64,000 nucleotides of DNA from Serratia grimesii NBRC 13537 (GTDB taxonomy: Bacteria; Pseudomonadota; Gammaproteobacteria; Enterobacterales; Enterobacteriaceae). Shown here piece after piece: positions 1 through 64,000 of this stretch. The DNA lies in contig NZ_BCTT01000010.1 of assembly GCF_001590905.1 (NCBI RefSeq), positions 124,001 to 188,000 of the forward strand, read 5' to 3'. The first letter of the stretch is position 1. Every line of letters begins with the position of its first letter. Position numbers and translations under genes: made by a program. The notes below the pieces were generated by a model that was not told the DNA's origin, did no database searches, and saw only the letters and a list, made by a program, of their open reading frames with translations.

Positions 1-1078
1 CGACCGCGGCCAGCAAACGGTCGATATCCTGCGGATACACTTCGCCAATGTTGCCAATACGGAAGCAATCGCTCTGCGATACCTTCCCTGGGTAAATAAC
101 GAAGCCCTGTTGCTTCAGGCGCTGATAGAACTCTGAGAAACGGTAATTTTCTGCCTTAGGCGAATAAAAGGCAGTGATGATCGGTGAGTGAAGTTCGTCA
201 TCCAGCAACGTTTCAAACCCCAGTGCGCGCATCCCTGCGACCAAACGTTGCTGGTTAGCGCAGTAACGGGCGTTACGCGCATTAATGCCCCCTTCTTGCT
301 CCAGCTCGCGCAACGCCTGCGCAAAAGCCAGTAAGGTGTGAGTGGGCGATGTAAAACGCCATTTGCCGGCGTTATCTTCCATGCAGCGCCACTGGGCATA
401 CAAGTCCAGCGACAGCGAACGGGAACGTCCAATGCACTTTTCCAACTCGCGATGTCGGGCTATCACAAAAGCAAAACCCGGCACGCCCTGAATGCATTTA
501 TTGGCAGAGCTGATCAGATAATCAATGCCCAATGCATCCACATCCAACGGAATGCCACCGAAACTGCTCATTGCGTCCACAATCAACGTTTTGCCATTAC
601 GCGCCGCCAAGCCCGAGATTCGCTGCAGCGGATTGAGCATTCCCGTCGTGGTTTCACAATGCACCATGGCGATATGGCTGATACGCGTATCGCTTTTCAG
701 CACCGCTTCCATTGCGTCCACATCCGGCTCGTTCACTTCACCGCAGTTAAATGCATGGTGATTGATGTCCATCAACCTGGCCATTTCAACCATGCGTGCA
801 CCGTAAGCGCCGTTATTGACGATCAACAGTTTGTCCTGTGGGCCAATCACCGTTCCCAACACTGCTTCTACGGCAAAACTGCCACTGCCCTGTAATAACA
901 CCGAGGTGTAGCCTGTTGATTGAGTCGCCAACCCCACCAACTGCTGACGGATGCTCTGCACTACACCCAGGTTGTAATCTTCATCCCAGGTACAGCTATC
1001 GAACAACATGGCCTCTTTCACCGTTTTTGACGTGGTCAGTGGTCCAGGCGTTAACAACAGGTAATTATGTTCAGACAT
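1..1078 (-). CDS. phnW: 2-aminoethylphosphonate--pyruvate transaminase, 3' end cut off by the window edge
   Basis: PLP-dependent class V aminotransferase that moves the amino group of 2-aminoethylphosphonate to pyruvate, giving phosphonoacetaldehyde and alanine. Translating the minus strand from ATG at 1078 gives [17 protein letters not shown], typical of the PhnW N-terminus, and further on [13 protein letters not shown], which carries the PLP-binding lysine. About 359 codons are present; family members are about 365-370 residues, so only the last few residues lie outside the window. It is divergent from phnR, with a GntR-type operator between them, so induction by aminoethylphosphonate is likely. 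The partner phosphonatase or transport genes would lie to the left and are not visible. Confidence 0.9.
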
Positions 1079-1092
1079 TTCATCCACCCAAT

Positions 1093-1104
1093 TGGTCTAT
1101 ACCA
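1093..1104. promoter_or_regulatory. Probable PhnR (GntR-type) operator between phnW and phnR
   Basis: The near-palindrome TGGTCTATACCA matches the TGGTnTAnACCA pattern of many HutC-subfamily GntR regulators. A second partial copy, GGTATAG, follows at 1111-1117. It lies 15 bp upstream of the phnW start and about 120 bp upstream of phnR. Assignment to PhnR is inferred from position and regulator family. Confidence 0.6.
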
Positions 1105-1221
1105 GATTGCGGTATAGTGGCGGTAAATTTACTCTGGGGTCAAACGACAACCGTAGCTGAAACAAAAAATTCATCTGCGCATGTATAATGAGCACGTGCC
1201 GAAATGTCATAGCGAGTTGAA

Positions 1222-1944
1222 ATGAAAGAGCATCAGAGCGAGATACCCCACTACCTGCAAATCAAGGATCAGTTACAGACGCGTATCACCCTTGGCGAGT
1301 TACAGACGGGCGATAAACTGCCTTCTGAGCGCGAGTTGTGCACCATTTTCTCCACCACCCGGGTCACCGTCCGTGAAAGTCTGGCGCAACTGGAAGCGAC
1401 CGGGGCCATTTACCGTGCCGATCGCCGGGGGTGGTTTGTGACGCCAGAACGGCTGTGGTTGGATCCGACGCAGAACACCAACTTTCACCGGCTGTGCCAG
1501 GAACAAGGGCGCGTGGCTCGCACCGCACTATTATCCGCTGAAAAAACCACGGTACCGCATGACGTGATGCAACCGCTGGCATTATCGCCATCAGATAAAA
1601 TCTATCTGCTACGTCGTGTGCGCTATGCCGATGACCGGGCAATTTGTTACTGCGAAAACCACTGTCTGCCCGAACGAGTGCCGGAATTACTCCGCCGAGA
1701 TCTCAATGGCAGCCTGACCGAAATTTATCAGCAACACTACCACCTGACCTACCACAAAATGCATCTGTCGTTTTACCCAACCGCTCTGCCACACAACGCC
1801 GCAGCCGCATTGGGTGCGATGGTTGGCCTGCCGGCCCTGCTACTGCGACGATTGAATTACGATCAGCAAGGCCGCATCCTCGATTTCGACATCGAATATT
1901 GGCGTCACGACAGCCTGCGTATTGAGGTCGATACGCAAATGTAA
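1222..1944 (+). CDS. phnR: GntR/UTRA regulator of 2-aminoethylphosphonate degradation
   Basis: A 240-residue HutC-subfamily GntR protein. The N-terminal winged helix (about residues 8-75) contains [20 protein letters not shown], the usual GntR recognition region. The C-terminal two thirds form a UTRA ligand-binding domain ending in [15 protein letters not shown]. It is divergent from phnW, the arrangement known for the PhnR repressor of aminoethylphosphonate genes. The ATG at 1222 has only a weak ribosome binding site, but the N-terminus fits the family. It ends 60 bp from the convergent kdgR. Confidence 0.85.
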
Positions 1945-1951
1945 GCCCAAA

Positions 1952-1985
1952 ATAAAAAGGCGCGGCCGTGAATGGCTGCGCCCTT
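1952..1985 (-). terminator. Rho-independent terminator downstream of kdgR
   Basis: Nine-pair stem (1959-1967 with 1974-1982, one G-T pair) and a six-base loop. Read on the minus strand it is followed by TTTTTATTTT. It lies between convergent phnR and kdgR and may serve both. Confidence 0.75.
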
Positions 1986-2005
1986 AAGTCCTCGTACAGA
2001 CAGGA

Positions 2006-2797
2006 TCAGAATGGGTAGTCGTGGTAACCCATTTGCTCGGAAATGTTACGCGCGGCGGTATGCAGACGTTGGATGTAATCTGCTCTGGCGTCTTCGGAGT
2101 AACGAATTGAAGGGAACGAAATGCTCAGACCCGCAGTGACCACACCAAAGCGGTCAAATACCGGCACCGCAATACAGCGCAGCCCTTCTTCTTGCTCTTC
2201 GATGTCTTCACCCACACCCTGTTCACGTACCTGATCCAACAACGACAACAGCGCGGTGGCGTCGGTCAGGGTGTTCGGGGTACTGCGGGTAAATTCAATC
2301 TGAGACAGGATTTGGGCTACTTCCGCCCGGTCACGCCAGGCCAGCAGCACTTTACCGATTGCGGTGCTGTGCAGAGGGTTACGCCGGCCAATGCGCGAGT
2401 ACATACGCAAGTTATACATGGCGTCGATTTTATGGATATAGACAATGCTATCTTCATCCAATGCCCCAAGGTGAATGGCTTCACGGGTGTGATGCGACAA
2501 CTCACGCATTTGGACATCAGCGCTGCGAATAAGATCAACGCTCTGTAACGACTTGGCGCCCAGTTCAAACAGTTTGAGAGTAAGCGCATATTTTTCCGAC
2601 TCGTCTTCCTGCGACACATAGCCCAAGGACTTCATGGTCTGCAAAAAACGGTAGACGGTACTTTTGGACATCATCACCCGCTGGGAAAGCTCAGTAATGC
2701 CGATCTCGCGTTCCTCGCCCAGCGCCTGCAAGATACCAAAAACCTTTAGCACAGATGACACGGCATCCGGTTGCTTATCTGGATCTGCGTTAACCAT
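2006..2797 (-). CDS. kdgR: IclR-family regulator KdgR (pectin/hexuronate catabolism repressor)
   Basis: A 263-residue IclR-family protein, close over its length to enterobacterial KdgR. The winged helix-turn-helix is at about residues 15-75 (ITELSQRVMMSKSTVYRFLQ), followed by the IclR effector domain with the RIGRRNPLHSTAIGKVLLAW signature, where 2-keto-3-deoxygluconate binds in KdgR. It is divergent from the MFS gene yebQ, the same neighbour as in E. coli. KdgR is known to repress genes for pectin and ketodeoxygluconate breakdown; no such catabolic gene lies in this window. Confidence 0.92.
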   Translation of the reverse strand: MVNADPDKQPDAVSSVLKVFGILQALGEEREIGITELSQRVMMSKSTVYRFLQTMKSLGYVSQEDESEKYALTLKLFELGAKSLQSVDLIRSADVQMRELSHHTREAIHLGALDEDSIVYIHKIDAMYNLRMYSRIGRRNPLHSTAIGKVLLAWRDRAEVAQILSQIEFTRSTPNTLTDATALLSLLDQVREQGVGEDIEEQEEGLRCIAVPVFDRFGVVTAGLSISFPSIRYSEDARADYIQRLHTAARNISEQMGYHDYPF

Positions 2798-2828
2798 ATA
2801 TCCTACCCAGCTTCTGTTTTAAGAAATT

Positions 2829-2843
2829 TGAACAAGAGTTTCA
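2829..2843. promoter_or_regulatory. Possible KdgR box between kdgR and yebQ
   Basis: TGAACAAGAGTTTCA matches 11 of 15 positions of the KdgR consensus core TGAAACATTGTTTCA, with the right arm GTTTCA intact. It lies 32 bp upstream of the kdgR start, where autoregulation or control of yebQ would be plausible. Only visual matching was done. Confidence 0.35.
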
Positions 2844-3022
2844 GTATACGCGGTACCTCAGAGACCATGCAATCTAGCCAAGGGATAAATGCCTGAGAAG
2901 GAAAGGGTTCGGCGTTTTGCTCTCATTGGTTATTACAATTGCGTGCGAAACTGTGGATGCAATCGCAGACGAATATGATTAGCATGGTAATACTCCCCCG
3001 AATTAATACCGCCGAGATCAAC

Positions 3023-4417
3023 ATGCGTCCTTGTACTGACGGCCTCCCCGTCCCGCAGCGCTATGGGGCTATCCTTGCCATTGCCTTGGGCATTACTGTT
3101 TCAGTGCTCGACGGTGCGATTGCCAACGTGGCATTGCCAACCATCGCCCGTGATCTGAATGCCAGTCCAGCCAGCTCCATCTGGGTAGTGAACGCCTATC
3201 AGTTGGCCATTACCATTTCACTGTTGTCGTTGGCCTCACTCGGTGACTTGATTGGCTATCGCCGAATCTACCAGGCTGGCCTGTTGGTTTTCAGTATTAC
3301 GTCACTGTTTTGTGCCCTGTCCGACTCACTGACGACACTGACCATTGCCCGCGTTCTGCAAGGTTTTGGTGCCGCCGCCATCATGAGCGTCAACACCGCA
3401 TTGATCCGCATTATCTATCCGCAGCGTTTCCTTGGGCGTGGTATGGGCATCAACTCGCTGATTGTCGCCTTTTCCTCGGCGGCAGGCCCCACCGTAGCAG
3501 CGGCGATCCTGTCTGTTGCGTCCTGGCAATGGTTGTTTGCCATCAACCTGCCGATCGGCATCGTTGCGCTGTTGTTGGGGATGAAATATCTCCCGGCCAA
3601 TAGCCAGAAAAGCACTAACCAGCGTTTTGATCCGACTAGCGCCGTGATGAACGCTCTGACCTTTGGGTTGTTGATTACCGCTATCAGCGGCTTTGCTCAA
3701 GGCCAGAGCCTGACATTGATTTTCAGTGAAATCGCTGCATTGCTGGTGATTGGCTTTTTCTTTGTTCGCCGTCAGTTGCGTCAGGAATTCCCCTTGCTGC
3801 CGGTAGATCTGCTGCGCATCCCCATTTTTGCACTGTCGATGGGCACTTCAATTTGTTCGTTCGCGGCACAAATGTTGGCAATGGTCTCGTTGCCGTTCTT
3901 TCTGCAAAGCACATTAGGTCGTGATGAGGTCGCCACCGGGTTGCTGCTAACGCCCTGGCCGTTAGCAATTATCGTCATGGCACCACTTGCAGGGCGGCTG
4001 GTAGAACATATCCACGCCGGGCTGCTGGGATGTATCGGCCTGGCGGTATTTGCATTGGGGTTGTTCCTGCTGGCGATGCTGCCGCATAACCCGTCAGATC
4101 TGGATATTATCTGGCGTATGGTTCTGTGCGGTGCCGGTTTTGGGTTGTTCCAATCGCCCAATAACCACACGATTATTTCCGCCGCCCCACGTAACCGTAG
4201 CGGCGGTGCCAGCGGTATGCTCGGTACTGCACGGTTGTTGGGGCAAACTTCTGGCGCTGCATTGGTGGCGCTGATGTTTAACCTGTTCCCCACCTCCGGT
4301 ACTCACGCCTCATTGATCCTGGCAGGCACCTTTGCCACTTTGGCGGCGGCGGTCAGCAGCTTGCGTATTACCCAACCGCGAGCACAACCGGCAGAAAGTC
4401 AGCAACAAGCCAAATAG
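3023..4417 (+). CDS. yebQ: MFS drug:H+ antiporter-like transporter YebQ
   Basis: A 14-helix (DHA2-type) major facilitator of about 464 residues, very close to E. coli YebQ (DGAIANVALPTIARDL, NTALIRIIYPQRFLGRGMGI). The reading frame is open upstream to a TTG at 2939, but homology begins at MRPCTDGLPVPQRYG, so ATG 3023 is chosen; ATG 2984 is an alternative. The substrate is not known in the family. It is divergent from kdgR, with a possible KdgR box between them, and a strong bidirectional terminator follows. Confidence 0.88.
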   Translation: MRPCTDGLPVPQRYGAILAIALGITVSVLDGAIANVALPTIARDLNASPASSIWVVNAYQLAITISLLSLASLGDLIGYRRIYQAGLLVFSITSLFCALSDSLTTLTIARVLQGFGAAAIMSVNTALIRIIYPQRFLGRGMGINSLIVAFSSAAGPTVAAAILSVASWQWLFAINLPIGIVALLLGMKYLPANSQKSTNQRFDPTSAVMNALTFGLLITAISGFAQGQSLTLIFSEIAALLVIGFFFVRRQLRQEFPLLPVDLLRIPIFALSMGTSICSFAAQMLAMVSLPFFLQSTLGRDEVATGLLLTPWPLAIIVMAPLAGRLVEHIHAGLLGCIGLAVFALGLFLLAMLPHNPSDLDIIWRMVLCGAGFGLFQSPNNHTIISAAPRNRSGGASGMLGTARLLGQTSGAALVALMFNLFPTSGTHASLILAGTFATLAAAVSSLRITQPRAQPAESQQQAK

Positions 4418-4423
4418 CAGGCA

Positions 4424-4453
4424 TAAAAAAACCCCGGCAAGCCGGGGTTTTTA
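4424..4453. terminator. Bidirectional Rho-independent terminator between yebQ and htpX
   Basis: Stem AACCCCGGC / GCCGGGGTT with a two-base loop, an A-run on the left and a T-run on the right, so it can end both convergent transcripts. Confidence 0.92.
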
Positions 4454-4465
4454 ACGTTATCAGGA

Positions 4466-5344
4466 CTACTTCAGGTACTGACCTGAACGCAGCGCTTCGA
4501 TACGCTTATCGAGCGGCGGGTGCGACATGAACAGTTCGCTGAACGACTTGGATTTGCCGTTGATGCAAAATGCCATCATGTTGCCCGCTTCCTGCGGTTC
4601 GTAACTGGTTTTCAAACGTTGCAATGCCGCAATCATCTTCTCGCGACCAACCAGTTTGGCAGAGCCGGCATCGGCGTAAAACTCACGGTGACGTGAGAAC
4701 CACATGGTGATGATGCTGGCCAAGATGCCGAACACCAGTTCCAATACCATCGACACACCGAAATAGATCATCGGGTTACCGTTACCTTCCCCTTCGCCGT
4801 CACGGTTGCCCAGGAAGCCTGCGGCCGCCTGTGCGATCAGACGTGAGATAAAGATTACGAAGGTGTTCACGATGCCCTGAATCAGCGTCATGGTGACCAT
4901 GTCGCCGTTGGCAACGTGGCTGATTTCGTGGGCAATAACCGCTTCTGCTTCGTCACGGCTCATGCTCTGCAACAGACCGGTGCTGACAGCAACCAGCGAC
5001 GCATTACGGCGTGCCCCCGTAGCAAAGGCGTTAATATCCGGTGCATGGTAAATCGCCACCTGCGGCATGGCGATGCCTGCCTGTTGTGACTGACGGCGTA
5101 CTGTTTCCAGCAACCAGTTTTCAGTTTCGTTACGCGGTTGTTCAATCACTTCCCCGCCAACGGAGCGCAGCGCCATCCATTTAGACATCAGCAATGAGAC
5201 AAACGAACCGCCGAAGCCGAACAGACCAGCCATGATCATCAGGCCCTGAACGCTACTGGATTGGATTCCCGTCAGGCTGAGTACCAGCCCGAAAACCAAC
5301 ATCACCGCCAGGTTGGTGAGCAGGAACAGAGCTATACGCATCAT
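4466..5344 (-). CDS. htpX: Membrane zinc metalloprotease HtpX
   Basis: A 292-residue M48B peptidase of the inner membrane involved in quality control of membrane proteins alongside FtsH. Two N-terminal membrane segments (residues 1-55) are followed by the zinc motif in [13 protein letters not shown] and two further hydrophobic segments, with a C-terminal [14 protein letters not shown] motif typical of the family. The length equals the usual 293 residues. A good sigma-32 promoter lies about 57 bp upstream, consistent with its known heat-shock control. Confidence 0.95.
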
Positions 5345-5400
5345 AAAATGTTTACTTCCTCATAAATGTTAACAAAACGCTGTCTCGGATACCCTAGATC

Positions 5401-5426
5401 GTATGGGCATTCGTCACAGTTTCAAG
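5401..5426 (-). promoter_or_regulatory. Sigma-32 (heat shock) promoter of htpX
   Basis: On the minus strand CTTGAAA (5426-5420), 12 bp, then CCCATAC (5407-5401). This fits the sigma-32 pattern CTTGAAA-N11-16-CCCATnT. Transcription would start about 50 bp before the htpX ATG. Confidence 0.7.
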
Positions 5427-5428
5427 AG

Positions 5429-5481
5429 TTGCACGCCATTAACCTACTAAAAATACGAAACTTTACAAAAATGGCGTGCAA
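5429..5481. repeat. 12-bp perfect inverted repeat upstream of the htpX promoter
   Basis: TTGCACGCCATT (5429-5440) and its exact reverse complement AATGGCGTGCAA (5470-5481), separated by 29 AT-rich bases. The left arm abuts the sigma-32 -35 box. It could be a paired operator; nothing known was matched to it. Confidence 0.6.
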
Positions 5482-5541
5482 GCAATGCTTTTCAAATTGT
5501 AAACGATTGTTGCGTAAAGCGGTGGGTTTTCTAACGGAAAT

Positions 5542-5925
5542 TCAGCGCTGTTTGCTATTCAAACGCCCGAGGTGGGTATAAACGAACCCTTCAGCGTATT
5601 TCAGCCCATAACCCAACGTGCGGTCAAAGCCGATATGCGCACACCAAATCAGTGCCACCATCAACCAAACCGGCTGTTGGAACCATACAAACACCAGCCC
5701 ACACAGTATTGGACCTATATAGGAATGTGCGATGTTATACCCTATCGCCCCGGCCTTTTTACCCCGTGTATAGGCGAGAAATGAAATGTCAGGCAGCAGA
5801 AAACAACCGGCAAATACCCACCAACTATAGTGTTGGTAATAATATATCGCGACAGACAGGCTCAGAACCAGCAGCGCTTCAAGCCGCAGCAGGGTACGCA
5901 TCGTAGGCGTTAGGTTGCTCATCAT
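5542..5925 (-). CDS. DUF4260 family small membrane protein
   Basis: 127 residues with four hydrophobic segments (about 12-28, 32-52, 62-85 and 88-105) and the sequence PDISFLAYTRGKKAGAIGYN, typical of DUF4260 proteins. The function is unknown. The start ATG at 5925 follows GGTGAGG at a suitable distance; a second ATG comes directly after. It sits alone between htpX and the prc terminator. Confidence 0.72.
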   Translation of the reverse strand: MMSNLTPTMRTLLRLEALLVLSLSVAIYYYQHYSWWVFAGCFLLPDISFLAYTRGKKAGAIGYNIAHSYIGPILCGLVFVWFQQPVWLMVALIWCAHIGFDRTLGYGLKYAEGFVYTHLGRLNSKQR

Positions 5926-5975
5926 ATTGACCTCACCGCGTGTTTAACGTCGACAAGCGCCTCAGGAGCGCCCAT

Positions 5976-6004
5976 TAAAAAACGCACCCGAAGGTGCGCT
6001 TTTC
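5976..6004 (-). terminator. Rho-independent terminator of the prc transcript
   Basis: Stem CGCACC (5983-5988) / GGTGCG (5993-5998) with a CGAA/TTCG tetraloop. On the minus strand a TTTTTT run follows, 22 bp after the prc stop codon. Confidence 0.88.
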
Positions 6005-6025
6005 ATTTGCTGATGTTCGACTGCG

Positions 6026-8062
6026 TTACTTCGCCGCCGCTGGCTGCGCCTGGTCAAGGTGCGCCAGATCCAGTGCGATATGCACTGTTTCATCCAGGTA
6101 TGGGTCTGGTTCCTGGTAATCCTTCGGCAGATCATCCAGTGACTTCAGCGGCTTCTTACCGGCACGCTGCAGACGGTCATTAATACGCTGCAGGCGGGTA
6201 GCATCATCATCGTGGTTCTCTTTCTCACGCTGGGCGAGATTGAGTGAAACGATGTTACGCTTGTCCTTCAGTGCCTTGTAATGCGCGATATCCTGCGCGA
6301 TGTACTGGAACTCAGGATCCTTCGCGATACGCTGATCATGATCTTTCAGCAATTCAGGCTCGAACGGCTTCAAATCCCCGGTTTTAGTGTAGGTCGCAGC
6401 ATTGATGCTGTCCCATGGCATCGCGTTATCTTCAAACGCTTCGCCGGTTTCTGCTGGATCAACACCGGTTGGCATCAGGATATCCGGCGTCACACCCTTA
6501 CGTTGAGTACTGCCGCCATTTACGCGATAGAACTTCTGAATGGTGTACTGCACAGAGCCCAGGGCCGGCCATTCAGGACGCAGCATCTGATCGTAAATGC
6601 GGTTCAGCGAACGGTACTGCTGAACAGTACCTTTACCGAAGGTTGGTTCACCGACGATCAATGCGCGGCCGTAGTCCTGCATTGCCGCAGCAAAAATTTC
6701 GGATGCCGAGGCGCTGAAACGGTCAACAAGTACCACCAGCGGTCCTTTGTAATAGGTCACGCCATCGGTGTCTGCGTCTTCACGCACTTTACCGTTGTTG
6801 TCACGTACCTGCACAACCGGACCACTCGGAATGAACAGACCAGACAGCGACACCGCCTCAGTCAGAGCACCACCACCGTTAGTACGCAGATCGATGATCA
6901 GGCTCTTGACGTTTTGCTTGGCCATTTTCTGCAACTGCACTTTCACATCATCGGTCAGGCCAACGTAGAAGCCGGGAATATCCATCACCGCAACTTTCTC
7001 ATTGCCGACAGTCTTGATGGTCATTTTCACTGCACGGTCTTCCAGACGGATACGCTCACGGGTCAGTGTAACCACCCGCGTTTTAGTACCCTTGCCTGCT
7101 GGCAGGATATCCAGGCGCACTTTGCTGCCCTTTGGCCCTTTGATCAGGGAAACCACGTCATCCAGACGCCAGCCGATCACATCAACCATAGGTTTGCCTG
7201 CCTGGCCAACGCCAACAATACGGTCACCCACGGTAATCGCCTTGCTCTTCGCCGCTGGGCCACCTGGCACCATGGAATTGATGAGGGTGTAATCGTCATC
7301 CATCTGCAACACAGCACCAATGCCTTCCAATGACAGGCTCATTTCGGTATTGAACTGTTCGGTGTTGCGAGGAGAAAGGTAGTTGGTATGTGGGTCGATT
7401 TCATGCGCAAAGGCATTCATCACCAGTTGGAATACGTCTTCGCTGTTGCTTTGCGTCAGGCGCTTAATCGCGAACTGATAACGCTTGGTCAGCGTATCGC
7501 GTATTTCCTTGTCGGTCTTACCGGTAAGCTTGAGGTTCAGCTCGTCATATTTGACTTTCGCATCCCACAAGCTGTCCAGTTCGGCCTTGTCTTTCGGCCA
7601 CGGCGCCTTGCTGCGGTCGAGATCGATAGTGTCGTTGCCGGTGAAGCTCATTGGCTTTTCCAGCAGCGATAAGGCATAGGTAAAACGCTCAAAACGGCGT
7701 TTCTGAGCCAGATTGTACAGCGCGTATGGTGTATCCAGCTTACCGCTTTTCAGTTCTTCGCCAAGCTGATTGCGCTTGTTAGCGAATTGCGCCACGTCAG
7801 AGGCCAACAACACATTATGGTTGTAGTCCAACATATTCAGGTAACGATCGAATATCTTGCCTGAAAAGTCCGCGTCGAGGGAAAACTGGCGGTAATGAGA
7901 GCGAGTGAAGCGCGAAGTTACGCGCTCACTCACAGTAGCATGTTGCGGTTCCTGCTGAAGCTGAGGCAGTTGATCGATGCGGATGTTGGCTGTGTCCGCT
8001 CCGTAACTTACACCTGCCCACAACAGACCCGCGACTGCTGTTAATCTGACAAATTTGTTCAT
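6026..8062 (-). CDS. prc: Carboxy-terminal processing protease Prc (Tsp)
   Basis: Periplasmic S41 protease that degrades proteins with hydrophobic C-termini and trims penicillin-binding protein 3. The frame stays open to 8110, but MNKFVRLTAVAGLLWAGVSYG is a clear signal peptide matching E. coli Prc, so ATG 8062 is chosen (678 residues). The N-terminal domain is followed by a PDZ domain (GIGAVLQMDDDYTLINSM, GGPAAKSKAITVGDRIVGVG) and the serine-lysine catalytic core (DRFSASASEIFAAAMQDYG, GEPTFGKGTVQQ). Only 19 bp separate it from proQ upstream, so the two are very likely co-transcribed, as in E. coli. Confidence 0.96.
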   Translation of the reverse strand: MNKFVRLTAVAGLLWAGVSYGADTANIRIDQLPQLQQEPQHATVSERVTSRFTRSHYRQFSLDADFSGKIFDRYLNMLDYNHNVLLASDVAQFANKRNQLGEELKSGKLDTPYALYNLAQKRRFERFTYALSLLEKPMSFTGNDTIDLDRSKAPWPKDKAELDSLWDAKVKYDELNLKLTGKTDKEIRDTLTKRYQFAIKRLTQSNSEDVFQLVMNAFAHEIDPHTNYLSPRNTEQFNTEMSLSLEGIGAVLQMDDDYTLINSMVPGGPAAKSKAITVGDRIVGVGQAGKPMVDVIGWRLDDVVSLIKGPKGSKVRLDILPAGKGTKTRVVTLTRERIRLEDRAVKMTIKTVGNEKVAVMDIPGFYVGLTDDVKVQLQKMAKQNVKSLIIDLRTNGGGALTEAVSLSGLFIPSGPVVQVRDNNGKVREDADTDGVTYYKGPLVVLVDRFSASASEIFAAAMQDYGRALIVGEPTFGKGTVQQYRSLNRIYDQMLRPEWPALGSVQYTIQKFYRVNGGSTQRKGVTPDILMPTGVDPAETGEAFEDNAMPWDSINAATYTKTGDLKPFEPELLKDHDQRIAKDPEFQYIAQDIAHYKALKDKRNIVSLNLAQREKENHDDDATRLQRINDRLQRAGKKPLKSLDDLPKDYQEPDPYLDETVHIALDLAHLDQAQPAAAK

Positions 8063-8081
8063 GCCTTGGTTGGCCTCCGTA

Positions 8082-8792
8082 TCAGAACTGCAAGTGTTCT
8101 GCGCGCACAATCATCGCCAGACCGGAAGAGAGCTGCACACGTACGCCATCTTTAGCGATTTCGAGTACGGTAGCATCCATCGCGCTCTTGCCTGCTCTGA
8201 CTTTGATTTCTTGGCCAATTTGCAGTTTAGAGATATCCGTGACTGGCACATGACGCTGCTGGCTTTCCTCTTTTACTGGGCGAGGTTGGCGAGCTGGCTG
8301 TGGGCGAGTTTGTGGGCGCGGCTTGCGGTTCTCCGGTGCGGCTCCACCTTCACGACGCACGGCAGGCTTTTTACCTGCTGGGCGCGGACGGCGTGGTTCC
8401 GCATCGGCTGATTCACCGGCAGCTTCACGTTTTTTCGCGTTTTGTTCGGCACGTTGTGCCTGAACGCGCGCTTTCGCTTCTTCAAGCTGTTGACGGGCAT
8501 GATCGACATGCTGCTGTTCCAGCTCACCGCACGGATTACCGTCCAAATCGACGCGCTGTGCGCCAACTTTGACGCCGTACAGATAACGCCAGCTTGAGGT
8601 GTACAGGCGCAGAGCAGAACGCAATTGCGTTTTACTCAGGTTTTCTTCCCCTTGAACACGCTCGACCAGATCCTGAAAAATACCGATTTTCAACGGGCGA
8701 GCTTCGCCCTCGGCGCTAAAGCAGAGCGGAAAACGCTCGGCAAGAAAAGCAATGACTTCTTTACTAGAGTTCAACTTAGGTTGATTTTCCAT
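8082..8792 (-). CDS. proQ: RNA chaperone ProQ
   Basis: 236-residue FinO-family RNA-binding protein that stabilises many small RNAs and mRNA 3' ends. The N-terminal FinO/ProQ domain covers about residues 5-120 ([34 protein letters not shown]). A long Lys/Arg/Pro-rich linker (about 125-180) follows, then a small C-terminal Tudor-like domain ([20 protein letters not shown]). The length and order match E. coli ProQ (232 residues). First gene of the proQ-prc operon. Confidence 0.95.
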
Positions 8793-8887
8793 GAAATTTC
8801 CTGATTACAACGGGTTTGCCAACCAGCGCAGGCATGAACAGGCGTCATTATAATGACGCCATCGGTAAATGCCACGTTAACCGTAGA

Positions 8888-9385
8888 TCAACTTGCTGCA
8901 ACAGTGACATATTTCGCACTATCACACTGTTCCAGCTGCGCGCAAAGCCCCGCCACCACTGCTTCCAGGCCCCTTTCGTCCTGTTCGTCGAAACGTTGAT
9001 AAACTGTGCTGTCAATATCAAGAACGCCGATAATCTGACCGCTAACATTCAGCGGCAGCACAATTTCTGCATTACTGGCCGCGTCACAGGCGATATGTCC
9101 CGGGAACGCGTGGACATCGCCAACGCGTTGAACGCGGTTTTCCGCCACTGCGGTACCGCATACGCCTTTACCCACCGGAATACGCACACAGGCGATTTTT
9201 CCCTGGAACGGACCGAGCACCAGTTGCTTACCGTCGATCAGGTAAAAGCCGGCCCAATTCACGTCGTCAAGACGCTCGTTGATCAACGCACTGGCGTTGG
9301 ACAACGCAGCGATAAAGTTGGTTTCCCCGTCGAGCAGCGCACATAAATCACGTTTTAAATCTGTGTAGAACTCTTCTTTAGTCAT
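8888..9385 (-). CDS. msrC: Free L-methionine-(R)-S-oxide reductase (fRMsr)
   Basis: 165-residue GAF-domain enzyme that reduces free methionine-(R)-sulfoxide. The three conserved cysteines are Cys66, Cys76 and Cys100, in GKIACVRIPVGKGVCG and HIACDAASNAEIVLP. These align with Cys84, Cys94 and Cys118 of the E. coli protein (yebR), the last being catalytic. It starts at ATG 9385 and lies 95 bp upstream of proQ on the same strand. The divergent letA is unusually far away. Confidence 0.92.
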   Translation of the reverse strand: MTKEEFYTDLKRDLCALLDGETNFIAALSNASALINERLDDVNWAGFYLIDGKQLVLGPFQGKIACVRIPVGKGVCGTAVAENRVQRVGDVHAFPGHIACDAASNAEIVLPLNVSGQIIGVLDIDSTVYQRFDEQDERGLEAVVAGLCAQLEQCDSAKYVTVAAS

Positions 9386-9920
9386 TTGTTAACCATGGTT
9401 TTCTATTCCTGCGCCTAATATAAAGAAACACAGGGGTCAGTCATAATGCGCATGAGCGACAAGAGATTTGATTTTCTATTGTATATCATGCAGGTAGTTT
9501 TGCTGTCTTGCCATTTTTCTGTAGGCTGACCCTCAGCATAATTGCTATTACATCGGGTTGTCCAAACCAATCATGAGACGTTTTGAAACAACAAGTTAGC
9601 CCGGCAGTCACCTTGTCGAGTGACGTAAGTTTTATTCTTTTTATATCAATGTATTGGATACTCTCCGGTGGCGGTTGTTAAGCCATTGTCCAACCTGCAC
9701 AATCACGCAATTGATCCCCCGTGCTATAAGCATTAAATGCCAATAGCCCTAGGGTTGTTGAACTGTTGCTTCACAAACCCCTGTCGGGCAAGGTATGTTT
9801 GCCTCGCAGAAACCCTGTTTACCCTGCGTTGGCGCCCTGAGCTTTATCATCAGCAGGTTATACCAGGTTTATTTTTCAGCTACGCTATGAAATCCGGCGG
9901 GCTTTAGGGCAGCTTTTGTC
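9386..9920. other. 535-bp gap between msrC and letA
   Basis: No credible coding sequence on either strand. It must hold the promoters of msrC (leftwards) and letAB (rightwards). Short inverted pieces are visible, such as GTCAC/GTGAC near 9609-9627 followed by a T-rich stretch, but none is convincing as a terminator or RNA gene. Nothing else was recognised. Confidence 0.4.
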
Positions 9921-11171
9921 ATGATGAAAATACACGCGATCACCGCACCACTTTCCAAAGCTCGCCACCAACGTTGTTGCGAATGTGACCTGCTATTCGT
10001 GTTACCGCCACTCAGCGGTAACCAGGCAGCTTACTGCCCGCGTTGCGAGGCAAAAGTAGTGAGTGGCCGCGACTGGTCAATGACCCGACTCACCGCCATG
10101 GCAGTCACGATGCTGCTATTAATGCCATTCGCTTTCAGTGAACCACTGATCAGTATCCGTTTGCTGGGCGTGCGTATCGACGCCAGCCTGCTGGAAGGTA
10201 TCTGGCAGATGAGCCGTCAGGGCGATCCCATCACCGCCAGTATGGTGGCATTCTGTACCATTGGCGCCCCGTTGACGCTGGCGCTGTCACTGCTTTACCT
10301 GCGGTTTGGTCATGCACTGGGCATGAATTTGCGGCCGGTTCTGCTGATGCTGGACCGATTGAAAGAGTGGGTCATGCTCGATATTTACCTGATTGGTATG
10401 GCGGTTGCGACAATCAAAGTCAAGGAATACGCCGACATCCAGGCAGGCAGCGCGCTGATTGCGTACCTGTTGCTCACCTTGCTCAGTATCCTCACGCTGA
10501 TCCATGTCAATCTGGAGCAATTATGGGAGCGTTATTACCCGCAGGAACAGCCAGAAGGCCCCCCGGCGGCACTGCATGTCTGTTTGTCGTGCCATTTCAC
10601 CGGCTACCCTGACGAACGTGGCCGCTGTACACGCTGCCATGTTCCGATGTGCCATCGTCAGCCGTATAGTTTGCAAAAAACCTGGGCGGCCCTGATTGCA
10701 GCAATGATTTTGCTGATCCCGGCCAACCTGTTGCCTATCTCAATTATTTACGCCAATGGTGCGCGTTTGGAAGATACCATCTTCTCTGGCGTCGTCTCGC
10801 TGGCAACCTCTGGCAATGCGCCCATTGCCGCAATCGTCTTCATTGCCAGCGTACTGGTACCCTTTACCAAGGTCATTGTGTTGATTACGTTGCTGTTCAG
10901 CATTCATTTCAAGACCTCGCACAGTTTGAAAACACGTATCCGTCTGCTGCGGCTGGTGACCTGGATCGGGCGCTGGTCGATGCTCGATCTGTTTGTTATT
11001 GCGTTAATGATGTCGCTGGTGAATCGCGACCAACTGTTATCTTTTACTATGGGACCAGCGGCCTTTTACTTTGGGTCTGCGGTTATTTTAACTATTCTTG
11101 CCGTAGAGTGGCTGGATAGCCGATTGATTTGGGATGCACATGCAACAGGAAACGCCGAATACACCGACTGA
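9921..11171 (+). CDS. letA: Lipid transport integral membrane protein LetA (YebS, PqiA family)
   Basis: 416-residue inner membrane partner of LetB in lipid transport across the envelope. Two zinc-ribbon units are visible, CCECDLLF...YCPRCEAK (about residues 19-41) and [20 protein letters not shown] (about 224-243). Each is followed by a group of four membrane helices, the two-fold PqiA repeat, with [21 protein letters not shown] and [20 protein letters not shown] as matching segments. The end overlaps letB by 32 bp, so the two are translationally coupled. Confidence 0.93.
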
Positions 11172-13770
11172 GGCGCGGGTCAAAAACAAGCGCCGTATTT
11201 CGCCATTCTGGTTACTGCCATTTATTGCTCTGCTGATCGCGGGGTGGTTGGTCTATAACAACTTCCAGGAGCGTGGCACCACAGTAACCATAGACTTCCA
11301 GTCTGCGGCGGGCATCGTCGCCGGGCGTACTCCTGTCCGCTACCAGGGGGTAGAAGTCGGTACCGTGCAGAGCATCAGCCTGAGCAAGGATCTGCGCAGC
11401 ATCGTGGTCGAAGCCAGTATCAAAAGTGACCTCGAAGACTCACTACGCGACGGCACCCAGTTTTGGCTGGTGACACCAAAAGCCTCACTGGCCGGTGTTT
11501 CGGGTCTTGATGCCCTGGTCGGTGGTAACTATATCGGCATGATGCCAGGCAGCGGGCAACCGCAAACCCACTTTACTGCACTCGATACCCAGCCCAAGTA
11601 CCGGCTCAACACCGGCGAACTCATGATTCATCTGCACGCAGACGATCTCGGTTCACTGAATACAGGTTCGCTGGTGTACTACCGTAAAATTCCCGTCGGC
11701 AAGGTGTATGACTACACCATCTCCGAAGGCAATAAAGGCGTCACTATCGACGTGCTGATCGATCGCCGCTTTGCCAACCTGGTGAAAGGCAGCAGCCGTT
11801 TTTGGAATGTGTCGGGCTTCAAAGGCGATTTTAGCCTGGCAGGCGCGTCAGTAGAGATGGAAAGCCTGACAGCCTTGGTCAATGGCGCCATTGCCTTTGA
11901 CTCACCGCTCGACAGCCCACAAGCTAAAGCCGATCAAAGCTATACCCTGTATCCCGATTTAGCGCACAGCCAGCGTGGCGTCAACATCACTCTGGATCTG
12001 CCGAGCGGCAACAATCTGACCGAAAACAGAACTCCGCTGATTTACCAAGGGTTACAAGTGGGTACCCTGACCAAGCTCACCTTACAGCAAGACAGCAAGG
12101 TCACCGGCGAGCTGACTATCGATCCCTCGGTTGTGGATTTGATGCGTAGTGGCACACGGATCGTCATGCGCAGCCCGCGCTTGAGCCTTAACGACGCCAA
12201 GCTTAGCCAACTGTTGACGGGCAATACATTAGAGCTGGTGCCGGGTGAAGGTGAACCACAGCAGCATTTCAACGTTCTGGATAGCAGTGAAACACTGCTA
12301 CAACAACCGGGCGTCCTGACCGTGACGCTCAATGCACCGCAAAGCTACGGCATCGACGTTGGTCAGCCGCTGGTCGTGCATGGCGTCAAGGTTGGTCAGG
12401 TAATGAGCCGCGCTCTGACCGCCAACGGTGTGGTGTTTACTGCCGCCATTGAAGCGCAATATCGTAGTCTGTTGCATAAAGACAGTAAGTTCGTGGTCAA
12501 TAGCCGCGTTGACGTCAAACTGGGACTGGACGGTATGGAAGTTCTTGGCGCCAGTGCCCAGGAATGGCTGGACGGTGGTGTGCGTATCATTCCCGGCAGC
12601 AAGGGCGACCCCATCAGCCAGTATCCGTTATATGGCAATAGCGAAAAAGCAGAGGCTGGCATCATCGGCAATAGCCCGACCCCTACCCTGACACTGACGG
12701 CTGTCAGTCTGCCAGACGTACAGGCGGGATCGGTGGTGTTGTATCGTAAATTCCAGGTGGGCGAGATTGTTAACGTACGCCCTAAAGCCAACGAATTTGA
12801 GGTCGATGTTTATATCAGCCCGGAATACCGTAAACTGCTGACTAACGAAAGCATTTTCTGGGCCGAAGGCGGCGCCAAAGTGCAATTGAACGGCAGCGGT
12901 CTGACGGTTCAGGCATCGCCACTCAATCGTGCGCTGAAAGGGGCCATCAGTTTCGACAATCTGCAAGGCGTGACGCTGGACAAAGGCGCCAAACGCGTGT
13001 TGTACGCCACAGAAACCGCCGCCCGTGCAGTAGGCAGCCAGATTATCCTGAAAACCTATGACGCAAGTAAACTGTCACCAGGCATGCCACTGCGCTATCT
13101 CGGCATTGATATCGGCCAGGTAGATTCATTAAAACTGGCTCCTGAACGCAATGAAGTCCTGGCTAAAGCGGTGCTGTACCCGGAATACGTGCAAACCTTC
13201 GCGCGTCTGGGCAGCCGTTTCTCCATCGTATCTCCGGAGATTTCCGCTGCCGGGGTGAGCAACCTCGATACCCTGCTACAACCTTACATTAACGTTGAAC
13301 CGGGACGGGGCCGCGAACTGCGCAGCTTTGAACTGCAGCAAGCCAGTATCACCGACTCACGTTATCTGGACGGTCTGAGTGTCATCCTCGATGCAGCAGA
13401 AACCGGGTCGCTGCAAATCGGCACGCCGGTATTGTTCCGCGGTGTGGAAGTCGGCACTGTCACAGGTTTCTATCTGGGTACCATGTCCGATCGCGTTCAC
13501 GTCGCGCTACGTATCAGCAAGAAATACCAGTATCTGGTGCGTAACAACAGCGTGTTCTGGCTGGCCTCCGGCTATAACCTGCAGTTCGGTCTGACCGGTG
13601 GCGTAATCAAGAGTGGGACATTCCAGCAGTTCATTCGCGGCGGCATTGCATTCGCCACACCGCCAAGCATTCCTTTGGCACCGAAGTCGACGCCGAACAA
13701 GCACTTTATGCTGAATGCTGAAGAGCCGAAAGACTGGAAAACCTGGGGTACCGCTATCCCTAAAGAGTAA
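11140..13770 (+). CDS. letB: Periplasm-spanning lipid tunnel protein LetB (YebT), seven MCE domains
   Basis: About 876 residues: an N-terminal membrane anchor (residues 18-38) and seven MCE domains that stack as rings to form a hydrophobic tunnel between the membranes. The seven pore-proximal signatures are visible in order: [54 protein letters not shown] and VLFRGVEVG. Seven is the number in E. coli LetB. An in-frame ATG lies two codons earlier at 11134; 11140 is preferred because MQQETP aligns with the E. coli start and has better upstream spacing. Confidence 0.94.
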
Positions 13771-13786
13771 TTTCGCGACACCGTCA

Positions 13787-13811
13787 GGGGCTCAGCAAAA
13801 TGCTGGGCCCC
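13787..13811. other. Strong hairpin between letB and rsmF
   Basis: GGGGCTCAGCA / TGCTGGGCCCC, eleven pairs (one G-T) with an AAA loop, 16 bp after the letB stop. No T-run follows on the plus strand, so it is not a standard terminator. It may stabilise the letAB 3' end or weaken read-through into rsmF. Confidence 0.55.
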
Positions 13812-13875
13812 TACTGTTCTCAGGTTTGTGATAAACTCCCGCCCTTATTTTGACTGCTGCCAGAGAGCTCACCCC

Positions 13876-15315
13876 GTGGCCAAACCTGCCTCCGTTTTTT
13901 TGCCGCCCGCTTTTCTCGACGCGACGCGCGCCATCATGCCCGCCGACCTGTCGATGGACGACTTTATTGCCGCCTGCCAACGCCCATTACGCCGCAGCCT
14001 GCGGGTCAATACCCTGAAGATCAGTGTTGCTGACTTTCTGTTGTTGGTGCAGGACTATGACTGGCAGTTGGAGCCGATTCCCTGGTGTACGGAAGGCTTT
14101 TGGATCGAACGTAAAGATGAGGAATTGCGTTTGGGCAGCGCGGCGGAGCATCTGAGCGGCCTGTTTTACATTCAGGAAGCCAGCTCAATGCTGCCGGTCA
14201 CTGCCCTGTTCGCCGACACTGAAACACCACGGCGTGTCCTGGACGTCGCTGCTGCACCGGGTTCCAAAACCACCCAAATTGCAGCCTTGATGAATAATCA
14301 GGGCGGTATCGTGGCTAACGAATACTCCGCCAGTCGGGTAAAAGTACTGCACGCTAACATCAGTCGCTGTGGCGTGAAAAACGTGGCGCTAACACACTTT
14401 GACGGTCGGGTCTTCGGCGCTGCGCTGCCGGAAAGCTTTGACGCCATATTGCTCGATGCTCCATGCTCCGGTGAAGGTGTCGTGCGTAAAGATCCGGACG
14501 CCATGAGCAACTGGTCGCTGGAAAGCGTTGCCGCCATAGCTGACACCCAGCGCGAATTGATCGACAGTGCCTTCCATGCTTTGGCCCCCGGCGGCGTGAT
14601 GGTCTACTCGACTTGCACACTAAACACGCAAGAAAACCAGCAAATCGTCAACGGGCTGATTGCAGCCTACGGCGATGCAGTCAGCATTGAACCGCTGGGT
14701 GATCTGTTCCCCGACGCTAAACGGGCGCTAACTGCCGAAGGCTTCCTGCATGTGTTCCCACAAATCTACGACAGCGAAGGCTTCTTCGTGGCACGTTTGC
14801 GTAAGCACCACTCTGTTGCTCCGCTCGCAAAACCAAACTATAAACTGGGTAAGTTTCCGTTTACCCCGCTTTCCGCTAAAGACTCGGCAGACATTGCTCA
14901 GGCAGCTGCCGCATCCGGGCTGGCCTGGGATGAAACCAGTCGTCTGTGGGCACGTGATAAGGAGATTTGGCTGTTCCCAGCGGAGCTGGAAGCACTGGTC
15001 AATAAGGTACGATTCTCACGCATCGGGCTGAAATTGGCCGAACGTTTCACCAAGGGTTACCGCTGGCAGCACGAAGCCGTCATCGCCTTAGCGATGGACA
15101 ATAGCAAACAGCGTTTTGAACTGGATGCTACGCTGGCGCAAGAGTGGTTCCACGGCCGAGATCTGTACCCAGAGCCACCGCCGCAGACCGATGAATGTAT
15201 TGTCACCTACCAACAACAACCGATAGGTATCGCTAAACGCATTGGCAGCCGGATAAAAAACAACCTGCCGCGCGAACTGGTTCGTGACGGCGTGTTGGAT
15301 TTCCACCAACAATAA
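13876..15315 (+). CDS. rsmF: 16S rRNA (cytosine(1407)-C(5))-methyltransferase RsmF (YebU)
   Basis: 479-residue NOL1/NOP2/Sun-type methyltransferase acting on C1407 of 16S rRNA. The SAM-binding motif [16 protein letters not shown], the catalytic Cys in [14 protein letters not shown] and the second Cys in VYSTCTLN are present. A C-terminal PUA-like domain contains [22 protein letters not shown]. An open frame extends to 13828, but homology starts at [13 protein letters not shown], so GTG 13876 with an upstream AGAG is chosen. In E. coli yebV follows directly; here the fimbrial operon comes between. Confidence 0.93.
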
Positions 15316-15602
15316 ACCCATTCTCGCCCTGACTGGCCGGTTAATTCCCGGCTGGTTAATCCTCCTAATAATATTCCTATACGTAAATATTATTATTCTA
15401 ATCATTTCCATAACCAAGCATTATCCCCCTGACAGGCTGACAGATAGCGACATCTTTCAAAAACAAAGAAAATTTTCGATCTTTCACCAAGACAATTCCG
15501 AGTTCTTATTCTATTAATTAAGCTGTAAATAAATTAATGCGTTTAACCCATTTTCGGGTGGCGACTTTGTGGGGTTCTCCCTTACACAGCAAGGAAACTA
15601 AT

Positions 15603-16139
15603 ATGAAAAAGATTCTGATGGCATTGACCTCGGTAGCCACCCTGCTGTGCGCAAATGGCGCAGCTAACGCAGGCACAATTCAGGGGACACTCGGTGTCTC
15701 ACTAACCATCGGTAATGGTTGCGTCGTCACCGGCGGTACTTCTACTGGCACCGTCAACAACTTCGGTTCTATCAGTTTCGGTACCTACTCCTCACTGTCT
15801 AACATTATCACCGCCAGTTCCACTGGCACCGCCGGCGCGGGCAGTTCTATTGGGCTGAACTGCACCGACGGCACGGCGTACACCGTCGCATTGGATAACG
15901 GTTTAAACGCCTCCAGTGGTCAACGCCGAATGGCCAGCAGCGTCCCTGCCTACATCAGCTATAACCTCTATCAGGATGCTGCACATACTCAAACCTGGGA
16001 TAACACAACAAACGTATTAGCCGGGACAGGTACTGGAGCGGTAGTTCCCTTGACGGTCTATGGCCTGGTACCGGCCGCAGGCACCACGCCAGCCGCCGGA
16101 GCTTATAACGACACGGTAACCATGACGGTAACCTGGTAA
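15603..16139 (+). CDS. Major subunit-like SCPU-domain fimbrial protein (CsuA/B-like)
   Basis: 178 residues: a signal peptide (MKKILMALTSVATLLC...ANA, cleavage near residue 23) and one spore-coat-U (SCPU) domain with paired cysteines (NGCVVTGG, GLNCTDG) and the C-terminal beta strand YNDTVTMTVTW used for donor-strand exchange. ATG 15603 follows AAGGAAAC; the frame is open to 15537 but has no signal peptide there. First gene of a six-gene operon with the archaic Csu order: three SCPU subunits, chaperone, usher, tip protein. It probably forms the shaft, judged by position. Confidence 0.85.
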   Translation: MKKILMALTSVATLLCANGAANAGTIQGTLGVSLTIGNGCVVTGGTSTGTVNNFGSISFGTYSSLSNIITASSTGTAGAGSSIGLNCTDGTAYTVALDNGLNASSGQRRMASSVPAYISYNLYQDAAHTQTWDNTTNVLAGTGTGAVVPLTVYGLVPAAGTTPAAGAYNDTVTMTVTW

Positions 16140-16142
16140 CCC

Positions 16143-16643
16143 ATGCGCCTGGCTGGTGCCTGCCTGCTCTTATTGGTTGCTATAAACTGCCGCGCTGATG
16201 TGAAAACGGCCACGGTTACAGTCAACGCCACACTGGTTAAATCCTGTGTGGCGGGGACCACCAGCGGTGGCAATACCAGTTTTGGTACGCTTAATTTCGG
16301 CACCGTGTATTTCCTTAATACCGCTGTACAGGTCACCGGGCAGCAGAACTCCGGGGCCTTGCAGGTGAATTGCAATAATGGAACCAGCTATACCGTGTTG
16401 CTTAACGGTGGTCAGAGTGGGAATACGGCGGCGCGTTATATGCAGAGCACTGCTGGCGCAAAAGTCAGTTATAACCTCTATACCAACGCTGCCCATACTG
16501 TGGTTTGGGACAACGTGACCGGCGTGTCGATGACAGCTACCGGACAAACGACCTGGCTACCAGTGTATGGCTTGGTTCCCGCGCAAACAACCCCCGCTAC
16601 CGGTAACTACTCCGATACGGTGCAGGTGACGATAAATTGGTAA
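16143..16643 (+). CDS. SCPU-domain minor fimbrial subunit (CsuA-like)
   Basis: 166 residues with a short signal peptide (MRLAGACLLLLVAINCRA) and a single SCPU domain (KSCVAGTT, QVNCNNGTSYTVLLNGG, ending YSDTVQVTINW). It is clearly a paralogue of the preceding gene (SYNLYTNAAHTVVWDN compares with SYNLYQDAAHTQTWDN). Only 3 bp separate it from the upstream gene and no ribosome binding site is evident, so translation is probably coupled. Confidence 0.82.
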   Translation: MRLAGACLLLLVAINCRADVKTATVTVNATLVKSCVAGTTSGGNTSFGTLNFGTVYFLNTAVQVTGQQNSGALQVNCNNGTSYTVLLNGGQSGNTAARYMQSTAGAKVSYNLYTNAAHTVVWDNVTGVSMTATGQTTWLPVYGLVPAQTTPATGNYSDTVQVTINW

Positions 16644-17179
16644 TGAAAAGCGCGAAGACCTGCTTGCTGTTAGCCGGCCTGATAAGCGCCGGTGAGGCTT
16701 CTGCCGACACCGTCAGCCAAGCCTTTACGGTTAATGCTTCCATTATCAAAGGCTGCGTATTGGGGAGCGGTGTGACCGATGTTACGACATTCGGCACCCT
16801 GAGTTTCGGTCAGGTCTCTTCGCTCAGCAGCAATATCAGCATTGTATCCAGTGCCGGAGCCGGCTCAGTACTGATTCGCTGCAACCCCAATGTGAGCGTC
16901 ACACTGGCGCTGAATGTAGGCAGCAATGTGACCGGATCCATTTCGGCCGGCCGAAAATTACAAAACGCGACCACGTTGGAAACGCTGGTGTACCAACTCT
17001 ACCAGGACAGTAACTACTCAACCATTTGGGGAGACGGCACCAACGGTGGCACCGTACATACAGTGTCCAGCACCGGCAGCACACAAGAAATCAAAATGTA
17101 TGCCCGTTTAATGTCGACCAGTATCCTGCCCACCAGTGGCACCTATAGTGATACGGTCTTATTAACAGTGACTTATTAA
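16643..17179 (+). CDS. SCPU-domain minor fimbrial subunit (CsuB-like)
   Basis: 178 residues with a signal peptide (MKSAKTCLLLAGLISAGEASA) and an SCPU domain (IIKGCVLGSG, VLIRCNPN, ending YSDTVLLTVTY). The ATG overlaps the stop of the preceding gene by one base (TAATG), which selects 16643 over an earlier TTG. In Csu-type systems this position is a minor or adaptor subunit; the exact role here is inferred from order. Confidence 0.82.
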   Translation: MKSAKTCLLLAGLISAGEASADTVSQAFTVNASIIKGCVLGSGVTDVTTFGTLSFGQVSSLSSNISIVSSAGAGSVLIRCNPNVSVTLALNVGSNVTGSISAGRKLQNATTLETLVYQLYQDSNYSTIWGDGTNGGTVHTVSSTGSTQEIKMYARLMSTSILPTSGTYSDTVLLTVTY

Positions 17180-17199
17180 GCTTTAACAAGGATCACACT

Positions 17200-17964
17200 A
17201 TGCGAACCGCCTTTAGACTGTCTTTGATGACAGCCCTCTTGCTCGCAAGCCAGCCACAAGCTTTTGCCGCCGCATCCATCCTTATCTGGCCGATTGACCC
17301 AGCCATTGAAGCCAATCAACCGGCCACCGCGCTCTGGTTGGAGAATCGCGACAGCAAAACCGTTTATATGCAAGTACGTGTTCTCGGGTGGCAACAGATT
17401 AACGGTAAAGATGACTACCACAACCAGAGTAACGTGGTCGCCAGCCCGCCGGTTGCCACTATCGCCCCTGGCAAGCGCCAACTTATCCGTTTAATCCGAC
17501 AAACGCCGACACCGGACGGTAAAGAGCAGGCGTACCGTATTCTGATCGATGAAGTGCCGATTAAGGATCAAGACGGTACAGCCCCGGAAAAAGGGGCACA
17601 AATGGGATTAAAATTCCAAATGCGTTATTCAGTCCCCCTGTTTGTCAGCGGTAAAGGGATCTGGACCAAGCAAGATTACGAGCATCCACGTGATTATGCG
17701 ACGGCCAGCCAACCACAGCTCAGTTACCGGTTGTCGCAGCAAAACAGCCAACGCTGGCTCGACGTGCGTAATACCGGTGTGGTGCATGCCCGGCTTTCAC
17801 AAGTCAGCATGCAGGGCAAACTTCTCGATGCAGGATTACTGGGCTACGTATTACCGGGCTCGCAGATGCGTTTTGCCTTGCCGCCGTCAGCCAGCTTTGC
17901 TGGCGGTAAGCTACAGGCAACGGTTAACGATAATAAACAGCCAATAACTATCCCGGCCTATTGA
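17200..17964 (+). CDS. Periplasmic fimbrial chaperone (CsuC-like)
   Basis: 254-residue PapD-like chaperone with a signal peptide (MRTAFRLSLMTALLLASQPQAFA) and two immunoglobulin-like domains. The first contains ILIWPIDPAIEANQPATALWLENRD, the G1 strand region and the conserved Arg-Leu stretch GKRQLIRLIRQTP; YRILIDEVP is the usual family motif. The WPI and enlarged first domain fit the archaic clade. It folds subunits and delivers them to the usher encoded next. Confidence 0.9.
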   Translation: MRTAFRLSLMTALLLASQPQAFAAASILIWPIDPAIEANQPATALWLENRDSKTVYMQVRVLGWQQINGKDDYHNQSNVVASPPVATIAPGKRQLIRLIRQTPTPDGKEQAYRILIDEVPIKDQDGTAPEKGAQMGLKFQMRYSVPLFVSGKGIWTKQDYEHPRDYATASQPQLSYRLSQQNSQRWLDVRNTGVVHARLSQVSMQGKLLDAGLLGYVLPGSQMRFALPPSASFAGGKLQATVNDNKQPITIPAY

Positions 17965-17971
17965 GCCTTCG

Positions 17972-20458
17972 GTGCGGTTGAATCGGATACGCCCCCCTAT
18001 TGGCAACGGATTGAGACTAAAACCGTTAGCCCTTGCCGTACTCTGTATGGTGGTAGACCTGTGGCTAGCAGATGCGCGAGCGGATGATCTGCCGCCGCCA
18101 CCTCATGCGATCACTATGCCCGATACCACCCTCTATCTGGAGCCGGTAATCAATGGGCGGCAAACCGGCAATGTGGTCCCAATCAGCTACCGTGGCGGCC
18201 ACTACTACCTCACCCCGCAGCAGTTGATCGACGCTGGCCTACCCGTGGCAGATAAGCAGGCGAAAGAGATTGCCGTCGACCAGTTGGATAAAGTGGATGT
18301 CACTTACAGTGGCGAAACCCAACAGCTGATGATTAATGTGCCCAACGACTGGCTGCCGAATCAAAACATTAGTGCCACCGATCCGGAACAACGTCTGAAA
18401 GCCCAAAGTAGCCTTGGTTTTCTATTTAATTATGATGCTTATGCCAGCCAAAGCGGCAGTGGCAATCCGGGGTATTTTTCGCTCTGGAGCGAGCAGCGAT
18501 TATTCGACGGATTTGGCGTGATCGCCAATACCGGTATTTACCGTGGCAGCTTCAATAACGACAGTACAAGCGAACAAAACAGTCGTTACGTCCGTTACGA
18601 CAGCTCATGGCGCTACAGTGACGAAGACAGCATGTTGAGTTACACCGCAGGCGATGTCACCACGGGTTCATTACCCTGGACAACAGCGGTCAGAATTGGC
18701 GGCCTACAACTGGCTCGTGACTTCGCCACACGTCCGGACGTGATCACCTACCCATTACCGCAGTTTTCGGGGCAGGCGGCGGTGCCCACCAGTGTCGATC
18801 TGTATATCAACAGCTATAAAAATACATCGACGAATGTAAACCCAGGGCCTTTCACACTCAATACCGTTCCCTACATTAATGGTGCCGGTCAAGCTACGGT
18901 AGTGACTACCGATGCTCTTGGCCGTCAGGTTAGCACTACCGTACCCTTTTACGTCGCCAGTAACTTGTTACAGGCTGGCATGAGTGATTTCAGTTTATCG
19001 ACTGGTGCACTGCGGCAAAATTACGGTATCAGCTCGGGTGACTACGGACAGTGGGTTGCCAGCGGCAGTGGGCGTTACGGCGTCACTGATTGGTTAACTC
19101 TGGAAGGCCGTGCCGAAGGTGCCGCGGAACTGGCCGTCGCTGGCGCCGGTGCCGACGTTCGAGTTGGGCAATGGGGGGTACTCAACGCCTCTTACAGCCA
19201 TAGCCAGGCAGGCAGCGACGCATTCAACGGTACCCCGCTGCCTGTGCAGATTTACTATGACCCAATCACCGGTCAGCCGATAACGCCGTCTGAACCTACT
19301 GACATTTATCAATACACCAGTACGCGTGGGGATCAAACCAGTCTGGGATACACCTACAGCAATTCACTTTTCAGTCTGAACGCCCAGCGGATTTTGCGTA
19401 GTGAAGGCTACGGCGATCTTTCAGCCTATAAGAGCAGTTATCGCCTGAGTCGCCGAACCGATCAACTCACCGGAAGCATTGGACTCGATCGCTTCGGTAG
19501 CATTGGTGCCGGTTATTTCGACGTCCGCGATGCCATTGGCACCCGCACACGCCTGGTCAACTTTTCATACAGCCTTTCGTTGTGGCGTAACATTAGCTTA
19601 TATGCCTCGGTAAACCGTGAAATCGGCAGCAGCGGGTACAGTTCGCAATTACAACTCAGTATCCCATTCGACAGCTGGGGAACGGCCAGCGTGAGCACGA
19701 CCCGCGACACCAATAATCGCTGGAGTGAACGTGTGGGTTACAGTCGTTCGGCACCTACGGATGGAGGATTGGGATGGAACCTGGCTTATGCTGACAGCCA
19801 AGGCAGTGGCAATGATTATCGACAGGCGGACCTCACCTGGCGCACGTCACTGCTTGAAACCCGCGGAGGCCTGTATGGCAACAGCAATAACTACACTCGT
19901 TGGGGTGAAGTCAGTGGTTCTCTGGTTGCCATGAACAGCAGTTTCTATGCCACCAATACCATTAATGATGCCTTTGCACTGATTTCAACTGATGGTTATG
20001 CCGGTATCCCGGTGAGTTACGAAAACCAACGGATCGGCGTAACCAATGACAACGGCTATCTGTTAGTGCCTACCGTCACCTCGTATTACCATGCCAAATT
20101 CCAAATCGACCCTCTAAATCTGCCAGCGGATGTGACAGTTCCCTCGGTAGAAAAAACAGTAGCGGTACGAGACCACAGTGGTTATCTGGTTGATTTCCCG
20201 GTCAAACGTGTTTCAGCCGCTGACGTTGAGCTGGTAGATGCGCAAGGAAAACATCTGGCCAATGGCAGCCAGGTGGCCGTTATCGGTACAAATCAGCAAA
20301 GCTATGTGGGTTGGGACGGCATGAGTTATATCGATCCGGTACAACAACATAACCGCCTGAGCGTTATTCCGGCCGATGGCGGTGCGCCATGTCAGGCCAC
20401 ATTCAATCTGGATAAGCCGCAAGGTATGCAACGCATCGGGCCGATCGTCTGCCAATAA
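17972..20458 (+). CDS. Outer membrane fimbrial usher (CsuD-like, archaic/sigma clade)
   Basis: 828-residue usher that forms the outer membrane pore and assembles the fimbria. A signal sequence ending near ADARA is followed by the N-terminal domain (LYLEPVINGRQTGNVVPISY), a long beta barrel with many SYS/SLS-type strands, a plug region, and C-terminal domains including AVRDHSGYLVDFPVKR and a closing Cys-containing segment (PCQATFNLDKPQG). The start is GTG 17972, seven bases after the chaperone stop. Confidence 0.9.
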   Translation: MRLNRIRPPIGNGLRLKPLALAVLCMVVDLWLADARADDLPPPPHAITMPDTTLYLEPVINGRQTGNVVPISYRGGHYYLTPQQLIDAGLPVADKQAKEIAVDQLDKVDVTYSGETQQLMINVPNDWLPNQNISATDPEQRLKAQSSLGFLFNYDAYASQSGSGNPGYFSLWSEQRLFDGFGVIANTGIYRGSFNNDSTSEQNSRYVRYDSSWRYSDEDSMLSYTAGDVTTGSLPWTTAVRIGGLQLARDFATRPDVITYPLPQFSGQAAVPTSVDLYINSYKNTSTNVNPGPFTLNTVPYINGAGQATVVTTDALGRQVSTTVPFYVASNLLQAGMSDFSLSTGALRQNYGISSGDYGQWVASGSGRYGVTDWLTLEGRAEGAAELAVAGAGADVRVGQWGVLNASYSHSQAGSDAFNGTPLPVQIYYDPITGQPITPSEPTDIYQYTSTRGDQTSLGYTYSNSLFSLNAQRILRSEGYGDLSAYKSSYRLSRRTDQLTGSIGLDRFGSIGAGYFDVRDAIGTRTRLVNFSYSLSLWRNISLYASVNREIGSSGYSSQLQLSIPFDSWGTASVSTTRDTNNRWSERVGYSRSAPTDGGLGWNLAYADSQGSGNDYRQADLTWRTSLLETRGGLYGNSNNYTRWGEVSGSLVAMNSSFYATNTINDAFALISTDGYAGIPVSYENQRIGVTNDNGYLLVPTVTSYYHAKFQIDPLNLPADVTVPSVEKTVAVRDHSGYLVDFPVKRVSAADVELVDAQGKHLANGSQVAVIGTNQQSYVGWDGMSYIDPVQQHNRLSVIPADGGAPCQATFNLDKPQGMQRIGPIVCQ

Positions 20459-20479
20459 ACCCACACGGAGAAAAGCAAT

Positions 20480-21412
20480 ATGTATCGGGAAATCAAGATA
20501 GTTTTGGCGGCGTTGATGCTGATGTTTTGTCAACGGGCACTGGCAGACTGTACCACCACCAGCGGTACGGTAACGTTGCCCAGCAGCAGCTCTTTTGCTG
20601 TTTACAATGGGCAAATTAATGCCCAAGGCACCGCAGGGCTAAACTGCACCGGCCTTGGCCTGTCACTGCTGACGCAAAATACCGTGACGGTACAAATTGC
20701 CTCAACCACCAACTCGATGGCATTGCTTAATACCAATGGCTCAGGCGATAAAATCTCATACCTGATTTATCCCGACGCAAATTATCAGTATCCCTACACC
20801 ATGGGCCAGACCATCAACTACAGCACCCTGAATCTGTTAACGCTGATCCTTATCTCGCCCAACGTCAACTTTCCGGTGTATATCAAAACGACTGCCGGTG
20901 CGAACGTCAGCGCCGGGACTTATACCGACACCATCAACCTGGTGTGGAACTACCATATCTGCGGCCTCGGTTTACTCGGTATTTGTGTCTGGTGGGACGG
21001 TACCAACCAACCCAGTACCGTCACCGTGACGGTAATTATCACCAAAAGTTGTCTGATCAATACCGCCAACAGCGTCAACTTTGGCAGTATGGCACTGGTT
21101 GGCCAATTTAATCCGATTAACCAAAGCATTACCCTCACCTGCACCAAGAGCCAGAGCTACACCACCTACTTCACCAATGGTAACAACCCGATTACCGGCT
21201 GGCGGCAGATGATTAATGGCACCACTAATTTCCTGCAGTACCAAATTTATCTGCCCAATACATCGACCGTATGGAGCAGCACCAACCCGCAAAGCGGTGC
21301 CGGCACCGGCCTGACTCAGAGCATCCCGTTCAAGGCAGCCATCAATCCGGCACAGTCCGAAGCGCCGGTCGGTACTTATCAGGACAACGTCAGTTTTGTG
21401 GTGACTTATTAA
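20480..21412 (+). CDS. Two-domain SCPU fimbrial tip adhesin (CsuE-like)
   Basis: 310 residues: a signal peptide (MYREIKIVLAALMLMFCQRALA), then two SCPU domains (about 23-165 and 170-310), the second ending YQDNVSFVVTY. In Csu-type pili the two-domain last gene is the tip adhesin that binds surfaces through hydrophobic fingers. A stretch of unusual composition, WNYHICGLGLLGICVWWDG (about residues 155-173), lies at the domain junction. A ribosome binding site (ACGGAGAAAAG) precedes ATG 20480. Last gene of the operon. Confidence 0.84.
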   Translation: MYREIKIVLAALMLMFCQRALADCTTTSGTVTLPSSSSFAVYNGQINAQGTAGLNCTGLGLSLLTQNTVTVQIASTTNSMALLNTNGSGDKISYLIYPDANYQYPYTMGQTINYSTLNLLTLILISPNVNFPVYIKTTAGANVSAGTYTDTINLVWNYHICGLGLLGICVWWDGTNQPSTVTVTVIITKSCLINTANSVNFGSMALVGQFNPINQSITLTCTKSQSYTTYFTNGNNPITGWRQMINGTTNFLQYQIYLPNTSTVWSSTNPQSGAGTGLTQSIPFKAAINPAQSEAPVGTYQDNVSFVVTY

Positions 21413-21548
21413 AGCCATGCGGTAGCCACCGCCCGCACATGTTGCCAGTTTGTATTTTTTATGTGGCATTTTTTGCTCATTTGTCTATGCTGATACTGAT
21501 GACCTAACTGGTCATACCTCATACCAGCAGATCAGGCAAGGAGTTCCA

Positions 21549-21788
21549 ATGGGCAAAACCGTGGTGAAAATAGGCAGTTTTGAGGTCGATGATGCGCATT
21601 TGTCTTCTTCGTCCGAACAAGCCAGTACGCTGGCGATCCCTTGCAAGTCGGATCCCGACCTGTGTATGCAGTTAGACGGTTGGGATGAACACACCAGTAT
21701 CCCGGCTATGTTGAATGGCAAGCAATCGCTGCTGTATAAACAACATTATGATCGGCAGACCGATGCCTGGGTGATGCGATTGGAATGA
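21549..21788 (+). CDS. yebV: Small conserved protein YebV
   Basis: 79 residues, closely matching E. coli YebV (IGSFEVDDAHL, TLAIPCKSDPDLCMQLDGWD, TSIPAMLNGKQS, DAWVMRLE). The function is unknown. ATG 21549 is preceded by AAGGAG at a good distance; longer in-frame starts upstream have no homology. In E. coli it follows rsmF directly, so it marks the right edge of the inserted fimbrial operon. Confidence 0.88.
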   Translation: MGKTVVKIGSFEVDDAHLSSSSEQASTLAIPCKSDPDLCMQLDGWDEHTSIPAMLNGKQSLLYKQHYDRQTDAWVMRLE

Positions 21789-21807
21789 ACGGCGGTAAAC
21801 GGAAGAG

Positions 21808-21843
21808 CGCGCGGTGTCCCATAGGAACACGGCGCGTTTTTTT
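21808..21843 (+). terminator. Rho-independent terminator after yebV
   Basis: Imperfect stem CGCGC-G-GTGT / ACAC-G-GCGCG followed by seven Ts. The T-run overlaps the stop codon of the convergent downstream gene. Confidence 0.88.
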
Positions 21844-22444
21844 ATGCGATAGCGATACCACGGCCGGCAAAAAAACGGCCAAAGTGGCTCATCGGTAACG
21901 TTACCTGCCTACGTGTCGCCAGGCTGTCACCGGAAGGATTGTGGAAAGTCACACGGTCAGCCTCAACCGCGGTCACCAGTACCAGATGACCACCTCGTTG
22001 TGGGGGTATCTGCTCAGGCTGGCGAATACCAGGATGCACCGAGGCCATAAAATAACGGTGTTGCGCTAACAACGGCAGTAACGCCTCAGGTTCAAGCCCA
22101 ACCCGAACCTCGGCCGCCAACGCAAACTGTTCACGCACATAGTCTACAAATGGCGCGTAGATCAGCCCCTTAATGCGCTCCCCCTCACGTACATAAGCAC
22201 CGTAAGGCAGGCTGCGGCGTGCCAGTTCCATCAGCGATGGCGCATCACCGTCGCGGTGGCTCAGCACCATTTTCAGACAGGCCATACCGCAGACGTGGTT
22301 GGCCCATTCGATGTATTCCGCACGATCATACGCACCACTGAGCGCCCAGTTGGCGTCATCCGCCAGCGTCGCTCGCCCCGCAATCAAGTCGGCTGCAAGT
22401 TCAGGTGTCGCCCACTGGCAGACGTAGGGAACAGGAAGTGTCAA
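21842..22444 (-). CDS. C39-like cysteine peptidase family protein
   Basis: 200 residues resembling the peptidase_C39_2 family: a Cys region NHVCGMACLKMVL (about 49-61) and a His region QRGGHLVLVTAVEADRVTFHNPSGD (about 148-172), which would give a Cys-His-Asn/Asp papain-like set. No signal peptide and no transporter neighbour, so a role in bacteriocin processing is unlikely. The only start is TTG 22444, two bases from the stop of the upstream ASCH gene, which suggests coupled translation. The substrate is unknown. Confidence 0.7.
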   Translation of the reverse strand: MTLPVPYVCQWATPELAADLIAGRATLADDANWALSGAYDRAEYIEWANHVCGMACLKMVLSHRDGDAPSLMELARRSLPYGAYVREGERIKGLIYAPFVDYVREQFALAAEVRVGLEPEALLPLLAQHRYFMASVHPGIRQPEQIPPQRGGHLVLVTAVEADRVTFHNPSGDSLATRRQVTLPMSHFGRFFAGRGIAIA

Positions 22445-22445
22445 A

Positions 22446-22838
22446 TCAGAAAGTCTCTGCCACTTTGAAATTCATCAGCACCAGCGTCATATCAGGTGAG
22501 AACAGTTCATACTCTTCAAAGAAACTCTGCAGCTCTTTACGCCAATAGGCCAGTGAACGGTCACCTTCGCCTTCAGCATAAGCATGCGCTTCATCAACCT
22601 GATCGTAGGTTTTCATTTCTACTGAAGTCAGTTCTACCGCGCAAATTGGGTTACCTTTACCATCAACAACAACAAACACATCGCCGGCCAGCGGGATACC
22701 TTCACCGTCAAGATTGGCGCAGGTTGCCGTCTTGGTGCCGTTGAGGATCAGCTTAACGATGTCGTCAGCCTGCTGCTCAGTATTGCCAAACGCCCAACGT
22801 TCGGTGTTTTCATATTTTTTCGGAATTTCGCTCGCCAT
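22446..22838 (-). CDS. ASCH domain-containing protein
   Basis: 130 residues of the ASCH fold, thought to bind RNA or nucleosides. Family features are WAFGNTEQQADDIVKLILNGTKTAT near the N-terminus and VVVDGKGNPICAVELTSVEM in the middle. An ATG two codons further upstream (22844) is too close to the ribosome binding site AAGG, so 22838 is chosen. Followed within two bases by the C39-like gene. Confidence 0.78.
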   Translation of the reverse strand: MASEIPKKYENTERWAFGNTEQQADDIVKLILNGTKTATCANLDGEGIPLAGDVFVVVDGKGNPICAVELTSVEMKTYDQVDEAHAYAEGEGDRSLAYWRKELQSFFEEYELFSPDMTLVLMNFKVAETF

Positions 22839-23038
22839 TGCCATACCTTATTGAATGAATCATTGTGCAGACAGAATAGTACAACGTATTCCCCGCTGCC
22901 TGCACCTGCCGAATTCACCCCGCAGTGACCTATTCCCACATTTTTTACAAGCCGTTTACGGTAAATGCCTGTGCCTGTGCCAGCACAACAGGCATACTGT
23001 GGGCGAGATCCTCTCCATGGCTACGGCCAGGCGGTAAA

Positions 23039-23146
23039 ATGAAAAATGCAGATAAAGACCCAGATGACACCTTCAGTGACTTACTAAAAGTCCTGGCGGT
23101 GGTGGTGATCGTTATCTTTGTTATCGGCGGCTGGTATTTCAGTTGA
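23039..23146 (+). CDS. Small single-pass membrane protein (35 residues)
   Basis: An acidic N-terminus (MKNADKDPDDTFSDLLK) followed by one strong hydrophobic helix VLAVVVIVIFVIGGWYF. GGCGG lies a few bases upstream. It is followed after 21 bp by a second and then a third tiny membrane protein on the same strand, suggesting one transcript. The function is not recognised. Confidence 0.55.
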   Translation: MKNADKDPDDTFSDLLKVLAVVVIVIFVIGGWYFS

Positions 23147-23167
23147 TCACACAAACAGGAGGTCACA

Positions 23168-23275
23168 TTGGCAACCAAACGCATGCGCACCAAACACTGG
23201 AAGATGTTTTTGATTTTGTTGCTGATCTGTCTCGCCCTACTGTTCTTACGCTGGGCGGCGATCGTCTTTGGCTAA
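23168..23275 (+). CDS. Small single-pass membrane protein with TTG start (35 residues)
   Basis: TTG 23168 sits five bases after a perfect AGGAGGT (23157-23163), a stronger signal than any nearby gene has. The product is basic at the N-terminus (MATKRMRTKHWK), then hydrophobic (MFLILLLICLALLFL), ending RWAAIVFG. ATG 23183 is an alternative start with poorer spacing. The positive-inside rule predicts the N-terminus in the cytoplasm. The function is not recognised. Confidence 0.6.
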   Translation: MATKRMRTKHWKMFLILLLICLALLFLRWAAIVFG

Positions 23276-23293
23276 CCGCAAGGAACAAGACCG

Positions 23294-23431
23294 ATGGCAA
23301 AACACAATGGCAACGGTGTGCAAATTGCCTTACTGCTGCTGGCACTGGTTATTTTGATCTGCGGTATATTAATGATCACCACCGATTTAGGTCACCAGAT
23401 GCTTGAAGAAATCGAAGATATTCTCGAGTAA
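23294..23431 (+). CDS. Small single-pass membrane protein (45 residues)
   Basis: MAKHNGNGVQ, a hydrophobic helix IALLLLALVILICGILMI, then an acidic tail DLGHQMLEEIEDILE. AAGGAAC lies 8 bases before ATG 23294. Third of three consecutive tiny membrane proteins (23039-23431). Not recognised. Confidence 0.55.
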   Translation: MAKHNGNGVQIALLLLALVILICGILMITTDLGHQMLEEIEDILE

Positions 23432-23464
23432 CGCCAGTCCGGCCGGACACTGGCGAACACCATA

Positions 23465-23635
23465 CTATTGGTGATCCCGTTTTGCGGGTTGTTGGTCTTC
23501 AGGCTCCAGCAGCTCGCGCAGATAGGCGATTCGTGCCTCCCCTTGCGGTATCCACAGACGACTCAACCAATGCTGCACCTCTGCCCGCTGACTCCGGCGA
23601 TGGTAGTCAGCCAATTGATCGATCAGTTTCATCAT
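23465..23635 (-). CDS. Small soluble protein of unknown function (56 residues)
   Basis: ATG 23635 (a second ATG follows directly) is preceded by GGAGG at 7-bp spacing. The product, MMKLIDQLADYHRRSQRAEV then QHWLSRLWIPQGEARIAYLR and ELLEPEDQQPAKRDHQ, is charged and predicted helical, with no membrane segment. It converges on the small membrane protein genes. The function is not recognised. Confidence 0.5.
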   Translation of the reverse strand: MMKLIDQLADYHRRSQRAEVQHWLSRLWIPQGEARIAYLRELLEPEDQQPAKRDHQ

Positions 23636-23800
23636 TTATCCTCCAAATATTCAACACTGTCAGTATTGGATGAAAAAACCAGAAGAAACACTGATGGTTT
23701 GTTTTTTATACTTCCGCTTTTAGAATTGTGCGATCGCGGTGGTAGCGAACCCCTGGCTCACCTGCTACATTGACCAAAAATCACCCAGCCGAGGTAAACG

Positions 23801-24010
23801 ATGATGTTCTCGGAGCAGGAGATAAAGCCCGTGTGGGATGAAGTCGCACGCTTGATCGGCGACAGCGTGATGCAATTGCGCCATCGTGGTGAGGTTTTAA
23901 CGGTAGAAACGCTGGCAAGACACCTGACACAGCAACTGGACGACAGCAACGATATTGAACGCCGGATCCTGATCGGCGCGGCGATCAACATGCTGAAAGA
24001 TGGAAAATGA
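23801..24010 (+). CDS. YmgB/AriR-like small regulatory protein
   Basis: 69 residues, predicted all-helical. The C-terminal half (VETLARHLTQQLDDSNDIE then RRILIGAAINML) follows the pattern of the YmgB/AriR/YcgZ family of small biofilm and acid-stress connector proteins, where a leucine-rich helix is followed by a turn and a second helix. The match is by pattern only. A ribosome binding site GAGG precedes the double ATG. Monocistronic, with a hairpin directly after the stop. Confidence 0.55.
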   Translation: MMFSEQEIKPVWDEVARLIGDSVMQLRHRGEVLTVETLARHLTQQLDDSNDIERRILIGAAINMLKDGK

Positions 24011-24035
24011 ATCGCCAACCTTAAGGGTTGGCGAT
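24011..24035. terminator. Hairpin after the YmgB-like gene
   Basis: Perfect 10-bp stem ATCGCCAACC / GGTTGGCGAT with a TTAAG loop, starting right after the stop codon. Only a weak T-run follows, so termination strength is uncertain. Confidence 0.5.
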
Positions 24036-24160
24036 TCGGCAGAAGCCCGAGGTATGCAAGCCCGGCCTTCTGGGCATTACTATGTCAGGCTAACATGACG
24101 GATATAATAGGAATTGTCGGGTTTTTTCTCAAAACACCGAATTATTATTGCCATCTAGCT

Positions 24161-25894
<1,734 letters not shown>

Positions 25895-27238
25895 TCAGAT
25901 TAACCAACCCAATAACAACGTGGCACCAATGACGGTAGAAGCACCACCAATACGCGTGGCGATTTGCGCAAAAGGCATCAGTCCCATGCGGTTGGATGCC
26001 GAGAGGATCGCTACGTCACCGGTCCCGCCTAACCCACTGTGGCAGCAGGTGACGATGGCCGCTTCAACCGGGTACATTTTCAGGTAAGGTGCAATGAGGA
26101 AACTCACCAACCCCATCGACAACACCACCGAACCACAGACCACCACGTAACCTATTGAAAAAACAGCCACCACGCTTTCCAGCGGCACATACAACATGCC
26201 CAAGCCAATCATCAGCGGCCACACCAGAGCAGTGGAGACGAATTTATAAAAGCTGTGTGCCCCCGTTTCCATTGACGCTGGTATCACCCGGCAGTATTTG
26301 CACAGTACCGCGAACAAGATCATCAGCACCGGCCCTGGGATATGCACAATGTGTTCGAACAGGCCACCGACGATAAAGAAGGCACAAATCACCAACAGCC
26401 CACCTCCCATCAATTGGAAATCGACATGACCGTTGGTTTCTTTAATGGCAAACACTGCGTTTTCTTGAGCCGAGCGGATGAGCATACCATTACCACTTAA
26501 TGCCTTGCGCTTCATACCCAGACGGGCCAGCACACCCGCCGCCACAATGGCAAAGATGTTACCCAATACCGCCGCAGGTGCCAGTTGCGCCACATACACG
26601 TCGGGTGTGGATCCCAAAATGGCAGAATACGCCAGTGACAGTGGCAAAATGCCTTCACCAATACCGCCTCCGATGATCGGTACAATGATAAAGAAGAAGG
26701 TGTGATAGAAGGTAAAACCAAATAGCTTACCCACCAACAACCCCGTTACCACTGCTGTCACCGTGCCTACGACCAAAGGCACAAACATGCGGATCATGCC
26801 CTGAATCAAGATCACCCGATTCATGCCAAGAATACTACCGACAACCAGACTGGCGATCACAAAGTACAGCAGATTGGCATCTTTCATCAGCAGGTGAACG
26901 GTAGCCATTACGTTCGGCTGGAAGAAATTAAAGTAAACCAATACCGATGGCACCATCAGGCACAGAATCGCCGGGCCACCAATATCGCGCAACACGGGAA
27001 TACTTTTCCCTAACTGCGCCAGCGCAAAACCCAGCGTCATAATCACCGCCAGACCACCAATCATATTCTTTGGCAAGAAGTTGGCGTAGGCCGAAACAGC
27101 AACAATGGCACAAATAGTGATAAACAGTGCGACCGGTACTGCACCGATATCCATCTGCCGGATTTGGTTAATTAATCCTGATGGATCAGGCTGCGGCGTA
27201 TCTTTCTCACACGCAATTTCTGCATTTATCTGTTTCAT
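25895..27238 (-). CDS. 2-hydroxycarboxylate transporter family protein (citrate/malate symporter-like)
   Basis: 447 residues, the size of CitS (446). It is a sodium- or proton-coupled carrier of citrate, malate or related acids in the inner membrane. The two re-entrant loop motifs are present: FIIVPIIGGGIGEGILPLS and CHSGLGGTGDVAILSASNRM, followed by PFAQIATRIGGA, which contains the conserved substrate-binding Arg. About eleven hydrophobic segments. No citAB-like sensor or citrate lyase genes are adjacent, so the substrate (citrate or malate) is undecided. It is divergent from pckA, also a C4-acid gene. Confidence 0.85.
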   Translation of the reverse strand: MKQINAEIACEKDTPQPDPSGLINQIRQMDIGAVPVALFITICAIVAVSAYANFLPKNMIGGLAVIMTLGFALAQLGKSIPVLRDIGGPAILCLMVPSVLVYFNFFQPNVMATVHLLMKDANLLYFVIASLVVGSILGMNRVILIQGMIRMFVPLVVGTVTAVVTGLLVGKLFGFTFYHTFFFIIVPIIGGGIGEGILPLSLAYSAILGSTPDVYVAQLAPAAVLGNIFAIVAAGVLARLGMKRKALSGNGMLIRSAQENAVFAIKETNGHVDFQLMGGGLLVICAFFIVGGLFEHIVHIPGPVLMILFAVLCKYCRVIPASMETGAHSFYKFVSTALVWPLMIGLGMLYVPLESVVAVFSIGYVVVCGSVVLSMGLVSFLIAPYLKMYPVEAAIVTCCHSGLGGTGDVAILSASNRMGLMPFAQIATRIGGASTVIGATLLLGWLI

Positions 27239-27720
27239 TATTCACCCTGCTGACAAGTGTTCAGTATGGAGCGGATCGTCTGACGATACGTGAAGTAATT
27301 TAAAGAGTTAAAACAAATCATTATCTGGAAAAGTTAGATTTCTTATAATAAATAAAGTAGTAGACAGCACTGACAATATGATAAAAAATAAAAATACAAA
27401 ACCAAATTACATCTTATTAATCCAATATTGTGAGCCTTCGCTGATGTTAGTTTTAATTAATTATCGTCAGCGTTTTGTAATTAAAATAATCAGTTGTAAA
27501 TTCACTGCTATGCTATAGGTGGAAGTAAAAATCCGTGCGTTTATTAATGAGAACCGGAGCGGTAATTAGCTGAATCCGGTCAGCTGTACCCGAGCTTGTC
27601 TCTGTACGCGGCACCGTGCAGAAAACAGGCACATAATATATGCCCTGCGGCTTTTTGATTGCTGGCAGTTTTACTGCGGCCTCAACGTCAGCGGGCATAG
27701 AACTAATAAGGAAGTAGGAT
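27239..27720. other. 482-bp regulatory gap between the transporter and pckA
   Basis: Strongly AT-rich from 27300 to 27520; no supported coding sequence. It must hold the divergent promoters. A six-pair hairpin AGCTGA / TCAGCT (27568-27585) lies in the probable pckA leader. The pckA ribosome binding site is AAGGAAG at 27709-27715. Confidence 0.45.
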
Positions 27721-29340
27721 ATGTCTTCAATCGCTATTACCCCACAAACACTGGCCCGTTACGGCATCCATCAGGCTACCGAAATCGTCCATAACCCAAG
27801 CTACGAGCAACTCTTCACTGAGGAAACCCGTGCCGACCTGCCGGCACTGGAACGCGGTACGCTAACAACATTAGGTGCGGTCAACGTCGATACCGGCGAG
27901 TTCACTGGCCGTTCACCGAAGGATAAATACATCGTGCGTGACGACACTACGCGCGATACCGTCTGGTGGTCCGACAACGGCACCGGTAAAAATGACAACC
28001 AACCGCTGTCGCCAGAAATCTGGCAACATCTGAAAACGCTGGTAGGTAACCAACTTTCCGGAAAACGTCTGTTTGTTGTGGACGCGTTCTGCGGTGCCAA
28101 TGCCGATACCCGGCTGAAGGTACGCTTCATCACCGAAGTGGCCTGGCAGGCACACTTTGTCAAAAACATGTTTATTCGCCCAACCGACGAAGAACTGCAA
28201 AATTTTGAACCGGATTTCGTGGTTATGAACGGGGCCAAATGCACCAACCCGGACTGGCAACAGCAAGGGATGCACTCGGAGAACTTCGTTACCTTTAACC
28301 TGACCGAGCGCATGCAGTTGATCGGCGGCACCTGGTACGGCGGCGAAATGAAAAAAGGGTTGTTCTCGATCATGAACTACCTGTTGCCACTGCAGGGCAT
28401 CGCGTCAATGCACTGTTCCGCTAACGTGGGTGAACAGGGGGACGTTGCCGTATTCTTTGGCCTGTCCGGCACCGGTAAAACCACCCTTTCCACCGATCCG
28501 AAACGTCAGTTAATCGGCGATGACGAACATGGCTGGGATGACGATGGCGTGTTTAACTTTGAAGGTGGCTGCTACGCCAAGACCATCAAGCTGTCTCAAC
28601 AGGCAGAGCCTGAGATCTACCAGGCGATCCGCCGTAACGCGCTGTTAGAAAACGTGCAGGTATTGGCCGATGGCAGCATTGATTTCGATGATGCCAGCAA
28701 AACCGAAAACACCCGTGTGTCTTACCCGATTGACCACATCGAAAACATCGTCAAACCCGTGTCTAAAGCAGGCCATGCGAAGAAAATCATCTTCCTGACT
28801 GCGGATGCTTTCGGGGTGTTGCCACCGGTGTCACGCCTGACACCGGAACAAACCCAGTATCACTTCCTGTCCGGTTTCACTGCCAAGCTGGCGGGGACTG
28901 AACGTGGGATCACCACGCCAACCCCAACCTTCTCTGCCTGTTTCGGTGCAGCCTTCCTGACACTGCACCCGACGCAGTATGCCGAAGTGCTGGTTAAACG
29001 CATGGAAGCCGCCGGTGCGCAGGCCTATTTAGTCAATACCGGCTGGAACGGCAGCGGCAAGCGTATTTCTATTAAAGACACACGCGGCATCATCGACGCT
29101 ATTTTGAACGGTGAGATAGAACACGCCGAGACCTTCACCTTGCCGATCTTTGGCCTTGCGGTTCCGACAGCATTGCCGGGCGTTGATCCTTCGATCCTCG
29201 ATCCGCGCAAAACCTACGCTGACGAATCACTGTGGCAGGAGAAAGCGCAGGATCTGGCACAGCGCTTTATCGATAACTTCGCAAAATACACCGTAACACC
29301 GGCGGGTGAAAAGCTGGTGGGCGCTGGCCCTAAACTGTAA
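27721..29340 (+). CDS. pckA: Phosphoenolpyruvate carboxykinase (ATP)
   Basis: 539 residues; converts oxaloacetate to phosphoenolpyruvate using ATP, the first step of gluconeogenesis. The kinase-1a P-loop [15 protein letters not shown], the kinase-2 region [20 protein letters not shown] and the oxaloacetate-binding Arg in [10 protein letters not shown] are all present. The length is that of E. coli PckA (540). Monocistronic, with a strong terminator after it. Confidence 0.97.
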
Positions 29341-29395
29341 GACTGCAAGGACACAATAGTGCCTGGTGGTTTAATGGCAAGGGGTGCTGCATGCT

Positions 29396-29419
29396 GAGGG
29401 GCCAATAGGCCCCTTTTTT
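29396..29419 (+). terminator. Rho-independent terminator of pckA
   Basis: AGGGGCC / GGCCCCT stem with an AATA loop followed by TTTTTT. It touches the stop codon of the convergent gene on the other strand. Confidence 0.92.
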
Positions 29420-30668
29420 ACGCCAATTGCTTATCCAAATTAATCAATGCTTGCGCCAATACCCTGGCGCCGTCCGCCAACTGTTGCTCGGTAATCGATT
29501 CTTCAGGACAATGACTACGCCCGTTCACGCAGGGAATAAACACCATTCCCACCGGCCCGGTCGGTGCCATGTAAACGGCGTCATGCCCGGCTCCGCTAGG
29601 CAGACGGCGACTGGCCAACCCGAGTGATTGTGCCGCATTATCAATCGCCTGCATTACCGTTTCCGCGCAGGCGGTAGGACGTGCTCGGCTAACGTGCTGT
29701 AATTCCGCCTGCAAACCCAATGTCTGTAACCGCGCAAGACAATTCTCCCGTAGCACTTCAGGAAAGCTATCCAATACTTGCTGACTGTCGCTCCGGACTT
29801 CAAGCATCAACTCCACCCGCCCCGGTACTGCGTTGGGTACATTAGGCGTCATGGCGATACGGCCCACGGTCGCCACCACATAATGTGGGTTTCCGCTCTG
29901 TCGCGATGCCGCGGCATCGGCCTGTTCGATAACATGCGCAGCACCGACCAACGCATCGCGCCGAATATCCATAGGCGTAGTACCAGAGTGATCCGGCTGC
30001 CCAATCACCGTCACCAATACCCGTCGAATGCCGACAATATGCGTCACAACACCTATTGGCAGTTGTTGACGCTCCAGTACGGGACCCTGTTCTATATGCA
30101 ATTCAATATAAGCGGCGGTGCCTCCAGGCAAGCGCAACGGTTGGGTCAGTTTTTCAGGCTGGGCACCAATGCGCGTCATGGCCTCCGCCAGAGTTTCACC
30201 CTGTGCATTCTTCGCCGCCAGCATGTCGCTGTCCAACTCACCGCTGAGCGCCCGGCTACCAACGCAAGAAATGCCATAATCACTCGGCTCCTCGGACAGA
30301 AAGTCGATCACCTCAAACGGATGCTGCAAAGCAATTGCCTGTTGGTGCAGACAATGGGCTATTTCAATCCCCGCCAATACACCGATGATGCCGTCATAGC
30401 GCCCGCCGCCAACCACGGTATCGCAATGCGATCCCGTGACGATTGGCGCCAAATCATTGCGTAACCCAGCACGACGTCCAATCAGATTGCCCCCCTCATC
30501 CAGCGTCACTGTCAGTCCGGCCAGCTGCATTTGCTCAGCAAGCCAGATGCGCGCCTCACTGAACAGAGGTGTAAAGGCACGCCGTGTCCAAGGTACGTCC
30601 GGCAGCGTCATTTGTGCCAGATGATTGACCCGTGCCCATAAGCGTTCACTATTGATTAACTCTGTCAT
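29418..30668 (-). CDS. M20-family N-carbamoyl amino acid amidohydrolase, probable N-carbamoyl-L-glutamate hydrolase
   Basis: 416 residues of the allantoate amidohydrolase / L-carbamoylase branch of peptidase family M20. Metal ligands sit in GSHCDTV, GGRYDGIIGV, SEEPSDYG, ELHIEQGPVLE and the C-terminal GRSHCPEE. The family cleaves N-carbamoyl groups to amino acid, CO2 and ammonia. Its start overlaps the stop of the upstream cyclic amidohydrolase by four bases (ATGA), so they are coupled. With the plus-strand group it would carry out the last step of an ergothioneine-to-glutamate pathway; the specificity for carbamoylglutamate is inferred from context. Confidence 0.8.
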   Translation of the reverse strand: MTELINSERLWARVNHLAQMTLPDVPWTRRAFTPLFSEARIWLAEQMQLAGLTVTLDEGGNLIGRRAGLRNDLAPIVTGSHCDTVVGGGRYDGIIGVLAGIEIAHCLHQQAIALQHPFEVIDFLSEEPSDYGISCVGSRALSGELDSDMLAAKNAQGETLAEAMTRIGAQPEKLTQPLRLPGGTAAYIELHIEQGPVLERQQLPIGVVTHIVGIRRVLVTVIGQPDHSGTTPMDIRRDALVGAAHVIEQADAAASRQSGNPHYVVATVGRIAMTPNVPNAVPGRVELMLEVRSDSQQVLDSFPEVLRENCLARLQTLGLQAELQHVSRARPTACAETVMQAIDNAAQSLGLASRRLPSGAGHDAVYMAPTGPVGMVFIPCVNGRSHCPEESITEQQLADGARVLAQALINLDKQLA

Positions 30669-32044
30669 TGGTTTTCTCCTCTGGCAATGTGCGGACGCAG
30701 GAACTGGCCCGTCCCCGGCGTGTTAACAATATGCCCATCGGCGAAAACCGCCTGCCCGCGGCAATAGGTTGTTTCTACCCGCACGCTAAATTCCATGCCC
30801 TCGAAAGCGCTCCATTTGACTGCAGACAGGCTGTGAGCCGGGTCAAATCGATAATGTTCCGGCCGCAGGATGACAAAGTCAGCGTCCATGCCGGAGCTAA
30901 ACGCCCCTTTGCGATCGTCTAGAAGGAAATGGCGAGCAGGATTGCGACACAACAGCTGTGCCACGGTCGTCGGTGCGATGCCGTGTTGCTCACAACCCGT
31001 CCACAGTGCGGGCAGTAAGGTCTCCAACCCGGGTCCTCCGGACGCGTTTTTGAACACGTTGGTATCCCCTTTCCGCTCCAGCCCCCAACTAACGTGGTCG
31101 GACGAAACGAAAGTACAATCGCCCTGCGCAATATGACTCCACAGTAGCTCCGTTTCTGCTTTTGGGCGGATCGGTGGGTAATGCTTGGTTTTGGCACCAA
31201 ACTGGCGCGTATGCTGTTCGTGATTAAGCATCAGGTACTGGACGCACGTTTCAATACTGACGGGATATCCGGCCTGCCGATACATCCGGTACAGCTCGAA
31301 ACCGCGTGACGTGGAAACATGCACCGCATGGGCGCGAGCACCACTTTCTGCCCCCATCTCATAAATCAGTGCCGTTGCCAGATTTTCAATCAAGGGCGTA
31401 TGGGCACGCATAAAAGCATCCCAGCCGGTATCACCATTGTCGATCATCCGTTGAATATTCTTACGCGTTAGCTCCTGCATTTGGTTATGTACCGCGCAGG
31501 CCAGCCCGGTGGGCGCAATCAACTGAAAAGCGTGCATCAGGTCATCTTCATCTACTCGAGGGAAGCGCCCCGGCGTGGCCTCAAAAGTAGAGAATTTAAA
31601 GGCACATACGCCACCTTCGATCAGACCCGCGGCAGCGTCAAAACCATAGGTCGCATTAAGAGTGCCAAACAAGGCTACGTCGACATGGCAGTCACGCTCG
31701 ACCTCGGCAATCTTAGCATCCAACAGTGCGCGGCAAGCCACCGGCTCGGGATCGTCATAGGGCATATCAACCATCACCGTGATACCGCCAGCCGCCGCCG
31801 CACGCGATGCCCATCCCAGCCCTTCCTGATTAGCCTGACTGCCAGAATGCACCTGACCGTCAATCACGCCGGGCAAGATCCACTTACCGCTGGCATCAAT
31901 GACCTTGTGTGCCTCAGGAGCCGGTCCACTGCCGCTACCTATGATTTTACCGCCGGCGATCGCCAGCCAACCGTCAGGTGTCACCCGTTCGGCATCCACC
32001 AAATTGCCCTTTACCACCAGCTCTGGTCGTTGATTCAAATTCAT
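30665..32044 (-). CDS. Cyclic amidohydrolase (hydantoinase/dihydroorotase superfamily), probable hydantoin-5-propionate hydrolase
   Basis: 459-residue TIM-barrel amidohydrolase. Candidate metal ligands are Lys150 (CAFKFSTFEA), His186 (AVHNQMQE), His242 (HVSTSRG) and Asp316 (SSDHVSW), at spacings very like those of D-hydantoinases. The first ligand motif, normally HxH, reads DGQVHS (62-67), so Gln64 replaces the first His. The neighbour N-carbamoyl hydrolase and the plus-strand group point to ring opening of hydantoin-5-propionate to N-carbamoylglutamate. The substrate is inferred; a dihydropyrimidinase- or allantoinase-like role is the alternative. Confidence 0.75.
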   Translation of the reverse strand: MNLNQRPELVVKGNLVDAERVTPDGWLAIAGGKIIGSGSGPAPEAHKVIDASGKWILPGVIDGQVHSGSQANQEGLGWASRAAAAGGITVMVDMPYDDPEPVACRALLDAKIAEVERDCHVDVALFGTLNATYGFDAAAGLIEGGVCAFKFSTFEATPGRFPRVDEDDLMHAFQLIAPTGLACAVHNQMQELTRKNIQRMIDNGDTGWDAFMRAHTPLIENLATALIYEMGAESGARAHAVHVSTSRGFELYRMYRQAGYPVSIETCVQYLMLNHEQHTRQFGAKTKHYPPIRPKAETELLWSHIAQGDCTFVSSDHVSWGLERKGDTNVFKNASGGPGLETLLPALWTGCEQHGIAPTTVAQLLCRNPARHFLLDDRKGAFSSGMDADFVILRPEHYRFDPAHSLSAVKWSAFEGMEFSVRVETTYCRGQAVFADGHIVNTPGTGQFLRPHIARGENQ

Positions 32045-32180
32045 AACGCTCCCCCCTTATTACATTACACCTCATACGATAAGTGCATAAAAATGCACAT
32101 ATCTCAGGTTATCAATCGACCAGTTGTGCCGATACCAAGGCCAGTGTAGGGTGAGGCTATCTATTCTGTCTTATGCTTGT

Positions 32181-32211
32181 TTATCACTCATGCATAACAA
32201 AATGTTAACCA
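32181..32211 (+). promoter_or_regulatory. 31-bp LysR-type operator, copy 1
   Basis: TTATCAC-N7-TAACAAAATGTTAACCA. The palindromic core TAACA-AAA-TGTTA (32195-32207) is a T-N11-A LysR box. It ends 13 bp before the LysR start codon and lies 136 bp from the cyclic amidohydrolase start, with its TTATCAC end towards that gene. Copy 2 is at 33190-33220. Confidence 0.72.
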
Positions 32212-32224
32212 CTCTGGAGGACGT

Positions 32225-33121
32225 GTGCGTTTAAACCTCAAGCAAATCGAAGTGTTCCGCGCCATCATGTTGACCGGCTCGATCAGCGGTGCCGCAAAAC
32301 TGCTACACGTTTCTCAACCAGCAGTTTCACGGCTCATCGCCTATACCGAACAACGGTTAGGCCTGACGTTGTTTGAGCGCATCAAGGGGCGTCTGTACCC
32401 AACACCAGAAGCACGTCACCTGTTTGTCGAAGTCAACTCGGTGTATCAAGGGGTACAGCGGGTCAACGAAGTGGCTGAAGATTTGATACAAAACCGCATG
32501 GGGCACCTGCGCATAGCCTGTAGCCCAAGTTTGGGGCAAGGTCTTATCCCCAGTGCCATCGCCAAGTTTCATGCACAACTGCCTGAAGCTCGGGTAATTC
32601 TGCACACCATGATCCCGGATGTGCTCTTGCAAGCGGTACTAACACAACAGGTTGAGTTGGGTGTCGCCTTTCTGCATGAAGGTCATCCCAACGTTCATTC
32701 GCGCCAATTGTACGAGAACCGGTTAGTGGTGGCGTTACCCGCCTCTCATCCATTGACAGCTAAAAATGTGATTAGCATCGAAGATTTAATCGATCAACCC
32801 TTTATTGGCTACGGTGCCGACATCCCTATCGGCCAGCTGGTACGCAAACTGTTGAACGATGCAGACATTCTTCTGAGGCCCACCGTCGAGGTGCAACAGA
32901 TCCACGTTGCCTGCGCACTGGTACAAGCCGGGGTGGGCATAGCCTTGATCGACGAAATCACCGCCAACGGACCGGTATGGACCAAGGTGGTTTTTCGGCC
33001 GATAGAACCCACCGCAAACACCCCCATCAGTATCGTGCATGGGATGTACGAACCGCTGTCCCGCTTGGCTCAAGCATTTATCCAAACGCTGGAATCGGTG
33101 CAGATCCACTGGTCGCGTTAA
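32225..33121 (+). CDS. LysR-family regulator of the flanking catabolic genes
   Basis: 298 residues. The N-terminal winged helix (IEVFRAIMLTGSISGAAKLL, HVSQPAVSRLIAYTEQRLGL) is followed by a LysR substrate-binding domain from about residue 90. The start is GTG 32225 after a strong GGAGG. It lies between two divergent gene groups, and the same 31-bp T-N11-A element precedes both, so it very likely activates both arms and controls itself. The effector is not known; ergothioneine or thiourocanate would be the natural candidate. Confidence 0.85.
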   Translation: MRLNLKQIEVFRAIMLTGSISGAAKLLHVSQPAVSRLIAYTEQRLGLTLFERIKGRLYPTPEARHLFVEVNSVYQGVQRVNEVAEDLIQNRMGHLRIACSPSLGQGLIPSAIAKFHAQLPEARVILHTMIPDVLLQAVLTQQVELGVAFLHEGHPNVHSRQLYENRLVVALPASHPLTAKNVISIEDLIDQPFIGYGADIPIGQLVRKLLNDADILLRPTVEVQQIHVACALVQAGVGIALIDEITANGPVWTKVVFRPIEPTANTPISIVHGMYEPLSRLAQAFIQTLESVQIHWSR

Positions 33122-33189
33122 GCCATTTTCCCGCCCTCCCTCTTGCCGCCATCTTTCATGATTGCGGCATATTATTCCCCGCATGCCAT

Positions 33190-33220
33190 TGGTTAACATT
33201 TTGTTATATGCAGGTGATAA
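33190..33220 (-). promoter_or_regulatory. 31-bp LysR-type operator, copy 2
   Basis: Read on the minus strand: TTATCAC-N7-TAACAAAATGTTAACCA, identical to copy 1 in 24 conserved positions and in length. The core is at 33194-33206. It lies 114 bp upstream of the DUF917 start, again with the TTATCAC end towards the catabolic operon. Confidence 0.72.
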
Positions 33221-33334
33221 AAAGTAATGCGACATTTTGGTTATCTGCCCCCTAGTATCGAATTCCGGTAGCGCAACTATTCACAGATTATTCATTCAAG
33301 CGCAATCTCACCGATACTTTCAGGAGCACAGACC

Positions 33335-34426
33335 ATGGGGCGTGTTTTAACACTTGATGATGTAGAAGCCGCAGTAAAAGGCGGCTCGGTATTTGCCTGC
33401 GGCGGCGGTGGCTGGGTTGCACACGGCCTGGAGCTGGGGCGGTTGGCCGTGACGATTGGCCGACCAGAGTTGGTCACTCTTGATGAGTTGGCTGATGATG
33501 CTTGGATCGCCACCGCCGCGGCAATTGGCGCTCCCGGCGGCCTGACCGATTGGCAGATGCTGGGTGTCGACTACGTCAAGGCGGTTCAACTGGTACAACA
33601 GGAATTGGGCGCCCCTATTGCGGGATTGATGGTCGGTCAAAATGGCATGTCCAGTACCCTCAACGGCTGGTTGCCGGCGGCAATTCTGGGCTGCAAGGTC
33701 GTTGATGCCGTCGGCGATCTGCGCGCTCATCCAACCGGTGATATGGGTTCAATAGGCCTGGCCTCCAGTCCGCAACCAATGATTCAGGCCGCCGTCGGTG
33801 GTAACCGTACACAGAATGCTTATATCGAGTTAGTCGTGAAAGGTGCTACCGCCAAGGTATCGCCAGTGCTGCGTAAAGCGGCCGACATGTCGGGGGGATT
33901 TATCGCCAGTTGCCGCAACCCGATTCCGGCCGCCTATGTACGTCAACATGCAGCGCTGGGCGGTATCAGCCAGGCGATCTCATTAGGTGAAAGTATTCTG
34001 AAGGCACGGGGCAGTCATGTTGTTGATGCGATCTGCCGCCATACCGGTGGCCAAATTATCGGCAGCGGTGTCGTTACCGACAACAGTTTACGCTATACCG
34101 ACGAGGCGTTTGACGTCGGCATTGTGACGATCGGTCAGGGCAATGGGCTACGCCGTATCCACGTCATGAATGAACATATGGCTGTAGAAGATGCGCACGG
34201 TGAGCGAATTGCCAGCTATCCGGACGTCATCACCACGCTGGATATCAACGGTAACCCGATCAGCGCTGGACAATTGAAACCCGGAATGGACGTCGTAATT
34301 TTCCATATGCATCACTCTCAGTTCCCGCTCTCGTCGTCGGTTACTGATCCTGCGGTCTATCCCCCGGTGGAAAAAACGCTGGGTATCGATCTACGCAGTT
34401 ACCTGCCTACAGGAGATGCCGCATGA
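33335..34426 (+). CDS. DUF917 (S-methyl-thiohydantoin desulfurase-like) protein
   Basis: 363 residues of the DUF917 family, now associated with thiohydantoin desulfuration. Visible family features are GGSVFACGGGGWVAHG near residue 17, the Gly/Asn-rich GQNGMSSTLNGW, and DAVGDLRAHPTGDMGSIGL. In the proposed pathway it removes sulfur from the 2-thiohydantoin made by the next enzyme, giving hydantoin-5-propionate. First gene of a four-gene plus-strand group; it overlaps the urocanase-like gene by four bases (ATGA). The function is inferred from family naming and neighbours. A ribosome binding site CAGGAGC precedes ATG 33335. Confidence 0.78.
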   Translation: MGRVLTLDDVEAAVKGGSVFACGGGGWVAHGLELGRLAVTIGRPELVTLDELADDAWIATAAAIGAPGGLTDWQMLGVDYVKAVQLVQQELGAPIAGLMVGQNGMSSTLNGWLPAAILGCKVVDAVGDLRAHPTGDMGSIGLASSPQPMIQAAVGGNRTQNAYIELVVKGATAKVSPVLRKAADMSGGFIASCRNPIPAAYVRQHAALGGISQAISLGESILKARGSHVVDAICRHTGGQIIGSGVVTDNSLRYTDEAFDVGIVTIGQGNGLRRIHVMNEHMAVEDAHGERIASYPDVITTLDINGNPISAGQLKPGMDVVIFHMHHSQFPLSSSVTDPAVYPPVEKTLGIDLRSYLPTGDAA

Positions 34427-36081
34427 AAAGAACCTTTGGGGTGACCTCCGGCACCACGTTACGCTGCCGCGGATGGCGGCAAGAGGCCCTGCTGCGCCTG
34501 ATGGAGAATGTGTTGGCAGTAGGTGAGAATCCGGATGAACTGGTGGTATATGCCGCTCTTGGCCGGGCTGCACGTGACTGGCCATCTCACGATGCCATTG
34601 TTCACGCACTGAAAACCATGCGCGAAGACCAGACGTTGTTGGTGCAGTCCGGCAAACCAATCGGCTTGTTGCAAACCCACGCTAATGCACCGTTGGTGAT
34701 CATGGCCAATTGCAATATGGTCGGCCAATGGGCGAAAGCAGAAAACTTCTACCGTTGGGAAAAAGAGAATCTGATCTGCTGGGGAGGACTGACCGCCGGC
34801 GACTGGCAATATATTGGTTCGCAGGGTGTGATCCAGGGTACCTATGAAATCTTCTCGCGCATTGCCGAACGGCATTTTGACAACGATCTACGTGGGCGTT
34901 TTATTCTTACCGCCGGGTTGGGTGGCATGGGCGGCGCCCAACCACTGGCAGGCACCCTGGCCAATGCCGCGATTCTGACCATCGAAGTCAATCAAGCCAG
35001 CATCGACAAACGGCTAAAAAATGGTTTTCTTCAGCATCAAGCAGCAGATCTCAACCAGGCACTGACGATGATCGCTGCCGCTCAGCAGCGCAAAGAAGCG
35101 CTTTCTGTCGCCCTGCTAGGTAATGCCGCCGAGGTCTACCCGGCGATTCTGGCCCGTGGCGTAATCCCGGATATCGTCACCGACCAAACAGCAGCGCATG
35201 ACCTGGTATACGGCTATGTCCCTGCCGGGTATAGCCTCGATCACGTCGTGGCACAGCGCGAAAAAGACATCAATGCCCTGATGGAAGCCAGTCGCCGTTC
35301 TATCGTTCAGCACGTACAGGCCATGCTCGGTTTTATGGATCGCGGAGCGGTAGTGTTCGACAACGGCAATCTTATACGCACTCACGCCCATCAGGGCGGT
35401 GTTGAGCGTGCATTCGAGATCCCTATTTTCACCGAAGCCTTCCTGCGTCCGCTGTTTTGCCGTGCCATCGGTCCATTCCGCTGGATAGCCCTGTCCAATA
35501 ATAGCGATGACATTCGTGTGATTGACGACTATCTGCTGCAACGCTTCGCCGACAATCGCATCGTCAGTAATTGGATCGCCCTGGCACGTCAGCATGTTCC
35601 GTTCGAGGGCTTACCGGCACGCATCGCTTGGCTCGGCCACGGTGAACGCACCGAACTGGCGCTAGAGGTGAACCGTATGGTGGCGGACGGTCGTTTGTCC
35701 GGCCCAATCGCCTTCACACGCGATCATCTCGATGCCGGTGCAATGACACACCCCAATATCATGACTGAAAAGATGAAGGACGGCTCCGATGCGATCGCCG
35801 ACTGGCCACTGCTGAATGCCTTGGTCAACTGCGCCTCCATGGCAGATCTGGTGGCTATCCACTCCGGTGGCGGCGGTTACAGCGGTTATATGACCAGTTC
35901 TGGTATCACCACCGTTGCTGACGGCAGCGACGCGGCGGCCCAACGCCTGCAGCTGTCGATGACCAACGACACCAGCACGGGCGTGATGCGCTACGCCGAC
36001 GCCGGTTATCAAGAGTCACTGGACGAGATTGCTGAAAAATCCCTGCCGTATATCTCACTGCCTCGTGGAGAAGAACGATGA
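34423..36081 (+). CDS. Urocanase-like hydratase lacking the urocanase active-site Cys, probable thiourocanate hydratase
   Basis: 552 residues, homologous over its length to urocanate hydratase (HutU). The NAD-binding loop LTAGLGGMGGAQPL is at about 162-175, with LLVQSGKP, YIGSQGVIQGTYE and DQTAAHD. Urocanases carry an active-site Cys in GLPARICW (Cys410 in the Pseudomonas enzyme); here the motif reads GLPARIAW with Ala402. Other changed sites are WGGLTAGDWQY for YGQMTAGSWIY and DNGNLIR for DYGNNIR. These changes, together with the DUF917 neighbour, fit hydration of thiourocanate rather than urocanate. It should not be named hutU without test. Confidence 0.8.
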   Translation: MKRTFGVTSGTTLRCRGWRQEALLRLMENVLAVGENPDELVVYAALGRAARDWPSHDAIVHALKTMREDQTLLVQSGKPIGLLQTHANAPLVIMANCNMVGQWAKAENFYRWEKENLICWGGLTAGDWQYIGSQGVIQGTYEIFSRIAERHFDNDLRGRFILTAGLGGMGGAQPLAGTLANAAILTIEVNQASIDKRLKNGFLQHQAADLNQALTMIAAAQQRKEALSVALLGNAAEVYPAILARGVIPDIVTDQTAAHDLVYGYVPAGYSLDHVVAQREKDINALMEASRRSIVQHVQAMLGFMDRGAVVFDNGNLIRTHAHQGGVERAFEIPIFTEAFLRPLFCRAIGPFRWIALSNNSDDIRVIDDYLLQRFADNRIVSNWIALARQHVPFEGLPARIAWLGHGERTELALEVNRMVADGRLSGPIAFTRDHLDAGAMTHPNIMTEKMKDGSDAIADWPLLNALVNCASMADLVAIHSGGGGYSGYMTSSGITTVADGSDAAAQRLQLSMTNDTSTGVMRYADAGYQESLDEIAEKSLPYISLPRGEER

Positions 36082-37421
36082 ATAAAAGCACGGCTCCATC
36101 AATATCTCCGCTGTTGGCCACAGACGCCAGTGTTACGCCACGCAAAAAAAGCAGTGGCCGCAAAGCGATTGCCGCCGCCTCTGTCGGCAATGCGCTGGAG
36201 TGGTATGACTTCTCGGTATACGCTTTTTTTGCGGTATATATCGCGCAGAATTTCTTTCACCCGAACGATCCCGGTACTCAATTGTTCGAAGCCTTTCTGG
36301 CCTTCGGTCTCGGGTTTGTCATTCGCCCACTCGGTGCATTGGTGATCGGCGCTTATGGCGATAGGGTCGGCCGCAAGGCCGCTCTGACGCTGACTATCAT
36401 GACCATGGCCGTCGGTACCGCAATCATTGCCTTTGCACCGCCCTACAGCGCCATTGGTATCGGCGCACCACTGCTGATCCTGTGTGGTCGAGTGCTACAG
36501 GGTTTTTCTGCGGGCGGTGAAGTTGGTGGTGCAGCGGCCTTTTTGATCGAACATGCCCCCGCGAATCAAAAGGGCCAATACGCTTCATGGCTACAGGCCA
36601 GCATGGGGATATCCAATATCCTCGGCGCACTGGTGGCAACGGCCGTCACGCTGACACTCAGCCACGAGCAAGTGGGCGACTGGGGCTGGCGCATCCCATT
36701 CATCATCGGTCTATCAATCGCACCGATCGGTTTATGGATGCGTAAAACGCTGGAAGAGACGCCCCTGTTCGCGGAGGAACAGGCGCGACGACTGCAAGAA
36801 AAACGTGCACCAGAGATGCCGTTGCGATTGTTATTCCGTACCCATCGCCATGCAGTCCTGCTGGGGACCGGGCTGTCAATCCTATGGGCCGTGAGTATCT
36901 ATGCGCTGATTATTTATATGCCGATTTACGTCCAGCGCGTCCTGCACTTCGAAAGCCACCAGGCGTTTCTGGCAGCGCTGATCGGCAACTGCTTTATGGT
37001 GGTGTGCTGCGTAGCGGCCGGTGCCTGGTCAGACCGGATAGGGACGCTGAAGATCTTACAGGCCGGGGCCGCACTATTGCTGGTCGCCAGCTACCCATTA
37101 TTGCTGCTGCTGGATGCCTATCACACCACAGCGATGCTGATATTGGTGCAAACACTGTTTTGCGTACTGGTGTCATTGTTCGTCGGCGTGGCACCTGCGG
37201 CGTTATCAGACCTCTTTCCTACCGAAGTTCGTGCCAGCGGCATGTCAGTCTCTTATAACCTGGCTGTCACCGTGTTCGGTGGTTTTGCCCCAGCAATCCT
37301 CACTTGGTTGACCCAGAATACCGGTACCCGTTTCGCACCGGCCTGGTACGTGATGATCGCCAGCATATTGGCACTGATCACCCTGTATTTGATCGCCCGT
37401 CGTCCACAACGACAATCCTGA
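36078..37421 (+). CDS. MHS-family metabolite:H+ symporter
   Basis: 447-residue major facilitator of the metabolite:H+ symporter family, with twelve hydrophobic segments. Family marks are VGNALEWYDFSVYAFFAVYIA in helix 1, GAYGDRVGRKAAL in the loop between helices 2 and 3, RVLQGFSAGGEVGGAAAFL in helix 4 and LFPTEVRASGMSVSYN in the second half. It overlaps the urocanase-like gene by four bases, so it belongs to the same operon. It probably imports ergothioneine or the acid thiourocanate; the substrate is inferred from context. Confidence 0.85.
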   Translation: MNKSTAPSISPLLATDASVTPRKKSSGRKAIAAASVGNALEWYDFSVYAFFAVYIAQNFFHPNDPGTQLFEAFLAFGLGFVIRPLGALVIGAYGDRVGRKAALTLTIMTMAVGTAIIAFAPPYSAIGIGAPLLILCGRVLQGFSAGGEVGGAAAFLIEHAPANQKGQYASWLQASMGISNILGALVATAVTLTLSHEQVGDWGWRIPFIIGLSIAPIGLWMRKTLEETPLFAEEQARRLQEKRAPEMPLRLLFRTHRHAVLLGTGLSILWAVSIYALIIYMPIYVQRVLHFESHQAFLAALIGNCFMVVCCVAAGAWSDRIGTLKILQAGAALLLVASYPLLLLLDAYHTTAMLILVQTLFCVLVSLFVGVAPAALSDLFPTEVRASGMSVSYNLAVTVFGGFAPAILTWLTQNTGTRFAPAWYVMIASILALITLYLIARRPQRQS

Positions 37422-37473
37422 GCCAGGTCGCGATTACAACATCATAAAAATCAATAATAAGGGTCTATTCATC

Positions 37474-39120
37474 ATGCCAGGAAAATTTACCTTATCGCTG
37501 CTGGTCGTGCTCACGCTCGGCTACAGCCAATACGGGTTAACCACCGTAACCCTTGACGGTCACTCTCTCACTCCGCAGATTGTCGCCAGCGTCGCAGATG
37601 GTGAAGAGGTTACCCTCGCTCCAGCAGCAAGAGAGCGAGTGACATTGTCACATAAAGTATTAATAGAAGCTGCGCAGAGCGGGCTAAAAATTTATGGGTT
37701 AACAGTCGGTGTAGGGCTGAACAAAGACCGCCCTATGGTCGACGTGCACGGCAAGCTAACGCAAGAAGTGGTAGACGCATCAAAAAAATTTAACGTCGGC
37801 CTGTTGCATGCCCACTCTGGCGGTATAGGTAACCCCATGAGCATTCGTGTCGCTCGGGCGACCATGGTCACCCGCCTCAACGCCCTGTTGAGCGGTGGCG
37901 GTGGCGTTCAGCCAGCGATTGTCGACGCCTATGTCGCCTTCCTGAATAAAGGCATCACACCCGTCATCCCCGCAGAGGGTTCGGTGGGTGAAGGCGACAT
38001 TACAGTCATTAGCCATGTCGGATTGGCGATGCTCGGCGAAGGTGACGTATATTATCAAGGCAAAAAGGTAGCAGCCAAAACCGCATTGCAAAGCAGCCAA
38101 ACGCCCCCCATTGATCCCTATGCCAAAGACGCATTATCGATCCTCAGCTCCAATGCTTACTCTGCCGCCAGCGGCGCATTGGCATTAGATTCGTTGTCCC
38201 ATCTGATGCAAGTCAATACCTTGACCTATGCACTCAGCTTGCAAGCGCTAAATGGCAACGTATCCCCTTTCCTCGCCAATACTCTGGCATTGCGTCCTTA
38301 TCCCGAAGTGGCCGCCATGGGGAAAAACCTGCGTGAACTGCTGACAGGTTCTAGCCTATGGCAACACGACGACAGCCGTCCCTTGCAGGATCCGCTTAGC
38401 TTCCGCTCAGGTGTCTATTTGTTGGGGGAACTTCAACACAGCTACCAACAGGCTTACGATCAGTTGCTGGTGCAGTTGAACAGTTCTGACGACAACCCGG
38501 GTGTTGCGCTCAACGTGACCGCGCCGTCACAGCGACCACAAGAAGCCGTCGGTTACGTCAGTGAAGGAGACCTGAAGGGGGCCGTGCTCCCCAGTGCTAA
38601 CTTTGAGCCTCTGCCGTGGGTGTTGGCCTTCGAACAATTAGGGTTAGCATTGGCACACAACTCGCTGGCCAGCGCACAACAGGTGGTCAAACTGAATAAC
38701 CCTGCATTTACTGGCCTGACACGTTTTCTCGGCACCGACCACACGGTGCATGCCTTTGGCGCAATGGAAAAACCGGTCATGATGCTGGCAATGCGCAACA
38801 AAGAGCTGGCAATGCCAGTGTCACTCGATTACTTCCCGGTAGCCGGTGATATCGAAGACATCGCCACCAATGCCCCATCGGTGGTTGAGCGCGTTCAGCA
38901 GCAAGTGGATAACAGCTATCAATTGCTGGGAATCCTGCTTGTTCACGACGCTCAGGCCGTGGATTTACGCCAGCAACGTCACAACGGTTTTATGCTCTCT
39001 GCACCTACCGAGGCACTCTACGCTGCAGTACGTAAGCAGGTCCCCTTTATTGAGACAGATCGCCCGCTGGCACCCGATTTTGCGGCCGCCGAGCAAGTAC
39101 TACGTCAATACGGTAAATAA
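37474..39120 (+). CDS. Histidine-ammonia-lyase-like protein without MIO triad, probable ergothionase
   Basis: 548 residues, aromatic ammonia-lyase fold. Conserved features are Tyr74 (YGLTVGVG, the catalytic Tyr loop), His114 (AHSGGIGNPM) and the SSDDNPGV segment. The loop that forms the MIO cofactor, normally GSVGASGDLAPL, reads GSVGEGDITVI (169-179), one residue shorter and without Ala-Ser-Gly, so MIO cannot form. Ergothionases are HAL relatives that lack MIO and eliminate trimethylamine from ergothioneine. The first 22 residues (MPGKFTLSLLVVLTLGYS) look like a signal peptide, unusual for this fold. Last gene of the operon, 52 bp after the symporter. Confidence 0.78.
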   Translation: MPGKFTLSLLVVLTLGYSQYGLTTVTLDGHSLTPQIVASVADGEEVTLAPAARERVTLSHKVLIEAAQSGLKIYGLTVGVGLNKDRPMVDVHGKLTQEVVDASKKFNVGLLHAHSGGIGNPMSIRVARATMVTRLNALLSGGGGVQPAIVDAYVAFLNKGITPVIPAEGSVGEGDITVISHVGLAMLGEGDVYYQGKKVAAKTALQSSQTPPIDPYAKDALSILSSNAYSAASGALALDSLSHLMQVNTLTYALSLQALNGNVSPFLANTLALRPYPEVAAMGKNLRELLTGSSLWQHDDSRPLQDPLSFRSGVYLLGELQHSYQQAYDQLLVQLNSSDDNPGVALNVTAPSQRPQEAVGYVSEGDLKGAVLPSANFEPLPWVLAFEQLGLALAHNSLASAQQVVKLNNPAFTGLTRFLGTDHTVHAFGAMEKPVMMLAMRNKELAMPVSLDYFPVAGDIEDIATNAPSVVERVQQQVDNSYQLLGILLVHDAQAVDLRQQRHNGFMLSAPTEALYAAVRKQVPFIETDRPLAPDFAAAEQVLRQYGK

Positions 39121-39140
39121 GGCAGTACGCCCCCCCTCAC

Positions 39141-39797
39141 TCAGGACACTGGCAACGGTGCCCTGAGCAATCTAGGCAATAACATCGCCACCGCAGCCGC
39201 AATGCGATCATCAATTTCACTGCCCGGTGGCAACAGACCAAGTGCCATTTGCCGCAACGGCTCCGCCATGACCATCGCCAGTAGCAGATCACTGGTTTGT
39301 ATGCATTCCAGCTCACGTAGCCAGCCACGCCGCTGTTGGCGTTGCAACCAATCAGCCACAATAGCCCGACCGCGCTCAATGCCGTTGCGCTGGTAGATAA
39401 CCAACAACGCTTCCCGGCCCGGGAACTCGCCCTGCAACAGACGAAACATGCCCACTGCCTGTGCGCTCAGGACCTGTCGTGCAATCGCTCGTAGGCCCTG
39501 CTCCAGCAGCTGCGGCAGTTCTGCCGCCTGTAGTGCATCTTGTTCGAACACCGGCAGAAAAGCGTCCGGCCAGCTTGCTATCGCCTGCATCACCAGTGCC
39601 TCTCGGTTTTCAGCAAAGCGATACAGGGTTTTTTTGGCCATGCCCGCCTGTTTTGCCACCGCGTCCACGGTGGTGGCTGCATAGCCCTGTGTCAGTAATA
39701 ATGTCAGGGTAGCGTCCACCACAGCGGCATGCAGCTCGCTTTCCGGGGTCGCTGGCCTTCCGCGTGAGCGCGATTGTGTCTCCATTTCATTTGCCAT
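39141..39797 (-). CDS. TetR-family repressor next to a PhlG-like gene
   Basis: 218 residues with the N-terminal TetR helix-turn-helix (AVVDATLTLLLTQGYAATTV and DAVAKQAGMAKKTLYRF, about 27-63), then a C-terminal ligand domain of the TetR_C AefR-like type. ATG 39797 follows AGAGGAA at good spacing. It is divergent from the PhlG-like gene, and a perfect 13-bp-arm palindrome lies between them, so it most likely represses both. Pseudomonas PhlG is similarly under TetR-family control (PhlF/PhlH), but no close match to those was established. Confidence 0.85.
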   Translation of the reverse strand: MANEMETQSRSRGRPATPESELHAAVVDATLTLLLTQGYAATTVDAVAKQAGMAKKTLYRFAENREALVMQAIASWPDAFLPVFEQDALQAAELPQLLEQGLRAIARQVLSAQAVGMFRLLQGEFPGREALLVIYQRNGIERGRAIVADWLQRQQRRGWLRELECIQTSDLLLAMVMAEPLRQMALGLLPPGSEIDDRIAAAVAMLLPRLLRAPLPVS

Positions 39798-39843
39798 GAT
39801 TATTCCTCTACAACGTTGACAGAGCTAGCATACCGGCATAGTC

Positions 39844-39876
39844 TTATTTTGGAAACAAATATGGTTTCCAAAATAA
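39844..39876. promoter_or_regulatory. TetR-type operator palindrome
   Basis: TTATTTTGGAAAC (39844-39856) and its exact reverse complement GTTTCCAAAATAA (39864-39876), with a 7-bp spacer. It lies 14 bp upstream of the PhlG-like start and 46 bp upstream of the TetR start. Confidence 0.8.
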
Positions 39877-39890
39877 AAAGGATGACCGTT

Positions 39891-40589
39891 ATGACACATC
39901 AATCGCTGGTGCTCCCTTGGGGCGTTAATGATATCAATGCGTTGCTTAAACCGGAACCACTGCGCCTGGAGATGGGCCTGACACGTAGCACGGATGGTTT
40001 GTTGACCGTAGCTATTCGTACCGACCTGCACGGTTGCAAGGGCCGGATGCTGGAGTGGTGGTTTACCTTTTTTGAAACCACACAACACATACGTTGGTGG
40101 CATCCGCACGATCACGTCGAGCATCGTGGCTGGGACTCGCACTGGAAAAAAGGTGAAAGCTATGTCGGTGCCAGCATCGATGCGGTAGAGTGGCTGGCGG
40201 AAATGCCACCAACACCGGCCCGACTGAAGTTTCATGCTGCTGAAGACTTCTTTGCTGTACACCCCTTGCAGCAGGCACGCGAAACCCAGGCGTTATCTGC
40301 TGCGATTTGCGCCCGTATCGGTTTTGGTGAACAGGTAGCACTGGACGATAACGGTGACCCTCTCGATGGAGAAATGCTGCACCTGGTACGGGATACCTCT
40401 TATGGTTGCGTGCTGCGCAGCCGCTTCCTGCTGGGGAAATCCTGTACCAATGCTCATGACGAATTACCGGATGAGATCGGTTTTAACCTGATGCGCCATT
40501 GCTACAATGAATTCAGCTATCTGGCTCAATTCCTACCCTCTTTGTATTACGCTGAAAACGGCCGAGAGGCAGCCCCCTTACCGTGGTGA
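39891..40589 (+). CDS. PhlG-like hydrolase (2,4-diacetylphloroglucinol hydrolase family)
   Basis: 232 residues of the DAPG hydrolase (PhlG) family, zinc enzymes that cut a C-C bond in acylated phloroglucinols. The His-rich segment IRWWHPHDHVEHRGWD (67-82) and a C-terminal HxxxE zinc pair (His203, Glu207 in RHCYNEFSYL) are present. PhlG of Pseudomonas is longer (about 290). ATG 39891 is placed 8 bases after AAGGA; earlier in-frame ATGs at 39861 and 39882 lie in the operator or the ribosome binding site. The natural substrate is unknown; detoxification of a Pseudomonas-type antibiotic is one possibility. Confidence 0.78.
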   Translation: MTHQSLVLPWGVNDINALLKPEPLRLEMGLTRSTDGLLTVAIRTDLHGCKGRMLEWWFTFFETTQHIRWWHPHDHVEHRGWDSHWKKGESYVGASIDAVEWLAEMPPTPARLKFHAAEDFFAVHPLQQARETQALSAAICARIGFGEQVALDDNGDPLDGEMLHLVRDTSYGCVLRSRFLLGKSCTNAHDELPDEIGFNLMRHCYNEFSYLAQFLPSLYYAENGREAAPLPW

Positions 40590-40676
40590 ATCCCCCCTCA
40601 CACTTCCTGCTGAAAATAATTGATTGTTTTGTCATAAGAATTTAGAACTGGGTGACAATAATTCAAACACACGGGA

Positions 40677-41993
40677 ATGGGGATGGGCACACAAACAACG
40701 GTGATTGACGCGCGCCAGTCGCGTCAGGCGTTGCTGGCCGGATCGGTCGGCAACTTTATCGAATGGTATGAATTCGGCGTTTACGGCTTTCTCGCTACCG
40801 TGATCGCCGCCAATTTTTTCACCCTACAGGGTGAAAGTGAAATCACCAGCCTGATCCTCACCTATGCCGCCTTTGCGCTGGCCTTTTTCTGTCGCCCGAT
40901 TGGTGCGGTGATCTTCGGCCGCATTGGCGATCGTATTGGCCGCAGACCAACGTTAATTGCAGTATTACTGCTGATGACGGTGGCCACTGCGTTGATTGGC
41001 GTGATGCCAACTTACGCCTCCATCGGTGTCGCCGCCCCACTGCTGCTGACTCTGTTACGTATGTTTCAGGGGCTGTTTGCCGGCGGTGAGTTTGGCGGCG
41101 CAGTGTCGCTCATGACCGAGTTTGCGCCGAAAGGTAAACGTGGCCTGTTCGGTGCCTGGCAATCATTGACCGTAGCGTTCGGGCTGTTGGCCGGTGCCGG
41201 TTTAGTGGCACTGTTGGCCGCATTATTAACGACGGAACAATTGCATGACTGGGGTTGGCGTATTCCCTTCCTGCTGGCACTGCCGATGGGCGCGGTGGCA
41301 TTGTGGCTGCGGTTGAAACTGCAGGAAACACCCACATTTACCCTGGCACAGCAAACCCGTAGCTCAACGACGCAGCCACCGGCGGTAAAACTGAGCGGCG
41401 TAGCAAAAACCATTGCTCTGGGTATTGGCCGTATGATGGGATGGTCGGCCGCCGGTTACACCTTCCTGGTCGTCATGCCGTCTTACCTGCAAACCTCGCT
41501 GCACGCCACCTTCCAGCAGGCACTGGTCGCCACCGTGCTGGCCAACATCGGTTTCGCTCTGACCATTCTGCCCGCCGGTATCCTCAGCGATAAGCTGGGA
41601 CGCAAAACAGTGATGCTGACGGCAGTGGTGACGGTTATTCTGTTTACCTTCCCGCTGCTGCACCTGTTGCAGGACCCACACAGTTCACTGCTGACCAAAG
41701 GCATCGCGGTAATGATCGCCGGTGCAGTCGTCGGCCTACTGGCTGGCCCCGGTCCCGCTATGCTGGCAGAAATGTTCCCAACGCAGGTGCGTTATACCGG
41801 TCTGGGGCTGGCCTATTCGCTATCCAATGCCGTGTTTTCCGGCTCCGCGGGGTTAATCATCACCGGCCTTATTAAACAGACCGGCAATCTTGACATCCCC
41901 GCTTACTATGTGGTCGCTACCTCGGTTGTCAGCCTGTTCGCGCTGATGACCCTCCGGCGCGACGATCATCTGCGTTCACTTAACGAACGTTAA
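40677..41993 (+). CDS. MHS-family metabolite:H+ symporter
   Basis: 438-residue major facilitator with the family marks VGNFIEWYEFGVYGF, FGRIGDRIGRRPTL, RMFQGLFAGGEFGGAVSLM and MFPTQVRYTGLGLAYSLSNA. It is a paralogue of the symporter in the LysR cluster but clearly distinct. ATG 40683 is an alternative start. It lies 87 bp after the PhlG-like gene on the same strand and may be co-transcribed with it; the substrate is not known. Confidence 0.85.
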   Translation: MGMGTQTTVIDARQSRQALLAGSVGNFIEWYEFGVYGFLATVIAANFFTLQGESEITSLILTYAAFALAFFCRPIGAVIFGRIGDRIGRRPTLIAVLLLMTVATALIGVMPTYASIGVAAPLLLTLLRMFQGLFAGGEFGGAVSLMTEFAPKGKRGLFGAWQSLTVAFGLLAGAGLVALLAALLTTEQLHDWGWRIPFLLALPMGAVALWLRLKLQETPTFTLAQQTRSSTTQPPAVKLSGVAKTIALGIGRMMGWSAAGYTFLVVMPSYLQTSLHATFQQALVATVLANIGFALTILPAGILSDKLGRKTVMLTAVVTVILFTFPLLHLLQDPHSSLLTKGIAVMIAGAVVGLLAGPGPAMLAEMFPTQVRYTGLGLAYSLSNAVFSGSAGLIITGLIKQTGNLDIPAYYVVATSVVSLFALMTLRRDDHLRSLNER

Positions 41994-42031
41994 TCCCCTT
42001 GGGGCGCCCTGCGCGCCCTATTTTCCCGCCA

Positions 42032-42047
42032 AGTGATTTCGATCACA
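42032..42047. promoter_or_regulatory. CRP site upstream of cscB
   Basis: AGTGA-TTTCGA-TCACA matches the CRP consensus TGTGA-N6-TCACA at nine of ten positions. A second, weaker copy, TGTGA-TTAACA-TCGCA, is at 42073-42088. Catabolite control of a sugar operon is expected. Confidence 0.7.
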
Positions 42048-42057
42048 CACGCAAAAT

Positions 42058-42069
42058 GTTAACGTTAAC
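42058..42069. promoter_or_regulatory. CscR (LacI-type) operator 1
   Basis: Perfect palindrome GTTAACGTTAAC with the central CG of LacI-family operators. Identical to operator 2; the centres are 64 bp apart, close to six helical turns, which would allow looping or cooperative binding. Confidence 0.78.
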
Positions 42070-42121
42070 TTTTGTGATTAACATCGCAACCTCTCACTTT
42101 GATGGCTTTATCTGATGCAAA

Positions 42122-42133
42122 GTTAACGTTAAC
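42122..42133. promoter_or_regulatory. CscR (LacI-type) operator 2
   Basis: Second perfect copy of GTTAACGTTAAC, 34 bp before the cscB start codon, placed to block transcription. Confidence 0.78.
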
Positions 42134-42167
42134 AATAGACCCAATTTAATCCATCAGGGCATTTCAC

Positions 42168-43427
42168 ATGAACCGCGAAACAAAAAAATATTACGCACTT
42201 CTCAGCGGCCTGTTGTTTTTCTTCTTCTTTACCTGGTCATCCAGCTTTTCACTGATTTCCATCTGGCTGAACCAGAAAATTGGTCTTAAAGGGACAGAAA
42301 CTGGCCTCATCTTCTCCGCAATGTCGATCATGGCTCTCTGCGCACAGCCCTTATACGGTTTTATTCAAGATAAATTAGGGCTGCGTAAGCACCTGCTGCT
42401 GTTTGTCGGCGTGCTTCTGTTGCTCACCGGTCCTTTTTTTATCTATGTCTACGCACCGTTGCTGCAAACGAATTTGGTGGCTGGCGCATTGGTGGGCGGA
42501 GTCTTTGTCAGTTTGGCGTTCAACGCCGGTATTGGCGCTTTGGAATCCTATACCGAGCGCGTCAGCCGCATCGTCGGTTTCGAATTTGGCCGGGCGCGGA
42601 TGTGGGGTTCACTGGGCTGGGCCAGCGCCACCTTCTTTGCCGGTTTCAACTACAATATCAATCCCAACATCAATTTCTGGATCGCCTCAGCCTCAGCGGC
42701 AGTGTTTCTGCTGTTACTGTGGCAAGTGCGTGAACTGAAACCCAATGCCATGGCTGGTCTCGAGTATGGCAAACCAGAAAACCTGAAGCTACAGGACGCA
42801 CTGGCACTGCTGCGTTTACCGGGATTTTGGGCACTCGTGGTATTCGTACTCGGCACCAGCATCTACGGTGTATTTGACCAGCAATTCCCGGTCTATTTCG
42901 CCTCGCAGTTCGCTACCCACGAGGAAGGAAATCGCATGTACGGCTTCCTCAACTCACTGCAAGTGTTTCTGGAGGCCGGTGGCATGTTCCTGGCACCGCT
43001 GTTGGTTAACCGTATCGGCATCAAACAGAGCCTGTTGCTGGCCAGCAGCGTAATGGCACTGCGCATGTTCGGCTCCGGCATTGCCAGCGGCGCACTGATG
43101 ATTTCCGCCATGAAGTTGCTGCACGCCGTAGAGTTGCCAATCTTGCTGGTAGCCATGTTCAAATACATCACCACACGTTTCGACAGCCGCCTGTCCTCCA
43201 CCCTGTATCTGGTCGGTTTTCAGTTTATCAGCCAGATCGTTGCCGGCATTTTGGCACCGCTGGCCGGTTACGGTTACGACCGCATCGGCTTTGCTGACAC
43301 TTATTTGCTGATGGGCTGCGCGGTGGCCAGTACCACTCTGATTTCCTGCTTTTTGCTGCGCGGCGAGACCGTGACCAGCACGCATTCATTTCAATCCACG
43401 ATAAAAACAAGTGAGCCAACTCAATGA
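42168..43427 (+). CDS. cscB: Oligosaccharide:H+ symporter, LacY/CscB type (probable sucrose permease)
   Basis: 419-residue LacY-family permease with twelve membrane helices. Family marks are LFFFFFFTWSSSFSLISIWL in helix 1, PLYGFIQDKLGLRKHLLLF between helices 2 and 3, FEFGRARMWGSLGWA in helix 5 and FDQQFPVYF in helix 7. It overlaps the invertase gene by four bases and has dual CscR-type operators upstream, so sucrose is the likely substrate. Raffinose-type permeases (RafB/MelY) are equally similar at a glance. Confidence 0.85.
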   Translation: MNRETKKYYALLSGLLFFFFFTWSSSFSLISIWLNQKIGLKGTETGLIFSAMSIMALCAQPLYGFIQDKLGLRKHLLLFVGVLLLLTGPFFIYVYAPLLQTNLVAGALVGGVFVSLAFNAGIGALESYTERVSRIVGFEFGRARMWGSLGWASATFFAGFNYNINPNINFWIASASAAVFLLLLWQVRELKPNAMAGLEYGKPENLKLQDALALLRLPGFWALVVFVLGTSIYGVFDQQFPVYFASQFATHEEGNRMYGFLNSLQVFLEAGGMFLAPLLVNRIGIKQSLLLASSVMALRMFGSGIASGALMISAMKLLHAVELPILLVAMFKYITTRFDSRLSSTLYLVGFQFISQIVAGILAPLAGYGYDRIGFADTYLLMGCAVASTTLISCFLLRGETVTSTHSFQSTIKTSEPTQ

Positions 43428-44866
43428 AAAATGCCTTAGCTCAAGCCGATCATGCGGTCGAAGCCCTACGCGCACAACGTCAGGATCCGTACTACCCACG
43501 CTTTCATCTGGCTCCGGCCGCAGGCTGGATCAATGACCCCAATGGCCTGATCTGTATTAACGGTGTCTATCACGCGTTCTATCAACACCACCCGTATGAT
43601 GAGAATTGGGGACCGATGCACTGGGGTCACGCCACCAGCCGGGATCTCGTGCACTGGCAGCACCAGCCGATCGCTCTGGCCCCCGGTGACGACTATGACA
43701 AAGACGGCTGTTTCTCCGGCTGCGCGGTAGATGACAACGGCACACTGACACTGATCTATACCGGCCACGTCTGGCTGGGCAAAGCAGGTGATGACGATCA
43801 GGTGCGCGAGGTGCAGTGTCTGGCCACCAGCGAAGATGGGATCCATTTTGTTAAACACGGACCGGTACTCACCCCTCCAGAAGGTATTCAGCACTTTCGC
43901 GATCCGAAAGTCTGGCGCGCTGCTGACCAATGGTGGATGGTGGTTGGTGCTAAGGAAAACGGGTTGGGACAAGCTCGTCTTTACCGTTCAAATGATCTGC
44001 GCGACTGGCAGTTCGACCGCGTATTGAGTGCTGCACAGACGTTGCATCAGGGCTACATGTGGGAATGTCCCGACTTCTTCTCGCTAGGGGAAAAACAGGT
44101 GTTGTTGTTCTCCCCGCAGGGATTGGCAGCACAGGGTTACCGCAATCGCAACCGATTCCAAAGTGGCTATCTGCTTGGTCACTGGCAGCCCGGTGATGAC
44201 TTCAGTGTTACCCAACCGTTTTGCGAGCTGGATGGTGGGCACGACTTCTATGCGCCGCAAACCTTTACCACCGCCGATGGCCGACGCATGCTGTTCGCCT
44301 GGATGGACATGTGGGAATCACCCATGCCGAGCAAAGCTCATGGCTGGGCCGGTGCCCTTACTCTGCCCCGTGAGTTAACGCTGGCGGCCGATGGAAACGT
44401 ACTTATGAACCCAGCTCGGGAGTTAACTGCATTGCGTGGACAGCCACAATCTCTGGCTACGGTGTCGCTGTGCAACCAACGCCAAGTGTTGGCTGGAGAG
44501 GTGCAGGAATTAATCCTGACGCTGAATCTGGCTGACAGTGATGCCGAACGTTACGGTATCGCTATCGGTAAGGCTGCGCGGCTGTACGTCGATAACCAGG
44601 TGCATCGATTGGTGTTGGAGCGGTTTAGTGAAGAGCCAGGGCTGTGCGGTTGTCGCAGCGTTCCCCTACCGGAGGGGGCCGAACTATCGTTACGAGTCTT
44701 TATTGATCGTTCATCGTTGGAGGTTTTCGTCAATCAGGGCGTTGCCTGTCTGACCAGCCGTATTTATCCAACCAATAACTCACGCGATGTCAGTTTATTT
44801 GCTGAAAGCGGACAGGCGCAGTTTGCCGCATTACAGGCATGGGCGTTGGAAAGCATCTGGGACTGA
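43424..44866 (+). CDS. cscA: GH32 sucrose hydrolase (invertase)
   Basis: 480 residues of glycoside hydrolase family 32, close to E. coli CscA. The nucleophile Asp is in WINDPNGL, the transition-state stabiliser in HFRDPKVW and the acid/base Glu in MWECPDFF, all in the N-terminal five-blade propeller. The C-terminal beta sandwich includes FIDRSSLEVFVNQG. It splits imported sucrose into glucose and fructose in the cytoplasm. No signal peptide. The adjacent permease rather than a PTS argues for free sucrose as substrate. No fructokinase gene (cscK) is in the cluster. Confidence 0.92.
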   Translation: MKNALAQADHAVEALRAQRQDPYYPRFHLAPAAGWINDPNGLICINGVYHAFYQHHPYDENWGPMHWGHATSRDLVHWQHQPIALAPGDDYDKDGCFSGCAVDDNGTLTLIYTGHVWLGKAGDDDQVREVQCLATSEDGIHFVKHGPVLTPPEGIQHFRDPKVWRAADQWWMVVGAKENGLGQARLYRSNDLRDWQFDRVLSAAQTLHQGYMWECPDFFSLGEKQVLLFSPQGLAAQGYRNRNRFQSGYLLGHWQPGDDFSVTQPFCELDGGHDFYAPQTFTTADGRRMLFAWMDMWESPMPSKAHGWAGALTLPRELTLAADGNVLMNPARELTALRGQPQSLATVSLCNQRQVLAGEVQELILTLNLADSDAERYGIAIGKAARLYVDNQVHRLVLERFSEEPGLCGCRSVPLPEGAELSLRVFIDRSSLEVFVNQGVACLTSRIYPTNNSRDVSLFAESGQAQFAALQAWALESIWD

Positions 44867-44958
44867 TCGCCTTGTTTAAAGGTAGGGCGCCGCATCACAT
44901 CATCAAGGGATAAACGGGGCAAACATGTTCGCCCGTACCGGTTTCCAGTCATTCATTA

Positions 44959-44983
44959 CCAGTGCGCGTATACCGCGCACTGG
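44959..44983. terminator. Hairpin between convergent cscA and cscR
   Basis: Perfect 10-bp stem CCAGTGCGCG / CGCGCACTGG with a five-base loop, five bases from the cscR stop. There is no clear T-run on either strand, so termination is inferred from position and stem strength. Confidence 0.55.
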
Positions 44984-44987
44984 GTGA

Positions 44988-45989
44988 TTAAAGTGATTCA
45001 CGCAGCAGCAGCGGGCAAGCTACTTTTCGCGTATCCCGGTGATCGAGCTGATTAATCAGATGCAGCGCCGCCTGGCGGCCCAGTTCGTAGTGCGGTAGTT
45101 GTACCGTGGTCAACGGCGGCAGGAACAGTTGACCAATGCCGACCATATTGTCATAGCCCAGCACTCCGACCTGCTGGGGAATTTCCCAGCCCTGTGCCAA
45201 CAGCACCTGGTAGACCAAAAATGCCACCCGGTCGTTACCGCATACCACCACATCACAGTCGCGCTGCCCTGGCGAAAAGTGCCGTTGCAGCAGTTCCACG
45301 CTGTCGCGGTAATGCTCGTCGCCGTCGGTCAGATCAAGATGATATTGCCGCAACTGCTCAACGTCGCCACCGGCCTCACGCCAGGCCCGCTCCAGCCCAC
45401 GACGGCGCAACCCAGCCGCCAGAGTATTTTCCGGCAGGTGAATGCACAGCGGCGCACGATACCCTTTGGCGATCAATGTACGCATTGCGTCGTACTGGCC
45501 TTGTTCATCATCAGGAATGTAACTGGCAACCCGATGTTCCGGGCTGACGCAATTGGCCAGCACCAGTTTTTTATCCAGTAGCTTGGCCGGTAGGGTCACC
45601 TGACGCAGCCCCATGGTAGTGAAAATCACCCCATCCGGCCGATGTGCCAGCAGCAGATCAATGGTGTGCTCAGCGTTGTCGTCGGCGAACAGGTTAACTA
45701 CAAAGCTGTTCCAGCCGTGTTCACGTGCCGTTTTTTCAATCGACAGGATCATTTCTACAGAAAACGGTGTGGTTGCAGTATCCAGCGCCAGCACACCAAG
45801 TGTTTGCACGCGGCTGCTGTCGCCGCGAATGCGCCGTGCCGCGAGATCGGGCACATAATCCAGTTGGTCGATCGCCAATTTGACGCGTTGGTAGGTATCC
45901 GGCCGCAGTTTATCGGGCTCGTTGATGGCGCGGGATACCGTCATTAACGATACCCCGGCAAGTTTTGCAACGTCTTTCAGCGAGGCCAT
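44988..45989 (-). CDS. cscR: LacI-family repressor of the sucrose genes
   Basis: 333 residues: an N-terminal LacI helix-turn-helix and hinge (ASLKDVAKLAGVSLMTVSRA, about 1-50) and a periplasmic-binding-protein-like effector domain. It converges on cscA, as cscR does beside csc genes in E. coli, and the palindromes upstream of cscB are of LacI type. It most likely represses cscBA and is relieved by sucrose or a product. Confidence 0.86.
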   Translation of the reverse strand: MASLKDVAKLAGVSLMTVSRAINEPDKLRPDTYQRVKLAIDQLDYVPDLAARRIRGDSSRVQTLGVLALDTATTPFSVEMILSIEKTAREHGWNSFVVNLFADDNAEHTIDLLLAHRPDGVIFTTMGLRQVTLPAKLLDKKLVLANCVSPEHRVASYIPDDEQGQYDAMRTLIAKGYRAPLCIHLPENTLAAGLRRRGLERAWREAGGDVEQLRQYHLDLTDGDEHYRDSVELLQRHFSPGQRDCDVVVCGNDRVAFLVYQVLLAQGWEIPQQVGVLGYDNMVGIGQLFLPPLTTVQLPHYELGRQAALHLINQLDHRDTRKVACPLLLRESL

Positions 45990-46056
45990 GCGCCCTTCTC
46001 TGTGTGGGATAGAAAACCAAATAATCCCATAACTTAGCGCTGGACTCTAGCCCGCT

Positions 46057-46620
46057 TTAGCCGGGTGTGATGTCGGCCCACAGAATAACGCTATCCTCCG
46101 TCAGCGGCGTCAGCGAGCCGGAGTGCTCACCTGCCACCCACCAGCCCCCGTCACGCACCGCAAAAGTGACACCGTCACTCAGCAGCCAACTTCCCTGTAA
46201 CACGTACAACACGCCCGCATGTTGCACCGGCAGCGTGGTCGCCGCCGTTACGCGTTGCACTCTGGCCGCCCAGCGCCCGCGCCGGGTCATGATATTAAAA
46301 TCTTGGCTGCTACCGCCTAACAAGGTCGCATTCAGCGCCACATCGCCGGAGAAAGCGAACGGCTCACCCACCTGCGAAAGGTGATGATCAATCTGCCCTT
46401 CGCTAAATAGATGGACACCGTCCCCCTCCAGCAGCGTGATAGAGCGATCTATACCGCTGAACGCCGAAAACGGGCCGTCCTGCGCGATGGTGGCGATACT
46501 GGCGCGCCAGTCAAAGTCCTGAGCCCCCGGCGGCCAACAGGCAATCTCGCGGGTTTCCCCCCCACCATTGCGCCACGGCGTCACTGGCAGCGAAGCAAAA
46601 TTAAAACGCGTCAGGCTCAT
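46057..46620 (-). CDS. hutD: HutD family protein
   Basis: 187-residue double-stranded beta-helix (cupin-like) protein of the HutD family, a common partner of histidine-use genes that may bind formimidoylglutamate and limit pathway flux. Family features are PWRNGGGETREIACWP near the N-terminus and NIMTRRGRW. Its start overlaps the stop of hutF by one base (TAATG type), so the two are co-translated. Confidence 0.85.
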   Translation of the reverse strand: MSLTRFNFASLPVTPWRNGGGETREIACWPPGAQDFDWRASIATIAQDGPFSAFSGIDRSITLLEGDGVHLFSEGQIDHHLSQVGEPFAFSGDVALNATLLGGSSQDFNIMTRRGRWAARVQRVTAATTLPVQHAGVLYVLQGSWLLSDGVTFAVRDGGWWVAGEHSGSLTPLTEDSVILWADITPG

Positions 46621-47990
46621 TATGCCTCCTGCTGGAAGGTTTTCAGCACCTGCAGAAACTCTGCGCTGCTCTGCTGTTGCAGGGCATGGCGTCCCTGATC
46701 AATCACCTGACGGCCACCGACAAACACGTCGCGAATTTGCTCTTTGCCACCGGCGAACAGCCAGCGATTAAGAATTGAGGCATCAGGCGCAGCAGCCAGA
46801 TAAGGATCATCACCGTCCAGAACCAACCAATCAGCACGGTAACCACTTTGTAAACGCCCAATCGGTGCACCACAAGCCTGTGATCCCCCCTGCAAGGCCT
46901 GCTGGTACAGCACATCGGCCACCGCCGGTTGCTCTGGTGTGGTCAACCGGTTACGACGCTGATCGCGCAACCGCTGGCCGTACTCAAACCAACGCAGTTC
47001 CTCGACCACATTGAGTGATACATGGCTGTCAGAACCGATCCCCCAACGTCCCTGATGTTGTAGATAGGTGTCGCCAGGGAAAATACCGTCGCCCAGATTC
47101 GCTTCCGTGGTCAGGCACAGACCCGCTACCGCCTTGCTGTGCGCCAACTGCTCCAGTTCGTCACGGTCGAGATGAGTAGCGTGTACCAGGCACCAACGGC
47201 TATCCACCGGCAGGTGTTCATACAGCCAGGCCACCGGACGACGGCCACTCCAGGCCAGACAGTCATTGACCTCTTTTTGCTGTTCAGCGATATGAATATG
47301 CACCGGCAGTGTGCTGTCTGACGCGGCCAGGATCTGCTGCATCTGGCTCAGTTCTACCGCACGCAGTGAGTGGAAACACAGACCTTGATTCTGCAATGGT
47401 TGATCCGCCAACTGACGCGCGATCACCTGCTGCTGTTCCAGATAACTTTCCGCATTCTGAATAAAACGCTTTTGCCCTGGTTGCGCGGGCTGACCGCCAA
47501 ACCCGGCATAACTGTACAACACCGGCAAAAGTGTCATACCGATCCCCGCCTGTGCCGCTGCCTGGCTGAGACGCCCCGTCATTTCACCGCGATCGGCATA
47601 AGGATTACTATCAGCACCATGATGCAGATAGTGGAACTCCGCAACCTGGGTATACCCCCCTTTCAGCATTTCGATATACAGTTGACGGGCGATCACTTCC
47701 ACCTGCTCCGGCGTCAACCGCTGCACCAGGCGATACATCAGGTCACGCCAGGTCCAGAAACTGTCCTGTGGGTTACCCGCAATTTCTGCCAGCCCGGCCA
47801 TCGCACGCTGAAAAGCATGAGAATGAAGATTCGGCATGCCCGGTACCACATCGCCGTGCAAATGGGTGCAGCCTTGGGGATCTGAATCGGCAGTCACCTG
47901 GGTCAGGTAACCTTGCACATCAACATCCAACCGGACGTTATGCGCCCACCCTTCAGGGAGCAGAGCGCGTGAGGCAAAATAAGCAGGCAT
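46620..47990 (-). CDS. hutF: Formimidoylglutamate deiminase
   Basis: 456-residue amidohydrolase-superfamily enzyme that converts N-formimidoyl-L-glutamate to N-formylglutamate and ammonia, in the five-step histidine pathway. The metal motif is in PGMPNLHSHAFQRAMAG; HIHIAEQQKEV and GSDSHVSLNVVEELRWFEYG are the other family marks. HutG, which uses its product, is encoded at 50303. It is divergent from hutC, with a HutC-type operator in between. Confidence 0.92.
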   Translation of the reverse strand: MPAYFASRALLPEGWAHNVRLDVDVQGYLTQVTADSDPQGCTHLHGDVVPGMPNLHSHAFQRAMAGLAEIAGNPQDSFWTWRDLMYRLVQRLTPEQVEVIARQLYIEMLKGGYTQVAEFHYLHHGADSNPYADRGEMTGRLSQAAAQAGIGMTLLPVLYSYAGFGGQPAQPGQKRFIQNAESYLEQQQVIARQLADQPLQNQGLCFHSLRAVELSQMQQILAASDSTLPVHIHIAEQQKEVNDCLAWSGRRPVAWLYEHLPVDSRWCLVHATHLDRDELEQLAHSKAVAGLCLTTEANLGDGIFPGDTYLQHQGRWGIGSDSHVSLNVVEELRWFEYGQRLRDQRRNRLTTPEQPAVADVLYQQALQGGSQACGAPIGRLQSGYRADWLVLDGDDPYLAAAPDASILNRWLFAGGKEQIRDVFVGGRQVIDQGRHALQQQSSAEFLQVLKTFQQEA

Positions 47991-48025
47991 GGCAGTATTC
48001 CACTGTTAGTGTAACGGCTGATAAC

Positions 48026-48040
48026 GCGCGATAATCGCGC
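48026..48040. repeat. 15-bp perfect palindrome in the hutF-hutC region
   Basis: GCGCGAT-A-ATCGCGC, 36 bp upstream of the hutF start. It could be a regulator site or a leader hairpin of hutF; no known site was matched. Confidence 0.45.
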
Positions 48041-48092
48041 ATCCGAAAAATGCACTGGCCCATCGCATTGCTGTGGCGAACCGGCCCTTAGT

Positions 48093-48102
48093 TGTATATA
48101 CA
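48093..48102. promoter_or_regulatory. HutC operator between hutF and hutC
   Basis: Palindrome TGTATATACA, followed by a further TATACATA half-copy to 48110. The same 10 bp occurs upstream of hutI (49037-49046) and agrees with the TGTA-N2-TACA HutC site known in Pseudomonas. Confidence 0.78.
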
Positions 48103-48167
48103 TATACATACGCCAACACCAACAGTAAACTGGTGTTATTATCTTTTTATTTGACGAGGTTAACGTC

Positions 48168-48923
48168 TTGGTTGATCAACAGACCGTGCTGCAACTGGCT
48201 GCTGCAATGAGCGATACCCCTGCCCCGATCTATCAACGGGTCAAGCAGGCGATCGTAAACCAAATCCGTGCAGGCCACTGGTTGCCGCACCAACGCGTCC
48301 CCTCGGAAAGTGAACTGGTGGCCGAACTTGGCGTCAGCCGCATGACCATCAACCGTGCACTGCGCGAACTGACCACCGAGGGCTTTTTGATCCGCATGCA
48401 GGGTGTTGGCACTTTTGTCGCCGAAGCCAAAGCGCACACCGCTCTGCTGGAAGTGCATAACATCGCCGACGAAATTGCCGCCCGTGGCCATAGACACAGC
48501 AGCAAGATTCTACAGTTCAAAGCACGCCCAGCCAGCGAAGAAGAAGCGCTCGCGTTGGGTATCCAGCCAGGCCAACAGCTTTTCTACTCACAGATCGTGC
48601 ATTACGAAAACGATATTCCAGTTCAGGTAGAAGACCGTTGCGTGAACCCCGTCATCGCACCTGACTACATGAAACAGGATTTCGATCGCGTCACGCCCTA
48701 TATCTACCTGACACAGGCCGCACCGCTGACCGCCGGCGAGCATATCGTGGAGGCAGTGGTGCCAACCCACCGTGAGCGTGAATTGCTGCAACTGGAAGAC
48801 CATGAACCAGGCCTGCTTATCCATCGCCGCACTTGGTCCGGAAAAACCGTGGTGACCTCAGCGCGATTGCTGTATCCCGGTAGCCGTTATCAATTGTTCG
48901 GCCGTTTCACCACTGACGTATAA
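48168..48923 (+). CDS. hutC: Histidine utilization repressor HutC
   Basis: 251-residue GntR/UTRA repressor that senses urocanate. The N-terminal winged helix contains APIYQRVKQAIVNQIRAGHW and PSESELVAELGVSRMTINRA; the UTRA domain ends LLYPGSRYQLFGRF. The longest start is TTG 48168, 8 bases after GAGG; ATG 48207 is an alternative that would still keep the DNA-binding domain. Two TGTATATACA sites, one on each side of the gene, are its likely targets. Confidence 0.9.
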   Translation: MVDQQTVLQLAAAMSDTPAPIYQRVKQAIVNQIRAGHWLPHQRVPSESELVAELGVSRMTINRALRELTTEGFLIRMQGVGTFVAEAKAHTALLEVHNIADEIAARGHRHSSKILQFKARPASEEEALALGIQPGQQLFYSQIVHYENDIPVQVEDRCVNPVIAPDYMKQDFDRVTPYIYLTQAAPLTAGEHIVEAVVPTHRERELLQLEDHEPGLLIHRRTWSGKTVVTSARLLYPGSRYQLFGRFTTDV

Positions 48924-49035
48924 TCCCCTGCGGGTGCTGCTTTTGCACCCGCCCTTCCACAACGATCACATCTCGATAACAAATTTTTATCCCGCCTCTT
49001 GTGACAATCCAATGAATGCGCTAGGTTGTTTTTAA

Positions 49036-49047
49036 TTGTATATACAA
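49036..49047. promoter_or_regulatory. HutC operator upstream of hutI
   Basis: TTGTATATACAA, 35 bp before the hutI start codon, containing the same TGTATATACA as the site at 48093-48102. Confidence 0.8.
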
Positions 49048-49082
49048 CCATGTGGGAGCCAAGGCTCCAGCGGAGAAAAGCA

Positions 49083-50306
49083 ATGACCTCTGAGATTCAC
49101 TGCGACAGCCTGTGGCACGGGGCCGATATCGTCACCATGCGCGACGGCAAATACCACACGCTCAGCAACGGCGCGATCGCCGTACGTGACGGAAAAATTG
49201 TCTGGCTGGGTGAACACGCGGCAATGCCAGCTACGCTGATCGCGGATGAAACAGTGAAATTCGACGGCGGCATCATCACCCCAGGTTTTGTCGACTGCCA
49301 TACGCATCTGGTGTTCGGTGGCAATCGCAGCGGTGAATTCGAACAACGTCTGAACGGTGTGAGCTATGCCGAGATTGCCGCCCAAGGCGGCGGCATCATT
49401 TCCACGGTTAAAGCCACCCGCGACGCCGATGAAGAGCGGTTATTGGAACAGGCTCTGTTCCGATTGCGCCCTCTGCTGGCAGAAGGCGTGACCTGCGTCG
49501 AGATCAAGTCGGGCTACGGCCTGACACCGGAAAGCGAACTAAAAATGCTGCGTGTCGCACGCCGACTGGGCGAACACTTGCCGGTCGAGGTGAAAACCAC
49601 CTGCCTGGCAGCGCACGCTCTACCGCCGGAGTATGCCAACCGCGCCGACGACTATATCGATCTGGTGTGCAACACCATTATTCCTCAGGCTGCGGCCGCC
49701 GGGTTGGCAGACGCTGTCGACGCGTTCTGTGAGCACCTGGCGTTCTCACCGGCGCAGGTGGCTAAAGTATTCGCTGCCGCTGAAGCCGCAGGCCTGCCAG
49801 TGAAGCTGCACGCCGAACAACTTTCCGCTCTGGGCGGCAGCACATTGGCAGCACAGCACCATGCGCTTTCCGCCGATCACCTGGAATACGCCACCGAGCA
49901 AGATGCCCGAGCAATGGGTGACGCCGGTACCGTGGCGGTGCTGCTACCAGGGGCGTACTACCTGTTACGCGAAACCCAATGTCCGCCGGTTGATTTGTTC
50001 CGTAAGCACGGTGTAGCGATGGCCATTGCCAGTGACGCCAACCCAGGTACCTCACCGGCACTGTCATTGCGTTTGATGATCAATATGGCCTGCACCCTGT
50101 TCCGCCTGACACCGGAAGAAGCCCTTGCCGGTGTCACGGTTCACGCGGCTAAAGCGCTGGGCCTTCAAGCCAGTCATGGCACGTTGGAAGCAGGCAAGGT
50201 AGCAGATTTTGTACACTGGCCGCTGTCGCGACCGGCTGAACTGGCTTACTGGTTGGGTGGACAACTGCCCTGTACGGTGATTTTCCGAGGAGAAGTACGT
50301 CAATGA
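49083..50306 (+). CDS. hutI: Imidazolonepropionase
   Basis: 407-residue amidohydrolase-superfamily enzyme that opens imidazolonepropionate to formimidoylglutamate. Metal and substrate motifs are [41 protein letters not shown] and [19 protein letters not shown]. The frame is open to 49026, but the family N-terminus and the ribosome binding site GGAGAAAAG select ATG 49083. It overlaps hutG by four bases (ATGA). Confidence 0.94.
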
Positions 50307-51106
50307 CCATTCGCGATCCTTTTGATTTCCATGCCGGCAGCCTGCCGTTGCTGATCAGCATTCCCCATGCAGGTACTCGATTAACACCGGCGGTCGAAGC
50401 CGGTTTGACCGACGATGCGCGACCACTGCCTGACACCGACTGGCATATCCCGCAGTTGTACGACTTTGCCCGTGTGATGGGGGCCAGCGTATTGGTCGGC
50501 AATTATTCGCGCTTTGTCATTGACTTGAACCGTCCGGCAGATGATAAGCCGCTGTACACCACCGCCACTACCGGTCTGTATCCTGATGTGCTGTTTGACG
50601 GCCGTCCGAGTTTTTTGCCCGGCAAGGCACCCTCTGACGAGGAGCGTGCCCGTTATCTGCAAGCTATCTGGCAACCCTATCACCAGCAATTGCAGGATGA
50701 ACTGGCACGATTAAAAGCGAAACACGGTTACGCACTGCTCTTCGACGCACACTCTATTGCCTCGGTGATCCCACGCCTGTTCGACGGTAAGCTGCCAGAC
50801 CTCAATTTAGGCACCAACAGCGGTGAAAGCTGTGCCCCTGCGCTGAGCGATCGTCTGGTCGCCTGTTGTGAACAACAGCAACAGTTCACACACGTGCTTA
50901 ACGGCCGTTTCAAAGGCGGTTACATCACCCGCGCTTATGGCAAGCCGCAAGAGCAACAGCATGCCATTCAACTTGAGCTGGCACAGGTGAATTACATGTC
51001 CGAGCAGTATCCCTTTGCTTTTGATCCACAACGCGCTGCCTCCTTGCAACGCCTGCTCAAACAAATGATCGACAGTCTGCTTTCCTGGGGCGGCTTGCCG
51101 CACTAA
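50303..51106 (+). CDS. hutG: N-formylglutamate deformylase
   Basis: 267-residue N-formylglutamate amidohydrolase, the final step of the five-step histidine pathway, releasing formate and glutamate. Family marks are [45 protein letters not shown] and [13 protein letters not shown]. Coupled to hutI. With hutF this shows the pathway goes through formylglutamate rather than direct formamide release. Confidence 0.93.
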
Positions 51107-51359
51107 GTCTTCTCAGTTTGATGCGAGGCACCGCTCTTGCCTCGCATTTCCCCGCTTTAACGCCTTATCTTGTGGCACACATTTTGCCTCCGTCCCTTCT
51201 GCCGCTTCGATTTGCGTACTGCATCGCAGTTTTGACTGAAAATCACCGTATCTGGTCGGAACAGCGCACAAAACAGCGGCCCGCAGATTGCGTGGTACGC
51301 GACAATCTGGCGAAAAGCCCGTTGGGGCACAAATTGATAACGCATCCTGGAGGCTAGAT

Positions 51360-52895
51360 ATGTCTGAAATCCCGCTAAACTGGCGCGCCGCACAGGCGGT
51401 TGCCAACCGACTGTTGGCTGATTGGCAGCCCGACGGCCAACCCGGTGGAGCGATTACCCTGTTCGACGCTATGCAGATTCGGGCAACCACCAGCGCCGGT
51501 CTTGCCGATCTGGCGCAAAACACCCCTTTTACCGCCGACAGCGTGGTCCGCTACGCTTCTGTCACCAAGCATATTTTCGCCACGCTGGCACTGAACGCCA
51601 CTGACAACGCCATCAGCCTGAATGACCGTCTTGGCAACTTGCTGCCTGAACTGCAAGCCCCGCTGGCAGATGTCACGGTCGGTCAGGCACTTGATATGAC
51701 CAGCGGACTCCCCGACGTGCGTGAAACCTTGGGGTTGCTAGGCATCTCGGTGCACACTCGCAGCGAGGCGCAACCGGTGATGCAGTTTCTGCAAGGTCTA
51801 AATGGGTTGAACTACCCCGCTGGCAGTGAAATCACCTATACCAATACCGGTTACCGGCTGGTCGAAGCCGCATTACAAGCCAAGGGCTATGATTTTGACC
51901 AACTGGTGCAACAGCACATCGCCCAGCCATTGCAGGTGCAGCTACGAGCGCCAGAAAGTTGGTTTGACGTCGTGCCCGGCCTAACACCCGGTTACTGGCG
52001 TTCAGAACAGGGTTGGCAACTCGCCAGTGCAGGTCTGCACCTTTCTGCATCCGGTAGCCTGACGGGCAGCGCCAATGCCCTCACCCGCTGGTTACAAACG
52101 CTGCTCGCCGATCAAGGCCCTGGCCGCGGGGTATTGGCACAACTGAGCGCGCCGCGCCATCTCAATCAAGGTCAACTCAGCGCTTATGGTCTGGGACTGG
52201 CACAAACCCCGCTCGGCCAACATCGCCTGCTGGGGCACGGCGGTTCACATGCCGGCTACAAAACCTATTTCTTGTTGGCGCCTGACCATCAGGCTGGCGT
52301 CGTATTGGTCGCCAACCGCGAGGACTGTGACAGCTTCGCCATGGCACTGCAGGTCATGGCCGCCTTGCTGGACGAAGCGCTGCCACAACGCAGTACGGCG
52401 ATTCCTGATGGCATTTATGCCACGGTGGCTGAACCCTACTGGCTGGAAGTTAAGAACGGCAACGTCGCCTATTTGGGGAGCGATGAACCCCTGTATCAGG
52501 CTGATGATGGTTACGCCGTGTCGCTTTCAGCCCATATGCCGATACGGCTCAAATGGACCGGTGAAGCCGTTGAAGGTGAAGTGGGCCATGTGACACGCAG
52601 TTTTCTGCCCGTGACACCCAACCGAGACTGTCTCAAACACGTGCAAGGTTTGTGGTATCACCCGCAGTACCGCACCGCTTTCGAAATTTGCGGTGATCAG
52701 GTGCATATTGGGGTTGGCCCCGCGGCACAGACCGGGACGATCAGTTCACTCGGCCAGGGCCGCATGCTGGTTGAAAGCAATGACGGCCCATGGTTAAAAC
52801 GCTTTTGCCTGTACTTCCGTGGTTACAGCGTGGATTTGATTGCCAATCGCAGCCGAGTGCTAACCTTTCAGCGCAGCGGTGTGGGTTGCGATTAA
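51360..52895 (+). CDS. Serine hydrolase of the S12 D-aminopeptidase type
   Basis: 511 residues. The N-terminal beta-lactamase-like domain has the catalytic SVTK tetrad (RYASVTKHIF), YTN (EITYTNTGYR) and HGG (LLGHGGSHAGYK), the set seen in D-aminopeptidase of Ochrobactrum (SxxK, YxN, HxG). Two C-terminal beta-barrel domains follow (from about residue 335), as in that enzyme. ATG 51360 is preceded by TGGAGG; a longer frame to 51288 is not supported. No signal peptide, so cytoplasmic. It may act on D-amino acid amides or peptides. Confidence 0.78.
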   Translation: MSEIPLNWRAAQAVANRLLADWQPDGQPGGAITLFDAMQIRATTSAGLADLAQNTPFTADSVVRYASVTKHIFATLALNATDNAISLNDRLGNLLPELQAPLADVTVGQALDMTSGLPDVRETLGLLGISVHTRSEAQPVMQFLQGLNGLNYPAGSEITYTNTGYRLVEAALQAKGYDFDQLVQQHIAQPLQVQLRAPESWFDVVPGLTPGYWRSEQGWQLASAGLHLSASGSLTGSANALTRWLQTLLADQGPGRGVLAQLSAPRHLNQGQLSAYGLGLAQTPLGQHRLLGHGGSHAGYKTYFLLAPDHQAGVVLVANREDCDSFAMALQVMAALLDEALPQRSTAIPDGIYATVAEPYWLEVKNGNVAYLGSDEPLYQADDGYAVSLSAHMPIRLKWTGEAVEGEVGHVTRSFLPVTPNRDCLKHVQGLWYHPQYRTAFEICGDQVHIGVGPAAQTGTISSLGQGRMLVESNDGPWLKRFCLYFRGYSVDLIANRSRVLTFQRSGVGCD

Positions 52896-52903
52896 CCCCA
52901 TCG

Positions 52904-53434
52904 TCACCCCGCCTTGCTAACCCTGACGGCTAGCAAGGCGGTAAATAAACGCTGCTTATCAGCATCGCTCAGGTTGGGCTGATCAATCGCGTGGATAAAT
53001 GCGCTGCGCGTGCTCTCCGTCAACGGACCGTTTTTCAAATCCGTCGCCAGTCGTTGTAAAATGCGGCTACTGAGTTCAGCAATCTGCGGTCGTACACTTT
53101 CTAGCGGGCGTGGCTGCCACTCACTTTCCGGCTGCGCCAGCCAGTCTGCGCGATAACGGTACTGAATTGCCTTGGCAGCGTCCATTTGCGCCTTGATAAA
53201 AGGTCGCACAGAAAGCGGGTCCAATCCTAAACGCCCCGCTTCAGCCTCCGTACTTGCCAGCACTTTGGCCTCTTGCGCCAAATCCTCGATTGGCAGATTG
53301 TGTTGTGCCTTATAGCCTGCAACATCTTTCATATACGCCAACCGCTGGTTAACAAGCTCACCGAGTGCCATGCCACCCTCAGCCAGCGCGGAAAAACTGA
53401 CCAGACAACAGGCAATCAATAACATCCTGAACAT
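52904..53434 (-). CDS. Periplasmic chorismate mutase (AroQ gamma class)
   Basis: 176 residues: a signal peptide (MFRMLLIACCLVSFSALA) followed by an all-helical chorismate mutase domain of the secreted gamma subclass, with LGELVNQRLAYMKDVAGYKA, the Arg/Lys/Glu-rich active-site helix and QMDAAKAIQYRYRADW. It converts chorismate to prephenate in the periplasm; the role of secreted forms is not settled. An 11-bp inverted repeat (52909-52919 / 52931-52941) overlaps the 3' end of the gene. Confidence 0.87.
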   Translation of the reverse strand: MFRMLLIACCLVSFSALAEGGMALGELVNQRLAYMKDVAGYKAQHNLPIEDLAQEAKVLASTEAEAGRLGLDPLSVRPFIKAQMDAAKAIQYRYRADWLAQPESEWQPRPLESVRPQIAELSSRILQRLATDLKNGPLTESTRSAFIHAIDQPNLSDADKQRLFTALLAVRVSKAG

Positions 53435-53504
53435 GACAATGTCCTTATTTACTTAAAAACAATCAGGATAAGAGTTCACCACGATCCCTTGGTTCAGGCA
53501 AATA

Positions 53505-53527
53505 AAAAGCCTCGCCGAAGCGAGGCT
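53505..53527 (-). terminator. Rho-independent terminator of the CigR-like gene
   Basis: AGCCTCGC / GCGAGGCT with a tetraloop. On the minus strand a TTTTTATTT run follows, 21 bp after the stop codon. Confidence 0.9.
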
Positions 53528-53547
53528 CTAAACAGTGCAACCACGTG

Positions 53548-54030
53548 TTAATTAAACACGCCATTGATCACTGATGCCACCAGCGCAGTGCTCAGCGCAA
53601 CCAGCACCAGGTCGTCGCCGGCAATACGCCATTCATAGCCCGGATAGTAAGGCAGATCATGCAGCATGGACGAAGGCACCATTTTCTTGGCGATGCCTGG
53701 AGGTAATGGCTTACCACGCGCCAAATTTTTGGCAATGCCCGGCGGTAAAGAACGGTATCCGGTCAGCCCATAATTTAACGCCAAAGAACGTGCACGCTCA
53801 TGGGAAATACTGACGGATACCATGCCTTGGTCGCCGTCGTTTCCTTTGGTTTTATTACCGTGGTTACCGTTATTACCATGATTACCGTTGTTGCCATGAT
53901 TGCCGCTGTTGCCATGACCATTACCGCCGCCGTTACCGTTGCCCCCTTTATCGGCCAGAACCGGTGCGGATGACAGGCCCAACGAAACAATCAGCGCTAA
54001 TGCGGTGAGAGTAGTACGACGCTTGCTCAT
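53548..54030 (-). CDS. CigR/RcnB-like exported protein with Asn-Gly-His repeats
   Basis: 160 residues: a signal peptide (MSKRRTTLTALALIVSLGLS...VLA), then a low-complexity region of GNHGNN units (about 30-60), then a conserved C-terminal part with LPPGIAKNLARGKPLPPGIAKK and YEWRIAGDDLVLVAL, as in the CigR anti-virulence-regulator family. The C-terminus ends in a hydrophobic helix (LVALSTALVASVINGVF). ATG 54030 follows AGGAAG; the frame is open to 54084. The repeat is also visible in the DNA as an imperfect 18-bp tandem repeat. The function outside Salmonella is unclear. Confidence 0.75.
   Translation of the reverse strand: MSKRRTTLTALALIVSLGLSSAPVLADKGGNGNGGGNGHGNSGNHGNNGNHGNNGNHGNKTKGNDGDQGMVSVSISHERARSLALNYGLTGYRSLPPGIAKNLARGKPLPPGIAKKMVPSSMLHDLPYYPGYEWRIAGDDLVLVALSTALVASVINGVFN
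53858..53928. repeat. Imperfect 18-bp tandem repeat coding for GNHGNN units
   Basis: Three to four units of the type TTACCGTTGTTGCCATGA within the CigR-like gene. Such repeats can change copy number by slippage in steps that keep the reading frame. Confidence 0.6.
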
Positions 54031-54491
54031 TTTGTGACTTCCTGCATAGGTTATTACCTTCACTATAGGCGTAATTCTCCACATAAAGCATGCGGAAAAC
54101 TCTGAGATATTTATCTCATCGCAAGATGATGGTACAGGCTAGCGGGGAATACGACCTCGTAACGCAGAATAATTCGTTAATACCGAATATTTAAGCTGAG
54201 ATTTTTCTTGCAGCGAAATAAGCCTTGTCGTAGTTTGGAAGGGTCACAAAAAGAGTGAATCTGCTCTTTTTCGTCGCACCTCAAATTATTTTTCATCACC
54301 CAAAGTGATAATTCAGAATACTTCCCGCCACTCCGTGCGGGATTCTTTTTGCTAAAATACTGACATCAAATGCACCAAGCCAGTGCTTTTTGTTGAGATT
54401 TAGTTGCCAATACTTTAAATTCGGCGTCTGAGAAACCTTAACCTCCCGCGGTAGCCAGGTGGCAACTGACGGGCGTTCAGGAGCAAAAGAC
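54031..54491. other. 461-bp gap with two terminator-like hairpins and no plus-strand gene before them
   Basis: Promoter region of the CigR-like gene at the left. AAAAAGAG / CTCTTTTT (54248-54271) and TCCCGC...GCGGGA followed by TTCTTTTT (54323-54350) both look like intrinsic terminators on the plus strand, yet the nearest upstream plus-strand gene ends at 52895. A short non-coding RNA ending here is possible. No promoter for it was convincingly seen. Confidence 0.35.
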
Positions 54492-54671
54492 ATGCAAATG
54501 ACCCTCATGGAATACATCACACAGCACTTTAATGGCGATCTTCACCGCTACGCGCAATCCGAAGGCGTGAGCCGTGAACAAATCATCAGTTGGATCGATA
54601 ATGAATGCCATGTAATCAAAGGACGATTATTTATGCCGGTAAGACATTTACCTGGTGAACACGCGCAGTGA
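54492..54671 (+). CDS. Small protein of unknown function, possible helix-turn-helix (59 residues)
   Basis: MQMTLMEYITQHFNGDLHRY then AQSEGVSREQIISWIDN looks like a short helix-turn-helix of the Cro type (about residues 17-37), followed by a basic tail. The ribosome binding site AGGAG precedes ATG 54492; ATG 54498 is an alternative. A strong terminator follows directly. The function is not recognised. Confidence 0.65.
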   Translation: MQMTLMEYITQHFNGDLHRYAQSEGVSREQIISWIDNECHVIKGRLFMPVRHLPGEHAQ

Positions 54672-54680
54672 TGACGAAAA

Positions 54681-54704
54681 AAAACCCCGCCAAAGCGGGG
54701 TTTT
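54681..54704. terminator. Bidirectional terminator between the small gene and tsx
   Basis: AAAACCCCGC / GCGGGGTTTT with a CAAA loop, flanked by an A-run and a T-run. Confidence 0.92.
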
Positions 54705-54726
54705 CTGTTTCTGATACCACGGAAAA

Positions 54727-55608
54727 TCAGAAGTTATAACCAGCTACCAGGTAGTAACCCCAACCGGTGGATTTAATTGGGCCCTGCGGAGTACCGATAT
54801 CAGCCCCATCCTGCCACTGGCCACCGTTATGGAAATAACGAGCCACGAAGGAGTAGTGCCAGTGATCGTAGTTCAGCGCCAAAATATGGCTTGAAGCGAT
54901 TGAGTTGCTGGTGCGAACCTGTTTGCCAGTGCCATCGGTCCAGTTGCTGTCTTTGCCCAGATCGGAACCAAAGTCAAAGTTGGTGAAACCGATATAGCTC
55001 AGATTGCCGCCCCACAGTTGAGTCAACGGCACAAAGTATTTCACCTTGAAGCGATAACCATCCCAGCTGTTTTCGTTGGCAGCCTGGTAGTTTTCCCACT
55101 GATATTTAGCATAGATGTTCATCGACAGGCTCATTGGCAGGCCGGTGTCGATGTCGGTACCCAGACCCATGTACCAGGTATTCTGGCGGCCGTCGGTATT
55201 GTGGCCTAGGTCATAGATGTAGTTGTTAGCAAAGTACCATTCTTTGAACGGGCCGAAGCTTAGATCGGTACCGGTCAGTTTGTCGATGGAGAAGCGCGGT
55301 TCAATCTCCATGAACATCGGTGAACCTTTGTCCCAGATGCCACGGTCTGGCGTGTTGCCAACGCCGAAGAACTTAGGCACGTCAACGTAGCCATAGAAGT
55401 CGAACCAATCTTTTTTCGCGAAGGCTTCGTACTCCAGGTAGACATCGTTGTTCAACTGAGGTCCGAAACGGGTGTGATAGCTGCCTACCACGTTAACGCT
55501 CTGGTGCCACCAATCCGAAACGTACTGGCTGTCTTTGCTATCAGCCATTGAAGATGCACTGTAAGACGCTGCGAGCAGTACACCTGCTGCGAGAGCTATT
55601 TTTTTCAT
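54727..55608 (-). CDS. tsx: Nucleoside-specific outer membrane channel Tsx
   Basis: 293 residues: signal peptide [22 protein letters not shown], then a 12-strand barrel with the Tsx features [40 protein letters not shown] and the terminal strand [12 protein letters not shown] ending in Phe for outer membrane insertion. It passes nucleosides and deoxynucleosides into the periplasm. The frame is open to 55677, but the signal peptide sets the start at 55608. A CRP-like site lies about 175 bp upstream, in line with known CRP/CytR control. Confidence 0.95.
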
Positions 55609-55778
55609 TTTTATTACCACATGCTTAAAGGGCCATTTCCTGCCCGTTAGAAAAGATGACAATGAGTCTGACGACACCTGGCGTTGCCTCCGCTTACAAA
55701 CTCTCGGGCGACGCGCGCATTATAGAAATCACTGGGTGTAAGAATCTGTGATCCAGTTATGCATTTTGCGAATAGGTA

Positions 55779-55794
55779 ATCGATTGCGTTCACA
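55779..55794 (-). promoter_or_regulatory. CRP-like site upstream of tsx
   Basis: On the minus strand TGTGA-ACGCAA-TCGAT, with a perfect left half and a partial right half. tsx is a known CRP/CytR target in E. coli. Confidence 0.5.
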
Positions 55795-55921
55795 TTTGTC
55801 AAATTATGTTTCATGAAAATTCACGTTCGCTGTGATTTTTGTCATGCCCGGTAATTTTTTAAGCAGTTTCTGTGCCAATTATGTTCAAAACGAAAGAGTA
55901 ACCAGGTCTGTCGCTCAAATG

Positions 55922-55952
55922 AAAATGCCAGCGTTTTTAGCGCTGGCATTTT
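55922..55952. terminator. Bidirectional terminator downstream of the 56003 gene
   Basis: Perfect 12-bp stem AAAATGCCAGCG / CGCTGGCATTTT with a seven-base loop. On the minus strand the T-run is part of the stem. Confidence 0.8.
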
Positions 55953-56002
55953 GGGGAATTCTAGGGTGATAAGCGGGGAATAAAACACCCGTTGGCTAAA
56001 AT

Positions 56003-56275
56003 TCAGCGAACGGCGGGCAATGCTTTCGCGATATTCTCCTGACGGAAGACCACCTCCTGCCCGGGAGCGATCTCCCACTCTTTGGGCGGAATATCCACTT
56101 TGGGTGCGGCAGCGATCACCGACCCCACAATCAACTTGCCCTCGCGACGCAGAATGCTGACGTCCAGTTGGTATTCGTGGCGCAAATTGGCCGTGGTCAG
56201 GCGCACGGTATCACCGCGCATGTAACTTTCGTCATCAATAACTGGCTGCTGAATGAATTGGATATCGTCTCTCAT
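56003..56275 (-). CDS. Small conserved protein of unknown function (90 residues)
   Basis: MRDDIQFIQQPVIDDESYMR then GDTVRLTTANLRHEYQLDVS is a soluble, beta-rich sequence with no known motif or signal peptide. An ATG two codons upstream (56281) overlaps the AAGGA ribosome binding site, so 56275 is chosen. It follows yddG on the same strand after 72 bp. The function is not recognised. Confidence 0.65.
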   Translation of the reverse strand: MRDDIQFIQQPVIDDESYMRGDTVRLTTANLRHEYQLDVSILRREGKLIVGSVIAAAPKVDIPPKEWEIAPGQEVVFRQENIAKALPAVR

Positions 56276-56347
56276 TTTCATGTTCCTTCATGCAGAATCG
56301 CTAGTTAGATTCTAGTCCAACATCGGACAGTCGGTTGATAATTTCCG

Positions 56348-57241
56348 TTAATTTCCTCGGGTTGCCCGCCAGCACACTAACGATCCCAACGTGACCATCA
56401 CCACCCCCTGCCAAAAATTGGCCGTCAGCGCAGTATCCAGCACCAGGGCAGCAAATACCGCCGACAGCACCGGCGTAAAATAAGACACCGTCGCTAACAA
56501 CGTCATATTGCCATGCAGAATACCGACGTTCCACGCAGCGTAACCCGCCCCCATCGCGATACCTGCACATAGCAGTGTCAGAGTCACGGGCAAAGTAAAC
56601 TGCATACCACTTTCGGTGCTAAAGGCGTATTTCAGCCATAACGCAATGGCGGTCAGCGTAATAAACAACACGACACCGTTTTGGCCCTGCGCAATTTTCT
56701 TGGTCAGATTGCAATACAGTGCCCAAATCACCGCACCGCCAAACGCCAGCGAATAGCTCAGCGGATTGCTACGCACATTATCCAGCATTTGCGTCGGTGA
56801 CCAGCCGCCCTCGCCGCTCATAATCCAGCCGATACCGAATAATGACAGCAACAATCCTGGCACCAACCACCATTTGGCTTTTTGCCCATTGAACACCAGT
56901 GCCATCAGTACGGTAAAACAAGGCCAGAGATAGTTGATCATCCCAACCTCAATGGCTTGCAACCGGGTATTTGCGTAGCCCAGTGACAGTGAAAGACAGA
57001 TCTCGTAGCTGACAAACAACACGCTGCCGAGGATCAGATAGGCTCGCGGGAAATGGCGAAGATTTGGCAAGCGGAGCACCAGCAGCAGGAAAATCGCGCT
57101 GACGCTGTAAATCATCGCCGCACCACCAATGGGCCCCAGTCCCTCGCTAACGCTACGTATTAGGCCAACCACGCTGCTCCACAGCAAGATCGCCAACAGG
57201 CCGAGCAAAGTGGCTTTATACGAAACGGGGAGTGAAGACAT
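56348..57241 (-). CDS. yddG: Aromatic amino acid exporter YddG (DMT/EamA family)
   Basis: 297 residues with ten hydrophobic segments in two EamA repeats. It is close to YddG (LLAILLWSSVVGLIRSVSEG, LFVSYEICLSLSLGYANT, VGMINYLWPCFTVLMAL), an exporter of aromatic amino acids and related toxic compounds in the inner membrane. Transcribed alone or with the small gene downstream. Confidence 0.9.
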   Translation of the reverse strand: MSSLPVSYKATLLGLLAILLWSSVVGLIRSVSEGLGPIGGAAMIYSVSAIFLLLVLRLPNLRHFPRAYLILGSVLFVSYEICLSLSLGYANTRLQAIEVGMINYLWPCFTVLMALVFNGQKAKWWLVPGLLLSLFGIGWIMSGEGGWSPTQMLDNVRSNPLSYSLAFGGAVIWALYCNLTKKIAQGQNGVVLFITLTAIALWLKYAFSTESGMQFTLPVTLTLLCAGIAMGAGYAAWNVGILHGNMTLLATVSYFTPVLSAVFAALVLDTALTANFWQGVVMVTLGSLVCWRATRGN

Positions 57242-57295
57242 GGATGTGATCCAATCGGTTATTTTTTATCGGTATTTTCACTCTACTGCCCGGAG

Positions 57296-57323
57296 GAAAA
57301 AAAAGAAAGGCGGGAAACCCGCC
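57296..57323 (-). terminator. Rho-independent terminator of the puuP transcript
   Basis: GGCGGG / CCCGCC with an AAA loop. On the minus strand followed by TTTCTTTTTTTT. It lies about 140 bp after the puuP stop. Confidence 0.8.
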
Positions 57324-57405
57324 TGAGACTGCTGACAAAATGCGCCGTTATTTCATGGTAGAGGCGCTACACACTGCGCCCTATAGCATAATCAATGGTT
57401 TAAAT

Positions 57406-57427
57406 GGGGTCGAACAGGTTCGACCCC
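57406..57427. other. Perfect hairpin just after puuP
   Basis: GGGGTCGAAC / GTTCGACCCC separated by two bases, 36 bp past the puuP stop. Only a weak T-run follows on the minus strand, so it may protect the 3' end rather than terminate. Confidence 0.55.
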
Positions 57428-57462
57428 GGCCGATTTGCCCTTCCATGGGTTCATCAACAACC

Positions 57463-58833
57463 TTATTGCTGCGGTTGTCGTTCCAGCTGCGGTGGTGGCT
57501 GGCGGAAACGCCGAGTAAGGTACGCCAGGTAACCAAAGCCCAGAACTGCCCAGATCAATCCCATGGTTAGCGAGCTTTTTTCCAGATTCAACCAGAGTAC
57601 GCCCACCGTCAGGGCCCCCACCAGCGGCAGGAACAGGTAATTGAAATGGTCCTTCCACGATTTGTTACGGCCCTCGCGGATATAGAAATGACTTATCACC
57701 GACAAATTGACGAAGGTGAACGCCACCAGCGCACCGAAGTTGATCAACGCCGTGGCCGTGACCAGATCGAATGACAACGCAGACAACGCCACCAGCCCAA
57801 CCAACAACACGTTTAATGACGGTGTGCGCCACTTCGGATGGATATAGCCAAAATACTTTTCCGGGAATACGTTATCGCGCCCCATCACATATAACAGCCG
57901 TGAGACGCTGGCGTGTGAGGCCAGGCCGGACGCCAACGTGTTAATAAAGGTGACACACAGGAAAATCGATTGGAACAGCTTGCCGCCCACATACAGCGCG
58001 ATTTCTGGCAATGCCGCATCTGGCTGGTGGAAGCGTTGAATCGAAGGGAAAAACAGCTGAATAAAGAACGATACGCTGATGAAAATCACCCCGCCATACA
58101 GCGCAGTCAAGAATATGGCTCGCGGAATCACCTTGGCGGCGTCAGGTGTTTCTTCACATAACGTGGTGACCGCATCAAAGCCAAGGAATGAAAAACACAG
58201 AATAGTAGCACCGGTAATAATCGGCAACAGATGCGCGTTCTCACTCACGAACGGTTGTAGACTCCACACGGTACCTAACCCTTCGCCACTGTGCAGGCCG
58301 CGCACCACCAGGAAAATAAACACCACAATGATGGCAACCTGGGCCAGAACAAACAAAGTATTGAAGTTAGCCACCAGATTGACACTTTTCAGGTTGATGG
58401 CGGTAATGATGATCACAAAACCCACCACCCACACCCATGGCGGCACTTCCGGAAACAATGCTGTCAGGTAGATTTTTGCCAACAGCGTATTAATCATCGG
58501 CAGGAACAGATAATCGAGTAACGAGGACCATCCCACCAAAAAGCCGACGTGCGGATTGATGGCTTTTTGCGCATAGGTATAGGCGGAACCCGCCGTCGGA
58601 AACTGCCGCACCAGTTTGCCGTAGCTGATGGCCGTAAAGAGTACGCCAGCCAGTGCCAGCAGATAAGAGGCCGGTACGTGACCGTCGGTCAGGCCGGAAA
58701 CAATACCGAAGGTGTCAAATACGGTCATCGGTGTCAGATAAGCCAGGCCCATCATCACCACTTGCCACAGTTTCAGGGATTTACGCAATTGCGGCTTGGC
58801 CGCTTCATTACCGTTAATGGTATTAATCGTCAT
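57463..58833 (-). CDS. puuP: Putrescine importer PuuP
   Basis: 456-residue APC-superfamily transporter with twelve membrane helices. Close to Puu[23 protein letters not shown] in helix 1, [20 protein letters not shown] in helix 6, and [20 protein letters not shown]. It imports putrescine for the Puu pathway. The frame is open to 58878, but ATG 58833 after GAGGGGAAGAG is the family start. Last gene of the leftward puuA-puuP transcript. Confidence 0.9.
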
Positions 58834-59020
58834 GGCTCTTCCCCTCTTTGTCCTCTGCTGGTAACTGTTTAGCGTCATTCAGAGAGGCCGCGGGGAAACT
58901 GCTGCTCAGGCGGCGGGAGGGACGAGACAACGACAGGCAAAACCGGACAGCAAATGGTCCGTATTTACTGCGGCTCAGACACACGTCCGAGCATACTGGT
59001 GGTTGAGTTATGGCAGTCAT
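58823..59020 (-). CDS. Possible small protein or leader ORF between puuA and puuP (65 residues)
   Basis: ATG 59020 follows GAGGAAATAATC, a good ribosome binding site, and the frame ends 11 bp inside puuP, which would couple translation. The sequence ([20 protein letters not shown], then Ser/Arg-rich) has no recognisable fold and unusual composition for the region, so it may be only a coupling leader or not a gene at all. Confidence 0.3.
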
Positions 59021-59150
59021 GATTATTTCCTCGCTGGCGTCCTGTACGCCAAAATGGAAGAAATGCTGTACCGCTGCGCGCAGCTTCGCAGGCCACAGGA
59101 TAGCCGGCGGAATGCGCCAGACGCGCGCGGTATGATGGGCATTGAGCGGG

Positions 59151-60569
59151 TCAGGCGTTTTTCAGCATCCACTCGATTTCGGTTTCGGTGATCAGGCGCT
59201 CAAATTGCACCAGCTCATCCGTCTTACAGGCCAGGTAAACATGGCTGAACCTTTCACCCAGCAGCGCAGTCAGTACCGGCTGATGTTCAAATTCGTATAG
59301 CGCATCGCTTTGGCGAATCGGGAACGGCAAGCCTTCCTGCTCCAACCCATTACCGGTTACCGGTTCTTGCAGAGGCAACGTCGTTTCCAGCCCATAGACA
59401 ATGCCCGCCAAAATCGTCGCCATCACCAGATAAGGGTTGGCATCGGCACCGGCCACACGATACTCCACGCGGTGGCTGTCACGATCGCCACAGGGAATGC
59501 GCAGTGCCACAGTGCGGTTGTTGTGGCCCCAGGACGCCTGAGTGGGTACGTACATGCCCGGTTGGAAACGACGATAGGCGTTAACGTTCGGTGCCAGTAA
59601 CGCAATAGAAGAAGGCATCAGGGCAATCATTCCCGCCAGAGCCTGTTTCAGTAATGCGGAGTCTTCACCGTCTTCATCCGCCAGAACGTTATTGCCCTGC
59701 CTGTCCAGTATGCTGATATGTACATGCATACCACTGCCAGCGTGCTCTTCGTACGGCTTGGCCATAAAGGTGGCTTGCATGTTGTGGTTTTCCGCCACCA
59801 TGCGGATCAAGCGTTTTAGCGCCAGCGCATGGTCACAGGCTTGTAGAACGTTGTCGGTATGGTGCAGGTTGACTTCAAATTGGCCGGGGGAGGCTTCCGC
59901 CACGGCACCATCCGCCGGTAATCCCTGCATACGCGCCAGTTCATCAATCTCACTGAGCACATCGGCAAAGTGATTGAGGTTATCGACGGAATACACCTGG
60001 CTCTGGGTGTTGCGTTCCTGAGTCCCTGGCGCGCATGGCGGCTGAAGATAGCCTTCCGAATCGCGCTGGCGATCGATGAGATAGAACTCCAACTCTACCG
60101 CTACTACGGGGGATAGCCCGCGCTGACGCAAACGCTGCCACACTCGGTTCAGCACATTGCGCGGTTCAACGTCAAAGGGAGTACCATCTTCATCCAACAT
60201 GGTGAGCAGTACCTGGCCGATGTATTGCGGATCCGCCGCTGACGGCGTCAATGTCCCCAATACCGGCACACAGATATGATCCGGCTCGCCCAGCTCCTGC
60301 CCCAATCCAGCTTCTTCGACCACATTACCGAGAATGTCCATCGCGAAAACCGATGCAGGGAAGTAACACCCTTTCTCCAGTTTACTCAACCCACCGACCG
60401 GAATGCGCTTGCCACGGAAGCTGCCGTTAAGATCAGTCAGCAGAACGTCAACGTGCTGAGTTAATGGATAACGCTCCAGGTACTTCTTCACTTCACGCTG
60501 GAACGCGCTACTTCGCTTTTCTTCATGATGCTGAACAAAGTTTTCCACTTCTACTATGTTGGTCTGCAT
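59151..60569 (-). CDS. puuA: Gamma-glutamylputrescine synthetase
   Basis: 472-residue glutamine-synthetase-fold enzyme that joins glutamate to putrescine with ATP, the first Puu step. N-terminal beta-grasp domain (LLTDLNGSFRGKRIPVGGL), catalytic domain with VVAVELEFYL, GQFEVNLHH, AGSGMHVHISI and RIPCGDRDSHRVEYRVAGAD. Divergent from puuD. Confidence 0.93.
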   Translation of the reverse strand: MQTNIVEVENFVQHHEEKRSSAFQREVKKYLERYPLTQHVDVLLTDLNGSFRGKRIPVGGLSKLEKGCYFPASVFAMDILGNVVEEAGLGQELGEPDHICVPVLGTLTPSAADPQYIGQVLLTMLDEDGTPFDVEPRNVLNRVWQRLRQRGLSPVVAVELEFYLIDRQRDSEGYLQPPCAPGTQERNTQSQVYSVDNLNHFADVLSEIDELARMQGLPADGAVAEASPGQFEVNLHHTDNVLQACDHALALKRLIRMVAENHNMQATFMAKPYEEHAGSGMHVHISILDRQGNNVLADEDGEDSALLKQALAGMIALMPSSIALLAPNVNAYRRFQPGMYVPTQASWGHNNRTVALRIPCGDRDSHRVEYRVAGADANPYLVMATILAGIVYGLETTLPLQEPVTGNGLEQEGLPFPIRQSDALYEFEHQPVLTALLGERFSHVYLACKTDELVQFERLITETEIEWMLKNA

Positions 60570-60642
60570 GATTCACCCGCCATGTATGTTTTTGTCTGTG
60601 GTTCTCACACTTATTGTCGTCGATGTTTTTTGACCATCTTGC

Positions 60643-60657
60643 TCAATATAATGTCCA
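60643..60657. promoter_or_regulatory. Possible PuuR operator between puuA and puuD
   Basis: TCAATATAATGTCCA resembles the PuuR motif AAAATATAATGAACA (11 of 15). A related piece, AAAATATTGAACG, lies at 60740-60752. Both are in the divergent promoter region. Confidence 0.5.
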
Positions 60658-60808
60658 CCAATGAAACATAGATGCAACAAAATTGTTTTGCAAGTGTTAC
60701 TTTGAGTTTGAATATTGCCCATTTGACTGCTAGATTTATAAAATATTGAACGAAAACGGCAGTGGAGAAGCTTATCGTTCATAATTTCGAACATACCAAG
60801 GGGATAGC

Positions 60809-61570
60809 ATGGGCAATATATTTAACAGGCCAGTGGTCGGTGTAGTGATGTGCAGGTATAGGTTAAACGGGCACCTCACTCAGACCTTGCAAGAAAAGTA
60901 CCTAAATGCCGTCGTGGCCGCTGGAGGGTTGCCAATCGCCCTGCCGCACGCACTCGCGGAGCCGAAACTGCTGGATGAATTGCTGCCTCACCTCGACGGC
61001 ATTTTATTGCCCGGCAGCCCCAGTAATGTGCAGCCGCACCTTTATGGTGAAAACGGCGATGAGCCTGACGCCGATCCTGGGCGAGATGAATTGAGCCTGG
61101 CGTTAATCCGCCATACGCTCGACAGGCGCATTCCCCTTTTCGCCATTTGCCGCGGCATGCAGGAAATGGTGGTTGCCACCCAAGGCACCCTCCACCGTCG
61201 ACTGTTTGAATTGCCTGAGCTGCTCGAACACCGAGAAGATCACGACCTACCGCTTGAACAACAATACGCCCCTGCCCACGAAGTCATCGTTCAGGAAGGC
61301 GGATTACTCTCGCAACTGATACCGGATTGCAACAGATTCTGGGTGAATTCACTGCATGGACAAGGGGCTAAAAACCTGGGGCCCGGCGTACGTATTGAGG
61401 CCCACGCCGCTGATGGTCTGGTAGAAGCCATCAGCCTACGTGATCAGCCCTTTGCGCTGGGTGTGCAGTGGCACCCAGAATGGAACAGTGAAGAGTACGC
61501 CCTGTCGCGTCTGTTGTTTGAAGGTTTCATTAGCGCTTGCCGGAACTATCAAAAGGAAAAACGCCCATGA
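60809..61570 (+). CDS. puuD: Gamma-glutamyl-gamma-aminobutyrate hydrolase
   Basis: 253-residue class I glutamine amidotransferase-like peptidase (C26) that releases GABA and glutamate from gamma-glutamyl-GABA. The nucleophile Cys114 is in FAICRGMQEM, and the His-Glu pair in GVQWHPEW. First gene of the rightward puuD-R-C-B operon; its stop overlaps the puuR start by four bases. Confidence 0.94.
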   Translation: MGNIFNRPVVGVVMCRYRLNGHLTQTLQEKYLNAVVAAGGLPIALPHALAEPKLLDELLPHLDGILLPGSPSNVQPHLYGENGDEPDADPGRDELSLALIRHTLDRRIPLFAICRGMQEMVVATQGTLHRRLFELPELLEHREDHDLPLEQQYAPAHEVIVQEGGLLSQLIPDCNRFWVNSLHGQGAKNLGPGVRIEAHAADGLVEAISLRDQPFALGVQWHPEWNSEEYALSRLLFEGFISACRNYQKEKRP

Positions 61571-62124
61571 GCGATGTCAGCTTGGCACCGGGAAAACGCC
61601 TGTCACAAATCCGCCAACAACTGGGATTGTCGCAGCGCCGCGCGGCCGAACTGTCTGGATTAACCCACAGCGCCATTAGCACCATCGAACAGGACAAAGT
61701 CAGTCCGGCCATCAGCACCTTACAAAAGCTGCTGACGGTGTACGGGCTGTCACTGTCGGCGTTCTTCGCCGAGCCGGAAAAACCGGATGAACCACAAATT
61801 GTTATCGACAGTCAGGATCTGATCGAAATTGGCAGTCAGGGCGTGTCGATGAAATTGATCCACAACGGCGACCCCAACCGCACTCTGGCGATGATGATCG
61901 AAACCTATGAGCCGGGTACCACCACCGGCGAACGTATTAAGCATCAGGGGGAAGAGATTGGCACCCTGCTGGAAGGCGAAGTGGTGTTGCAGGTCAATGG
62001 GCAGGCTTATCACCTGCTTGCTGGCCAGAGCTACGCCATCAACACCGGCATTCCCCACAGTTTCAGCAACACGTCGGCGCGGATTTGCCGGATTATCAGC
62101 GCCCATACGCCGACGACATTCTGA
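61567..62124 (+). CDS. puuR: Repressor PuuR of putrescine genes
   Basis: 185 residues: an Xre-type helix-turn-helix (RLSQIRQQLGLSQRRAAELS, then GLTHSAISTIEQDKVSP) and a C-terminal cupin domain (TTTGERIKHQGEEIGTLLEG then INTGIPHSFSNTS) that binds putrescine. ATG 61567 overlaps the puuD stop (ATGA), which decides between it and the longer frame to 61537. Confidence 0.93.
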   Translation: MSDVSLAPGKRLSQIRQQLGLSQRRAAELSGLTHSAISTIEQDKVSPAISTLQKLLTVYGLSLSAFFAEPEKPDEPQIVIDSQDLIEIGSQGVSMKLIHNGDPNRTLAMMIETYEPGTTTGERIKHQGEEIGTLLEGEVVLQVNGQAYHLLAGQSYAINTGIPHSFSNTSARICRIISAHTPTTF

Positions 62125-62139
62125 TCAACGGAGCAAGGC

Positions 62140-63636
62140 ATGGACTTCCACCATCTACAGTATTGGCAACAACGGGCGCAAGCCCTGAATATTGAGAACC
62201 GACTGTTTATCAATGGCCGCTATCAGCAGGCCGCCGAAGGCCAAACCTTTGCCGTGGAGGATCCTGCCGGGCAATGCGAGTTGACGCAGGTATCCCGAGG
62301 CAGCAGCGTAGATATTGATCTGGCGGTCAGTGCGGCGCGTGCGGTGTTTGAACGTGGCGACTGGTCACGGGCCGCGCCTGCGCAGCGCAAAGCCACCTTA
62401 TTGCAGTTGGCGACGTTGATGGAACAGCATCAAGAGGAACTGGCGCTGTTGGAGACGTTGGATACCGGTAAGCCCATTCGCCACAGCCTGCGTGACGATG
62501 TGCCTGGCGCCATCCGCTGCTTGCGTTGGTATGCCGAGGCGATAGACAAGGTTTATGGCGAAATCGCCCCCACCGCGAGCGATGCACTGGCGTTAATCGA
62601 ACGCGAACCCATTGGCGTAGTAGGTGCCATCGTACCCTGGAATTTCCCGCTCTTGTTAGCCTGCTGGAAGCTCGGTCCAGCGTTGGCTACCGGCAACAGT
62701 GTGATTCTCAAGCCCTCTGAAAAATCCCCACTGACGGCGATCTATCTGGGCAAACTGGCGCAACAGGCAGGCTTACCAGACGGCGTGCTGAATATTGTCC
62801 CCGGCTACGGCAACGATGCCGGTAAGGCATTGGCACTTCACAATGACGTAGACGCCCTCACTTTCACCGGATCCACGCAGGTCGCCAAGCAACTGATGAT
62901 CTACGCCGGCCAATCCAACATGAAACGGGTATGGCTGGAAGCCGGTGGTAAAAGCGCCAATATTATCTTTGCCGACTGCCCTGACCTGGATAAAGCGGCG
63001 CAGAGTGCCGCAGCGGGCATTTTCTATAATCAGGGGCAAGTGTGCATTGCCGGCACTCGGCTATTGGTTGAAGAGAGCATTCAACAAGAATTCTTGCAAG
63101 CACTGCGCCGACATGCCGCAGCATTCACCCCCGGCAATCCGCTCGATCCTGCAACGGTGATGGGCACATTGATCGACCAAGGCCACTGCGAGAAGGTCGC
63201 GGACTATATCGAACAAGGCTTGAGTCAAGGTGCGATGCTGTTCCTTGATGGGCGTGAACACCCGCAGCCTGGTCACGCGGGCTACCTTGGCCCGACCATT
63301 CTCACTCAGGTTGATAATGCCATGAGCGTTGCACGCGATGAGATCTTCGGCCCGGTGCTGGCCGTCACGCTATTCAACGGCGAACAACACGCCATACAAC
63401 TGGCCAACGACAGCGACTACGGGCTGGGGGCTGCGCTCTGGACGCGCGATCTGTCCCGAGCACACCGTCTGGCTCGCCAGTTAAAAGCCGGTACGGTGTT
63501 CATCAATAACTACAACGACGGCGATATGACCGTACCCTTCGGGGGTTATAAGCAAAGCGGCAATGGACGCGACAAATCGCTGCATGCGCTGGATAAATTC
63601 ACCGAACTGAAAACCACCTGGATTTCGCTGGAATAA
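62140..63636 (+). CDS. puuC: Gamma-glutamyl-gamma-aminobutyraldehyde dehydrogenase
   Basis: 498-residue NAD(P)-dependent aldehyde dehydrogenase. Rossmann motif FTGSTQVAKQ, catalytic Glu in LEAGGKSANI and Cys in NQGQVCIAGTR, and IVPWNFPLLLACWKLGPALA, the usual ALDH signature. It oxidises gamma-glutamyl-gamma-aminobutyraldehyde to gamma-glutamyl-GABA, the PuuD substrate. 15 bp after puuR, in the same operon. Confidence 0.95.
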   Translation: MDFHHLQYWQQRAQALNIENRLFINGRYQQAAEGQTFAVEDPAGQCELTQVSRGSSVDIDLAVSAARAVFERGDWSRAAPAQRKATLLQLATLMEQHQEELALLETLDTGKPIRHSLRDDVPGAIRCLRWYAEAIDKVYGEIAPTASDALALIEREPIGVVGAIVPWNFPLLLACWKLGPALATGNSVILKPSEKSPLTAIYLGKLAQQAGLPDGVLNIVPGYGNDAGKALALHNDVDALTFTGSTQVAKQLMIYAGQSNMKRVWLEAGGKSANIIFADCPDLDKAAQSAAAGIFYNQGQVCIAGTRLLVEESIQQEFLQALRRHAAAFTPGNPLDPATVMGTLIDQGHCEKVADYIEQGLSQGAMLFLDGREHPQPGHAGYLGPTILTQVDNAMSVARDEIFGPVLAVTLFNGEQHAIQLANDSDYGLGAALWTRDLSRAHRLARQLKAGTVFINNYNDGDMTVPFGGYKQSGNGRDKSLHALDKFTELKTTWISLE

Positions 63637-63647
63637 GGGCAGATACC

Positions 63648-64000
63648 ATGACTGAACACGTAAAAAGTTATTATGCGGCCTCGGCCAACAGCCACGCGCC
63701 CTATCCACAGTTGAGTGAGTCGATTGAATGCGACGTTTGTATCGTCGGTGGCGGCTACACAGGCCTGTCCTCAGCGCTGTTTCTGGTGGAAGCCGGCTAC
63801 AACGTCGTCCTGCTGGAATCGGCCCGTATTGGCTTTGGCGCTAGCGGCCGCAACGGCGGTCAATTGGTGAATTCCTACAGCCGCGATATCGACGTGATAG
63901 AACAGCGCTATGGCCCTGAAAGCGCCCGCGTGCTCGGCAGCATGATGTTTGAGGGCGCAGAGATCATTCGCAGTCGTATCAAGCAATACGCCATCGAATG
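63648..64000 (+). CDS. puuB: Gamma-glutamylputrescine oxidoreductase, 5' part only
   Basis: The first 117 codons of a FAD-dependent DAO-family oxidase; the rest lies beyond the window. MTEHVKSYYAASANSHAPYP is followed by the FAD-binding CDVCIVGGGYTGLSSAL and GFGASGRNGGQLVNSYS, typical of PuuB. It oxidises gamma-glutamylputrescine to the aldehyde used by PuuC. It starts 11 bp after puuC. Confidence 0.92.
   Translation, partial: MTEHVKSYYAASANSHAPYPQLSESIECDVCIVGGGYTGLSSALFLVEAGYNVVLLESARIGFGASGRNGGQLVNSYSRDIDVIEQRYGPESARVLGSMMFEGAEIIRSRIKQYAIE

Follow-up and report, generated by a model that had tools for sequence, protein, structure and literature searches.

A Serratia grimesii gene cluster for ergothioneine catabolism with a probably periplasmic first step

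Gene content of the Ert locus

The DNA analyzed here, which we call the window, is a stretch of 64,000 nucleotides from Serratia grimesii NBRC 13537. Between positions 29418 and 39120 it encodes five enzymes of ergothioneine catabolism together with a LysR-type regulator and a symporter of the MHS family. The seven genes had been proposed in an earlier sequence-only reading, and all of them are open frames at the coordinates below with concordant Pfam domains. In window coordinates the features are:

29418..30668, minus strand: ErtE, N-carbamoyl-L-glutamate hydrolase (M20); NF058540, 635.5 bits, cut-off 520
30665..32044, minus strand: ErtD, hydantoin-5-propionate amidohydrolase (hydantoinase-type); NF058538, 666.5 bits, cut-off 600
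32194..32208, minus strand: operator candidate, copy 1, TTAACATTTTGTTAT, before ertD; exact match, one of two genome sites
32225..33121, plus strand: LysR-type regulator; Pfam HTH_1 and LysR_substrate
33193..33207, plus strand: operator candidate, copy 2, TTAACATTTTGTTAT, before ertC; exact match, one of two genome sites
33335..34426, plus strand: ErtC, thiohydantoin desulfurase (DUF917-type; Pfam S-Me-THD-like); NF058529, 597.7 bits, cut-off 440
34423..36081, plus strand: ErtB, thiourocanate hydratase (urocanase-like); NF058530, 1014.5 bits, cut-off 930
36078..37421, plus strand: MHS-family symporter, proposed thiourocanate importer; best general model TIGR00883, below cut-off
37474..39120, plus strand: ErtA, MIO-less HAL-like ergothionase; nearest to the Treponema denticola ergothionase
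37474..37545, plus strand: predicted signal sequence of ErtA, first 24 codons, called from relatives and a signal rule; rest of the protein without cysteine

Two divergent gene groups lie around a single LysR gene, as the sequence-only reading had described. Neighboring frames overlap by 4 bases at ertD/ertE, ertC/ertB and ertB/symporter, and these overlaps suggest two operons, ertD-ertE running leftward and ertC-ertB-symporter-ertA running rightward, with lysR between them. A scan for promoters and terminators gave counts under the shuffle means. On one side of the cluster is pckA (27721-29340), one of two copies in the genome, the second of which is 76% identical and lies on contig C19. The adjoining block on the other side (39774-40589 and 40677-41993) holds genes for a PhlG-like hydrolase, a TetR protein and a second MHS symporter; the hydrolase matches Pfam DAPG_hydrolase with a score far under the NCBI PhlG cut-off.

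The palindrome before ertD and ertC was unmentioned in the sequence-only reading. The pattern TTAACATNNTGTTAT occurs exactly twice in the whole 5.07-Mb genome, both times at the Ert intergenic places. Its core, TAACA...GTTA, is present at both places in 15 of 15 aligned rows, which are the window and 14 of the 24 complete loci described below, each aligned over its two intergenic regions. Allowing one mismatch gave 8 further genome places, and a reversed control pattern gave 1. With up to two mismatches the window holds 2 matches, which is not above shuffled sequence (mean 1.17; 36 of 100 shuffles reach 2). The case for an operator rests on the exact matches and on conservation, which make the twin palindrome a good candidate for the LysR operator.

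Enzyme families and predicted substrate

Compared with the known enzymes of the pathway, ErtB, ErtC, ErtD and ErtE all pass curated NCBIfam models, with scores above cut-off and far beyond chance. ErtA has the HAL fold, and its nearest relative, both in sequence and in fold, is the T. denticola ergothionase (PDB 6s7j). The proposed five-step gene set from ergothioneine to glutamate is thus borne out, for four families by curated models and for ErtA by kinship to ergothionase. The bacterial Ert pathway is already known, and the Serratia locus is a new carrier of it.

ErtA lacks the Ala-Ser-Gly MIO tripeptide. Its GSVGE-GDI aligns with GSVGASGDL of the genome's own HutH, in agreement with its earlier description as HAL-like without MIO, and the HutH model TIGR01225 scores 257 against a cut-off of 539. 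The best homologs, from S. proteamaculans and S. quinivorans, are 91% identical, with 96% for a further one in Serratia sp. PL17. Judging from the partner enzymes, the substrate of ErtA would be ergothioneine. Two proteins (P0085 and P0090) have N-termini that resemble the start of ErtC joined to ErtA, which may reflect gene fusion, decay of ertC or a misplaced start.

The urocanase-like protein had been noted for its changed residues. We found 57 columns that set ErtB apart from true HutU, each with a residue that at least 94% of 36 relatives share and that differs in 6 of 6 true HutU, which agree on another (6 of 10 HutU loci were used, 4 being dropped for a wrong frame). S-methylergothioneine, previously left as a possible substrate, is disfavored since both models of its pathway (NF058531 and NF058532) fall below cut-off: the S-methyl hydratase model gives 738.3 on ErtB against 880 (thio model 1014.5; HutU model 686.8), and the S-methyl desulfurase model gives 282.6 on ErtC against 450 (thio model 597.7). 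On these scores we rejected it as the main substrate. We also rejected a plain hut paralog, given the model scores and the genome's own hutU and hutH, which are on another contig. The expectation that annotation would call two of the genes hutU and hutH is partly out of date, four of the five enzymes now having curated NCBI models; homologs of ErtA still carry source names such as 'histidine ammonia-lyase', 'HAL/PAL/TAL family ammonia-lyase' or similar.

A second HAL paralog without the MIO tripeptide (GSVGYLTHMAHV) lies in the hut region of the same genome (L131:9877-11400; contig C7 near 73.9 kb), after ABC-transporter genes that include one for an OpuAC-type binding protein. Its best solved relatives are HALs, and it is possibly a lyase that acts on hercynine or another methylated histidine.

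Signal sequence and cysteine content of ErtA

The HAL-like frame begins with MPGKFTLSLLVVLTLGYSQYGLTT ahead of the domain, which reads as a signal sequence for Sec export and had been passed over in the sequence-only reading. We rejected a wrong start codon as its origin because AAGGG lies 10 bases ahead of the start ATG and the stretch recurs in ErtA relatives from many phyla. An in-frame GTG further inside ErtA is without an obvious ribosome site. At the end of the signal, the Serratia copy has Thr at the likely cleavage site where most close relatives have Ala, and therefore cleavage of this ErtA may be altered.

Signal sequences were called with a simple home-made rule that also fires on 10 of the 36 long ORFs of the window, membrane proteins probably included. 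Among the best 120 of 1424 reported ErtA homologs, 106 pass the rule; the 14 that fail are fragments, have doubtful or shifted starts, or are near misses. We also assembled 79 loci with an ErtA relative from the best 80 of 132 matched stretches in named genomes. Over these loci a signal sequence was called in 54 of 78 callable ErtA proteins versus 0 of 141 ErtB, ErtC, ErtD and ErtE proteins (4 of 82 ErtA and 3 partner proteins were left out as cut).

Because the signal rule also fires on other window ORFs, we sought a second mark in cysteine content, which tends to be low in the proteins that such bacteria export. Mature ErtA has 0–2 cysteines in 55 of 55 exported rows versus 3–10 in 24 of 24 unexported rows, a split that rests on three hand corrections (L090 to unexported, L061 and L069 to exported). 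The hydrophobic part of L090 runs into the domain and L061 has a clear signal sequence with one Glu, both being judged by eye. L069, from Candidimonas, has 0 cysteines and no signal by the rule; a signal-like start then turned up on looking further upstream. Its reset was prompted by the cysteine count and followed by a check of the DNA, before which there was one unexported row with 0 cysteines, so the clean split owes one row to it. The cysteine mark thus made one correct prediction. Signal status is uncalled for L070, L072 and L097, and L078, exported by the rule, was kept out of the tree and the cysteine count for its length. Per 100 residues, ErtA of loci with an MHS symporter has 0.02 cysteines, and the partner enzymes have 0.98–1.87.

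The link between export and Gram type has exceptions. No signal sequence was found in the Treponema ergothionase, Providencia or Anammoxibacter although these are Gram-negative or diderm. In Providencia the cysteine mark is seen in reverse, its ErtA, whose long branch falls within a group of exported relatives, having 10 cysteines. In two Comamonas clusters (L045 and L081), ErtA forms a separate deep lineage that is exported too. On the ErtA tree, which was made by a quick method with no bootstrap and has long branches including that of Providencia, the signal and cysteine traits change three times each, and the 2 independent pairs that agree do not suffice for significance. A comparison of signal status with the kind of transporter likewise gives only 2 independent pairs and no significance. 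Export signal, cysteine number and kind of transporter are all confounded with ancestry and Gram type. As a prediction from sequence, ErtA export is well supported, the evidence on its location being comparative throughout. An exported ergothionase was not found in the literature searched, outside which the central enzyme papers lay, and thiourocanate was not linked with the periplasm there. The available text of PMC4621440 mentions both ergothionase and periplasmic, in unrelated passages.

Transporters and other neighbors of ertA

The MHS symporter scores 388.8 on TIGR00883 (cut-off 443.45), 349.4 on TcuC (445) and 303.4 on ProP (544), none of which is over cut-off. Given the signal sequence and the cysteine-free mature part of ErtA, the first step probably takes place in the periplasm, which would leave thiourocanate as the cargo of the symporter. 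The substrate class, the five steps and the single LysR gene of the sequence-only reading are supported by sequence, but its uptake of ergothioneine by the symporter is unsupported as written.

ErtA is exported in 27 of 27 loci with an MHS symporter, and none of these has an OpuAC or BCCT gene within the stretch examined. Where an OpuAC-type or BCCT gene lies within ~10 kb, ErtA is unexported (17 of 17 rows: 16 Bacillota and the Planctomycetota Anammoxibacter, L084). No row mixes MHS with betaine-type importers, and the tested neighbors are absent from 22 exported and 6 unexported rows. EgtU, an ergothioneine transporter protein, is described as resembling binding proteins for betaine and choline in the available text of PMC9732360. 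A porin gene is present in 22 of the 79 loci, all read as Burkholderiales from their titles.

An FAD_binding_2-type flavoprotein is encoded near exported ErtA in Campylobacter (L059 and L060), Citrobacter (L066), Turicimonas (L068) and Ferrimonas (L076). In L060, L066, L068 and L076 there is a twin-arginine motif at the start of the flavoprotein or of its first piece, the frame in L060 being in two pieces. L060, L066 and L076 also encode a cytochrome c3 protein, L059 and L068 having been examined in part. These flavoproteins, which we take to resemble urocanate or fumarate reductases, possibly reduce thiourocanate in the periplasm, which would amount to thiourocanate respiration. The literature search gave no title on thiourocanic acid as an electron acceptor.

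In Burkholderia sp. L27 (L073:1596-11581) an exported ErtA relative is accompanied by HutU, HutI, HutF and an MFS carrier. The hydratase there gives 940 bits with the HutU model (cut-off 375) and 671 with the thiourocanate model (cut-off 930). This locus points to a lyase in the periplasm that supplies urocanate, with hercynine perhaps as its substrate. In L043, L086, L089, L091, L095, L099 and L100, five of which are anaerobic-type Bacillota, ertA has a molybdenum hydroxylase-like gene nearby; Pfam was run on L043 alone.

Distribution

Of the 79 loci (from the best 80 of 132 stretches), 24, all Gram-negative, have LysR and MHS genes along with the five Ert genes. The gene order is that of the window in 23 of the 24, and ertA is reversed in L064 (Pseudorhodoferax). 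Complete clusters include those of Serratia, Raoultella, Pseudomonas gingeri, Burkholderia, Paraburkholderia, Caballeronia, Trinickia, Pseudorhodoferax and Comamonas. Eight further loci, all Bacillota, have the five Ert genes and no LysR or MHS relatives.

Among 99 genomes, 30 of them of the same genus, the hydratase model was over cut-off in 8, all Serratia and including the window's own. In 6 of 6 Serratia genomes examined that do not have the block, pckA is retained and no part of 29341-39165 aligns; in L122, 69 bases lie between the parts matching window positions 29340 and 39166. In L120 (genome G011), ~7.4 kb of other DNA separates pckA from the Ert block. None of 5426 complete Escherichia coli genomes has a place covering 80% of window 33335-37320 (ertC-ertB-symporter, with ertA outside the query), and 11 of them have a short HutU match. 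In its available text, a 2026 paper judged ergothionase to be restricted to few genera and noted that divergent homologues fell outside its coverage (PMC13405746).

Discussion

We consider it probable that the locus is one Gram-negative ergothioneine module spread over two compartments, with ErtA in the periplasm and the MHS symporter importing thiourocanate. Exported ErtA would split ergothioneine into trimethylamine and thiourocanate, and the symporter would carry the latter into the cytoplasm. There ErtB would add water to thiourocanate, ErtC would take off the sulfur as sulfide, ErtD would open the hydantoin ring and ErtE would yield CO2, ammonia and glutamate. LysR would act on the palindrome common to both operons in their presumed induction.

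All five steps might instead be cytoplasmic, with the symporter importing ergothioneine and the ErtA N-terminus being uncleaved or a misannotated extension. The characterized Treponema enzyme is without such an extension, the MHS family includes betaine carriers (ProP is the second-best specific model for the symporter) and the Serratia ErtA has a weak cleavage site. However, we regard this arrangement as unlikely because the N-terminal stretch recurs across many phyla behind a start that, in Serratia, has AAGGG 10 bases upstream, the loss of cysteine would be left unexplained, and Gram-positive clusters that need ergothioneine import use OpuAC or BCCT systems.

ErtA could also be exported while other products, or ergothioneine as well, are taken up, the symporter carrying for instance a carboxylate and thiourocanate taking another route. 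The best specific model, although below cut-off, is that of the tricarballylate carrier TcuC, and 22 exported rows have no tested transporter or reductase nearby. The symporter gene, however, shares 4 bases with ertB, stands before ertA and is present in 24 of 24 complete Gram-negative loci, and we think such a division very unlikely. It seems highly improbable that the true substrate is a relative such as hercynine, S-methylergothioneine or ergothioneine sulfonate. Hercynine is suggested for the Burkholderia L073 locus by its HutU, HutI and HutF, and a sulfonate pathway is cited in the available text of PMC13405746, but the Serratia ErtB and ErtC are over the thio-model cut-offs and under the S-methyl ones, and a thiohydantoin desulfurase would presumably be unneeded for hercynine or the sulfonate.

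More broadly, we lean toward the idea that many Gram-negatives degrade ergothioneine outside the cytoplasm, with an onward route specific to the lineage, and that Gram-positives import it intact through betaine-type transporters and cut it inside. In Serratia, Raoultella, P. gingeri and Burkholderiales, thiourocanate would enter the ErtB-ErtE route by MHS import. In Campylobacter, Citrobacter, Ferrimonas and perhaps Turicimonas, it would be reduced in place by an exported flavoprotein as an electron sink, a route that appears paired with c-type cytochromes in the cases examined.

Ergothioneine is a mushroom compound and dietary antioxidant, and bacteria that break it down are one source of trimethylamine. 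If ErtA is periplasmic, no ergothioneine importer is needed, trimethylamine is formed outside the cytoplasm and neighboring cells could receive leaked thiourocanate. It would then be wrong to recognize degraders by an ergothioneine transporter, and an exported, cysteine-poor, MIO-less lyase would be a better marker.

A five-step bacterial ergothioneine catabolism has reportedly been reconstituted in vitro, and all five of its enzyme families are also found in the Serratia block, four by curated model. Histidine utilization draws on the same enzyme superfamilies, with HutH and HutU corresponding to ErtA and ErtB; by contrast, the Ert block is without the MIO tripeptide, HutI and HutF, and its hydratase is of the thiourocanate type. 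As a comparison, Bacillota Ert clusters have an unexported ErtA and OpuAC or BCCT importers, whereas the Serratia ErtA has a predicted signal sequence and the importer is of the MHS family. The T. denticola ergothionase, in its PDB sequence (6s7j), lacks a signal sequence and contains 8 cysteines (residues 5-484), compared with 0 in the mature Serratia ErtA. Judging from the Burkholderia loci, the ergothionase of Burkholderia sp. HME13 (BAM63550) probably belongs to the same clade as ErtA and may itself be exported.
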